A stretch of DNA of 64,000 nt from Sanghuangporus weigelae (taxonomy: Eukaryota; Basidiomycota; Agaricomycetes; Hymenochaetales; Hymenochaetaceae): positions 1,581,501 to 1,645,500 of the forward strand of contig CP137326.1 in the NCBI GenBank assembly GCA_033182465.1, written 5' to 3'. How positions within the stretch are numbered: the first letter of the stretch is position 1; each line of letters begins with the position of its first letter. The notes beneath the pieces are model-generated. The model was not told where the DNA came from. It saw only the letters and a program-made list of their open reading frames with translations, and made no database searches. Both the position numbers and the translations under genes were made by a program. Below, one piece after another: positions 1 through 64,000 of the stretch.

Positions 1-320
1 GAGCCTTTACTTCCAAAGCGCGAGACAATCGAATTCTGTCTCGAAGCGCACAGCCGTAGCATGTCGGACAAATCCTGTACATTAAGTTTGTTTGTTTTCG
101 GCTCGCTTAAACAGAGTTGCAAGTCGAATAGATATAAGAGCGTTTATCGAAGAGAATTATAATGCATACCGACTTTGCTTCTTGAGTCAGTCTGGACTAG
201 GAATAATCGCCTGAGAACTGTCGCGCCTTCACGTGCCCATGACACGTCGCGTCTCGCCACGTGTGCCAAGTAACGATCGACTCTGTCTGACCATCTCGTC
301 TGCAGTGTGCACGGCGGGCC
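1..320. other. Upstream region of ALG7
   Basis: No gene is visible here. This 320-base stretch precedes the ALG7 start and should hold its promoter and 5' leader. No clear TATA box or other named element was recognised. Confidence 0.4.
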
Positions 321-2160
321 ATGGGATATCTCAAACCCAGAAAGCTCCCATCAAAATTTGCACTGGGCTCGATTGCTGCTTGGTCTGCCTGGTTCATCGC
401 CAGACCTCTCTTAGATCCTGCGCCAACGCTTCCTTCATTATACACATCACTTGGATTCTCCCTTATAGCGTTCCTTGCTACTCTGTATCTTATCCCAGTA
501 CTTGGTCCGGCATTTATTAAAGCTGGGCTGAAGGGGAAAGACAGAGCGAAGGTCTATGATGATGACATGTACGCTTCGTCTGCTTTTGTTCTTTCCTGGT
601 TCTGGACTCATCCAAATTGCTAGTCCAGAATGTCAAGGGCTCGTATGCGCATCCGCATACATACTCTCATTATTGCTATTCATCCCCTTTCCCTTTCTTG
701 TCGAGTCGGCCAGATCTAGGCCTGAAGGTCTGACAGCAACAGACTTTCCTCATTTCCAGGTTAGCTTCTCAAAGACTTTGTGGTGTTTCAGTTCCAGCCT
801 CTTCCCCTGACCAAATTAACGATGACAGCTCTCTGTGTATCTTTCGTCTGTTCTCTCCTTGTTGATGGCAACGATGCTCGGGTTTCTTGATGACGTCTTT
901 GACATTCGGTGGCGATACAAGTTGCCCATACCTATCATCGCCTCAATACCCTTGTTACTCGTATATTACGCGGAGCAGGGAAACACTAACGTCGTAGTTC
1001 CGATACCATTACGATGGCTCCTGGGAAGGGTCATCAACCTGGGTTCGTTCTCCATTCATCAGAAAATTTTCGTTGTTTCGCTAAGTGTGATTAAACAGGT
1101 CCTCTCTATTACCTGTACATGGCTATGCTGTCTACGTTCTCGACGAACAGCATCAACATCCTCGCCGGGATCAATGGCGCGGAAGTTTGCCAGGCTATTG
1201 TCATCGCACTTTCTGTCATCTTGAATGATTGCCTGTACTTACCCTGGACCACTTCTTTCCGATTTCGCCTACCCCTTTACCTTCTCGGCGGAAAAACAGA
1301 CATTGATTTCGGTGGCGTCTGGAGTGCCGGCATGGCTCACGGGAGCAAAGAACTAGTGGAAAGGCACCTTTTCAGCATGTACTTCATGCTACCGCTCGTT
1401 GGCGTGTGTTCCGGGTTCCTGTACCACAACTGGTACGAATTTGTTCTGGAGTCTCTTCCTGCCGTAACCTTAATCTTAGCTGAAACTGATCAAGGTATCC
1501 TGCAAGAGTGTTCCCCGGAGATACCCTCTGTTATGTCACGGGAATGGCGTTTGCGGTTGTGGGCATCCAAGCGCATTTTTCCAAGACGCTTCTGCTGTTC
1601 TTCATACCGCAAATTTTTAACTTTGTCCTGTCATGCCCGCAACTCTTTGGTTTGGTCCCTTGCCCTAGACATCGCATTCCGAGGTGATAGCAATTCTAGT
1701 TTACTTATTTCACTATTTCGTAAACTGATGGACGACTTCTTTGGCAGGTTCGACGGTCAGACGAACTTGCTTCATCCATCAATCACGTCGTTCAAAGACA
1801 AGCCTCCATCTCGCCTGACTGCCGTGGTTCTTCGTCTTCTCTCCTCGGTGGGGCTAACAGTACTCACCACTCGCAGAGAAGATGGAGTCATCACCGAGGC
1901 TGCCAACCTGACCCTTCTGAACGTGTTCTTGGTGCGCCTCGGACCCATGACAGAGAAGCAACTCGTGAAGGCTTTGATTTTCACTCAGGTGAGAGCAAAT
2001 CGGCTTGTTGACTTCCTATTTCTTCTCCTCTAGCTCCTTCTTTGAATTCGTTATTGATGCGGACCTTGCTTTGCCGCTTGACCAGGTGACCTGCAGTTTA
2101 CTCGCGTTTGTGGTGCGGTATGGAATGGCGTGGTTGGTATATGACGGCGACCGGAGATAG
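321..2160 (+). CDS. ALG7: UDP-GlcNAc:dolichyl-phosphate GlcNAc-1-phosphate transferase (ALG7/GPT)
   Basis: This enzyme makes GlcNAc-PP-dolichol from UDP-GlcNAc and dolichyl phosphate, the first step of the N-glycan lipid precursor, in the ER membrane. It is the tunicamycin target in known eukaryotes. Exons read as 321-568, 624-759, 829-1042, 1099-1432, 1495-1683, 1748-1988 and 2086-2160, all phase-consistent, giving about 478 aa. Family landmarks in order are GLKGKDRAK then IPECQG, the acidic [12 protein letters not shown] loop, [27 protein letters not shown] and [11 protein letters not shown]. Many hydrophobic helices separate them, and length fits the family. The start was chosen because [13 protein letters not shown] opens directly into the first helix. 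All key blocks are present; the gene looks intact. Confidence 0.95.
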
Positions 2161-3406
<1,246 letters not shown>

Positions 3407-3531
3407 CTCGCAACCGACCACAGTTTACCATACTCTTTATTGCGTATAATACTTTTAATGACGACCCCCGCTGGATTGAATACACAAGTACATCCTGCTC
3501 ACGATGTCAAATCCCAGAGCGAACCCCGGCA

Positions 3532-4674
3532 TTACCACTTAGGCTTCCTTGAACCAAAGCGCTTCGCAAGTGTCCCTCTTCCACGCGCTCCGCGCACTTT
3601 CTGCAAATCCTCGAACTTGCGTTTCGCATAGCGTTTTGCTTCCGAGTCTGCTACGAGCTCGTCGACGAGGTTGCGTTTCCGCTCTGCGCGGGGCAGGTTG
3701 CCGCCGCTCGTCGTTCCGAAGGGCGTTGAGGTTGTTACAATCGTGCCAATCTACGTCAAAGACGATACATAATCAAGATAAAAAGTCCAAAGAGACGACA
3801 CTACGCACAGCGAAATATTCAGGCAATCCCTTGATTCCCTTCCCTTCTCCCGGCTCTTTTCTGTAGAACCGCTTCGGGTCCATAGCGTTGCGTAATCTGA
3901 GAGCCTCAACTTCTCGATACAGCTTCGGGAGTTCCGCTGCATCCGGCGCTGGCAAGTCAAACCACTGAGGTCCAGCCGTTCTCTTCTTCAGCTGCAAAAA
4001 AAGGGGAAAAAATCGAGTCAGTGTCCGTATAATATTTTACAACCAAAGACGCGGGAGGCTCGACCCACCTGCTTCTTCTCTTTCTTCGTCAACTTTCGTC
4101 CATCTTTACCAAGTTCGGGTGGCGCAGGTAGTGCAGCAGGGGCAGACGAAGACGAGGCGATTCCATCTAGCCTCTCCGCATCGATGTCTCGTAGTTCTGG
4201 CGGCTTCTTCGCATCGCTGTCTTTGAAGTCAAAGTAACCTGGTGGAAGATTCCCCGGTTCGAGTTGAGGTAGTTCTCTACGCAAGGCATCATATCAGCAA
4301 AACGATGTTACAATACCAGAGATATTATGGGTAACGCACTTTGAATCGTCCTCGTCCTGCTCATCTCCCAGCCGAATCTCATCTTCCTCCTCTCCAAATG
4401 CTCTCCCTTTCCCTTTCCCCTTTTCCTGTGCTTTCATCCGGAGATCTTCCTTCGCTTTCTCCAGCAACGAGTCCAAATACTCTTGCGAAATTTCTCCAAA
4501 CTCCGAGTCACTATCCGATTCAGACTCTGAACTAATTGAACTTGAGCTTGAACTGTCACTTTCGCTCTCGGAGGCAGACGAAGAGGAAGAAACAATCGAT
4601 TTAGCTGGAAGAGTAGAAGTATCCGATATTCTAGGTTTCTTTACGCCCTTTCTTGTAGCTTTCAGCTCGGCCAT
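3532..4674 (-). CDS. FCF2: rRNA-processing protein FCF2
   Basis: Fcf2 is a nucleolar factor needed for early cleavages of pre-18S rRNA; the animal relative is the C-terminal part of DNTTIP2. In coding order the exons are 4674-4340, 4276-4069, 3991-3809 and 3750-3532, about 314 aa. The N-terminal half is low complexity: a Ser/Glu/Asp-rich stretch, then a KGKGKGRAF basic patch. The conserved Fcf2 domain covers roughly residues 180-300 and carries AGPQWFDLPAP, LRLRNAMDPKRFYRK, LPEYFAIGTIV, ERKRNLVDELVADSEAKRY and AKRKFEDLQ, which match the family order. It converges on COQ5, with 125 bp between the stops. Confidence 0.92.
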
Positions 4675-4808
4675 GGTGGTGGTGGTCCTTTCGAAGGAAG
4701 AAAATTAAATTCTCTAGTAAAGAACTCATCACGTGCACTACTTAATCAAAGAAAAAATCGATTATTTATTGAATTATTCACAGCCAGTTAACGTCAAAGT
4801 CTCTATCT

Positions 4809-6367
4809 CTACGTTTGTATTGATGAGGTGGTCTGAGATAACAATCGTTAGTTGATATATATATAAAAAGCGCAGTAGATGGAGCTTACCGCGAAGGGAC
4901 GTTCGCGAGGTAGGATAACTGGGCGGGTATAATTCTCGCTGCACCACGACGAACGTCAGCACCTACTCAAATAGGAAAAAAGAACGAAGTAATGCTTACC
5001 CAGAGCGGAACATCCTGAGGTACTTTAGAGCAAAAGTCTCGATCTCGTCAGGCACGACGTCGACCACGTCCCAATCGCCGGGCGTGTCCACGTCGTCGAT
5101 GAAGCGCCTCTCAACCTCGTCAGGGCAAACCGTCTGCCACCATACGTACTTAGTCCCCTTTGCGAGCCAGAGTGCGACGGGCTTTGGGAGCACGGGTGCC
5201 TTGGACATGGGCTGGTAGGTCACGGAAGCGATGAGTTCGAGAAGGTACTGGTACGTGAGGGTGGATGGACCAGGCAGCGAAATCGTCCGACCGAGGGGAG
5301 GCATGCTGAGGAGGTTAGTCAGTGCTTGCGCAACATCCATGACCTATGAAGGAAAGCATGAGATGCGTATATGACCGACTGGAGCGGAATTGCAGACTAA
5401 CATGCACTGGACGGATTTTTGTTTGTCCATAGTTTAGTTTCCACCATATGGGCCATCCTGATTTTCAGCACTAAGATCATTTCAGAAGGTAGATTTGAAC
5501 CGTCGACTTACTAGCCATGTTCGTCAACAGTCTGTCCTCGTAGCCGAACAAAGTTCCAGGACGAACTATCGTCGAGCCCGGGAAGGCCTCACGTACAGCC
5601 AATTCGCCCTCGTATTTGGACGCGTAGAACTGAGATGGCGAGTTCTCTGCAGCATTAAGATGAGATACGTGAATGAAGTTGTCTACGCCGTTCTCTGCTG
5701 CGATACGCGCGATGGATTCGGCGCCCTTGACATGGACGTCGTAGAAATCGAAGTTCCTAATATTTGTCAGGATACGTATAAGTTGCGGAACATGTCAAGC
5801 ACAAACTTCGTTTCGTAGTTCCGTCCGACGAGGTTATACACGGTGTCGGAATGCCGTAGACACTCTACGGTCTGCTGCTCGTTTCTCAGATCCCATTCCT
5901 TTCGTTGGACTCTTCAGCTAAGTATGTATCCGAGGCGATGACAAAAACGCACAAGCGGAATGATTTGCCCCAAGTCGCCCATTACCTTCAGATGGCGTTT
6001 CTCATCCTCGTCGCGGTAGGGTACGATAACGCGAGTCCCAGACTTCGCTGTACAGAATATTAACCAGTATCTCTCAATTGCAAACCGAAGATGAACCTAC
6101 CGATCTTTGAGATGAGATACCTCGCCAGAAAACCGGTCGATCCGAAAACTGTGACAGTGTGTCCAGTCACTGCACTTCGACCAGGCGGACCATAGGATAT
6201 GATGGGTTTGCGGGAGGTCGTCGTGGTAAGGTCATGCAGACCGCGCTGTAATGACAATTCATTTCCATTTAAATATTAAATACCGTGTTTATAAGTTGAA
6301 TTTATACCTTTTTGGCGGCTGTGGCCAATCCTCTCGAGCACACACGGCTCGAGGACGCTGCGAGCAT
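4809..6367 (-). CDS. NDUFA9: NADH:ubiquinone oxidoreductase 39/40 kDa subunit (NDUFA9), complex I
   Basis: This is an accessory complex I subunit of the atypical short-chain dehydrogenase type that binds NADPH at the matrix arm. Nine exons in coding order: 6367-6308, 6245-6101, 6047-5953, 5898-5807, 5756-5512, 5457-5402, 5343-5000, 4938-4890, 4832-4809; about 369 aa. The N-terminus is a mitochondrial presequence. The nucleotide-binding loop VTVFGSTGFLARYLISKI follows, then VIVPYRDEDEKRHLK, MGDLGQIIPLEWD, NLVGRNYETKNFDF, NFIHVSHLNA, a retained YASK, and RPGTLFGYEDRLLTNMA. The last two exons, encoding a short tail, are the least certain part. The start faces the SET-TAD3 start across 152 bp. 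Confidence 0.94.
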
Positions 6368-6519
6368 GACGACCGATGTTGAGCGAGGATGCGAGCTTTC
6401 GTGAAACGTCGAGTTACCAGATACAGCAGGTTTGCTAATACTTGCTTATGTCATTTCAAAATACTTTGGTCGAAATTTTGAGCTTATTTCATTTGTTTTC
6501 CCGTTTCTTCTACCTGGTC
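6368..6519. promoter_or_regulatory. Divergent promoter between NDUFA9 and SET-TAD3
   Basis: Only 152 bp separate the two start codons, so both promoters and both 5' leaders must fit here or reach into the first exons. No TATA box was recognised on either strand. Confidence 0.45.
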
Positions 6520-8402
6520 ATGTTGGAAGGTTCTTCAAGCGATGTTCAGGGAAACAACTTCTGCATCATAAGAAAATCTGCAGGAAAAGGACGAGGCTTG
6601 TTTGGTTCGTGAACATCTCATGGACCTGCAACGATTCATCGTCAACCAGCTTCAGCTTCTAGGCAAATCTCAGCTCGCACTGTAATCGAGTCAAGTCCTG
6701 TATTACTCTTCTCCTCTGATGAGTACGAGACTCACGGAAAGCATACCATTCTTGATCACTATACGTTCAAGTGGCCGGATGGTCGTATGGCACTGGCACT
6801 GGGACTCGGTGAGTTTCATCCCGATGATATCAATCAAATGAAATCTTTATTTTAACATTATCTCAGGATCACTATTTAATCATTCAGACGACCCAAATGT
6901 TTCTTTCTCTGTAGATTCTACGAACGATATTATTCGATTCACGACGACTCGTACCGTCGACGAGGGTGAAGAACTCTGTATTTTCAATGAACATAAGCTC
7001 TGGTTTACTCCTGTCGAGTCAAGTCTCACAGTGCAAAACGGATCGGCCTTGGAGTCACTGGGTGACTGTGATACACTTAAAACTATGAATTCAGACAGAA
7101 CAAACCCATTCTCGGAAGGAACCCCTGCAGAACTTGTGAATGAAACTGATTTGCCTTTCTTACGAACACGAGTGATTTCTGACGATGACGAGGAGGATGA
7201 GGAGGGCTTAGTTAGAACCAGTAAGCTTTGTCGTTACTACAAGAATCTCTCTGATATTGATTCGACAACACGTTAGTAAAAGCCTGGATTGTCGACGTTC
7301 CGGACCCGAAGAAAACATCACTATTACTGAAGTAAGCCAAACCAATGCCTAGACGCGGTATAGAGCTTTGACAATGATGTTCCATTTCCTCAGATGGATA
7401 AAGGCCGCAGACCTCGAAACTCCAGACTTGGTTCACCTGAAGCGGATACGACGAGCAGGACCCGTCTCTTCCTTACTTCTTTCGGCTTCTGTAGTTCCTC
7501 CTCTCATCCCTGAAGACTTCCACTTATCCGAGCCCTATCAAGTCGACGTACCAGAATCGATAGCTCTGACACCGAAGTCGTTGAAGCTCAAGACCCAAAT
7601 CTGGCCAACGGTTTACGCACCTCGGCGGAAGGGCGAACCGGAACCGTGGTGTAGGGCGAAGGCAGCCTGGGCATGGGAGGCCGTGGAGGTCTTGAAATCC
7701 GAGGCACGACAAGCGTCAAAAGGCGGCGAGGTGTGTATGCCCTGAAATCGAGTAACAATTCTGTAATTAATTAATTTCTTCGCGGATCAGTTACCGATCG
7801 TTTCCTACGTCCCTCAACATTTTATTGAGGAGGAAAATGCAGGAGACGCGCTCCCGTCTTTCCTGGCATTTGACACTCGACAATCCACTTCAAACCCGCT
7901 CCGACATTCTGTCCTGAATGTCGTGCGCAAAGTCGCAGAGTGGCGCGCGGTGTACCAGCCCTCCCCACCGAGGAACTCGACGCCAATTATAGGATCTCCT
8001 CCCTCCGAACCCGGAATAGCCGTAAACGAATCTCTGGAATCCTCCTTGGCACGTACAGAAAATAGTCTGGCTTCTGGCGAGATGAAGGTCGACGTTCGCG
8101 TTCCCCGCACAAACGGCACGCATTATCTTCTGACAGGACTCACGCTATTCACTACGCACGAACCCTGTCTTATGTGCAGCATGGCTCTTTTGCACTCACG
8201 AGTTCGCGAGGTCGTCTTCCTACGCGCAATGGATGCGACAGGCGGCTGTGGTGGTTCGACAGGGCGTGGAACGTGCGTTCCGCGGTTAAAGGGGGTGAAT
8301 CATCGATATAACATTTTAAGATGGAAGACTGCGGAAAATGCTGAAGATGATGTTGATGATTGGGCGCTTATAACTCGGTTACCTGAAGATGTGGATGCCT
8401 AG
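6520..8402 (+). CDS. SET-domain / tRNA adenosine deaminase subunit TAD3 fusion
   Basis: The predicted 525-aa product joins two modules. Exons are 6520-6604, 6674-6808, 6867-7220, 7277-7331, 7394-7730 and 7791-8402; every phase fits. Residues about 10-115 form a compact SET domain with KGRGLFA, VIESSPVLL, LDHYTFKW, ALGLGSLFNHSDDPN and DEGEELCIF. An acidic linker follows. From about residue 192 it is TAD3: IVDVPDP, LVHLKRIRR, the deaminase zinc site LRHSVLN (HxV where a catalytic HxE would be) and EPCLMC near residues 446-451. In known fungi Tad2-Tad3 turns A34 into inosine in tRNA anticodons, and Tad3 is the non-catalytic partner. The SET partner's target is unknown. The ATG at 6520 is the first in frame. 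Separate transcripts for the two halves are the main alternative. Confidence 0.85.
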
Positions 8403-9653
8403 CTCCTGTTCCGCTTGCTGTCGAGCCGTAAATAACGGTGAGCTCCGGACTATTTATGAACTCTTTCTCACGATTTACTGACATATGCCAAAGCAGGGAG
8501 AAAGGAAAGGTGTCGATGACCATCCACGTATACATACAACGGTTGCGATAGGCGAGGCAAGGATTATGTTTGGCATACGTTGCGTGACATTGTCTTGTAC
8601 TCCCCCACCCAGACCGTGTCTACCGATTGTCTTCGTGTTTCCATGATGGTGCGAAAATGTGTATTCATAGACGGTCCCGAACCTGGACACTGCCCTTTAT
8701 CATGCTTCCCCTTCTGCCGTCTGGAACCGGGCAATAGAGATCCGCTTATGTATCACGGCGTCTAGCTCGAATAAACGACAAGGACGATTGATGCCGAAAG
8801 TTCTAGTTGTCGATGTGAGCTCTGAGTCGGTGCTCCGTAGATTCTCACAGTGACCTGCCAAGAGTGCGATTCTTCGAGTTGCCCCACCGTCGCTGCCTCG
8901 CTGCTTTGTTTGTTTACCGAGCTACGGGAATGAACGTCCATCACTTGTTCGCTCTGGATTTTGAAACTCGTCGTGGAGATCTTCACTCTCCTATGCCACC
9001 TCACATCTTCTCGCGTGGCATCCGCTACAATAGCACATAGCATAGCCATATCAACGGTTCAGTCCCATAGCGTGTCTTGCTTAGCACGAAATTTTGTCCT
9101 CGAGTGGTCCTGGAACGTAGGAGAAACTTCAGACTTCCCGAGCCGAAATTAATTTCGGTTCTAAGGACTACACGTTCTCCTAAAAATGACGATGATCAAC
9201 CACGGACGAACGAAGAAGGGAGTACTATTCGAGTCTGCGACAACGGCCTATCGCACTTCCGACTCGGCAGAACTAATAACAAGAGATCAGTTCCTGGTTG
9301 ATTGCTACGTTGCGAGTAAATTTAAGGTTCTGAAGCCACCGAACTTTGGCCTGGAGCGATGATGATCATAACTATCCTTGGAACGGAGGCTTTCGTTATC
9401 CCGACCTTACAAGTATGTTAAGGAGAGCTTTTCGCGATGGAATGTCCGCACGCACCTCAACTCCTTACCTACGCTCTCCTTCCTTCCTTCTCCTTCCACT
9501 TCGCCTCCTCCCGCTCCCACCACTTCCGGTTTTGGATACACTACACTCTAGTAAATCTACTCCATTCGCTCCTCTTCTATCCTTTAAGAGTAATTCTCCC
9601 GTTTCAATTCTTGAAGGCTCCCTCAGACCAGTCCCGCGCAAACCGTATCGATC
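8403..9653. other. Intergenic region, no gene recognised
   Basis: About 1.25 kb between TAD3 and the GPCR-like gene. Several short open frames exist on both strands, but none shows a recognisable domain or consistent splice sites. The right part (about 9437-9640) is pyrimidine-rich, with many CTTCCTCC-like runs, and may be promoter or leader of the downstream gene. Confidence 0.4.
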
Positions 9654-11358
9654 ATGTTCATTCGCAGGGAGACAGCAGGCAATCCTGGTATGTTCTATAA
9701 TGCCAGTCTCCATCCACCTGAATAAGCTAATGCGCGGTACTCTAGCAAATATTCCGTCAGAGTCAGTCAAGAAATATGAGGCTCTTTTCATCTTCCTGCA
9801 AGTCTTCGGAGGACAAATCGGGATGCCGTTATTCATCGTGACAATGTTGTTCGCCCCGAGCGTGAAGAGGCACTTGACGCTTGTGAACTTCTGCGTGTCG
9901 TGGATTATCTACTCGATCGTGTATTGCTTGACGTGCGTTATCGCTATTTCTCCAGCATTCTTTCCTCCTCTCAGACTCCACTGTACAGGGTTTACCACGA
10001 CGAAGATCGATCAACAGGAATTAATTCACGACTCTGTTACGCTCAGGCAGTTATGGTACATGGTGTCGTACCACTGTGAGCAAAACCAGATGTAGATCCG
10101 CATGCCGAGTAGCCTTAACATTGCCAATAGTTCTGTTGTAACTTACTGTGCACTGCACATTCAAGTCTGGATGGGCGTCCGTCACGCTATCAGTCAGACA
10201 TCGTGGTTACAGAAACATAAGAGGAAAGTTCTCATCACTGTATGTGCTTCTATTACTCCTGTTATGGGATGCTCGTTTGACACCGCCTCCAGCTTTTCAT
10301 CGCACCATACGTGGTTTTTGTAGCTTTCTCTGTCGCATCACTTGTGGTACGTCGAGTTGGACTTAGTGCGGGTCGGATCCAGTCTGAGTCCTCGACTGAA
10401 AGGTCTTGTTGGAACAACCCGAGCTTCTCGACAGATCAGGCTCGTACTATTGTACAATCAATTATGATCCTTTGTGAGTTCACTTCTCAACTGCAAACCG
10501 TCTTAGGTTCCAGCAACTCGTTAAATCTATTTGACGCTTCAGAGTATTTGCCGTACCTGGATTCGCAGCCGGCGTGATTGCAATCATGATCATCTTGGAA
10601 AGTAAGTAATGAAACTCTTCCATTCATTCCAAGTCACTGATCGTGACTGTTGCTTCCGGTTCTATCCACTCTATCCACAAAACAATTAATCAGTCATCAT
10701 TGGAGTAACGCTCGTCCGCCGATGGAAGGCTGTGCGCTCCTCACAACGGCTGACCGCCGCGTCTATTTCTATGATCATCCGCATTGCGATCTTCAGCGTG
10801 TACGGATTTGCTACGCTTGGGTAAGTTTTCCCTTTTCATAGATGGTTACCTAGTATACTCTCTTCCCTCTTCCTTCTTCCTTCTGTCTGACTCATGTGCT
10901 ATTTTTATCCTATCGACCTTCATAACAGTGCTTGCGCGGCCTTCCTTGCTCGATCCCTCTCCATCTGGCCTTACCTCGTCCAAGCATCCTGTGAGTCCAC
11001 CTCTCCCCGTCGAACAATAGACGAGACTGAGCTACTCTGCAACTTAGTACCGACTGCTGTATTCCTTATGTTCGGCACGCGGCGCGACGTCTGGCGAGCA
11101 TGGTGCTTCTGGAAAAAGAGCCGGCCAGAATGCAAGGAACCACTTTCTATCCGTGTTACGCTCGAGCGCGCCACAGACTCGACGGCTGAGGCTGCACTAT
11201 CATCCGTTTCAGATGAGCGACTCAATAGTTCGAGGACGAAAGAAAGAAGTAAGAGTCACGTTGTCGATGGTGTTCGCCGTGTGCAGGAGAAGAGTGAGAA
11301 AGAACCGTATGGAGATGTAGTAGTCATTGGTCGACTGGAACCCGATGACGTGTGTTGA
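9654..11358 (+). CDS. Seven-transmembrane GPCR-like protein
   Basis: A nine-exon gene, 9654-9687, 9746-9932, 9989-10075, 10131-10239, 10293-10473, 10545-10601, 10694-10820, 10929-10990 and 11048-11358, about 384 aa. The product has seven strongly hydrophobic segments: around FLQVFGGQIGMPLFIVTMLF, LVNFCVSWIIYSIVYCLT, AQAVMVHGVVPLSVVTYC, LFIAPYVVFVAFSVASLV, FAVPGFAAGVIAIMIILE, IAIFSVYGFATLGACAAF and LPTAVFLMFGTR. The C-terminal 85 residues are polar and likely cytoplasmic. This layout matches the GPCR-like membrane proteins abundant in Agaricomycetes; ligand and signalling partner are unknown. The first exon and the acceptor at 10544 are least certain, and an extra upstream exon is possible. 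Confidence 0.75.
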
Positions 11359-12045
11359 TGTCGATGCTCACGCCTTTCCTATTCATGTTGCGATGCTGGA
11401 CTGTATCACTATTTACTGGATCAAGGAGCACAATATTCTCCATTGAATATCGTTTCGGCACATTATGTTTGGATATAGAGAAGGCATCTAGCTATGTATA
11501 CTCACAATGACTACTGAAAGCGGAACGGGGACAGCTAATAAGTGTACGGATTCGCATCCCCAGACAGACAAAACCTAACGAAGGCTAGTAAACATTAGTG
11601 AATAGATCGAAAGAAAAGGAGGAGGAGAGAAAATGAAGGAGATACGGACGATCGGATGGAGGAAGGAAGATCAGAAGTTGGATAGGTGACACTTGCGTGG
11701 CCAATGAAAAGAAGAGCAAGGCGAGAGGACTTTTGCAGAACTGATGTTTAAAAATCTGGTATACGGGGCAAAGTGTAAGTGCAGGTAGGAAGAAAATGGC
11801 CGGGTGTCAATTGAAAAGTCTATAATATCTCCCATCTCGAGAATTTAAAAAAAAAACCATTAAAAAGTTCTTCAAACGAATTATTGAAAAGGAGAATATT
11901 AATGGGACCAGACAAGAACGGGATAGAAGTATGAAACCCACCCAGCGACGAGATAATACTGCCACAGTAGATACTCCAGCAAAGTTCCGCAGACTTATCC
12001 CCAAGTAAGTAAGTTACTGTCGAGAGCGAACTCGACGCACACAAG
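11359..12045. other. Intergenic region between convergent genes
   Basis: About 690 bp between the stops of the GPCR-like gene and the F-box gene. The middle (about 11600-11720) is purine-rich on the plus strand. No gene, RNA or repeat was recognised. Confidence 0.4.
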
Positions 12046-13775
12046 CTAGTCCTGCTCCTCCTTCACGATATCGAATCCGTGCGAATCCGTGGATTCCGCT
12101 GCACTCAGGGGCGCATCCACCTTCCGCTGCTTGAATTCGAGAGTGTCACGTCTATACTGCGAGACCAAATCTGAAAACAGAGGAATTCGCGCAATTATGC
12201 TATCCCAAGCCTTTCGTGATCTTTGCGAATGCGTTGGCCAGGCTTGGGATATCTCGCATTGCGGTGAAAGGACGTGGCTGAGATAAAGCGCTGTTTTATC
12301 CACGCCTTCAGGAGGAGGAGAGTTATGAACATGGAGACGGTTCAATTTCCTGAATGGAGTGATGGTAGCGTCGATGAATCCTCGACCCGTGATAACGTCG
12401 CATGCGTCGAAGTAGATATCGAGATTGCCGAGATCGGGCTGGCACTCTGCAATTCGATGCAAGATTCGTAGTGTCGGTACGTGCATGTGGCAGGATGGAC
12501 GGGAAGACTTGAGGGGACGGAGGGAAAAGCTCTCTAACCGTGAACATCGCGCCAGTAGATCCTCAAGGTCGTCGTCGGAAATGTCAAAGTAAGGGCGTCC
12601 AACGCTGAAAGAAAGCTTCCGAAGTCTCCGCAATGAAGTGATAGGATCTAGGATGCGGCAGGTGATGATATTGTCTGGGACCGTTCCGTTAACGTGACAC
12701 TCCAGTGCCAATTCCTCAAGAATGCGGCAGGATTCAGAAATGCTCGTGAAGAACTCAGAAATGACTCCTGCGGTGTCGACACTTGTCGCCGTTACAGTCA
12801 GCTTCCTGAGATTCGCGAAGCTCGGGTGGACCAGTATGAACGATGATGCTTTTGGAATATCCGCAAGGAGCCCAAGGTCCAAAAGGGATGGAAAACAACC
12901 AATGCTATGCGAAAGCCCACAGGGCTCAGGCTCACTTTCTGCATCGGTGGGACCAAGGTAAAGTTTTGAAACCTTCTTGAGTCTCGGCAAACCAGATAGT
13001 GATGCCACGATTGGACAGAGTTTCGAAGTGGTCGTAAACTCTTCCAACAGAACCTGTCTCGAAATAAACTGGGTGACGCGTTCGACAACAGCAGTCTGAT
13101 CCACAGGTGCGTTAATATCTAACTTCCGTAGCCGGGGAGAACGTAATTCGACTTCTTCCAGAAGCGAATCGAATTCACGCATGCTTTCATCCTTCCAGCT
13201 TAAATGCAAGCATACCAAGGAATCATGCAAAAATGGCAAGAGAGTTTTTGCCAGTTTTGCGTTGCATTGAAGCACTATGAGCGTTTCTAAATTTGGCAGA
13301 AGGTTCGACCCTAGTCTGGACTTCAGCAACTCGATGAAGGCAGACTCGGAAGGCAGCTCGTCTTCATCGAAACCAAACAGTCCGAGTGTCCTGATCCGCT
13401 TCGAATAGTAGACAAATCGAGTCCTATTCCTTGCTCCGACGGGCTTCATGAAGTCCTATGCAGAATACGTTAACACAGTGTCATGTCGACTATCAGAAAC
13501 GAAAAAGAGAAAGAAAAAAAAAAGAACCATACAAATCCGTTATCTATGCTCATTTCGCGTGGCGTAAGGGGTGCAAGCACGTTGAAGATTCGTCTAAGAC
13601 CAAAAGTTTTAGACCATGCACGATCCAGAGCTTTTTCCGTCCATGCTTTGCAGACCAGAGCACAACGCACGGCCGCTTCGTCTTCGAGAGTCCCGAAGAT
13701 GTGAACCTGAATTCCTGGAGTGTGAAATAATGCTCTTTGTGTCGCAGAAGGAATGATGGTGCGATGCTGTGGCAT
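12046..13775 (-). CDS. F-box protein with leucine-rich region
   Basis: Two exons, 13775-13533 and 13455-12046, give about 550 aa. The N-terminal 80 residues hold an F-box-like block (IQVHIFGTLEDEAAVRCALV then CKAWTEKALDRAW), which in known proteins docks on Skp1 of SCF ubiquitin ligases. The rest has irregular leucine-rich repeats, for example LPNLETLIVLQCN, LRKLTVTATSVD, LRRLRKLSFSVGR and LGNLDIYFDA, likely the substrate-binding surface. Such F-box/LRR proteins form large, fast-evolving families in Agaricomycetes, so the substrate cannot be guessed. The intron contains a poly-pyrimidine run on the coding strand. A degraded piece of this exon-intron junction recurs at 15035-15115. Confidence 0.85.
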
Positions 13776-13957
13776 AATGGACGACTTGCAAACTGTAAAA
13801 AAATTGGTGTACAGAAATAGAAAGGACGGACGCCTCCAGTTGAAGTCGACGCGTTTTGAATTTCAGCCCTCCTCGCGTAGAGAAGTTTTACGTAATGAAT
13901 CACGTATAAATTCCATTTATTCTGTCAATGCTATAAGCACTCTGAATTTCATTGTTT

Positions 13958-14205
13958 GAATTGATGTGAGTTTCGCTTACAGTGATTCTGCAAGGCATTG
14001 CGGTGGAGCGACAGGGATAGCTGCTGTGAGGTATTGTCAACGATGATTGGATTGGATTGGAAGTCCTCAGCCGTACGTGCCAGACTATATTACAGAATTC
14101 ATCTGCGAGATATCTGTTCAACGCAGGAATGGGTTTTGAATGTTGATCAGTTACTTTCGAGGCCGAGAGAAGGTAGAATGAACGATGATAGGTGTGCCAT
14201 AATAC
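13958..14205 (+). repeat. Direct repeat, copy 1 (about 240 bp)
   Basis: This stretch aligns by eye with 14346-14588. Shared landmarks include AGCTGTGAGGTATTGTCAAC, ACGATGATTGGA, CATCTGCGAGATATCTGT with one change, GTTACTTTCGAGG and AACGATGATAGGTGT. The copies differ by many substitutions and small indels, so the duplication is not recent. Confidence 0.8.
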
Positions 14206-14345
14206 ATAATTGACGAGATTTCTGCCAACTTGAGCCATTGTCAGAGATTGCTTTGCGGAGAATGGACTGAATGACTGAATGACCACAGTTGGAAGGCAAA
14301 CTGAACTCCAAAGTAAGTAAGCACTCTCCGTTTAAGTCGAAGCAT

Positions 14346-14588
14346 CTGAATTGATACGAGTTTCGCGTACGGACGTTTTGCAAGGTACCGCAGCAGAGCG
14401 ACGGCAATAAGTAGCTGTGAGGTATTGTCAACGATGATTGGAAGTGGAAGTAAGTCCCTCGTCGTGCGTGCCGGACTGTATTACATAATTCATGTGCGAG
14501 ATATCTGTCGATGCAGGAATGAGAATTTGAATGATTAGTTGGTTACTTTCGAGGTCGAGGGAGTAGTATGAACGATGATAGGTGTTCT
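14346..14588 (+). repeat. Direct repeat, copy 2 (about 240 bp)
   Basis: Second copy of the unit at 13958-14205, about 385 bp downstream, in the same orientation. A short third echo of its middle part (ATAATTCATCTGCGAGATA) is found at about 15139-15157. Confidence 0.8.
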
Positions 14589-15034
14589 GCGTATCAGCGT
14601 CAACCCATTTTATAATCGATTTCTGCCTCACTGACAGGAGGCTGCAGGCGTGTCAAGCACGGCTTGCGATGACGGGCCAAGAGTGGATTATATAATTGGA
14701 GAGAATTCAAGTGAACGAACTGAAAAGATGAAGGATGTATCAACCAACCGATGCAACACCTTGTGGTCGGTCTGGAACGACGAAATATGCTGAAATAGCT
14801 TCGCCTTTATGAAAAAAAAAAGTGGTAAGTAGAGACCTCGCCTCGGTCAATATCATCAAGAGAAATTCAAGGAGCACACACCGGTAAATGCAATCGCTAC
14901 GTGTACTCCTTGTCCGTTCAAATTGGATAGAATTTAGGCCCAGCAGGACTTTAGAAAGCAGAAAACACGAGTTGATTGGAAGTGAAGTCCATTTTATAAC
15001 GACTATAATTGAAGAGAGACGATGGTACCAAACG

Positions 15035-15115
15035 AAATCGAGTCCTATTCCTTTCATGAAGTCTGTCATGTCGACTATCAGAAACAAAAAAGAGAGAACA
15101 TACGAATCCGTTCGC
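15035..15115 (+). repeat. Fragment of the F-box gene (exon 2 start, intron, exon 1 end)
   Basis: The sequence repeats 13407-13543 with internal deletions. Shared blocks are AATCGAGTCCTATTCCTT, TTCATGAAGTC, TGTCATGTCGACTATCAGAA and, after an A-rich run, AATCCGTT. Because it spans the intron, it came from a DNA-level copy rather than a spliced transcript. It is non-coding now. Confidence 0.8.
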
Positions 15116-15236
15116 GCGCAGACCACGGCTGTAAATAACATAATTCATCTGCGAGATACGTACGATAGCTCAAAGCGAGCCATCTCTCTCTCTCCCGCTC
15201 CCACCCTCTTCCCTCCTCCCGCCATCCTCATCCACC

Positions 15237-18088
15237 ATGTCCTCGCAATCACTCCCGTCGTTCGCTCAGGCTTTCAGCGCGCTCGACGACAGAGACAGGG
15301 CTCTCCCTCCAATTCACTCCCACTCCCCTTACCTTCGCCACGAAGCACCTATCTCAAACATAAGGAATGACGGCAGACGTGGCTCTCTTTCGCATTCACC
15401 TCTCCCCTCAAATTCTCTTCCGCCCTTGAAACGGGAAAACAGAAAACGGGCTTTGGAGAGAGACGACTCTTCCGAGTACGTCCTTGCGCTTTTTTTTTTG
15501 TTTAGAGTTTGTTTACACTGACTGAAACTTTGCTTTGCTTTGCAATCGTTGATAGACCGGAGTCGCCGAGGATCGTAAAGCAGGAGCAGGACGTGGATCA
15601 GCTCGAGCCATCGCCGCCACCATCCTCATCACAGGCCCAGCAGACAAAGTCACCGCCGAGGAAGGCTCCGTCGCCAGCAAGACCGACGACGCGGGCTCGT
15701 CAACAGCTCCATCTTAACACAAACGTCGGGAACTCAAACAACGCTAATAATGCGGCTTCAACGAACAACAATAGTACGACTACAGCTACAAACGCTCATG
15801 GTCATGCAGCCCCGCCTCTTCCGGCTGCACACTCGCTTTCTCGCCAGCAGCAGCATCCCTCCAAGCGAAGGCGTGTCACCATCAGCGGTGCTGCTCTCCC
15901 AAACATGTCATCGGCGTACTCCAGGAGTCCCGCGCATTCAAATGCGCATACTCCCCCGCCGGGAGGGGCGACGCACACAGGGCCGAGCACACCGATCTCA
16001 CCTGTCGTCATGGGCTTCACTATCCAGCGCGATCCGCAGGCGTTCGAGCAAGTCCGCGCCATGCTCGCCGTAAAGCAGAAACAGAAAGCCCTCATCGAGA
16101 GTCGGCGAGGCAGCGCCGCAGGTTTGGCAGGTGCTGACGTGAATAGTGCTGGACGTTGGGGCTCGACAGCCGGTGTTCTTGATGGCGGTTCTGTTTCTGG
16201 TCGCCGTGCGAGCGTCGCAGCGCCCTCCGTCACAGTCAACATCGTCAATCCCACGCCCACGACTGCGACTGGTCCTGGTGCTCCTGGCGCTAATGCGGGT
16301 TCAGCTCCCGTCGCTCCGCCTCTGCGACGCACCGGATCGAGTCCTAACGGCCACCGTCTCGCAGCGACGCCTCCCTCGCTCTCGCCTAATACAAGAGCAA
16401 ATGCGAGTCGCACGCGGAGTCCGTCCCTCCTTGGCGGAGCGCGTGCGAAGAGTCCCTCGCCTCACGTCCTTTCCAATCAGACGCAAGCACAGGTATCATC
16501 TCGGTCAGGAGCAGCACCACCGCCATCGAATTTATCGCCGCCGTCGCATCATCCGCATCCGCACCAGCACCCGCAGGCTAATCCGCATCCGGTTTCGACT
16601 CGGACTCATGACCCGAGCCCACCACAAGCTAGCAACAATAATTCTGGTAGCTCTGGCGGCAACAATGCACCCCCTGCACCGCCATCGTCGTCGTCTCCTC
16701 TGTCGACCCATGCCAACGCCAATCCGAATTCTTCCCAGGGTCATGGAGGCTCGGGATCAGGCTCGGGCTCAAGTCAAAATCAACCACCACCACCGCAGAC
16801 TTTTGTTGCAAGCCAGGGACTGTCTGCCCTCGCGCACAACCTGCCGCCCCCACCGAATAGCTTCACCAAACGTCGGGCGGGCCAGTTCGGCTTGCGCGGC
16901 AACAAACCTGCAGATTTAATGATCAGCCCACGCGATCCCGAATCTGGTCCACCACCGAGTGGGCATAAGACCCCCGCTCCGCACCAGCACCAGCACGAGC
17001 ACCATCATCATCATCACCATCCGCTTCCTCCTCTTTCAGCTTCGCACTCGCAATCTCATTCTCATACGCAATCTTCGACATCACTTAGACGGCCATTACA
17101 AATGCCAACTGCTGTACCTCTGAGCGCAAGCCTCAAGTCTCTCCAGCCTGCGATCCAAAGCGCGCCTCCTCGGCCTGGTCAACAACCCGGGCGCTTCCCG
17201 ATGGCGTTGCCCAGTCTCCCGCCCATGATGAGCCAGGCGGTTGGGGGCGGCGGCGGCGGACATCAACCAACCCAGCGCGGGACGAGCTTGAGGAAGGCGC
17301 CGGGGCAGGTTCCGCCGACCCCGACGCGCTTGAGCGTGCAGCGCGCGCAGGGGACGGGGGAGAGCGCTAGCGTGAGGTTCTCGCGGCCGACTTTGCTCTC
17401 GCGCGTCCCGAGGACCGCGACGGGTGCGACGTTTGCTATTCCTCACGGGCCTGCTACTGCTGCTGCTGCCGCTGCCGCTGCTGGTGGGTCTTCGGCTACG
17501 ATGGGTATGGGCGGGAATCCGAATCCGAATATGAGCTTGATGCCGGCTACGCCTGCGACGCTGCACCGCGTGTCGGCGAGCAGCACGGAGAAAACTGCGT
17601 TCCTCGCGCCGTTCGAGCAGTTCTACGACGCGCTCAGCGACGCGCAGGTCCTCAAGGGGTGGTTCGGCGAGCAGCTGCGGCGCGTGGGCGCGCTTGCGAA
17701 GGAGGGCGAGGCGCAGCTCGCGAAGATGAAAGCAGCCTCCGCGACAACTGCAGTAGCAGCAGCAGCGAACAACGAACCGAGTCCCAGTGGTGGTAGTAGT
17801 AGTAGTAGTAGTGGTATGGTATCCAAAGCGGAAGTGGAGGGTCTGGTGAGGGAGGCCGTTGCAGCCGAAGCGAGGAGCTGGAGGGAGGAAGTGGGGAGGC
17901 TGCGCGCGCAGGTGGCGGAGCTGCAGCAGGACATGCTGAAGAAGAGGGAGAGCGAGAGCGAGAGAGGGAAGGAAAAGGCGGGTGCTGGTGTCCTCCCAGC
18001 AACAATGACAGCAGCGGGAGCGGGACGAGCATCATCACCGGTGAACGGGCTCTCGCCCCGCCCGACGACGTTCCAGCCTACTCCGCCG

Positions 18089-18123
<35 letters not shown>

Positions 18124-18196
18124 TGTCGCGTACCCGACTGCGCCGGGTGTAGATTCGTACACGTTCCCGCCTATACAGCTGAAATCGTCATCATAA
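15237..18196 (+). CDS. Large low-complexity protein, possibly a nuclear regulator
   Basis: Two exons, 15237-15475 and 15556-18196, about 959 aa. I do not recognise a named family. Most of it is low complexity, rich in Pro, Ser, Ala, Asn, Gln and His, with an HHHHHHH run, an alanine run and a Ser-Thr repeat near the end. Less degenerate islands stand out: MSSQSLPSFAQAF at the start, SKRRRVTISGAALPN (basic, NLS-like), ISPVVMGFTIQRD followed by AMLAVKQKQKALIESRRGS, LSALAHNLPPPPNSFTKRR, and a helical block FLAPFEQFYDALSDAQVLKG. A coiled coil follows at about EEVGRLRAQVAELQQDMLKK. The islands with the basic cluster suggest a nuclear protein; that is inference only. Confidence 0.8.
18091..18123 (+). 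repeat. GAGCAC hexamer microsatellite inside the coding region
   Basis: Five perfect GAGCAC units in a row encode a Ser-Thr repeat near the C-terminus of the large low-complexity protein. Length changes here would keep the frame. Confidence 0.85.
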
Positions 18197-18808
18197 CGCA
18201 TAATGTCCCGCTGGGAGTAGGGGCGGGGGGAAGAGACTACTTTTTTGTTATGTATTATCAGATTCATTCATTCATTCGTTCGTTCATCAGGAGATATGTG
18301 AGAAAATACACTCATATTTTTGACTTAGCAAAAGACAGTGATCGTCATGCCATTTATGGTAGTCGCCAATGTCGATCAATCTGCACACACTACTACTTTT
18401 AATTACTTACATTGAATAGTGAGTGAGTGAGTGAGTGGACTTTTACAATAATATTAAATGCCAGATTAAGCTCTCTTTCTGGTTGCCTCAGAAAACTCAT
18501 ATATAGCTTTATTTACTCCCTCCCCTTGACCACCATAATGCACCATATCATATTGCTCAAAATTTCAATGCATTATTATTCCATATGATATTTTTATTCA
18601 TTAGTAATTTCCTATCTCCCGACATGGGAGACACGAAAAAAAAAAAAAAAAAAGTTATGCATTATGACCATATTAATATTGACACCGTCGAAAGCAGCCA
18701 AGACGTGACGAACTGACAAACTAGATATGTGTAAAGTTGAGAAGGAAGACGACGTTGATCTGCACACGACAATAATGCACAGAGCGAGCTACGCAAAAGG
18801 TGCATGGC
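18197..18808. other. Intergenic region between convergent genes, with short repeats
   Basis: About 610 bp between the stops of the low-complexity gene and RTT109. It holds small simple repeats (ATTC/GTTC tetramers near 18263-18285, GAGT units near 18418-18436) and a 19-base A run at about 18636-18654. It is AT-rich compared with the flanking coding DNA. No gene was recognised. Confidence 0.5.
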
Positions 18809-20497
18809 TTAAGTTTCATTTTCTTTTCTTTTCTTCTTCCGTACAGTGAGCACCGTTACGTGTCCGTGTCCACCTACAGCAGCACCCGTGTCGGCGGTGC
18901 CGTTCTGTATTGATACTGGAGGCGGCGGCGGCGGCGGCGCGTCGGGGTTTGATATCGAGATGTCGCCATGTACGAAAGACGAGTACGCGTCCGCCGACGG
19001 CTCAGGTTCAGGGAACGGATTCGGCGATATGTCTATGTCTTCGTTTAGTTGGGATAGTGAAACCGGGCGTCGCGGAGGCGTCTTGGGAGGTTCGAGGGAC
19101 TGTCGGGAATCCTCCTCCTCTCCTTCTCCGGTTTGGCCTTTCTTTGTGGTAGGATCACCCGCTCCGTCGCCGAGGAGGAAAGGAGGTGGCGCCCTTCGCG
19201 TTGTTGTTGTTGTTGTCGTTGTCTCGTGGATTTGTATCCCACCACTGCAAAGTCCACGGACGGACGCTTCGAGGATGGACGTTGCTCGCAGCGAGCGCTC
19301 AGTCGTCGAAAATTCGTGGCTCGTCATGAGCGACCTGATCACCCGCTCAACAAGGTGGTGTGAGACTTCACCTGGCTGAGGTGCTAAAGCATTCGTCGTT
19401 GATGTTCCTTCTTTGACCGCAGATACGGGTTTGGAGTATGTGTCCCGAGACGGGAAGACGAGCACGAAGAAGCCGGTGACTGCACCGGCGACGCATTCCT
19501 GACGGAATGACATACGCTCCCAGAACTCGTCCGCACTCACTAAGCCTAATTCTCCTTCAATCCGCGTTTCCTTGTCCTTTTCCTTGTCGGCCTTCTTATC
19601 CGTATCCGTCCGCCGACGCTTTCGTGAAGGCGAATGCAACCCATCGACTCGCGTTGTACAGGCGATCTCATCGATGAATCGCGTTTTTGGATCGTCATCG
19701 AACGATGGGATTAATTGTCCAAGGTTGTATGGCTCTATTGCCTTTCCACTAGGAACATACGGCAGAGGTATCTCCTTCTGCGAATAAGGATGTCCGTATA
19801 TCCACTTTGGGCTCTTCGTTTCGTTCGGCTTCAGAGCGTCACCAAGAGCTTGCAGCGCTTCAAGCTCATTCATCCCAGGCAACACGTAATACAACCTCGC
19901 GCCCCCCGCATCGTGTCCCAATTCCTGCACCATACGTCCCAGCAAGCGCTTCCACCATGAACATAACTTGACATCATTAAGGGGTTTCTTTGATGGGTGT
20001 TCTGCCGAGTTTGGGAATAGATATTGCCGTTCCGCACGAGCAAATAAGTGGATCCAAAGTGTCGTCCCTCGGAGTTTCGTCGGCCGTGTTTCTGGTGAGG
20101 CGTAGAATGAGATGAGAGCACTTACAAGTGCAGTTGTCGGAGAAGGACGTTTTCCTTGTCCTGTCGAGTCTACTTTCGCAACATATAGGATAGCACTTGT
20201 CGTGGCAGGGATATGGAATAGGGTCGCTTCGATGGCTGTGACGAAGGTGTGCTGGGGCTCAGTCGGAGTCGATTGTGACCCGGACTTCAACTCAACTTCG
20301 GCCCTGGTACTCTGATCAATGTCTACTTCCTCTGACGCAAAGATGAGGATGTCCTGGGCATAAATACGTGGCCGCGTCGAAGCGTACGGGAAAAGTTCTC
20401 CATATTTGTGCGGAGCGGAGACGAGAACGTGTACATGAAAGCGTCGCGTTCCCGGGAGAGCCTTCAACGCGTCGAGTAACTGATCTCGCAGTTTCAT
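18809..20497 (-). CDS. RTT109: Histone H3 acetyltransferase RTT109
   Basis: Rtt109 is the fungal p300/CBP-related enzyme that acetylates new histone H3 (K56, K9, K27 in yeasts) with chaperones Asf1 and Vps75, in replication-linked chromatin assembly and genome stability. The gene is a single exon of 562 codons. Family blocks in order are LILY-like AILYVAKVDSTG, LFARAERQYLFPNSAEHPSK, LNDVKLCSWWKRLL, the acidic active-site segment SFDDDPKTRFIDEI near residue 265, and EFWERMSFRQEC. A basic KRRRTDTDKK insert precedes the last block. The C-terminal 200 residues are low complexity (Thr and Pro runs) and end in a lysine-rich RKKKRKENET. The start at 20497 gives MKLRDQLLDAL, as expected at the N-terminus. 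Confidence 0.93.
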   Translation of the reverse strand: MKLRDQLLDALKALPGTRRFHVHVLVSAPHKYGELFPYASTRPRIYAQDILIFASEEVDIDQSTRAEVELKSGSQSTPTEPQHTFVTAIEATLFHIPATTSAILYVAKVDSTGQGKRPSPTTALVSALISFYASPETRPTKLRGTTLWIHLFARAERQYLFPNSAEHPSKKPLNDVKLCSWWKRLLGRMVQELGHDAGGARLYYVLPGMNELEALQALGDALKPNETKSPKWIYGHPYSQKEIPLPYVPSGKAIEPYNLGQLIPSFDDDPKTRFIDEIACTTRVDGLHSPSRKRRRTDTDKKADKEKDKETRIEGELGLVSADEFWERMSFRQECVAGAVTGFFVLVFPSRDTYSKPVSAVKEGTSTTNALAPQPGEVSHHLVERVIRSLMTSHEFSTTERSLRATSILEASVRGLCSGGIQIHETTTTTTTTRRAPPPFLLGDGAGDPTTKKGQTGEGEEEDSRQSLEPPKTPPRRPVSLSQLNEDIDISPNPFPEPEPSADAYSSFVHGDISISNPDAPPPPPPPVSIQNGTADTGAAVGGHGHVTVLTVRKKKRKENET

Positions 20498-21797
20498 GAG
20501 TTTCGTCTTGACTTTCGGATCACTATCTGAAATTCTGATTCAGCACTCCTTCAACGCGCAGTCAGAGTGTGCGAAGCAAAGAAAGAACTGTTCAAATCAA
20601 AAAGGAGCTGCTCGACGTAAACCTCAGCTAAAGCACAAAGACAGCATATCTTTCGAGACGCGAAGCGTGTTCAGAACCGAGCCGACTGACGCATGCTATG
20701 GCTAGCGATGGTAGTGGTACGGATTCAAGCCTGAGTGTGTCCCTTTGGCCTCAAGTGCGCGTGTCAGCACGTGCTCGTGATCCGCCTTTCCTGATATGGA
20801 CTAGTCGAAACAAATAGACGTGGACCCACAAATTCAATCAAACAAGAACTAACGGATCCAATGGAATCTTTTCAAAGCGACTTTCTGCTAGCGACTGTAT
20901 ATGAGTCAAGCGAGCTACAAAACTTCGATATGCTCTGCAGGAGCAAACTGGTAATGTGTCGCCCATTTTCACCGCAATCAGCCACAAAGAAACGTGGTAT
21001 TGATTCTTATTCTATCCGTGGAGTGGAAGACAAGAACTTTTCATAATCTGCACCTTTACGACGACCAGCTCATCCCGTCCGACCTGGACAGCGAAACGGG
21101 GTATCGCTACAACGGTGATAATAATGCGGGAATTCTGGGTGTTGCTTCTAGCAGCGGTATTTGCGAATGCATTTTAAGTAATTTATTCCCTTCCGACTGG
21201 GAAGCATTAGGTCGGTAATATGATAATTGAACCGGGTTCAGGTCAAGCATAAGTCATGATTTTGTAAGCTTGACTTACGCATTATATTGTAATATATGTA
21301 CATATCTGAACTACTACATCCTGAGTTGGGATGTAATTGTTATATAGAGTACGGTACTACGAAGCGGCGGAAGTTGGGGTGACAAAAATAAGAAAATTGG
21401 CGCGTCACTCTCCATTGTTATTCGCTATGATACATCAAGCCTCAAAGCTGTGATGGCTACCTCGAGATGCGGAACGTAAGCAGAGGGATATGAGTGATGC
21501 AGATCATGTGCTTCCACCACATATCTCATCGAGCTATCAGAATGTTCGTTCTTCGCAGCGACTTTCTGTCGGCATTGTCTGTAAATCAAGTGTTCTAGAT
21601 AAATGCTGTATGTCTTGCGGAAGTAACAAGTGTAACAATCCACTCGTTTTCGCCATGATAGTTCAAGAAGTAATTAATCATGATTGAATTCCATGGCTCG
21701 GATAAATGTAAACTACTTTCTTGCTCTTCGTAAATTGAAATTGATGTTTGTAAGGTCAAAACCGACTGGATATAGTCTGTACCTTTACAGTACTAGC
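20498..21797. other. Intergenic region upstream of the 5S rRNA gene
   Basis: About 1.3 kb with no protein gene recognised. It contains a decayed 5S rRNA copy (listed) whose 5' flank also resembles the flank of the intact 5S gene. The last 250 bases are AT-rich. Confidence 0.5.
21053..21150 (+). pseudogene. 5S rRNA pseudogene, 5' part missing
   Basis: CATCCCGTCCGA, an AAACGG block, CAACGGTG and GCGGGAATTCTGGGTGTTGC line up in order with the 3' two thirds of the 5S gene at 21798. The first 30 or so bases of the RNA are absent and the rest has many changes, so it cannot fold as 5S. A CTGCACCTTTACGA stretch just upstream matches CTGTACCTTTACAG in front of the intact gene, pointing to a segmental duplication. 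Confidence 0.7.
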
Positions 21798-21915
21798 ATC
21801 CACGGCCATAGGACTCTAAAAGCACCGCATCCCGTCCGATCTGCGCAGTTAAACGGAGTACCGCCCAGTTAGTACCACGGTGGGGGACCACGCGGGAATC
21901 CTGGGTGCTGTGGTT
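21798..21915 (+). rRNA. 5S ribosomal RNA
   Basis: A 118-base match to fungal 5S rRNA. It begins ATCCACGGCCATAGGACTC, contains CACCGCATCCCGTCCGATC, AGTTAAACGGAGTACCGCC (internal promoter A-box region) and TACCACGGTGGGGGACCACG (C-box region), and ends GGGTGCTGTGGTT, which pairs with the 5' end. Runs of T follow at 21914-21917 and 21922-21929 and would stop RNA polymerase III. No 18S, 5.8S or 25S sequence is nearby, so this is a dispersed copy. Confidence 0.97.
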
Positions 21916-21930
21916 TTCTTACTTTTTTTT
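21914..21930 (+). terminator. RNA polymerase III terminator of 5S rRNA
   Basis: A T4 run directly at the 5S 3' end and an eight-T run a few bases later fit the usual Pol III termination signal. Confidence 0.7.
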
Positions 21931-22147
21931 CAGCTACCACCTAATTTATAATCCTTGCCCCGAATGGGTTCCAGACGAGCTCGACTTCTGGTTTTGTTGT
22001 TTGAGCAACACAGTTTCCCAATACGACTTGTACTTCGTTGCAATTGAAATGGAAATGAATTACAATGAGGCGAGACACAATACGGCACTACTGAATGATG
22101 GAGCCAGGCAAGAATAAAGAATCAGGTGCATCGCATTGAGTCATTAT

Positions 22148-23620
22148 TCACTTTGATATGTCGAGGACAATGCGACCAACAATCTTATTCTCCTCCATCT
22201 CTTCGTAAACCCTGGACGTGGCGTCAAAGTAAAATAAATGAAGCAAGTCATCACAAGGACCCAAGGGAAAGAAAAGAATACGTACTGCTCAAGCTCCGAA
22301 AGACCTCGGAGAGTATACCGACACTTCACTTTGCTTATTGCGGCGAGTTGGACGGCCTCCTTGACAGATTGGCGATTCCTACAATGCAAGCACGAGAAAA
22401 GTGAATGACCAATCTGGCAGGGCAGAGAGAGAGAGAATCGTTGTACCCTAACAGAATTCCACGAACTGTGATGCCCTTAATACAGCAAAGGGCATTAGTC
22501 GAATTCAGTATTCAATAGACGCGTGAACTTACCCTTGATGCGAGCAATACCAGCGGAACAGATATAACGCCATCTTTAGGTAAACCAACGGCCACCAGAG
22601 TAGCTCGGTTCCGTAAGTACCCAACCGCTTGGTTATAAACGGCGGTGCTGCCCGTTGTAATAACAGCAGCATGAGCTCCTCCTTCGGTCGCGGCAATAAT
22701 ATCAGAAACGAGATCTTTGCTCTCTTTGTAGTCAATCCATTTCTCCGCACCGAGCTCGAGGACTAGTTTACGCTTGTCTTCGCCCGAATCGATTGCGACG
22801 ACGCGCAGACCCATGGCCGCTGCGTACTGGATGGCTACATAGACATAGTTAGAAAATCGGATCAGTCCTTCAAGTAGACTTTCTGTTACCTAGATGGCCA
22901 AGGCCGCCTCCCGCGCCAGGTATCACGACCCAATTGCCAATGCGAGCATCGCACTGTTGTAGGGCATTGTAGACAGTAAAGCCCTAAAGTTAGGACGAGA
23001 AGTTCAAAATAAGAATGGGCTCCAAGTGAGACAAGATCTATGTTATCTTTGCTTATCGCGCACATAATCGGGGCTGCTTCTGCATCTGTCAGTGCATCCG
23101 GAATGGGCACAACAAAATCTATGGAAGCAACCGTGAACTCGCAGAAAGTACCGTCGACCGTGGATCCGAATCTCTTAAGCTGAGTACAATCTGAAGAAAC
23201 CCGCCTTCAATCAGTGCATGTCGACTTCTGGAAGTAGATCTACTTACAGGATTCATCACCATCCAGACAATGTTCGCAGTTTCTGCACGTGTTGGCTAAG
23301 AATGTAATACCGACACGGTCTCCAATCTTGACTGGCGAGTTATGAGTATGCTCGCCGATAGCTACTACAGTCCCAATGCCTTCATGACCACCAATCAAAT
23401 TTGGTTTCGGGCGCGTCTTCTGTGCGAACCACCCTTCCTTAATTGCAAAGTCCGAATGACAGACACCAGAGTGGGTGAGCTTTACGAGACATTGACCAGG
23501 GAGGAGGTCGGTAGGAGCAACGACGGGATGATCATTAATGAGTTTAAGAGGCACACCAAGAGTTGGTAGGACAAATGCGCGCTGGACACTTGGGATTGCG
23601 TTAAACGAAATCTCGGACAT
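22148..23620 (-). CDS. Zinc-dependent alcohol dehydrogenase
   Basis: A medium-chain Zn alcohol dehydrogenase of the fungal ADH1 type, interconverting primary alcohols (ethanol in the best-known members) and aldehydes with NAD(H). Coding-order exons: 23620-23248, 23190-23033, 22983-22890, 22834-22533, 22475-22447, 22378-22286, 22211-22148; about 370 aa. Catalytic zinc ligands lie in THSGVCHSDF and GGHEGIGTVV; the structural zinc loop is CRNCEHCLDGDESYC. Coenzyme-binding PGAGGGLGHLAIQYA and VVAIDSGEDKR follow, and the tail is EENKIVGRIVLDISK, all typical. The exon 2 donor is odd: no GT lies right after the expected IMCA, and the first usable GT adds eight residues (see findings). No targeting peptide is seen. 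Confidence 0.92.
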
Positions 23621-24338
23621 GATGCAGGGGAATAGAACGGGAGCTTAAGAGACTTGCTTGATTTTTATACCATCAAATATGGTCACAAGGACAAGGACCA
23701 TTTTCCCACCGATGTTGCATTTTTTTGATTATCAGTCAGAAGGGTAGAATGGTTGTTGTAACAGAAGCCGTACGTCTGGTTTCCTTATGAGTCGTGAGTA
23801 TCATACGGAGCACGGAAGATCAAAGCGCGCTTCCCGCTGATATCTATGGCCAGAAACACTACTTCGTCTTGGGTTCATCAATTCAGTAAATGATTGAGTT
23901 GAGAGCAGATGTAAAAGGCCAGTGAATCGCGGTCCGTTGTCCACCATGGACTTGGATTGGATGGAGCGAGAAGGAAGAAATAATAACATAATATAAGACG
24001 TCGATACAGCATTTGTAATGATTTCTCACAATATTGATGTTACATAAATAAAGCCAAACAACACGGTCTCAATCACAAGTGGCCTCCCCTCCAACGAGTC
24101 CGAGTCAATGTTATAAGTTACTTTCTCTTTATGCATACAATCTGAGCATTTCGGGCGAATCTCAAGAATTAGAACGGCGCAACACGACGACAAGCGCGGA
24201 TTCGAAGACCCTGTAACACCTGCTGGCTCTTCCCTGGGCAGGTGAAACTACCAGATTAGCGCGTTTTCTCGCACTCGCGCTCAACGGAACTGGACGACGA
24301 GATACAAGCATAACAGAAGTGACATCGTTCACCACGAG
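23621..24338. other. Divergent intergenic region between ADH and EAF6
   Basis: About 720 bp shared by the promoters of the two divergent genes. Apart from the TATA box next to ADH, no element or small gene was recognised. Confidence 0.4.
23662..23669 (-). promoter_or_regulatory. TATA box of the alcohol dehydrogenase gene
   Basis: TATAAAAA on the minus strand sits about 42-49 bases upstream of the ADH start codon. Clear TATA boxes are uncommon in this window, so a strongly regulated or highly expressed gene is plausible here. The implied leader is short. Confidence 0.5.
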
Positions 24339-25308
24339 ATGGACGTAGCTACGGCAGCGGCAGCGGCAGCAAACGCGATATCGAATGCTTCGCTGACTTC
24401 AGAAGAGAAAGCGCGATACGATGCAGCGCGCAAGGAGCTTATTCAGGCCTTGCAGAAGAAACGGTTGGTTGATAGACAACTGGTGCGCCCGTTCTGCTCT
24501 CTTCGCCACCATCTTCGCTGATAATCCCTTGCTGTCTTGCTTGCACGACCTGTATGTATGTTCTGCTTAAAATTCAGGCACAACTAGAGGTTCAGATCTA
24601 CAACTTCGAAGGCTCTTACCTGAGCGAGACAGCACAACATAGCGGAGGGAACATCATTCAGGGATTTGATGGGTACCTCAAGACGCAGAGCGTTGGACGA
24701 AGAAGACACGAGCCTACCGATGCGGATCGTGTGTTTTCGAACAGTTCACTGAGCTATCAGAAGGTTCGTTCATTCCGCTTCTATGAGTTTGTCTTTTAAC
24801 GTCGTTCGTTTTGCATGTCTGATAGAGCCTTGACCTCCTCGCAGAAGGAGCCGACGACCTAGACGCCTTCGGCCCCGCATTCGCCTTACTCAACCCAAAT
24901 TCAACGCTCTCATCCAACTCCCGGGGCCCGACACCAGGCCTGACGTCCATCGTCCTCCCTCCACCCACCTCCTCCACCACTCCTATTTCCCAGCAGAGAT
25001 CCCACGATGGAAGCAGTAGTGGACACCAACACCAACCGTTAACGGCGGCACAGCAGAAGAAGATGCGCGATAAGGAGTATCAGAGGCGGAAGAGAGCGAG
25101 TGCAGCGAGGGAGAAGGAGAGGAACGCGATGGTCGCTGCTGCCGCTGCCGCTCAGGCTCAGGCGCAAGCGCAGGCCGCTGCACAAGCTGCGGGAAGAGGT
25201 ACGAGTATGGAAGGGATAGAGGAAGGAGGGGAGGGGAATTCAGTTTCGGCGGTCTCTACCGCGAGAGGACGTATGAGCAAGAAGCCTCGTCAGGCTGACG
25301 ATGATTGA
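24339..25308 (+). CDS. EAF6: Chromatin modification protein EAF6 (NuA4 / HBO-type HAT complex subunit)
   Basis: Eaf6 is a small coiled-coil scaffold subunit of the NuA4 histone H4 acetyltransferase complex (MEAF6 in animal MYST complexes). Exons are 24339-24482, 24578-24763 and 24826-25308, about 270 aa. The diagnostic region spans residues about 18-110: a helix RYDAARKELIQALQKKRLVD, then AQLEVQIYNFEGSYL, GGNIIQGFDGYLK and VFSNSSLSYQ. The tail is longer than in yeast and low complexity, with a basic KEYQRRKRASAAREKERN helix and an Ala-Gln run. An alternative donor at about 25271 joined to the acceptor before ACGGCGATGACGATGACGAT (25321 onward) would swap the last residues for an acidic tail. 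Confidence 0.93.
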
Positions 25309-25647
25309 TTTCTGTTGCAGACGGCGATGACGATGACGATCAGGTATGCCCAGTTGTAAACGTTTTGTTCTATCCTGTTTCCTCTGCGGTTTGTTATATA
25401 TGGCTTGCCAAGGAGGGAATGGGAGTTTTCGTTCGTTCATTTCGATAAACGTTATTTCTCCTCTTTATCTGTATTATTACTCGTAAATGCAAGCTTTCTC
25501 TACAACAAAATTGCACTTTGAATTGCTTTTGACGGGAAGTAGAGTACAAATGATAGGCATATTTGACTAAAGCGAAACTTGAAAAAACTCTCTATATGTA
25601 CCAACTAATAGGAAACGCATATGTATAGTGAGCCTCTCCTGTTCATC
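25309..25647. other. Intergenic region between convergent EAF6 and isocitrate lyase
   Basis: About 340 bp of 3' flanks. It may include an alternative last EAF6 exon near 25321-25343. Nothing else was seen. Confidence 0.4.
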
Positions 25648-27438
25648 TTACAGCTTCACCTGTGCCTTGAACTGATCCTCTGTAACACCCTTACCCATAG
25701 CCGCCGTCGAGCTCACACCGCCCGTGATGGTCTTGAGCAGTCCGTCCACATACTCCGCACCACTCCATTTCTGATGCGTCAGCACGTCGCACCCAATCTC
25801 CCTCTCCCGCCTCTGGACAATCTCAACATACGCCTTCATGCCCTCCTTCTGGAACGCACTCGCGAACAGGTCGGAGATGTAGCCGTTGCTGTGCAGTCCG
25901 CCGAGTGTGATGAACTGCCAGACGAAGCCGAATTTCCCGAGCTCCCAGATGTACGACTTCATCTCCGCCGGTCCGAGGCCTGCGGCTTCCCAGTTGAACG
26001 ACGGGGAGAGGTTGTATGCGAGCCAGACGTCGGGGTGCACGGCGTGCACGCCCTGCGCGAATTCCCGAGCTTGGGAGAGGATAGGCTTCTTCGTCTCCAT
26101 CCACAATGCATCGGCGTACGGAGCGTACGCGCACGAACGCGCGATGGCGCATTGCGTACCGCCCTGGTAGCGGTAGAACCCTTCCCGTGTCCTCGGAGCG
26201 TCCCAGTCCCAGAACGGTGCAGTCTGAAGACCAAGTCCCTTTGCCAGTGCGAGAGCATTGTCTTTTGAGAGCGAGTGGACTCTAGATTGGAATTCTGCGA
26301 CGCGGGAGCCGGTGAAGGAGGGTGATTGGGCAACGAGGGCTTCGGTGAGCGCGTCGCCGTAGGTTTTGATACCAGCCTGAGTAACCCAGGCATCCTCGAC
26401 GGCCTGCAAAGCATCGCCGACCTTACCGGAGGCTTCTGCCTCATTCATGACAGTCACGAGCGGGCGGAGTGAAGGGTTCGTCGAACCAAGGATGAACGGA
26501 TGGTCCCTCTCATCAACATTGGTCGTAATGAGCGTAGCAGCCTCCGAATCCGTACGGCACACGATCAAGTTCTCCACTCCCATAATGTCATATTGCAATC
26601 TAATCGCCACCAAGCGGTTAATGTGTTCCTGGATGGGGACGAGGACTTTCCCAGCCATATGTCCGCACTTCTTCGTTCCGGGTGCCTGGTCCTCGATGTG
26701 AATACCCGCAGCGCCCTTCTCGACAAAGAGCTTCGCAAGCTTCATGACCGCCGTGAGACCTCCGTGGCCCGTGTCCGCGTCGGCGATAATGGGGCGGAGA
26801 TAGTCAATTGCCGGTGTGGCTGCCCGCTCCGCGTCGGACATGCGGAGACGCTCTTCCCGCTGCTTGCGATCATGGAAAAGCTGAGCCATGAACAGGTGCT
26901 CGACCTTGTTTGGAACGGTGTTAGAGGGGTAATCTGTAGCGGAGTTAGTGGAAAGGATCAGGTATTGACAAATTATTCATTCTACGTACCTGCGAGATCG
27001 GGACCTGGCTCGTTCGTGCTCGACGCCGTGCTGGAGGTTTGCCAACCGGAAACATACACTGTCTCCAAGTATTTTGCCATCTGAGTGACTTGCACCGGAT
27101 CAAGACTTCATAATTTACTTCGTATCAGATCAACTTCAGAGACATGTTCTAATACTTACGCTCCGTAGGTATGAGACGGAGTCTTGTTCTTCCAGTGCTC
27201 CGAAAGTAACCGCCATAGCTTCTTGCCCTGGATGTCCGAAGGATACGAAATCGGGATTGTGCCGCGCTTTGAGACGACCTGATCAGCAGTGTACGGCCGC
27301 TTGGTTCGTGCAAAGCGTGGACTCTGTCGTCATAATAAGCACACTTAAGAAGTTTTGAATGAATCATATAGTGCATACCTTCCAACGCTGCTCGAGTTCT
27401 CTAACTTCCTGCTCAAATGCAAAGCGCTCAGCTGCCAT
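25648..27438 (-). CDS. ICL1: Isocitrate lyase
   Basis: Isocitrate lyase splits isocitrate into glyoxylate and succinate, the entry step of the glyoxylate cycle needed to grow on acetate, ethanol or fatty acids; the fungal enzyme is usually glyoxysomal. Coding-order exons: 27438-27379, 27323-27160, 27105-26990, 26933-25648; about 541 aa, normal for fungi. Landmarks are [41 protein letters not shown], the catalytic loop KKCGHMAGK near residue 200, [15 protein letters not shown] and [11 protein letters not shown]. The C-terminus AQVKL is not a plain SKL-type peroxisomal signal, so its import signal is not evident. The downstream ADH could feed the same C2 metabolism; co-regulation is inference. 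Confidence 0.97.
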
Positions 27439-28486
27439 TTTTGTTGATGATGACCTTGGTGTAGAAAGCGGAAAGAGTAAGGGGAACGTAGTGGTTAGGA
27501 TGAGAGGAGGAAGGAGAGGCTTGGAGTGAGACTGAGCATGAGACCTTGTGTATATGTATTATTATGTATATATGCTACGGAGTGAATGCCAGTGTTCCGT
27601 TAGCGCGGGTGATCGGCGTGTTCACTTGGCCAGTCATGTGAATTCCGCGGTCCCCGTATGCTCCCGTATAACGTCACATGACTTTCCCTCCCTAAACACG
27701 CTCTAAAGACGCACTCATCCTCCGAGGTATACTCATCATGGCGCGGCTTTACAACAACACATCGTTTGATAGACCATTTTCCATCACCCCAGACCAATAA
27801 AAACATTGGCGCATCACTTTGTCTCCCCAACAACCACTTCTTGAACCCAAGGCGACTCGTGCAATTTGGATTATGATTCGTCCGAAATGCTCCGAATCAC
27901 CGTCTTCTGTCCGCTGCTCCTCTTTCTAACGGTTACGGGACGCCGACGAACACCAACGGTAGAAAGAGCGGGATGGAATGAACGCGAGGGGACGCTGCGC
28001 TTTTAAAGCTCGCGGTCCCCTACCGTCCGACTCTTTCCGCACACTGGATTGGCCTAGAGCAGACTGGACTGGCAATGGATTTGTTGCGTAGGTCCAGGAG
28101 ACTTCATTCCGCCCAATCTCGTATAACATTCAAGTGAATTTACTTAGTTTGCAGGTAGTAATAGACTACCATTATTACTCATCAATCGAGTATACCCAGC
28201 TGTCATGGGTGAATGATGCGGTCTGAGCTCATTATCCGTCACAAAATTATTGGCATCCAGAAACCTGTCGTGAATTGGGTAAGTACAGTATCCATATGTG
28301 GAGATCTTCAACTAATCCTGTGTACTACAAAGATTGAGTTCCATCTGCTCGTTTCAACTTGTACAGCTCCTGTCCTAACTGTCATGCACGCACTGATTAC
28401 TACCATCTGATTGGATATTCTTATGTACATATAGACATCTGCAATACTTCAAAGGACCAGCTTTGTTACCCCCCCTTCCTAGACCA
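27439..28486. other. Divergent intergenic region between isocitrate lyase and the DUF6533 gene
   Basis: About 1.05 kb with promoters of both neighbours. No protein or RNA gene was recognised. Confidence 0.4.
27549..27576 (-). promoter_or_regulatory. TATA-like AT-rich cluster upstream of isocitrate lyase
   Basis: Overlapping TATATA and TATAAT-like motifs lie about 110-140 bases upstream of the isocitrate lyase start codon. They could serve as the core promoter, but the spacing depends on an unknown leader length. Confidence 0.3.
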
Positions 28487-30216
28487 ATGTCTAACTTGAC
28501 TAGTCCAATTCTTTCTGTTCGATCAGAGATTGAACCTATAGACCCTAGCGTAGCTCCATCTTTCGCTTTTGATGTGTCTGTCGCCCAGTATTTTCAAGTT
28601 GCAGTCGTCACCGTCCTAGTCTATGATGCCTGTGAGTTTTGTCATTTGATGTATTGTATGCGTACTGAGTACATGAAAAGTTATTACTCTAGATAAGGAG
28701 GTGGGAGTTACACCTAGTATTCAATCCCAAATAACCGCTTTGACATCTTCAGGCCAAGTACTTCTGGGTATGCCTATAGTTCCCTTTCGAGTCCAGTTCC
28801 TGAGCTTACAAGAGGACTTCCTACAGAAAGCTCCACGTAAAGCAGTTGACTATGTCTATTTTCTAGTACGTACAATTCGACATGAATGATACTTGGTTTA
28901 GATCATAAAAACACCAGAACCGATATGTTGGTATCCTTGGAGCAGTTGCGATACTCTTTTGTAAGATCGATTTATAAATTTCTTTACTCATAACCGACTG
29001 ATCATTTATGATATTTAAGGGAGCACATACAGTGTAAACTTGGCACAGTAAGTTTCTGCTTTCTTCCCACATTTGTTGTTGACTTTTCTGCATTTTAGGT
29101 GTGAGTGATCGAGTCTCGATGATGGGGTGTGCACCAATAGAATAACCTTGGGCCAGGTAACTTTGCCCGGTGGACAAGTGGTATTGCTAGTGAGCATATG
29201 CTAGAGTTTTCAAAAAGTGTCACTGACGTACAAGTAGATTGGGTGACAATTATCTCGATTGACTGTGAGTCAGTAGGTGCTAGTCTTCAAGTTCAGTTGA
29301 TTGATTCACCGTCTTTCAAGATATCCTTATGATCCGAGTTCTTGCTCTCTCTATTCACAAGGCAGGTAGTGATGCGGACCAGGACTTGCTAGTATGCTCA
29401 CAGATGCATAGATACACGAATGTCGATGTGCTTGACTCCGCTGTTAATACTGGAAGCAATTTTCAAGTTGACAGTGGCCATCTACCTCGGTGTTCTGGAG
29501 CATAGTGAGTCGAATACCTGACCTGTCGCTGAAATGCTCACATTCATTTCAGTCGCTGTCGGTGGTCTTGCCCAAAATAAAACGATCTGTGGATCTGTTT
29601 TCACTTCTTCTTGGCAATTGGGATTGGTCGATTGGTGAGTGAAATGGTGTCATGTAAGCAATTACTCACTCTGAACCAGGGTGATTCCAATGATATACGG
29701 AGCAATCCTTATGATCCTTGCTCTTTACAAGGCAGCTGAATACTGGAAGTTGTCCGCTGGCTTCAAGGGGTTTATGCTGGTCAAGGTTCTTATTCGAGAT
29801 CAGGTATTGTATTTCATGCTGTGAGCTCTACATTTCTTTCCAAGTCTTCTCCGACTACTAGGCTGACAATCCGTTTGCTCAGCGTTATTGCCTGCTGCAT
29901 ATTCAATATTATTGAGTTCAGAGTAGCATTCTCGAACGGGTTCCTGGCAGAAGTCCTGGTTGTCCTAGGGAATCCATCGTTTCTCACCATCCTTGGCAGC
30001 CGGATGTTGTTCAATCTGAAAGAAGCTGGCGAACGAGGTCAGAATGGAGGGACAAACTGCAGGATATCATCTAGTATGATAAGCGGGATAGACTTTGCTG
30101 AGCCAGCACATGCTCAAAGGTCCATTACCACATTCTTTCTTCATCAGCTTGAATCTGATTTCTATGGATCCAGGGAGAGCGAAACAGGAATTGATGGAGA
30201 CGATGGACAGGCATGA
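28487..30216 (+). CDS. DUF6533-type seven-transmembrane protein
   Basis: A multi-exon gene for a membrane protein of the DUF6533 type common in Agaricomycetes. Well-supported exons are 28487-28631, 28693-28700 (an 8-nt microexon), 28797-28865 and 28918-28960. They give the N-terminal DUF6533 pattern AQYFQVAVVTVLVYDAYKEF and then VDYVYFLNRYVGILGAVAIL. Near the end, RDQVLYFMLL is joined through an intron (29821-29861) to TIRLLSVIACCIFN and the family hallmark LGNPSFLTILGSRMLFNLKE. In between, ILMIRVLAL, LLILEAIFKLTVAIYLGVLE and VIPMIYGAILMILALYKAAE supply further helices. Splicing between about 28961 and 29400 could not be settled; the gene may be intact or decaying there. Function is unknown. 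Confidence 0.7.
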
Positions 30217-30776
30217 TCCTTGGACCAGCCGTCCGGGGAACTAGCGACGGAATATTTCTCTTAAAGGACTCAAAAAACGGGCCGTATTCCTCGATGAAAT
30301 TTCCTTAGATGATGTGCTGCGACTGCATAATCATTCATGCTAATACACGAAGCAAAGTGTTTGCTGACTGATACGGATCCGCGCATCTGATCAAGGTGTG
30401 CATTACAGTCCTGTCGCAGGGACTTTCAAAATCCGGCGAGTGTTATTGGTGGAACAATCATACCCACATACTACAATCTAGTACCGTACCAAATATGTGC
30501 AGAAGGTAAATTGAGACGCGTTGAACATCACGAGAATAACATTACGGGACATAGATACATCACGACGGATACAATGAATGCTGGTATGACATGGCAAGAT
30601 GCAACATGACGGTACGTGGTCGAAAGCACAAAATTATACATAACATATTAACAATGAGAAAGATGAAAACAAGAACAGTAAAACAAAAGGGGAAATTAGA
30701 TCATGAAAGGACACAAAACAAGGTGGACGATGGCAGTGATATACAAAGCATGGCATGCACGGGCGAGGACAACTAA
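30217..30776. other. Intergenic region between convergent genes
   Basis: About 560 bp holding 3' flanks of the DUF6533 gene and of the sterol glucosyltransferase. The right half is A-rich on the plus strand. Nothing else was recognised. Confidence 0.4.
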
Positions 30777-33700
30777 TCAGTTAGGCTTCTCCTTCCTGAC
30801 ACGGCCGGCACGATCGAGGTAGGTATAAATTGCATGCAGAGCATTGACCGTACCGTTTTCCTTAAACCACGCTTGAGCAATCGAGCGTACATCGCAGAAG
30901 AAGTAAAAACTTACTTGCCGGATATTATCTCCAACAGACGCCGCGCGCTCTTTCATAATACTGTGGAACAGTCCACCGAGTGAGTGACTAATACACATTC
31001 CAGAGAACACCAAGAACGCACCTATCGGACGTGGCTCTGATGAGCGCACCTGCAAGTTCCGACGCGTTCAACGACACCTTCATCCCGGCCCCTATCTTCT
31101 GGACACGTGAAGCCCAAAAGAATTGGTCGCTAGAACGATAATGGGTAACTCAGCTACCAGAGCATTCTTCAATGACTTGAAACCTTTTACGCACCCGAAC
31201 CATGGCTTGATAAGCGTCGGGATGCCCGCACGTAAACTCGCGCCTGTCGTTCCTGCACCGCCGTGATGAAGCGCCGCGTCAATTTGAGGGAAAAGCCAGC
31301 TAAGAGAGGAAAGAGATCAATCTCGTCAACGCAGTCAATGAAGACTCTACATACTCATGTGGAATCTTATCAATCTAATAAGTGAGAAAAAAAGACGTCA
31401 GACATCGCAATCCGATTTCGGAGGTCCGAAGAGATGGGAGAAAAGATACGCACGACGTAACACTCCGGTGGGAACTCAAACTTGATCTCGCTGGGTTTGC
31501 TCATGCGCGATGACCAGCCCCTCGAGATGATCGCACGAACGCCGCTCTTTTCGACCGCCTTCAGAATACTACGCGTCATCGCAGGGGGATTAGGTACAGT
31601 GATACTTCCAAAGCCGATATACACAATAGGTTTTCCGTCCTCTCGTGCTTTGGACATCCACTGCAATAGGCTTGCGGGTGGTGTCCAGTCCAAGTCCGGA
31701 TTGTCGAGGAACCAGCTACGGAATAATACCAGGAGATCAGTTACTCGCACGAATCATACTACTGTGTACTCACTATCCAGAAATCGCGATCTGATCACCC
31801 CAGTCCAGCGGCTTCGGCACGACAGACGGAGAAAAATTATAGATGAAGGGTATTTTTGACTGCGCTAAATGGTCCATGTCGGTATTTCCAATATGCAGTG
31901 TATTTCGTCTCCAGCGGTTAACCTGTCCCGCAGACGAGTACCAGAAAAGGTTGTCAAATAGAACGTAACTTCGCAAATGTACCAGTGTCAGCCTCCAGTC
32001 AGATTCAGAAATATCAAATAGCCCATACGTTGAAACATTGAAGCGAGGCAAGTCTACGGGTGTGCTAAGGAAGGGATGCGGAAACTCCGTCGTTCTGCAC
32101 GCCCAGAATCAGATCAAATCTCCGGAAATAAGACAATTCTGAACTTACTTGGACCAAGGCATGGTAAAGGTACGAAAATAGGGTATATCTAGCGCGGAGA
32201 TAAGCTATATCATCGAGAGCGCAAGATTATTCGTACGTACCAAGCGCTTCCGCAATGTGTACACCCGCCATAGCAGAAGGGCTTTCTAACAAGACATCTG
32301 CATCTTTGCAATTCTCCCATGCATCGACTAATACTGTGAACGTCATGAACATACAATCCAAGAATTGGTTTCACGAATTATCCTTACGATTGTCTAGCCA
32401 CGATCGGAACTACAATATTAGGCGTCAACGAATAGTACAAGGGTATAAAAGAATTCGCGTACGTTGCCTATACTCTCCTTGAAGAATTGAGGGGAGAACA
32501 TCTGTTCAAGTACGAATATGCGTCAGTATTTATGCCTTACAACTGACGAATGCCGACGAACCTTGTGTTCTACACTCAGCTTCATCAAGGCACCCGGATC
32601 GCCACCGACTGGTCGATGCGCGATACCCCACCCTTCAATCCAATCCTTGTATTCGTCATGTGTTACAATCGTCACCCGATGTCCCTCCTTCATGAGTGTC
32701 TTCCCAAGCGCGATGTACGGTTGTACATCACCTCTCGAGCCAATCGTGAGGCAGACGAAATGCTTTGAGGGCACGCGAGGTAGCGTACCATTAGGTAGGT
32801 TTATTACTTTAGGCATGCTCGAAATGTCACTCGGAGGGAAATAGCGAGAAGAGACACGTTTGGCCGTACGCGAGAGAGGAGAGAGGACGTGCGCGGCTGT
32901 TGCAAGAGGAACAGTAGAATTCATCGTCGAGCTAGAACCCGCCCGGGGAGATCGCGTGGGAGATCGTGAGGGAGAAGGTGTCGTCAGAGACATTGGAGAC
33001 TCTGTCAATACCCGACCATTAGGCTGGCCTGGTGAGCCCGCATCGAAGAAGGTACTTGTCCTGTTCGCGGGAATTGGCAGGGAGACTGGTTCATAGCTAG
33101 CCTTCCACGCTCCATACGCCTCGACAGCTGCCTTGATTCTCTTAATCACGTCATCGCGTTGATCTTCCGACGTGAAATCGAAATTCATTGATCGGTGTGA
33201 TTTGAGAATAAGAACCATTCCAAATTTCCGTGGCATGTAACGGTAAATCGGACGTGCTCCCGCAACCTTGCTCAACGGAAATCGAATTTTTACATCTCTG
33301 ACGGATAGACACTTCGCCCAGAAAGCAATATAGCGTTTCGAGATGACGAAGTAACCGTAAGACGCGACACTCATGGTAATCCTCGCGCGTGTATCTTCAA
33401 CACCAGAAGATAAGTCATCTGACAACGAAGAGTAAAGCAAAAGTATGCAATGCTTACACCAAATTTCTCCATCCTCGCCAAGACCCAAAGCGTTCCGAAT
33501 AGAGTGCTCCGTGCTATCCTCTACCTCAGTCTCCTTAGACTGTCCATCAACAAAGCTAAGAGGACCAAAATCCACTACGACCTTCGGCGGTGTCTTGATG
33601 CCCGCCTCCTGTTCTCTCTCCTTCGCTTCCTTCACATGCTTCTCCATATCATCCCAGACAGGAGTGTTTCGTGCAACACCCAGTACAATGGTTCGTTGAT

Positions 33701-35173
33701 CGATGTCAGGTTCCTCGTCATCAGACGACGAACTGCTTTCCTGTTCCTTGTCTGTACCGTCCGAGTCACTATCGGTGTCGGATAGGCTCGAACGAACTTT
33801 GCCCGATGATATCTCAATATCAATCATGAAAGCATAATTCAACACCATATGGGTGGCAAATGACTTCACACGACTCAGTGGTATGCTGACTAGGAGCGCA
33901 GATGAGTATCTTCTGTTGACCGAAAACTCGAACTACTTACTTTGAACTCCACGCATATCATCCTCAGAATTGTTCTGTAGAAATGACGCGCGCCTACGAC
34001 GGTACATGAAAACGGCACCTGCGTGCGTGGCTGTAAGCGCCAGTGGAAAAAAAACCAACGGGTAGAAGTACCTTGAAGTTCACGTCTCCATTCCCTAGCC
34101 GATTCCTCGGTATCGAACTCAATGTACGTATAATCCTTCGTACCTGGAGTGAAAAACTCCATCTTGACAGCTTTCTTATTATTCTCATCCTCTGGACAGA
34201 GTCTTTTAATCGACGAGACTGGTGAAATTGAATATTACTCAGCGAAGGTGAATAATTTAGGATCTCTGTACTCACGAAGGCATGAACCAATAGGTCTGAT
34301 ACGGTCTTCCTCTTTGCTTGAACGGAAGACGGTGAGCATGTCATGGGATAGTTCCAACCAAAGGCGTCGCTTCCTGAGCAGTCCCTTGCGATGAACAGTC
34401 ACAGGTCCCCCTCGAATAATCTGTTTCTCTGGAAGTAGATCTGGGCGAGTAGATAAAAGCGAAGCATGAAATGTGATGCGATGTGTGGTAAGATGGATCG
34501 TCCCAAGAATTGCGACTTCCTGTAGATAGCAGCCGTCCATTTCCCAGATAAGCCGCTCCGTGTCGTCCTCACCAGCTGTCAGGGGACCGAATTCGTCAAT
34601 GAGGAGCTGAACAATTTGTTCTGGCGAAAGTTCCGATAAGCTGTCCGTCGAGACTTGAGCGTCCGAAATCAATGGTCGCTCCTCTGTCGGTTTGGACTGA
34701 GGTTCCCGAGATTCGCCTTCATCACCCGAGACGCCCACAGGCGGACTCTCTGTGCTTGGAGACAAGTCCACCACATCTAGCACATCGCCCTCTTTTATCG
34801 CCGCGAACTTCGCAAAACGTTCTGTTGCAGCGAAGTCAGACTTACTGAGGTTGTGCACGATGAAGTCTGTGAGGTGAGTTCGCGTGATGGGCTCGTGGCG
34901 ACCACGCTTTGGCTGCGACTGGGCCCGAGCTTTGTCCCCGTCTTCGCCTGATGTGTCCCCTTCCCTGCTGCTGTCGGTGCTGCTGATGGCACCGTCTTGA
35001 TCGGAAATGACCTCGCTGTATTGGACCGCATCCATGAATATGCGGGAGAGGCCGCTTTTGTCGAGTAGCGATGGCCTTAGATCTGGTGGGTCAGAACCCC
35101 CTAAGTCAGAGTCCCTTAATTCAGAGTCCGTCGAGAGCATTGTGCTGCTTCTTGTCGCTGGTAGCGACACCAT
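30777..35173 (-). CDS. ATG26: Sterol 3-beta-glucosyltransferase (ATG26/UGT51 type)
   Basis: This enzyme moves glucose from UDP-glucose to ergosterol at membranes; in some fungi the family supports selective autophagy of peroxisomes. Sixteen exons in coding order: 35173-34276, 34218-34072, 34018-33941, 33889-33458, 33418-32562, 32501-32463, 32409-32388, 32333-32241, 32188-32149, 32094-31774, 31715-31454, 31374-31355, 31299-31195, 31129-31022, 30960-30915, 30860-30777; about 1183 aa, as in the family. Order of domains: a first GRAM-like block ([20 protein letters not shown]), a PH-like part ([20 protein letters not shown]), a second GRAM ([17 protein letters not shown]), then the GT28 fold starting at [19 protein letters not shown] and the nucleotide-sugar site [19 protein letters not shown]. 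The start could instead be the next ATG at 35140. The 39-nt intron at 33419-33457 has no in-frame stop. Confidence 0.92.
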
Positions 35174-36431
35174 TTGAGACAGATGAAGGTAGCCAGAGTA
35201 CAAGTGCTAGAACGGTGGTAGTGGTTGCAGAAAGAGCCAAGCGAGGCGCGAGAAAGTGAGGACGCGTCTTGAATGATGTATTATTGCAAGTGCGAACCAC
35301 CATGTCCAAGTCAAGTACGGTCGACGGGGCAAGGTTGAGTCCGCAGTGAATCGTAAGCAAGCCGATCCGGGCAAGCGCCTTCTCTGACACAATCTTGCTT
35401 ATTATTCCTGTGCGACCCAATTCGCATCGACGCCACTATCCAAGTCTGCGCTGCTTTTGTTCGTATAAACATGATATTTTATCAGCAGCAACCGTCGGTA
35501 TTAGGCACGAGGAGGGCCAGGAGGCAGGGTATTGGGCTCAAGCAAGAAGGTCGTAAGTTCACGAAAAAATACCCGAAAATGAGCCGATTCTCTTGATCTC
35601 ACGTGCTGATTCCTATAATTAGTATCACATTGTTTTCAGCTGCCTGACGTCGCAAAATTGCTCGCAGCACTCGAAATACAGCTCAACCACCGTATTATGG
35701 CGAGGAGACACGCTTTTTTATCCCGCATTTTTTGAGATTTTATGAGTGGATGGGACTTTCTAACTAACTCTCTCTTTCCGCTGTCTCAGAATATCACGTG
35801 TTTCTTGAGATATGATCGGCGTTTCAGGTTCCAACCAATGACGACGGTCGTCGGCATCCGTTTCTTTGATCGGCGCCGGCTTCGACTGACTCGGACTCGG
35901 AACGGAACATTTTCCGTGGCGCAAGGTAGAAAGCCACTAGTCAGTCGACATGACAAAACTGGAGCGGGTACTATTACAGTAGACATGCCTATCATTGTTA
36001 TTATGAGGCCTTACATCCATCGTACGAAGAGCCAGAAGTTGTATGTGATTTAGGCTGGGTTTACGTATCTTCGTATCCACAAAAGAAAACCCGCAAGATT
36101 TGGCATTTTCATTATGCAGAGTCTTTAGCGTCTAACTTCAGAACACAGTTGGCTAATTGGGGACAGCATGTGTCATGCACTGTTGATAGATAGACTGAGG
36201 AAATACTTTAGGCTTTAGTGGAATACGGAGCTTCGAACGCAGCTTGTGTCCTTGAAGGCACAGAATAAATTCTGTACTCACGGTATCCTTCGTAGTGGCA
36301 GAATTTCATATCCGGAATCTCATATCTCACAATTCTATTCATTGGCCTCAAGACCAGAGCCCGTATCTCGTAGGTTCTGTCCTTATTCTTAAATCTAAAA
36401 AGTACTACGTGTCCATATCCGCGCCGCCGCG
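35174..36431. other. Intergenic region, no gene recognised
   Basis: About 1.26 kb upstream of the sterol glucosyltransferase and downstream of the small minus-strand gene. Short open frames are present but have no family match or splice logic. Confidence 0.4.
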
Positions 36432-37348
36432 CTACTTCCTAGTTGGTTCAGGAATACCGAAGCTAAACCAATGCTTTTCGCGGCGATTCCGTCCATCCTC
36501 GTCCTCTGTGAAGAAGCCGTAAGATTTGGCCGTTTCGTAAAGTTCGTGAGAAGTGAACTCTTTAATGGGTTCCTTCTGCACGCCGCGGGTGTCTGTAGGT
36601 GTCTCTCCGAACGGGTATACTGTGAGAAGGATCAATATGTGTTTTTAATGAACATTCCTAGATGAGCGAAGCTTGGATTCGTCGATTTCAGACCAGACTC
36701 ACAGTAATACTTCGTAGGTCTACTCGAACGGGCATTTCGCCACATGCTCATCGCAGGGTGTGCATACTTTCCGTCTGCTAAGGACAATTCTGAAGCATGT
36801 CGATGTTAGAACAAGTGGCATGAAACTAGATACACGAAACTCACGATATGCAAACAGTTGCTCTTGATTATCGGGTCGCTCTCTAAGTCCAATGTCCGGC
36901 GGTATGACGAGCGCGTAACCGCTGTCGTCGAAACGGCTTTCTTCAGACATCGAACCTTTTCTCTGATTACTATGTCCGTGCTTGTTCTTGAGCATAGCTG
37001 GTTAAGTTCTCTGAGAATATCAAAGCACGACACAATCGAACGCAGGATTCTTATATCCTTGAGAATGAGCATTTTTCCCATCCTGTATTGCAAACATCAT
37101 GCGCAAAGCTAAGAGGGGAACAAGTAAGTCTTCGGTATACAAAATACAAACGGGTCGTCACAAGGTATCAGACCAACTGACATCATAGAGTTGTCGTTTA
37201 GGCCATTCAATTTTCGCAGTGCCTTATGAAACTTTGCCTCGCCACTCGATGCAAAGTAACTCAATATGACAACAAGATCGCCGCAAGCACGCTGCACTCT
37301 GCTGCAGCCGTTGCCGTTGCAAGAACGCAACATAAGAGAAGTGCACAA
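36432..37348 (-). CDS. Uncharacterised protein, 5' end unresolved
   Basis: I do not recognise this family. The last three exons are well defined by phase: one ending at 36845 (KNKHGHSNQRKGS, then YALVIPPDIGLRERPDNQEQ), 36789-36703 (LSLADGKYAHPAMSMWRNAR) and 36619-36432 (YPFGETPTDTRG, then KEFTSHELYETAKSYGFFTE). Upstream, 37095-37030 can encode MMFAIQDGKNAHSQGYKNPA. A hydrophobic stretch VCALLLCCVLATATAAAEC at about 37348-37285 in another frame looks like a signal peptide and may be the true start, which would make this a secreted protein. Joins between these upstream parts are not settled, so the 5' limit is approximate. Confidence 0.5.
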
Positions 37349-37756
37349 ACAGGACTAAAATAGGAAACGAGTGAGTTCACATCGCGAATCCGCAAAGTCA
37401 ACATACCAATAGAGGAGGAAAGGCGAGAAGATGTCTCCTTCTGGTGTATTTAAGGCGAGTACTGACTTGATCAGGAGATGCACAAAACGAACATCCGAGG
37501 ATGGTTGACTTGATCACCCATCAGTATATTTCTTGTGTCAATGAGACGAAGATGTTCTATATCATTTTTTTAATCCTCAAAGAATGCATTCTTCGGTCGG
37601 AATCGGGAACTCGGAGTCACGTGTAGCAGAAAAACGAACCAGTATGCAATCCCGTGACGAAAGATGACGAGTCGGAGTCAATAGACTGCTTACTGGTCTA
37701 TAAGGCCACGATTTGTATAAAGCCACCCGGAGAGGCCGAAATCTGAAGTTCAGCAA

Positions 37757-37771
37757 TAATATAAATATATC
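37757..37771 (+). promoter_or_regulatory. TATA-like element upstream of the small gene at 37799
   Basis: An ATATAAATATATC motif lies about 30-45 bases before the predicted start codon at 37799. The spacing is tight but acceptable for fungi with short leaders. Confidence 0.4.
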
Positions 37772-37798
37772 TTGTTATCAATCTAGCGTTTCACCATT

Positions 37799-38175
37799 AT
37801 GTCCAGTTCACTGGGTAGAATTTCCGGAGGTAAAGAGGTGAGAACTTGAACCTGTTGCTCGTTTCTTATGCTCCCGAACTCACAAGCCTTGCAGACTTGT
37901 CGCCCGGCTAGTCAGTACCACTTCATTTCTGCTAGACTTCCGATGGTCACTGATCGGAATTCGCCAATACTTCAGAAACAGACATGAACAGCGCCAATCT
38001 GAATATCCACGACGAGAATCGAGAACATAAACGGGAACAGATCAGGCAGCGTAACGATTCGGCCAAATGGTCGACGGAGAGTGTTGCTGGAAGTTCTGTC
38101 GCTGGAGATTCGAAGGAACGTGAGACTCTCCTAGGTGGCCATAAGGTGCAATCTCCCTTGACTTTCGCACTCTAA
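37799..38175 (+). CDS. Small protein with weak Con-6-like motif
   Basis: Three phase-consistent exons, 37799-37837, 37895-37910 and 37982-38175, encode about 82 aa. The middle exon is only 16 nt. The protein is polar with no membrane segment. ANLNIHDENREHKREQIRQ recalls the N-x-N-x-x-D-E-x-K/R-E pattern of fungal conidiation-6 (Con-6) proteins, small hydrophilic products of sporulation and stress. The match is weak and could be chance. A TATA-like motif close upstream and the good splice signals support a real gene, but there is no strong family evidence. Confidence 0.45.
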
Positions 38176-38537
38176 TTCGAGTTAAGTATTGAACGGCTGA
38201 CGTTCATCGTTTGCGGGCTGCTCCAACCGCTGGGTCGAAGTCAAATCCTCTTGTCTAGATTCGAAGACGAACGAGTAGAAAACGGGGGAAAAATATAGGA
38301 AACCCGAGTTGCCTACGTAAAGTATTTCCAGGAGCGAAGAGCATCTGAATAAGTGTAAATACGCAATATACTAGCGCTCGTAAATGACTCCTGTACGTCT
38401 TAGAACCAGAAAGAAACGCCGTCTAACCCCGTCAGAGCTAATGGAATAGTATTGGTCCAACGCAGCGAAAAGTGACTTTGGAAAAAAAATATAAGCACAC
38501 AGTGACATGAAGGAAAACCTGACAGCATACTGAGGTG
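38176..38537. other. Intergenic region between convergent genes
   Basis: About 360 bp between the small Con-6-like gene and mL58. Nothing recognised. Confidence 0.4.
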
Positions 38538-39113
38538 TTACCAGTACTCTCTTCTCTTTTTCCGAATAGCCATGATCATCGACTTCCGTTCACCCCATTT
38601 CGACCGAATTTCTTCGTGCTTGGCATCCAACTGTTCAATCGCAGCCTTCCTGCTCTTTGTATCAAGAGGAACTTTCTGAGCGACAAGGAAAGGCGGACAG
38701 TTGAACTGCTTTGCAAGGCGTATACGTGTATAATAAGTCGGATTTGACGTCCGCAGCTGTCGCATTTTCTCAAAATCGGCTTCCGTGAGAACTCGATTAG
38801 TTGGGAAGACCTGCTCCTTGTGCACACGCGGTGGTACTGGAACGTCCTTCTGGTCCGTCGTTTGTGGAACTGAGCTGGCGGTGGATGCACTCGGACGTAG
38901 CAAAGGAGAGGCGGGGAGAAGAGTTGTCGAGAACGGAGAAGGCACTGTTGGCGGTGGACGATGAATGAACGTCATGCCGTCCGGAAGATTGGAGACTTCA
39001 GCGTTCGGGCTACTCAAAAGCGGGTCGGTGATTTTCGGAGGCGGCTTGACCGCCCTCCTCGTCGCGTAGCCTCGCGCAGCATTCCTGAATGAAGGCGACA
39101 AGCCTAGTCTCAT
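38538..39113 (-). CDS. MRPL20: Mitochondrial large ribosomal subunit protein mL58 (MRPL20)
   Basis: A single-exon gene of 191 codons for the fungal mitochondrial 54S protein mL58 (yeast Mrpl20). The first 20 residues (MRLGLSPSFRNAARGYATRR) are basic, without acids, and look like a mitochondrial presequence. Family features follow: MTFIHRPPPTVPSPFSTTLLPASPLLRP-type Pro-rich block, LTEADFEKMRQLR, YYTRIRLAKQFNCPPFLVAQ and a basic C-terminal helix (KWGERKSMIMAIRKKRREYW). The start at 39113 was chosen over upstream in-frame sequence because it opens this presequence. Confidence 0.88.
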   Translation of the reverse strand: MRLGLSPSFRNAARGYATRRAVKPPPKITDPLLSSPNAEVSNLPDGMTFIHRPPPTVPSPFSTTLLPASPLLRPSASTASSVPQTTDQKDVPVPPRVHKEQVFPTNRVLTEADFEKMRQLRTSNPTYYTRIRLAKQFNCPPFLVAQKVPLDTKSRKAAIEQLDAKHEEIRSKWGERKSMIMAIRKKRREYW

Positions 39114-39354
39114 GATGTCCTCTGGCACTATTATATTATGAGAAAAACGAATCTGAGATGAAGCCAGAGAACACGTACAGTCGAGCTTGATGTTTTTAAT
39201 AACAAGAGCCACGGATGTGAAAGAAATAAGAAGCGTCACATTATTGCCTAATTCAGGACAACACACATAACAGCACGTGCAACATAACGCTATCTTCCTG
39301 GTCCATGAAGAGGCGCCCGAACTGACTCGCCGTCCACCATCACCTTGCGCCATC
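39114..39354. promoter_or_regulatory. Divergent promoter between mL58 and cullin-1
   Basis: The 241 bp between the two start codons must serve both genes. No TATA box was recognised, as is usual for housekeeping genes. Confidence 0.4.
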
Positions 39355-42128
<2,774 letters not shown>

Positions 42129-42790
42129 AACACTATGTGCTTACATGATGGTCTTCTTCATCACTGCTTTACATCTTCCCTTCTCCGCATGCTTGATTTT
42201 TGCCTTCGCACTAAGTCACTTGCATGATATGTAGCATAACTACTATTGGCACGATATTCCCGTGTGTAGGGTGGAGATGACATGACATGAAATGAGTATG
42301 TATCTCATACGTACTTCGTACGTACGTATACATCTCCTGTTATTTCTTTGTCACTGCTTAGATGTGATGTGTTCTTTCTTCTCAATCATTTTTATCTATC
42401 GCACTTGTTTTCGTTCAACGATTTATTATTGTTATGACGATGAGGTTTGATGATTGGCCATGGCGCGTGAAGTAAAAGCGTGAAGTAAAAGGTAAACAAG
42501 CGACAAGTATGATCTACTTATGGTTGTTTATAGATAACTATTGATCTGAATTCATGACTGCAAGAGAACAAGAACAAGCAGCAGCCTGTGCAAAGTGACG
42601 CAAATGACATAAAAACATGGAATGACAAGAAAGCACGCTGCGACAATTTCTGCGAGACTTTGGCTCTGAAGTGAAGTGTAAAACAACTATTTTAAAGGGC
42701 GCCATGAGGAAATCTGAAGTGAATTATAGACTAGATCCAAGCGTACCAACTATACAAAATCAGGGACTGATGCAACCAGAAAGCAACTGA
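42129..42790. other. Intergenic region between convergent cullin-1 and dynein light chain
   Basis: About 660 bp of 3' flanks. A partly palindromic ACGTAC-rich stretch lies at about 42309-42331. No gene was recognised. Confidence 0.4.
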
Positions 42791-43316
42791 TTACGACTTC
42801 CAGATGAGCAAAGCAAGGGTCCCGACGTAGAAGTAGATGAAGTGTTTTGTTTCTGTATGATGCCCAGTTAGATCCAGATTATATCAGATTGATTGAACAG
42901 GATAAAGAAAGTGATGTGGCTGCGGAGATCGCAGTCTTGAGATGACGCCGAATATGTATCCAAATGATCAATAAGGTTTCCATTACACTCATGCCTCACT
43001 TATGCACATTTCACAGGGGATGGCATGCCCAATAATCACAAACAAGATGCTCACCATGAGTAACGTAGCTCCCAAAGTTCTTGCCGACAACAACATGCCA
43101 GGTCGGTCCATAACGAGTGTCGAACTCTTTCTTGATCTGCGCAGCGATATCCTTCTCGATGTTATACTTGTCGAGCGCAGCCGCAGCGATATCGATGGCT
43201 TCTTGCTGCATCTCCTCTGTCATGTCGACGTTTTTGATCACGGCCTTGGGCAGGTTCTCCTTGCCTGGGGACGAGCCGGCGTCTGCAGGGTTTGCTGTGG
43301 AGTCTTTTTCGGCCAT
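42791..43316 (-). CDS. Dynein light chain LC8 type
   Basis: LC8 is a small dimeric hub protein of the dynein motor and many other complexes. Exons 43316-43055 and 42852-42791 give 107 aa. The core from about residue 24 reads [54 protein letters not shown]-type with [16 protein letters not shown], and exon 2 ends in [19 protein letters not shown], which are near-invariant LC8 features. The first 22 residues are a polar extension not found in the shortest homologs. The single intron is 202 nt, long for this window. Confidence 0.96.
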
Positions 43317-44246
43317 CGTCAGAGATGTGAGTGATTGCTGAGGAGATGGGTCGATAGCAGCGAGCGAGGTGGGTGAGCTGGATCTAAGTTACCACTATTC
43401 GTGCTTGTATTTGAAGGTTGAGAAGAGAAGCCCTGCCTGACGCGAGTCGCGTGTTGTTACGCGTGACAGCGTGACAAGCACATAGAAACGTGACCACAAC
43501 CAATCTCCAATCAACCAGCATTAATATTGCCATTGCCAGCACTAACCATGTTCCGAGATGCACTATTTAGCGTGCATGCGCGTCTGGCATGCTAGACATT
43601 CTATGATGCAAGTTCGTGTCTACTTGACCTTTGTAGCATCTGCATCGTCACGAGAGCTCCCCCTTCACCAGGCATGTGCTTTGCACGACATTGGCGTAAT
43701 GAGCAGAGAAAGGGGAATCATCGGTAGGATCAGGATCTTTCTCAAAGTTCACCATCGATCTAATCTTCTGAATATACCATGACTAGACATCCGCAGTGAG
43801 GATTGGGTCTTGATGTCTCATGTGCATATCGGACATGAGAAAAGAGTTCTTAGACCTATTTAAGATGCAAGTCTTCCCATTTAACTAAGGAGAACGAAGG
43901 AAGCATGTTATCGTTGGAAAATCCAGATATTCGTTGCCGAGATTGCCGATACTTCAAGATGTTAGCATCCATGCACACGAGGCATGTAGCACCTTCCGTA
44001 AAGACATGCTCTAACCGTACCTTGCCTCAAAGCTATTCACACTATCAATCACGAAGATAGATCAAGCATGCATTACACGGGTAATCCTCCCGTGAAGCCC
44101 TTAAAAGCGAGATCCCTCAAGACAGACCATCTTCATTCCTTCAAGCCACCAGTCATCTACCTTCTACTCGCTTCCAGAGTTGAATCGGTAAATCAACCCC
44201 GACTTACACTCCAAATAGATTCTCAAATTTATCATCCCATAGAATT
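43317..44246. other. Divergent intergenic region
   Basis: About 930 bp between the dynein light chain and BTB gene starts. No gene, RNA or repeat was recognised. Confidence 0.4.
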
Positions 44247-45296
44247 ATGACTCCTGCTCCCACAGTAAACGAACCGAATAGTCCACCTATTCCCAAAGTA
44301 TCCGTTAACTCCGTATCTCCTCCATCAGATCCACCCATCAAGTCCGCATCACCTCCATTCGATGGTACACGCTACGACGTTATTCTCCAATCTGTCGACT
44401 GCGTCAATTTCCATGTACTAAAGTCTATCCTGGAACTGGCATCCCCTTTCTTTGCCGATATGTTCTCTCTTCCACAGCCTTCCGATGAGGATGGAAACCC
44501 AGTCGAAATTCCGGTCGTCAATCTCGCCGAAACAAGTACCACCCTCGATGTCCTGTTACGATTTTGCTATCCTATCAAGCGACCGCGACTCGAACAACAG
44601 GATGTACTGATGATCGCCGAAGTGCTTCGCGCAGCGCTGAAATACGATATCGACACTGTTATTGAGGCTGCAAAGGAAGCCTTTGAAAAGCGGGTGTACT
44701 CCTGTGGAACAGAGGCCATCAAGGGTTATGCGGTAGCATGCAACATGCATCAGTATGAAGAAGCTGAAACAGCAGCGGTGGCCAGTCTCAATTGGCCAGC
44801 TCTTGATATTAGGATGCCTCAATTAGCTCTAATGACCGGGTTGGACCATTATGATCTTCTTAACTTTCGGAAGCGTGCGGGTACTGCTGTTGATGCGTTG
44901 GTTCATCAAGAAGGATTCTTCAGCGATACATGTCACGAATTGATCAATCCGAGCTGTTGTTATGGTCGCTGGAAAGGTCACTGGGAACCAGTGTGGAGAT
45001 CTGGATTAGAAATGGCCTTGAAGGAAGCACCTCTCGATTTCGACAAGGTGACGCTATCGATCATTTCGAATGCCTTGTTCCAAACATGTTCCAATTGCAG
45101 AGACAGGATGACTCTACACTGGGATGACGCAAGAAGTAAAATAACAAAGGTTATCTGTGCAAAAGTTGGCGAGGTACGTATACATTCTATTCACACTCTG
45201 GGGTGCAGTCTCGGATGCTGGACAAATCTTCAGGTAGAGCTGAAACAACAGCGCAATGCAAATCTCGCCTTACTCTTCGACAGGGACGGTGACTAG
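44247..45296 (+). CDS. BTB/POZ domain protein
   Basis: Exons 44247-45173 and 45234-45296 give about 329 aa. After a Pro/Ser-rich N-terminus of 45 residues, a BTB/POZ domain covers about residues 46-150: YDVILQSVDCVNFHVLKSIL, ASPFFADMF, VVNLAETSTTLDVLLRFCYP. The rest (LMTGLDHYDLLNFRKRAG, CSNCRDRMTLHW) matches the general build of the large, uncharacterised BTB families of Agaricomycetes. BTB domains often dimerise or bind Cul3; no direct partner can be inferred here. The 60-nt intron has no in-frame stop, so retention would only insert 20 residues. Confidence 0.85.
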   Translation: MTPAPTVNEPNSPPIPKVSVNSVSPPSDPPIKSASPPFDGTRYDVILQSVDCVNFHVLKSILELASPFFADMFSLPQPSDEDGNPVEIPVVNLAETSTTLDVLLRFCYPIKRPRLEQQDVLMIAEVLRAALKYDIDTVIEAAKEAFEKRVYSCGTEAIKGYAVACNMHQYEEAETAAVASLNWPALDIRMPQLALMTGLDHYDLLNFRKRAGTAVDALVHQEGFFSDTCHELINPSCCYGRWKGHWEPVWRSGLEMALKEAPLDFDKVTLSIISNALFQTCSNCRDRMTLHWDDARSKITKVICAKVGEVRIHSIHTLGCSLGCWTNLQVELKQQRNANLALLFDRDGD

Positions 45297-47518
45297 TATG
45301 CAACGGCGATGTCGCGATCATACAATGATATAATTAATCCTCATCACCAACATCAGTGTCGACATCAACGTCGACGTCAGAGTCAACGGCGGGTGAGATG
45401 GCAGCAGAGAAACAGAAAAAGCCATTCCAGAAACGAGCGAGACAATACTAGTAATTATTCCCCATTTTGGAATAGTCTTTTAATCATTAGAATCATCGAC
45501 AATGGAAGAAAATTAATCCAAGGTTGCACAGTCATCTGGTACCCGACACGTTCCACCTCAGTCAAGCTCCCGCACAGTGGAAACAAGCATCGGCAGTACC
45601 ACAATTCATCACCCAGTACCAGTGCCAACCAGAGCGGTTACCACTTAAGATTTTCTCAAAGTGAGTTACAGCTGGATACGAACTCAAGAACCTACAGATC
45701 TTTCTTCCGGCCGATAAAGGTATGCACGCAACTCGCAACTCGCAACTCGCAACTCGATACAGGCCGCAACTTGCTTCGTATCACGCACAATCAATACTGT
45801 TAGAGGGAAACGACAGCTTTATCGAGTGTTCGCGGGGAGTGTATCATGGCAGATGTAAGACGAGCTTAATGAGGTACCGCAGGCAATAGAATCTTGTCAA
45901 CACTCCTCTAAATAACCTTCATACCGAAGCTTCGCGACGCCGTGAAAGTGACAGCGAACTCGTCTCAGATGAACGCAGAAGCACACGTGCGGATGGCTGG
46001 AATAATGCCAGAAAAAGAGAAACGACGCTGTTGCTGAGAAAGACAGACCAGATAAAGGAACCTTCGCGGCTTCCTATTTTTTTTGAAATTCTCTTCTGCG
46101 ATAGTGACTTTACCTGTAGTCGCTTTCCTTTCCTTTCCCGTGTGCTGTGCTGATGAAAAGATGGATGGATTGGAGACTGACGCAACTTTGATGTAGTAGT
46201 CGCCGACATGGAAGCGCTATGGTGAAACTTGATGCTCATTACATTACTTCACAAAAAGACGCTCGCCTTTTAAACAAAAGCATCAAACTTGCGTCGTCTG
46301 CCGTGGGTGCTTACAGTATGAATCCGTTACTTGACACTCCGAGGTGAACAAGTAAGGCACTCAACTTTTCTTATGTGCATAAAGTTTATAGATACTTCAA
46401 CTATTCCTCTGGTCCGTAATTAGCAAGGTTCCATGATAGATATGAGACTGATATGAAAGGAGATGAAGTTTTGACGAGGTGTGATGTCCGGCATCTAAAC
46501 AGAAACACGGTGCCGCGTTGAGCCCGAATTTTGTGTGCACACACAGATTTGATTTGGTATAGCCACCATTAGAAAGGACCGTGGTGTTACGAAGTTTCCG
46601 AGCTTGTTAACCCCGTTTATGGCCTTTGCCCAGAGCACCCTTGGGATACGATACCAAAAGAGATTTCTTTCCAAGTCACAGATACAGTAGAAAGTAGAGG
46701 ACGATAACGAACTAAGTTACGCCCAGTGTGTATTGGAGCTCAGCTGATGATCATAGAGGGAAGTGATGGAGAGAACGATTTTGGTGTAACGAACGGATGC
46801 ATTCAGTAATGATAAGGCTGTGTGGATGAACAGCCATCATGATCTGACGGGAGCTAGGATATAGATAACTACGCCAATGAGATCAATGGGTCACTTGATG
46901 TATACTCCGGGTGTTCATGCGCGTCGAGCGGTCAGACGTAGGCAACGAGCAGATATATAGCTCAGTTGGTTGTCGTTGGGAGGGAAGATGAAGGATGTGA
47001 GACCGCACTCGACGCTGATTACGAAACAAGAACAGACGCCACTCCGCTTTTGGTAACTCCGGATTCTTCCCTCAAAATTCCAAATTATATTCGAAAGACT
47101 TGGGATGAAATGAGCTGGTTGGTTGCTTGTGCGTTCGAGAGTCATTCGTGTGAGAGAGGAAGCGAAGCCAAGAAGCGATAAGAAAGAGAGAAAGACGGAC
47201 GGACGATCAAGGCAAGGATACCAAATAAGGCAATCAGCTGTTTCGGTCTGATGATCTGATCAACAATTTCCCCATCAACGCTGGTCCCTTATAACGAACG
47301 ATTCACTTCCCTCCGCTCCCTCTCCCTCCTTCCTTCTACAACGTCTCCCGTCGTCTCCTCTCGGGCTAGTCGCAGTCCCGCTCATCGTTCTCGTTCGTGG
47401 CATTCAACTGGACTCATCTGCTGCAGCGTACACAGGTGTCGTTGACTAGCCAACGGAGTCTCACACCTATATAGAAGCCAGAAGAATCTGACAAGGACGA
47501 CTACACTACCTCAAAGCC
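45297..47518. other. Long intergenic region
   Basis: About 2.2 kb with no convincing gene. Open frames at 45309-45803 (plus) and 45919-46239 (minus) have biased composition but no domain. A heptamer array is at 45727-45756. The last 250 bases are CT-rich with promoter-like pyrimidine runs before the next gene. Confidence 0.45.
45727..45756 (+). repeat. Heptamer tandem array (CGCAACT)4
   Basis: Four perfect CGCAACT units plus a partial unit lie in non-coding DNA. Confidence 0.85.
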
Positions 47519-48965
47519 ATGGCTGATATCACGGACCTCCTCCCGCCATCCCTCAACCTCCCAGCCCACCTCAGTGCTCACAAGTATTTCTTCGTTTGCA
47601 CTCTCACCGTCGCGGCATGGGACTCCCTCGTCCTCTCACCTCGCTCATGGCGTTTGATGAAGACTCGTGAATGGCCGGTTCTCAAGATCGTTTTCCACTT
47701 CTTGAGGTTCTTCATGCCCGCCGAGTTTATCATCGTCGGTGAGTAGCTCGCATTTGCGATGCCGAGGCCGGGCGTAGGAGAGTTTGATGCTGACCGGTGC
47801 TTGTATCTTCTTCCGTTGACAGCGGTTGCGTTCTTCGATACCGAGTTCACACAGTCGGTGAGTTTTCTCTGTCAAATTCATCACCGTATCTGTGATGGTG
47901 TGAGCCGAAAGCTCATCATGATATGTTTTCAAATTTAGCAATGCTCCCATTTCTTCTTGTTCGAGCCTATCTGCACTGCTATTCTCGTCCTCGCCTGCGC
48001 CATTGTTCATGTCATCCGTGTCCATGCCATTTACGACAAGAGCCGCCAGGTCCTGATGGCTATGACCGGTTTGTTCGCACTCTCGGCGGTGTGCATGGCT
48101 ATTACCTGCGGATTCTACCGATGTAAGCGGATGGTTTCATTCGAGTTTCGAAACAGACTGGATTGATTAAATATTCTTTCTATTCTATAGCGGTTCCTCT
48201 GCTTGAAGGCCAAGGCTGCATTGCAGGTCCGAAGAGTAACTGGGTCGGCATCTACTGGCTAGCTCCGACACTCCTGTTCACCGCTTCGGTATGCCAACTT
48301 AACCAATTAATCATCTAGCATGAATTACTCACGGATCCGTACAGTTCGCACTTGCAGTCAATCGCTCTCTCAAGACCCTTCAGGCTAAGCCTCTTTCCTA
48401 CTGGAAGCTGATGCTTCGTGACGGACTTAACCTTTACGGCGCGATCTGGATCGTCAACATGACGAACATGCTCTTCTGGTTCATCGCGAAGCCGACAGAC
48501 ACCCGGGACACCATCAAGACGATCGTCACTTCCATGGCTGCCGTCCTCACCACGACCATGACGCTCCGTATCATTCTTTCCGTACGCGGCTCGCTCGCGT
48601 TGGGTGGTTCGTTCGCCGGTTCGTCGGGCGCAGCTGCGAGCGCAGGTAATTCTCGCGGAACGACGCACGTCATTTCGACGCGTCACACCGGCGCGGGCGG
48701 CGCTCCAGGCGTGCTCAACATCAACAGCACCATCGGCGGTGTCACCTCCGGCGTCGGTCAGACCTACACCATCGGTGACATGGGCGCCGCAGGCGACAAG
48801 ACGCGGCCCGACTGGGACGCGGACGGGAAGAGCAGCGTCAACGAGGGCAAGGAGGCTGGACTCGTGCCCAGCGACGAACAGGTCAACATCGTCGACACGC
48901 ACCGTGATGGACAGCAGCAGGGTAACTTTGGCGTCAAGATCACGATTGATAGGCAGGTTGATTGA
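47519..48965 (+). CDS. Seven-transmembrane protein, DUF6533-like
   Basis: Exons 47519-47738, 47823-47857, 47939-48122, 48191-48288 and 48345-48965 encode about 385 aa. Seven hydrophobic segments are seen, among them YFFVCTLTVAAWDSLVL, IVFHFLRFFMPAEFIIVAVA, PICTAILVLACAIVHVI, VLMAMTGLFALSAVCMAITC, WVGIYWLAPTLLFTASFALA and LYGAIWIVNMTNMLFWFIA. The N-terminal pattern and helix order resemble DUF6533 proteins, though the usual C-terminal hallmark is absent. The last 110 residues are Gly, Ser and Thr rich, then acidic, and should face the cytoplasm. A receptor-like role is possible but not shown by sequence. Confidence 0.85.
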
Positions 48966-49981
48966 ACGGCTTGAGTGCCCGCACACTTCACTGGGGCGCT
49001 GTTGTTCGGCGCGTTTTGAGTCCAATCACATGTGGAACATTGCCGGATCTGATTCGTGCATTCTTCCCTGTCTTCCCATGATGTTCTTCAGTCCTTGATC
49101 TACGGAAAACTCCCAAACCCAAGACCCATCTGTTGTCGTATCCGCTATCCGTATCCTTCATAACCATATCTTCATACCTATCTATTCGTCGTCGGAGAGC
49201 GCGCCCTTCGGTTTTCCTACTAGTTACTCCTTCTTGTTTTCTGATTGGATGTGTTACTAAAGACCCTTGCTAAACGTATCTGTTTTTTCCTGATCCTTAG
49301 TTTTGTCTCTGTCTGTCTGTTTATATACGTATCTGTGTATTGACATACCTCTGGTCCACATTTTGTTTCGTGATCTGTCGTCGATACGATACGATCCTGA
49401 CGTATTATTATATGATTCTTTTACGATACGAATCTTTGTTAGTTAGATAAGAATTTCGTGCGCGACATAACGAGGGGCAAGCCGATGCTCGTATTTGGAA
49501 ACTTATCAACACGATCGCCTCATCCAAAGATTTAGATCGTCGCTGCATTCCTTTCAGGGGGTTCGCCGATCTCTTTCCATATCTGGGCTGCCGAAGAACT
49601 TTTGGAGGAAGAATAATCCGAACAACAAAAAAAAAGTGTATAGTTTTGTTGTTGGCCACTATAAACAAACACCCATACGCATTTCGCTCTCATTTCATGC
49701 ATTTCATGTCATATATATCCTACACTTGGGGCAAAACCCTTTTTCCGAGCCTCAAAAATTTGATCCGGAACTGGAATCCAGCCAATCAGAGGTGAGCTTT
49801 CCAATTCTGTTTCCTATTTAAGCGGCTCGGAAACGGAATTCTGCCTGCTGTGCTATGCATGGAACTTTCGTAAACAAAACAGTGGTATATGCTACATATC
49901 ATGAAGATGATTTCGTTTATAGACGGTATCTCCGAGGCTCAAGACAGGAATACAGACTCGAAGAAAGAAAGGTGAGAAACA
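48966..49981. other. Intergenic region between convergent genes
   Basis: About 1.0 kb. The first part is T-rich 3' flank of the seven-helix gene; the rest has no recognised feature. Confidence 0.4.
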
Positions 49982-52712
49982 TCATGCGACGTAGGCAAAT
50001 ATGTCGTGCGCGTCATCTACACGATTCATATACTCCTGCTCGAGTAACGCGTCAATAGCCTTCTTGATATCCGGGATGTTTGGCGTGAACCGGGCAGATA
50101 CATGCGAGATTACTTCCTGGATTAACTCCTGATTCTTCATTGTCTTTCGTGCTTTCATAATTCTGTGAATAAGCATGATAAGTAAAGTAAGTATCAAAGG
50201 AAACTGGTTAACCTGCACGCATACCGAACAATCGTTGCTTGTAAAGCAAGCTTACGATCCTCATCTACGTCCTTGAGAACCTCTATACTCTCCGCTTTCT
50301 CCACTAGTTTGATGGGCTGGTTCAGGTTTACCCTGATCTTCTTCGACTTATAGTCTAAAGCAATATCGCGATAGTATCCGTTTATCCCCACTGAGGTAGT
50401 GGAACACTTACTCATATTCAAGTCGTATGGTTCGCCTTCCCCATCATTGAGCAGAACACGAGCCTTGCACAGAATGCCTAGCACCTGTTTCAAAGGGTCC
50501 TCACAGATACCCGTATTTGTCTGTATTTCCTCGAACGACAGCGAATCGTAGTCGTTGTACTGCACAAGCACGGCCATCTGAAACGAGCTCGTCAAGAAGA
50601 TACATTTCTGGGACGTGTAATTTGAATGCAACTCGTTCTTGCAATATGCCCAGAGCCAAGTCAGTCTTCGCCCGGAATACTTCTGCTGGTAGTATTGCCG
50701 GAAGCGGTTGTATGTCGGCAATATCTCCTTCGGGATCACAAAGTTCATGTCTAGAGGTTTAAGCGGCCAGACGTTCGTTCCAAGGACCTGGATGGTAATC
50801 GTGAGGTCGTTATCCACTGGATGACTGACGGCCATCTTCTCTTTGAAGGAATCTGTCAGGTCATTGCTCAAGCTCGAGTCTGAAAGCAGAAGTAACGTCA
50901 GTGGCTGATGCAAGGAAAGTCCTTATCCAATTATCCTTACCAGTCAACATCCGCTCCAATTTCTGTGTGTACTCGAACCCACATACCTCTTTCAACCTCG
51001 AGATCATGCTTGATTCAGCCTCATTTGAGGCGGAAACGTCGTGAAGAAGGCGCTTCGATAACTTGTGAGAATAGAACCTCAGGAAAATGTCTTTGTCTTC
51101 GATGTACTTGAAAATAGTCATCTAGCAGTGAACGAGTAAATTGTTAAAAGGAGTCCAGGATATAGGTACCTAGAATGCATACTATTTGCTTCATTCCACT
51201 TTCAAGGCTGGTGGTCTCTTCCGACATCTTGTTCTTCTTGCGAAGAAAAGCATCGGCGTACTTCGCAAGCAACTCTGCACTCTTGCTCGATGAGGAACTA
51301 ATTGCAGCATTTCGATTCACGAACTCCTGGCAAGCCTTATCCAGACTAGTGATGAATACAGGTTCGTTATGGAGGCGGGCAATCATCTCGCTGTTCTTCT
51401 TGTGCACCTCAATGAGAGTGTCAACGTATCCTGCAGGATCGATGCTCTTCTCCCCATTTCCATTCCCGCCGCCCATAAGCTCCTCAACAGCAGCCAGTCC
51501 CTCCAGCTTAAATCGTTCCTCAAGCTTCTTGCACAGCAGCTCGACCCCTTGCGGAGAGTTTGATAAGCGGACATACATTCGGTGCGTATCCTCGTCGTTC
51601 CCAAAATCGAGAAGGTTTTGGAATTCCTCCCATACGGTCTCGGGGCTTATTTGAACAACAGCACTCACATACGCGCGCAGAAGAGCTGCCCGGATAGGAG
51701 TACGCAGGTAAAGTTGATCGACAAGATCTTCCTCCTCCTTCACTTTCTCTTCAGCCATTTCGAGGTAGTCAGAAACACTGTTGTTGACAAGTATTTTCAA
51801 GACCTCTTGTTTGTAACAAATTTCCGCGGCGGTAATGAACGGCGTCTCATATTGATCTTTGTACATATCGAGGGATTGCTTATTTGAATCCGTCTCTTCG
51901 ATTCCCAGAGAAACAAAAGAATCTATAACTTTCTTCACGAGGGTCTGATCGATGGTCTCCCCGTTCCTTTGCTTCTCGATTTGCGTAAGCACGGCACGAG
52001 CAAGTTCCTTATTGAGCATGTGATTGACAACGAACTGCCTCCATTGCACTAATGCTAGCTAAGCTAGCTCATTAGAGAAACAGTAGCGCAAAAAATGGGG
52101 GCAAATGTCTTACAACGTAGATCGTGTAGATACCCCTTCTTAATCCTGGCTTGACCCAATCCTGATTAATAGTGGAGAACAGTCGATTGATGCACTTTGC
52201 CCCGGTAGTATATCTGTTCCATTCTTCTGCGTAATGTCTAAGCAAATCCTCATCGACAAGAGACGCTGAGCCCTAAACAACACGCATCAAGTAGGAACCA
52301 CACGATGCAAGCACTAGACGAGACTTACCTCCATTACAGTCTTTAAATGGGCAACGAGGTATTCTGCGAGTCTGTTATATAAGAGTTCGCTGCCCACTGT
52401 AAAGATAAAAAGAGAGAGAGACGTCAGTATCAAGCCCGCCAGCATTTTTGCGGTGTATTGAGATGGAATCCTGCAATAAGGAGAATGAAAATACTGACTT
52501 TGACGAGTCCCAACGATTCCATGCATACGCACAGTAGTCTTGCAGTAGTTGTACGAGACGGTGTACAAGGTCATGTAATCAGAGTAGGTCGCTCGGCCTT
52601 TGTGGAAATTCATCATAACATCATTGACTCCCTCCTCGAGGAATCTCCAGGTCGTCTCAAGGTCCGCGTTGGCGGGTGGGATCGGTCGCGAGAACCATGA
52701 TGAGACAGACAT
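49982..52712 (-). CDS. Cullin-1 paralog, copy B
   Basis: A second full-length cullin-1 with the same eight-exon plan as copy A. Coding-order exons: 52712-52499, 52396-52329, 52272-52114, 52058-51183, 51121-50941, 50879-50412, 50354-50225, 50162-49982; about 758 aa with no internal stop. The Skp1-facing [15 protein letters not shown] is kept, as are the [10 protein letters not shown]-type [13 protein letters not shown] block and the Nedd8 site in [20 protein letters not shown]. The C-terminal half is very close to copy A. The N-terminal half is more diverged, notably [20 protein letters not shown] where copy A has RYLHTCTRKTLVATCEHVLI. Start chosen at the ATG giving [13 protein letters not shown]. 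It looks functional and may have altered receptor choice; that is inference. Confidence 0.9.
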
Positions 52713-52748
52713 GACCTTCTAATTAATTTGCAAGTTGAGAGAAGTATG

Positions 52749-52914
52749 AAATAATGTTTCTCAAGTGCTGTTACAAAGTGATCTATGCGTTCCACCTTGA
52801 ATATCGAGTACAGAAAGAGCTTAAACCAACACGTTTGGGAGTGGAGACTCGTGGCTAGTAATGATATAACAGAAAGAAAGGGGCCCTGCTTACAAATCTG
52901 GGCTCAGGGCTTTC
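52749..52914 (+). repeat. Direct repeat in promoter region, copy 1
   Basis: Shares with 52983-53130, in order, AAATAAT-TTTCT, TTACAAA, GATCTAT-CGTTCCAC, TTGAA-ATCGAG, CAGAAA, ACCAACACGTT, GAGACT and GCTTACAAAT. The copies are offset by about 234 bp and are clearly diverged. Confidence 0.7.
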
Positions 52915-52982
52915 TATTACCTGGTCGCGACGACGAAGACCAGGACATGACCTTTCGTCGAGTAATCCTATCAGCTTAGGAG

Positions 52983-53130
52983 AAATAATATTTCTTCAAA
53001 AACCTTTACAAATGATCTATCCGTTCCACTTTGAAGATCGAGCGCAGAAACCAACACGTTGGCAAACAGAGACTGGGCTTTACCACCAGCGAAGACGAGG
53101 TCGTCGCTTACAAATCCAAGCCCAGAACTA
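52983..53130 (+). repeat. Direct repeat in promoter region, copy 2
   Basis: Second copy of 52749-52914, shorter by internal deletion. It lies about 110-260 bp upstream of the RPS19 start. Confidence 0.7.
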
Positions 53131-53243
53131 TACAGCACTTTTGATTAGTCATATCTTCCTTATTTGACATCCATACCAGACACGTCTAAGTTCGCGCAAA
53201 ACACTGTTGCCTGCTTTCATCCGTACGCACAGATTGAGATAGG

Positions 53244-53966
53244 ATGCCGGGTGTACGAGACGTTAGGTGCGTTTGAATTGTTAAGGATTTTATTACTGGA
53301 CTGTTGGCTAATGAAGGCACCTTCTTTGTGTTGGCTCGCTTGAACACTCTTGACTCTTGCTCGTATTCGCATTTTATCGTATCCCGAATCAATCATACTT
53401 TCTGTGGAACTGCGGCTTGGTCTACGTACAACAGTGCCGACGCGTTCATTTCTGCATATGCTGCCCATCTGAAGCGGTCGGGGAAGCTGGAAGTACCGAC
53501 ATGGGTGGACATCGTAAAGACAGGACACTACAAGGAGCTTGCTCCATATGATCCTGATTGGTTCTACGTTCGTGCTGGTGCGTGCTTGTTTCACCCATTT
53601 CGCTATTCATTGCGTAAGGGTTGTGTGACAATTCTGATGAGTTTTTTTCTGCGAGCAGCCGCGGTAGCTCGACACATCTACCTGCGCAAACACGTCGGCG
53701 TTGGCCAGCTCGCTAAACTGCACGGCGGGCGAAACAGGCGGGGGAATCGTCCTTCGCATCATGCCGATGCCTCCGCGAATGTGCAACGCAAAGTCTGCCA
53801 GGCACTCGAGAAGATCGGCGTGCTCGAACAAAACGAGTTAGGTGGTCGCTCAATTTCACAAGATGGTCAGCGTGATTTGGACCGGATTGCTACTGCTGTA
53901 GCTGAGGCTGCGCGTGAGGAGGAGGAAGACGAAGACGAGGAGAATGAAGAGGAGGAGGAAGAGTAG
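53244..53966 (+). CDS. RPS19: 40S ribosomal protein S19 (eS19) with acidic tail
   Basis: eS19 is a small-subunit protein needed for 18S rRNA 3' maturation. Exons 53244-53266, 53435-53577 and 53659-53966 give 157 aa. The first exon encodes only MPGVRDV and two bases, a common layout for fungal ribosomal genes. Conserved blocks are ADAFISAYAAHLKRSGKLEV, PTWVDIVKTGHYKELAPYDP, DWFYVRAAAVARHIYLRK, NRPSHHADASANVQRKVCQA and GRSISQDGQRDLDRIA. The protein ends in about 18 residues that are almost all Glu and Asp (EEEEDEDEENEEEEEE), longer and more acidic than in yeast or human eS19. The 168-nt first intron is long for this window, as often seen for ribosomal genes. Confidence 0.97.
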
Positions 53967-54242
53967 ATGTGTACGACGTGTTCGTTCCCTTTCACACTCT
54001 TCTGTTATCTGCACGGCAAGCTGTCTTCTTTATCTCTATGTTCATAGCATGATGTGTATGGATAAGCCTGCCATGCATGTACAAAAGTTACTCAAAACTA
54101 CCTGGTTGATTACCTTGACCCGTACAAGATCCAGCAATGCCTTCCTTTCTTTTCAGTCTAAACATCTCTGATTTACATATTCTAAGTCAAGCAAACTGGT
54201 ACAGCTTCTACCAATCTCTACGGATCCGTAGCGAATAAACTG

Positions 54243-55714
54243 TTAGAAGGCGCTTTGGCGGAGCCAGCGCACACCACAATACAGTGCTACAGCCGCGAAA
54301 GCGGTCAGAAACCGCCTCGTCCTCGTAGATACTTTCGGTGGCCCCTTTGCTCCTGCTTCCTCGATAGAAGTTACGTCTACTTCTGTGAGCTCCGCTGTTT
54401 TTTATTATTATTTTAGATTGCAGTTCCGCAACGAGGTCATCCAGGCTATAAGTCCTTCCAATAATAGGTATGATAGGTGAAGAACTTACGTAAGTCCGCA
54501 ACGGCGAGGTATTCATCCAGTCGCTCTTTCTTGCTCGTCGTCCTATTTCACAGCCGTACAGCAAATGGCATGGACATGGTCAGATCCCAGTATTCGCAAG
54601 AAGACAGAGGACTACGTACGTGACGATGACAATACCCTTGCTTTTCACCCACGAGAAAATTACCTGAGCTGGTGTCGCACCAAGACGTTCACCAATCGAC
54701 TTGAGCACTGGATTGACTGGCCCGCCGGGAGTCTTGGTTATCGGGCTGATTGATTTTCAGGACTACGAGAAATTTGAGAGGATGAACATGTGAACACGTA
54801 CGTGAGCGAGCTGTAAGCCTCGAGGATGATGTTATGCTTTGCGGCATACTCCACAAGTTCCTTGTTTTCCTCCCAATTATAAGGGTGAAAGTTGATCTGG
54901 AAAATTGAACTAAGGAAATGGTTACTGATATGAAAACATAAGACACTCACTTGATTAACGGTAGGTTGGATCCTTGCTATCTTCCGGACTTGCTCCAACT
55001 GATCTACGGAAAAGTTACTAACTCCGATACTCCTGTAATCATAAAACGCTCAGTACCCGACCATCATACAGAAGATGTGAAAAATGCACTTCGCTAGTCC
55101 GGAATCTTTTATTTTCTCAAATTCCCTCCAGGTATTCTCAAGCGTTCCTTCAAGCGAACGTGGCGAATGAATCAGATACAGGTCAACTTGCTTGATTCCA
55201 AGCTGTTGTTCGAGAAGGAAAGTCAAATGATTGTCATCTAGGATGAGTGGTGAAGAAACGCACATTTTGGAGAGAGGCCTGAATAGCTTCGCTGACTTTG
55301 CCAGACCCAAACTTGGTCGTTATGAAGACATCATCACGCTGGAGTCCTTCTTCGCGAATTGCTTGTCCAACGAACTTTTCGGTTTCGTAGACTATTTCCG
55401 CCATTTATGAGCCATCACTGTCGCTAGCGAACTCAACTGGCTTGATAATATTACGCACATTGAGCTGTGTCGAGATGTGAAAACCCTCTCTCGATAGCCT
55501 GTTCTACATAATCTGTTACGTCCTACGGCGAGTTCTGTCAATCAGAACCTCAAGTAGTAAAGAGCTACTTACTGTCCCTTTCAATACTGACCCCGTTCCA
55601 AACGCGATACCAGGTATCTATGGGAAACTATTCTCGACTCACGGCGCCACAACAAGAGCCCCGGCGTCAGCTCACCTCGTTTCCGTCATTAAGCTTGATA
55701 GACTTGAACGGCAT
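54243..55714 (-). CDS. Aldo-keto reductase with hydrophobic C-terminal tail
   Basis: An NAD(P)H-dependent aldo-keto reductase of the fungal GCY1/GRE3-like group. Ten exons in coding order: 55714-55676, 55617-55573, 55522-55459, 55391-55264, 55202-55090, 55032-54951, 54896-54802, 54745-54620, 54542-54490, 54394-54243; about 298 aa. AKR landmarks are MPFKSIKLNDGNEIPGIAFG, the catalytic aspartate in FSHLDTAQFYETE, the lysine in FITTKFGSG, VDLYLIHSPRSLEGTLENTW, IGVSNFSVDQLEQV and INFHPYNWEENKELVEY. In the usual tetrad the Tyr comes five residues after the Asp, here YETE. After the barrel the protein ends in RTRRFLTAFAAVALYCGVRW, a hydrophobic stretch that could anchor it to a membrane. Substrate is not predictable. 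Confidence 0.93.
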
Positions 55715-55965
55715 TGCGCGCAGGTACGGTCGAAGAGCTATCGCCTCGTGATGATGGCGGGAGACAAGGGTCTGAGTGCTTGCGAAAGCTGACGAAGATC
55801 AGGCGTGATATTATTGGGCTATTAATATTGAGCAATTAGGTGGTAAGATGACGATATCCGTAAATAGGTTCGTGGATAAGATAAGATAAGATGACCACGT
55901 GCGCAACTCTAAACTTTAGTTTGTTTGCCATTACTTCAGACACTAGTCAAGCTCTGAACCCACGA

Positions 55966-55997
55966 GCGACATAGTGAGTCGGCGACATAGTGAGTCG
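55966..55997 (+). repeat. 16-bp perfect tandem duplication
   Basis: GCGACATAGTGAGTCG occurs twice back to back. Confidence 0.9.
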
Positions 55998-57063
55998 AGC
56001 TTCGGCACAGTACAAGTGATATTTGGAAGAGCTTTTCCTCGACAAAGCTATGAATATTAAACAGATTTTCTTGCAGAATGTCCCTTCGAAGGAATTCTTA
56101 CACACCTCTGACACTCTCTATGCGAAGTATTTTGAATTTATGACGGTCATACATTGTGCATTCTGCAGCACTTTGTCATGTGAAGTATAGGCCAGGGGAA
56201 GGTACGCTCGCTTTAATAAGTGTTTAAGTTCTACCTAACTCAAAACTCTCTGCACAAGAAACCCACAGGGTATCCGCACTTCGCAAAAGCACAGAGCTAC
56301 TGTAAACGTCTCTCTCAACAAATCGTGTCAAAATGATACTGGAGATTCTGAATAGATCGATATAGCTGATGGATTATGGAGAAGAAAAAGAGAAGAGAAA
56401 AATAGGACTGGCTCGGGAACACACTAAGGGAAATGGGCAATAAAGGACACTTGGCCATATGATTGGTAGGTCAACCTGTCTCAACTAAACTGAAACAATT
56501 TTCAAAGAGCTATTAGAAAGAACACATACTGCTGTACCAAATACTTTTGGTGAGTCTGAGCTTATGTTCCTGGAGCTGATTCACTCGCAAAAATCTCAGG
56601 GACTGAGGGAGGAACTAGTTTGAATCAGCAGTCCTGCACAATACTTCTGAGAAACGCAACTTAACAGGACAAGTTCTTGGAGATATGAACCCAAAAGAAA
56701 ATTAGAATGTAAAAAGAGGACACCTTAAAATTCGTTTGCAAATATAATTTTTGCATTCCTGGCAGCCACAGGCCAACACGTAAACCAATACACAGAAAGG
56801 CGGTGGGATGCGGGCACGCTTGATGTAACCGCACTGAGGGGTTCCACCTTGGCATTCACCTTGGCTCATGTCCCCGTTTGCGATAATGTAGTGTGCTTTG
56901 CTCTGTTGCTACGAACAGCGACATCTTGATGTAAGCTTGAGTTCGTTGGGAGTATCGTTTGCGAAGTGCCTGGGAAACTATGCAAAAACACCTTATACTC
57001 ACGAACTCGAAGAGTAGTCAATACGGAGGATACTAGCGCATAAGATTGCTGTAGATTTCACAT

Positions 57064-57217
57064 CACTCGCACTGGTCAATTACGACAACAGTTTGTGGCA
57101 AAGCATGTTGTATGCTTCCTGCGCAAAGCTGACGTCAGACCACTCACATTGGCCAATTACGACAACAGTTTGTGGCAAAGTATGTTGAATGCTTTCTGCG
57201 CAAAGCTGACGTCAGAC
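57064..57217 (+). repeat. 77-bp tandem duplication
   Basis: Two adjacent 77-base copies (57064-57140 and 57141-57217) differ at about seven positions. Each contains CAATTACGACAACAGTTTGT and ends with GCGCAAAGCTGACGTCAGAC, which carries the palindrome TGACGTCA, the consensus binding site of CREB/ATF-type bZIP factors. The block lies 66 bases upstream of the next start codon. Confidence 0.9.
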
Positions 57218-57282
57218 AGGACAAAAGAAGGCTCAAATAGATCGCAAACCGGACTTCAAGATCAGCCCCACACTTCTCCCAA

Positions 57283-58463
57283 ATGAAACCCACACATACT
57301 GACAGAGGAAGGACGGACCAAGCAAATCTGCATCATGTCTCGCCCAGGCATGCTAGGATGAGACTTGATCAATTGGATGATAACGATATATCTGGTACCG
57401 TCTCAGAGTGGGAGAAAAAGCAGAAAGCGGCTAGAGAAAAGGAGAGAATGGAACAAGAGAAAGATAAACAATCGGAGAAAAGAACATCGCACTCAGCCTC
57501 AAACCCTACGTCAGACAAAAGAGCGGAGAGAGTTCCTCAGAAAGACAAACGAGGCAGTACTCGGAGGGAATCCGTGCATTCCACCGGCAATGATAAATCA
57601 CGTAAGGCTGAAAAAGAGAACCCTGATTCCAAGCCCAGGAGTCACAGAACGGAGGAAAAAGCTGGAGCTACGAAAGTTGACACGGCGCCGCAACCAAATA
57701 CAAGCGCATTGAAGTCGGAGGAAAAAGGAACAGCGAAACCGTCAAACAAGGCCGCTTCAAAGAAGACAAGCACACCAAGATCCAACAGTAAGCCACTTGC
57801 TATATTGAAAGGCACGATTGGATAATATCTCTGATCCTTTTTTGCAGGTACTGCACAGGCTAGCGCTGGCACTGACAAAAGTAAGGAATCCACACCTTCT
57901 TGATTGACCTTCTTGACAAATGAACGCCTTTCTTCACATTCCAATAACGCAGAGACGCCTTCAGCGCAACGGAAAAAATCTGGTTCATCTGACTGGGGTA
58001 CTTGGGAAGTTGTCTCTGAAGACATAGAGAAGACGACAAGGAACGAGTATGTATTGATGCAAGAATACGAAAGCCTGGGACTTGCCAACTTTCGTCTCGA
58101 GAAGCACAATAACTTGAACGTCCGTATGCTGGCGTTCGGGCCAGGCAAGAAAACTTTCGCAGGTAACCACGGAAAACTGATTCTGTATACTTCGAAGAAA
58201 GGCAATGGTTTGTTCTTGATCGACAAGACAGACTCGAGCCAAAAGCCATTGATGCCTTCGATTGAACCGAAAGTAGATTGCAAGACTAGCGTGGTACGTC
58301 ATTATACGATTACATTCATATCCAATCTTCGGACCTGAACGCTCAGCAGGTATTCAATAAAGACATTTACGATGTTGAGGAGGCGCGTCTTGACTCCAGT
58401 AAACTCAACAATGGGGTTTATCCACTCGCGTGCATAGAGGATAAGTATAAGGTCCCGCTGTAG
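57283..58463 (+). CDS. Uncharacterised charged protein
   Basis: Four phase-consistent exons, 57283-57787, 57848-57880, 57953-58293 and 58350-58463, about 330 aa. I recognise no family. Residues 20-190 are highly polar and rich in Lys, Glu, Arg and Ser (EKKQKAAREKERMEQEKDKQ), likely disordered or helical. The C-terminal 130 residues look folded: SDWGTWEVVSEDIEK, NEYVLMQEYESLGLANFRL, NLNVRMLAFGPGKKTFAGNH, GKLILYTSKKGNGLFLIDK and VFNKDIYDVEEARLDS. The mix of beta-like strands suggests a small compact domain. The start at 57283 is the first good ATG after the tandem repeat; a later in-frame one (MRLDQLDDND, 57358) is possible. Confidence 0.75.
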
Positions 58464-58794
58464 ATGTATCACTGTATAGATAATAGAGGATGGAACATGA
58501 TAATTCTACGTACATAGCTCGGTCGAGTTATGTTTCCTTCAATTCGCGAACTGCAGGCGCATTTTAGATGTTGGAACGAGAATGGTTATGGACGTAAAAG
58601 TATTAGGCATCGATAAATGAGATAGTTCGATTCTGAGTCGTGAGGGCACGTTCCGTAAAGGCTCATGGGAGGGATCAAGCAACTCGTCGTTTTCATCACC
58701 TGCATCTAGAGCCCGACAAAGTCTGCTAGCAGGACCAGCTGTAGTACGCACGGCTCAAACACAGTCCTATCTTCAGGACTTCGAGCAAATCTGA
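58464..58794. other. Intergenic region between convergent genes
   Basis: About 330 bp of 3' flanks. Nothing recognised. Confidence 0.4.
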
Positions 58795-60456
58795 TTAGAC
58801 CATGGGCCAATCGTCGAATGAGCCCTGATAAAAGCGGAAGAAGCTGATCATTCCCGCATCGACAGCAGCAACAACAATCATTTTCTTCCCCAACCTCAAC
58901 ATTTGGAATGGATTTGGTCGGCGATCAGAGCCAGGCGAAGATTTTTCCTTTTCGGATGTACTGCTATATAAACGCAATAACCATCGAAAGAGGTTATATA
59001 GCCGTGTGTATAGTGATGAGGCCATCATGATACTCTGATTTTCAGGTTCCGGACCCTTCTTCGTTAGTGAAGTTGACTGAGAAGATTGCACAGATCTTTT
59101 CCGAGGCACCGGAGGGGGTAGTTCGGGAAGCTGCTCGAAAAGGCCGCAGAGCTCGCGAAATGTAGGTATAGGAGTTTTTCGGGCACTGCAGGACATTTAT
59201 CAGTTACTTAAGCACTATCTTTGTCAAACCAGAGCTCACTCGACGACAATCACAGAGTAATCTGGAGGAGAAGGGGCAGTCTTGCGGTACGGGGTTGTGG
59301 GCTTGTAAAGATGGAAGAAGACCTCATATGGTGACGACTGGGCTGGCCCTTCCAACATTCCGAGACGAGGGCGAGAGTATGCAGAGGGAATAAATCGAAG
59401 CGCAGAAAATATCGAAGCTAAAAGGTTTAGTACGACATGTCAGACGACAGTCGTGAAGAACAAATAGACTTACAATAAGATAAGAAACGGTGCATCAATC
59501 CACTTCTCAAAGGTCGCCACCAGTCAATCCTGCCCGAATTTGATGCAAAAAGCAATCTAAACGGACAAAGGATGGTACTCGCTATTTGAGCAAGAACACC
59601 TGAGTGACTGTTTCGGAATGCGATGGGACTGTACCGGGGCGCGGTAGAGTAATAAGGATCTGGCGGACGGGCACGGGTAACGGTATATCCAAGGCGTTTT
59701 AAATAGGCATAGACCTAAAGAACCAATGAGCCTGAAAATGGAGGTTCAGACCATTCCAAGAGCTACCTGGTATCGTTCCAGGGTTAGGTCTTCTTTCCCA
59801 ATCATTTCGGCGTAAGCCTGTTGCAGACTCATGGGTGTTCCTTCTTCAGACATCTCATGATCAAGTCTTGACCAACAGAACAGGCTGCCACGCTCAATGA
59901 GGTACAATGCCTCTTCTGGAACGAGTTCTACAGCCCTTTCTACCTTCTTCCGTGCTTCTGACAAGGTGCTGGTGGACGCAGAGGTGCCATAGTTTCGAGG
60001 TACATTGTGACCCATCGTAGAGAGAAAATTACCACGAGCGGTGAGAATGCGCGCTCGTGAGGCTTCAGGGCACCATACAGCATAGCTTGCAACCTTGCTA
60101 ACCAAGGACGTGAGATGAAAACGAACATCAAAGCGAGCACATCAAACGAACCTGGACACTGTTCGCTCAATATCAAGAGCACTAAACATCGCCTCCCGCA
60201 CACGTTCAAGTTTATGCTGCTGAAGATTTGTCCCTTTCCCTCCTCCGTCCGAGCCTCCCGTAGGTTCAAATTCCTTGTCACCTCGCTTTGGGATTATCGC
60301 TTTACTCGAGCTTGTTGAACTTGACGGAGCTAACGCAGCAAGTCTAGTCCAGTCTGGGCCGCCATCGTCTTCATCTGACGATTGCTCAGCATCTCCAAGT
60401 GCGCTTTCATCAACTTTTGGAACAGTGAACGATGGTTTTTCGTATTGGTCGTCCAT
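58795..60456 (-). CDS. SEN54: tRNA-splicing endonuclease subunit SEN54
   Basis: Sen54 is a structural subunit of the tetrameric tRNA-intron endonuclease (Sen2-Sen34-Sen15-Sen54). Coding-order exons: 60456-60152, 60097-59767, 59714-59474, 59417-59240, 59185-58795; about 481 aa. An acidic, Ser-rich N-terminus (EQSSDEDDGGPDWTRL) is followed by the Sen54 N-terminal domain at about residues 100-225: ARGNFLSTMGHN, the hallmark LVPEEALYLIERGSLFCW, MSLQQAYAEMIGKEDLTLER and YQVYAYLKRLGYTVTRA. After a long middle part come YEVFFHLYKPTTPYRKTAPS, PPDYSVIVVDARK and the C-terminal IVVAAVDAGMISFFRFYQG, as in the family. The exon 1 donor has an alternative two residues away. Start at 60456 is the first in-frame ATG. 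Confidence 0.92.
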
Positions 60457-63400
60457 ATTCCGGTTGACTGGCGTCGCCAACTTCAAATTTAAAGGGAGAA
60501 AATTATTATTTTTGCCATGTTCCTATGCGATACATGTGACATTACATTATCGTGACTGGACTGGTCAGAATTCTTCACTTCAAGTTCATTAATACTTACC
60601 AGCTTACCGTCGCCCACTTGCAAACATGCACAGTCTCTGAATCCTAGAGGTTTAAGAGGAAATATGACAGAATTGCGTTGCTCTAGGTACGAAGAATTAT
60701 CACGTACTCTAGCTAATTTTCTTACCTCTACGCATCAGCTCGCAGTTGAAGTGTGTACATAATCTCATACTGCACTCATATTGATGCGAAATTTCATTCC
60801 AGCCAGGGACTTTCATCTAGATGGACTGAACAAAGAAACTCCTATGAAGAGTTAGAGAATTGGTCCGTAAAAGGCTAAAGTACTTTCCTCAAATCTGACT
60901 ATTCAAGACATACGAGATTGCTTCTCTGCTGTGGATATAGACACTTCTCGATGTTGCTTTATCCCTGCAAGTTGTATCTTGGTCACCATTCTATTTCGTG
61001 AACCTCGTACGCTATAAACTTCACTGTCTTGGAGGATAATGGCAATATTCTCATCACGATGCGAGACTAATACTTGCAAGAGCGGATGTAAGTTAGACTG
61101 AAAGTTAGAGGAAGTTACTAACTGCATTACTGTTGCTAGCTGACCCCGGTCTTCCCATCCCTTGACGATTCTTTGCTGCTCATGGAGACTGATTCCAAAG
61201 TGTTTCCTTTACGTTGCTGAACCCCTCTATCGACAGTTACTTCAATAGGTCGTATAGCCGTGAGGGTGAATCAAGCGGGCCGATATTGCGGAAGGAACAG
61301 AATATGATAAGTCGAACTTCTTCCCGAGATTCGCGGTCTCTGCCTTGACAAAGCCCTTGCTGAGTGTCAAGGGAAAAAATTGCCGTGGGACGTGTCATGT
61401 TCTACTTGCCGCTTGTACGCTTTTCCGCCGACACTTAATCCAAAACCCAGGAACTATGAGTAATTTTGGTCAAGTAATTTTGGCCACCATTCTTCTCAAA
61501 TGGCCTTCTCAAACGTAAATCTCCAACGGGGTACTGATCTACACGGCTAGTCCAAATGTGATGGATACGAGTAGTGGCTTCTAAGATCTCTTCTGATCTT
61601 ACTTCTTTACAGTAGGTCAGGTTTAATTGGCGGTATCAACATGTATCGGAGGATAACTTGCACCGATTGCCCCAAAAGTAGTTAATTGAATTACCCTGCT
61701 ATATGACGCATGCTCCAGGACAAACTCATAGCAAAACAAAAGTTCGCAGCTTCGAGGGCTCTCACATCAACAGAGACTGCTCCAGAAAGTAGGCGCAACT
61801 GATTTCCTCAGTTTCTATTTTTATCCTCTCCTCCCGCCATCCTATCCATGCATGAACGATACGCGGATGGCCGTCATGCCACCAAAATGTTCCCAAGGAT
61901 AGAGAGGAGCAATGATGGCCATTTTCTGTCAATAGTTACTTACTCGAACAGACACCATGAAAAAGATACTCGTTCCAGCAGCCGCGTCATGTCCACTGTA
62001 GAATAGGATAGGAATCTTCGTCAGTTAACAGAGTCGATGATCTCTTCCGACTCTGTACCATTTGAAACTTAAAGACAATTTTTCAGCAGAGGCGATCAGT
62101 TCACTCAGGTTCGTCTCTATTTGCCTTACAGTATTGTGCAACTATTCTGACATCATCTATTCATTATAATCACGGCGGAACGGAGGAAAGCTACGTAGGG
62201 CAGTTAATTATAAAAAAGAACTTTGTTTCAGATCCAGTCTCCTTGCGTCAACCACTCGTCCGAGGAGTTCTAAATTCAATATTGCGCATTGATATGAGCA
62301 ATGACGCAGCCGCGGGGCGAGCGGCTTGAGGCATTTTCTTGCAGGCTATATCATTGCTAAACGCAAACAATATATTTTCAGACAGTGGTAGAATCCAAGA
62401 TACGCTGCACGGAGAGTGACGGAATACGGAGGATATCATCAATATTCGGAGCTACTTCCGAAGCTACAAGACGAGGATCCAAATCTATACCGGCCACTCT
62501 GACTGCAGCGACCTATGTCTAAGGAAAAACGAAATACTACGGCAGACACAACTGGCACATTTGATTGCCTCTTCGCGCGATAAACTCTGACACCTCTGTG
62601 CCGCGAACAGCACGATATCTTTCTGATCCTGAAAGCATCTCGAAGCCCGAACCCGAGAAAGACGGAGATACAATCTAAGAGAAGGCTGTTTCCTGCTCTG
62701 CACGCTAGAAGAGGGGGAGGTGCGAATTCGCGCATGGTATTTCCTCCTGCTTAATATCAACAGCCTACAGCGGGACGGACTCCGGGAATGAATCAGTGAC
62801 AGCATTCTTACCAATGAAAAAATTCTTGAGATCTACTGAAAATAAATGTCGCGGCTTCGTGAACCCTTGCAATCAGTCGAGTCAAGCGAGTTTATTACCT
62901 GAGTCATGAGTACAACAAGAACTCTTTACCTCGAAGGACGTATCAGTCCGAAATTAAGCCGCCCGTTAGTCATGTATGTTCCGTGTCGCACATCCCTTAC
63001 TTCGAGAGCAACAGGCGAGCGGTTCAGAACCACGAGAGACACCAGTAAAAAGGAAGTAAACCATGTGTAGATCCACCAGACGAAGAACGCCTGAGAACAA
63101 GCTTATTCCAGATGTTAATATTGATGGGGGGAAGTAAACGGTGTGTATAATGAAGATAGGAAGGGGCAGGTTCTTCTGAGGAGGGGCACATTGTATTGAT
63201 GGGTAAAAGGGGATAAACTTCTATATGAAGTGGGTGACTGGGATTTACATATCGGATTCTCTTGCCATATAGCACCCTAACCACACTGAGATCCCGTATT
63301 CCTTTCAGCCAACGCATTGCTATAATTTCATTGTAGCCACAAAAAGGCTCAGGTTAAAAAGAATCGGACTCGTTCTCTCTTCGTGCTTTCGCCACGTGGG

Positions 63401-63852
63401 ATTTTCAAGCGAGAAGGTAGGGCCACGTACCCCTTTAGTGGCATGTGAACAACCTTACCTTACAAGGACAGTTACCTAATGGAACAGGCTAAAGACCGAA
63501 GTTTATTTTATTCAGATGTACGCTATCTATACTACGTTATCGTTGACTAGTCAACCTATTTCTCTTGAAAAAGGTCAATAAAGCCACGCCATCGGAACGC
63601 CGCGCAAACCACAAGGCCTTACAAAAGTGAACGAAAATGAAAATAATCGTTAATTCGCTGAGCTGGGAAAGAAGAAGTCGAAATGAATAAGAAGTTGGGC
63701 TGAAACTGATACCCGACTTGACCGCCGCCTTACATCATCCTCAATGTCCGTTCGACCCAAAGTTACAATAACGAATTGAACTGGAATAGATGGTGCGGAA
63801 GGCCACGAAGGAAAGTATGGAGCTCCGCAATTCACTGAGCGACTTCACCGCT
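60457..63852. other. Gene-poor region
   Basis: About 3.4 kb with no intact gene I can support. Short open frames are frequent but lack domains. One minus-strand stretch (about 62400-62760) has gene-like residues and is listed separately. No clear transposon ends, tRNA or long repeat was recognised. Confidence 0.45.
62400..62760 (-). other. Possible exon pair of an unknown gene or relic
   Basis: Two minus-strand stretches read like ordinary protein although in short frames. The upstream one (about 62670-62545) gives SGSGFEMLSGSERYRAVRG then TEVSEFIARRGNQMCQLCLP. After a plausible short intron (donor GTAGTA, acceptor GCTGCAG) the next gives RVAGIDLDPRLVASEVAPNI then DDILRIPSLSVQRILDSTTV before a stop at about 62400. 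No family was recognised and no good start was found. It may be a small gene, a remnant, or chance. Confidence 0.25.
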
Positions 63853-64000
63853 TCACCGCTTCTTGAAGACGAGAATGACGTAGAGCAGGACGCGATATGT
63901 CAATGCGATGAGCAAAAGGATCACTGCGTAAAGGTCGAAGCTTATCCCGCGAATGTCCAAAGCCTGTAATAGCGCGAAGTCGAGTCGGAGTCGATCCATC
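63853..64000 (-). CDS. C-terminal end of a membrane protein, cut by the window edge (ABC transporter-like)
   Basis: The frame runs off the right edge; only the last 48-49 residues are in the window. They include LLQALDIRGISFDLYAVILL then LIALTYRVLLYVILVFKKR and a stop at 63855-63853. The layout, a last transmembrane helix containing an aromatic-arginine pair followed by a basic end, recalls the C-terminus of ABCG-type transporters. This is a weak assignment from one helix. Confidence 0.45.
   Translation of the reverse strand, partial: MDRLRLDFALLQALDIRGISFDLYAVILLLIALTYRVLLYVILVFKKR

Follow-up and report, generated by a model that had tools for sequence, protein, structure and literature searches.

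The DNA analysed here, referred to as the window, is a 64,000-nucleotide stretch of the basidiomycete Sanghuangporus weigelae (assembly GCA_033182465.1, contig CP137326.1, positions 1,581,501 to 1,645,500 of the forward strand), from a genome of 33.87 Mb in 13 contigs. It carries a gene whose product has a SET domain in front and a complete Tad3 behind, joined by an acidic linker about 65-70 residues long. The gene model spans 6520-8402 on the plus strand and consists of six phase-compatible exons in one joint frame, with GT...AG introns of 51-62 bases. Its features are as follows.

6520..6604, plus strand: exon 1, N-terminus and beginning of the SET domain (NNFCIIRKSAGKGRGLF), aligned to S. 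pombe Set7 from aa 17
6605..6655, plus strand: intron 1 (51 nt), revised acceptor at 6655, which makes the Set7 alignment gap-free
6656..6808, plus strand: exon 2, middle of the SET domain, placed by the Set7 alignment
6867..7220, plus strand: exon 3, end of the SET domain, linker and beginning of the Tad3 N-domain (EEGLVRT), in a single stop-free frame
6875-6886, plus strand: FNHS motif, within exon 3
6965-6976, plus strand: GEEL motif, within exon 3
6986..6988, plus strand: codon of Asn120, at the SET catalytic-tyrosine position
7007..7220, plus strand: linker, from aa 127 through the first Tad3 N-domain residues, these included
7085..7087, plus strand: in-frame Met153, a possible internal start for a 379-aa Tad3-only product
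7277..7331, plus strand: exon 4, Tad3 N-domain (IKAWIVDVPDPKKTSLLLK)
7394..7730, plus strand: exon 5, Tad3 N-domain (HLKRIRR ...)
7791..8402, plus strand: exon 6, Tad3 deaminase-like domain with HSV and PCLMC; stop codon at 8400-8402
7905-7913, plus strand: HSV, exon 6, aa 367-369
8163-8177, plus strand: PCLMC, exon 6, aa 453-457

An earlier reading made from the sequence alone had proposed a six-exon gene with a 525-aa product. Its exon phases and GT...AG introns stand, but its intron 1 acceptor most likely does not: that model is six SET-domain residues short and leaves a six-residue gap against Set7. Moving the acceptor 18 bases upstream keeps the phase and gives a product of 531 aa, whose match to Set7 improves from 101.8 to 118 bits (E 3e-33). 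The revised junction reads FASRQISARTVIESSP, the same length as its Set7 counterpart FALEPIPAQTCIEISP, and the alignment indicates 6656 rather than 6674 as the most likely start of exon 2. An in-frame ATG at 6448 could put 24 residues in front of the protein; we have kept 6520 as the start.

On the minus strand, at about 5477-6367, lies a gene (VTVFGSTGFLARYL) that resembles an NDUFA9-type subunit of complex I. Roughly 150 bases separate its possible start (6367) from the fusion gene, and a divergent promoter region may therefore serve both. Also on the minus strand are a HAT_KAT11 histone acetylation protein (18812-20539, E 1.5e-37), of the Rtt109/p300 type, and an isocitrate lyase (25651-26976, E 2.5e-208). 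Two cullin genes in opposite orientation (39375-41881 and 50223-52704) come with inverted repeats, eight pairs with 73-90% identity and a spacing of about 8-13 kb, a local inverted duplication; the Pfam Cullin scores of the frames scanned are 278 and 186 bits, and one copy seems more diverged. Elsewhere, the host genome holds 16 hydrophobin matches and two matches (E 8.6e-5 and 7.2e-4) to the Pheromone family PF08015, a family known from basidiomycetes; both findings are consistent with a basidiomycete of the mushroom type.

A SET domain fused to Tad3

The fusion of a SET domain to Tad3, which the sequence-only reading had proposed, is confirmed in the sequence; domain matches, exon phase, a common exon, linker codon usage, and the failure to find a second copy all back it. 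The domain search suggested at that time, run on the 525-aa version, places both families above their Pfam cut-offs: SET, PF00856 (E 6.6e-9, 36.6 bits, cut-off 22.4) and dCMP_cyt_deam_1, PF00383 (E 1.3e-6, 28.7 bits, cut-off 25). Taken as sequence matches, those of both halves in the PDB and Pfam are far beyond chance. The motifs named in that reading, FNHS, GEEL, HxV (as HSV), and an intact PCxxC (as PCLMC), are all present.

The end of the SET domain and the beginning of Tad3 lie in one exon (6867-7220) and in one open frame without a stop, and this exon contains the last two fifths of the SET domain. Codon usage is coding-like across the join. The linker at 7007-7220 scores +17.0 bits in frame, against -62.9 to +3.6 in the other five frames, on a codon score trained on nine stop-to-stop frames of the window, of which eight were scanned with Pfam and two of those had no match above cut-off. 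Along exon 3, the true frame ranks first of six in 9 of 9 sub-windows, the last of which reaches 8 bases into intron 3; in two of the nine its margin over the next frame is under 1 bit. Exon 1, too short for the test, scores -2.4 in frame versus +0.2 in the best other frame.

It is thus highly improbable that two adjacent genes, one for a SET protein and one for Tad3, have been wrongly joined by a spurious splice: with both ends in one stop-free frame of exon 3 (the Tad3 beginning, EEGLVRT, aligned with ADAT3 chains), such a reading would require overlapping genes. Intron 3 speaks against it as well, with the form GTAAGC...TTAG, a CTGAT branch-like site, and a splice that yields the Tad3 frame. 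We infer that a single transcript joins the two halves.

The locus could also give rise to several products: the full fusion, a Tad3-only protein begun at Met153 (7085) or made from an internal promoter, and possibly a protein with SET alone through retention of intron 3, making the SET domain optional. Met153 sits between the SET and Tad3 domains with an A at -3, and a retained intron 3 ends in a stop (7274-7276). In Fusarium, TAD2 and TAD3 have alternative transcription starts, and TAD2 has alternative translation starts as well, according to passages of PMC11087585; the same paper gives both TAD3 transcripts a single ORF, which counts against the idea, as does a linker that is coding-like throughout and leaves no non-coding gap for a promoter. 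We consider several products unlikely; such an arrangement can be compatible with the explanation that we prefer below, and the readings discussed here are not all mutually exclusive.

The SET half and its missing tyrosine

The nearest relative of the SET half is fungal. Among 177,635 distinct PDB sequences, its top match is 'SET domain-containing protein 7' (5h6z, 3e-33), whose chains, together with 5ww0, we take to be S. pombe Set7; PBCV-1 vSET follows far behind at 6.5e-9. The SET domain and Set7 are identical at 58 of 116 residues (50%) with no gaps, and an unrooted tree of 19 distinct rows groups the two with an ultrafast bootstrap of 92. Set7 resembles the window SET over the whole domain and differs from the fusion in being a 169-aa chain without a deaminase match. 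The vSET of the Chlorella virus PBCV-1 (A612L, 1n3j) is a small single-domain SET protein, 30% identical to the window SET and not fused. S. pombe Set7 has been reported to methylate H3K37 and to be required for gametogenesis (Shen et al. 2019, Structure, as cited in PMC9145779). A scan against NCBIfam gave a sole match, to the SET part, whose 15.7 bits fall well short of the 550-bit cut-off. We considered a viral origin of the SET half and dropped it, given its fungal nearest relative and the two introns within the SET part.

Two motifs of the SET fold are intact. In SET domains, the glycine motif and the NH of FNHS line the pocket for S-adenosylmethionine (SAM). Both glycines of KGRG are common to the window and to the 16 distinct rows, of 18, that reach that far, and FNH retains its N and H in the window and in 18/18 distinct rows.

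The tyrosine that follows GEEL is catalytic in SET enzymes. In the window, GEEL is followed by CIFN, and the residue at the catalytic-tyrosine column is Asn120; relatives have a tyrosine there, in 23 of 23 other rows and in all 18 that remain after duplicates are removed. The motif segment reads NEELCISYGDHLWF in Set7, GEEITISYGDDYWL in vSET, and GEELCIFNEHKLWF in the window: Set7 has ISYG where the window has IFNE, and vSET, unlike the window SET, keeps its catalytic tyrosine (residue 105 by alignment count).

The alignment at this column comprises the window, Set7, vSET, and 21 fetched relatives (4 prokaryotic and 17 viral). The 23 comparison rows are therefore 21 viral or prokaryotic loci at 19-36% identity, one viral vSET, and Set7 as the only fungal row. 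The fetched relatives came from a search with a three-row alignment, which yielded 4 relatives among 100 pattern matches in genome_contigs and 17 among 126 in viral_contigs; these collections consist of viral and prokaryotic contigs, and the relatives are usable for the catalytic residue and not for the question of fusion. Since 19 of the 21 loci were matched by the FNH pattern only, which is blind to the tyrosine column, the search did not select them for tyrosine. The viral relatives (L028-L044) are 17 metagenome contigs whose small SET frames are relatives of vSET and Set7. Another locus, on a Planctomycetota MAG contig (L024, 2962-3378), encodes a 139-aa SET frame with the motifs GLFNHSDDPN and QLTIDY, 37% identical in its best segment to the window SET.

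The host genome served as a control, searched by regular expression. Among eight other SET loci, four showed the motif: three (L004, L005, and L006) have a tyrosine at the same spacing, and one (L003) is cut off soon after the motif. The regular expression found no motif in the remaining four of these eight loci.

Together, these observations make the SET half a probable pseudo-methyltransferase, one in which, judging from the residues, methyltransferase activity would have been lost. The sequence-only reading had suggested lysine methylation tied to tRNA modification, and this suggestion is weakened by Asn120 standing where 23/23 relatives have tyrosine.

The SET half might instead be catalytically active, a lysine methyltransferase attached to the deaminase that acts on Tad2 or Tad3, on a translation factor, or, like Set7, on K37 of histone H3, with Asn120 either tolerated or an assembly error. 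The missing tyrosine is one codon in one assembly, and a single wrong base could in principle explain Asn120. Activity also gains from the intact glycine and FNHS motifs and from 50% identity to Set7, reported as an H3K37 methyltransferase (Shen et al. 2019, as cited in passages of PMC9145779). It is the absence of the tyrosine that all 23 relatives possess that tells against it. The residue after this column, Glu in the window and in 0 of 23 other rows, also points away from activity, and says little because that column varies (Gly in 8/23). On balance, we think an active enzyme rather unlikely.

The loss of the tyrosine would also suit a decaying remnant, in which a recent accidental fusion left the SET half under no selection. 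The state of the rest of the domain argues otherwise: identity to Set7 is 50% across it with no gap, stop, or frame break, exons 2 and 3 have coding-like codon usage, and no second copy was found to take over. Decay is accordingly a distinctly doubtful explanation, and a SET half that is kept, and probably non-catalytic, is the reading that we carry forward.

The Tad3 half, its partner, and copies in the genome

The deaminase part has TAD3 (7bv5_C, 1.5e-14) as its top PDB match, followed by ADAT3-type chains. We take 7bv5_C to be yeast TAD3, 7nz7_B and 9hmm_B mouse ADAT3, and 8aw3_3 the trypanosome protein. As in these chains, the C-terminal domain of the fusion is deaminase-like with PCxxC: the zinc motif is intact as PCLMC (aa 453-457). 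The catalytic HxE is replaced by HSV (aa 367-369), read from the sequence outside the printed HMMER alignments. The start of the Tad3 N-domain, EEGLVRTIKAW...HLKRIR, aligns with ADAT3 chains at the expected place, a weak match alone (E 0.1).

The solved TAD3/ADAT3 chains are 317-369 aa long with no SET domain described, lengths that fit the earlier claim that well-studied Tad3 proteins have no methyltransferase-like module. Passages of PMC11087585 give Fusarium Tad3 428 aa, and those passages describe no SET domain in it. They assign tRNA binding to its N-domain, to which Ame1 also binds during mRNA editing by the complex in sexual tissue (PMC11087585; also passages of PMC12754623). Ame1, the Fusarium editing activator, belongs to the DUF726 family, of which the host genome has three matches at two loci.

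Tad2 is encoded by a separate gene: an exon with HAE and PCIMC has 'tRNA-specific adenosine deaminase 2' as its top PDB match (8.9e-21). PF00383 occurs at six places in the genome, one being the fusion gene and one Tad2; the fusion protein matched none of the other four at E 0.001. We found no second fusion, Tad3, or Set7-like gene in the genome, in searches that score only the best candidates, exon by exon, which limits this statement. One further Set7 match, at E 0.008, is another SET gene of the host (L006), with FNHSCEPN and ELCISY. In viral_contigs, the SET part and the Tad3 part as lone queries gave 27 and 7 pattern matches, respectively, and no relatives.

Both halves belong to known families. 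Among the literature matches listed, titles and the beginnings of abstracts contained no description of a SET-Tad3 fusion, in searches that covered few subscription papers. A co-mention of SET domain, Tad3, and tRNA was set aside, Tad3 being there the abbreviation of Telomere-associated protein 3. A survey of deaminase-fold architectures by Iyer and colleagues (2011) may mention such fusions. The fusion may well be present already as a predicted protein in fungal protein databases.

A proposed role for the SET module

We propose that the gene yields a single protein of 531 aa, in which the acidic linker connects a Set7-type SET domain to a complete Tad3. Judging from its family, the Tad3 half would be the catalytically inactive member of a pair with Tad2, the product of a separate gene, in the conversion of A34 to inosine in tRNA, and would also help in tRNA binding. 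The SET half would be kept as a SAM-binding, peptide-binding, or dimerizing module beside the RNA-binding N-domain of Tad3, where it might tune the assembly of the deaminase, its choice of substrate, or its location. Because the glycine and FNHS motifs are intact and the tyrosine is gone, a binding or structural role is likelier than methyl transfer. We lean slightly toward this explanation as a whole: one 531-aa protein, in which a SET half without catalytic activity serves the wobble-inosine deaminase as a structural module or as one that binds peptides or SAM. The role that the module would have in the deaminase is our inference. As a counterpoint, 50% identity to a reportedly active relative and intact motifs are also to be expected of an enzyme with unusual chemistry.

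Non-catalytic SET proteins are known: yeast Set3 and mammalian MLL5/SETD5 have kept the SET fold and lost catalytic residues, as proposed for the window SET. Unlike the product of the window gene, they are chromatin proteins with no fusion to an RNA deaminase.

A more speculative extension, to which we give limited credence, is that the protein is a double pseudoenzyme, with neither the tyrosine of the SET domain nor the glutamate of the deaminase subunit, and serves as a built-in sensor of SAM or of histones or peptides, controlling wobble-inosine editing of tRNA or mRNA editing in sexual development. Each half has a relative with a sexual-development tie: Set7 in gametogenesis (Shen et al. 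2019, as cited in passages of PMC9145779) and Tad2-Tad3-Ame1 in Fusarium fruiting bodies (passages of PMC11087585).

The codons that a tRNA reads are set by an essential enzyme of which Tad3 makes up one half; in some fungi, Tad3 takes part in mRNA editing too. A Set7-type module on the sole Tad3 gene found would bring a chromatin-type domain into the editing complex. If the SET module is enzymatically dead, the gene would provide a clean test of why SET pseudoenzymes are kept.
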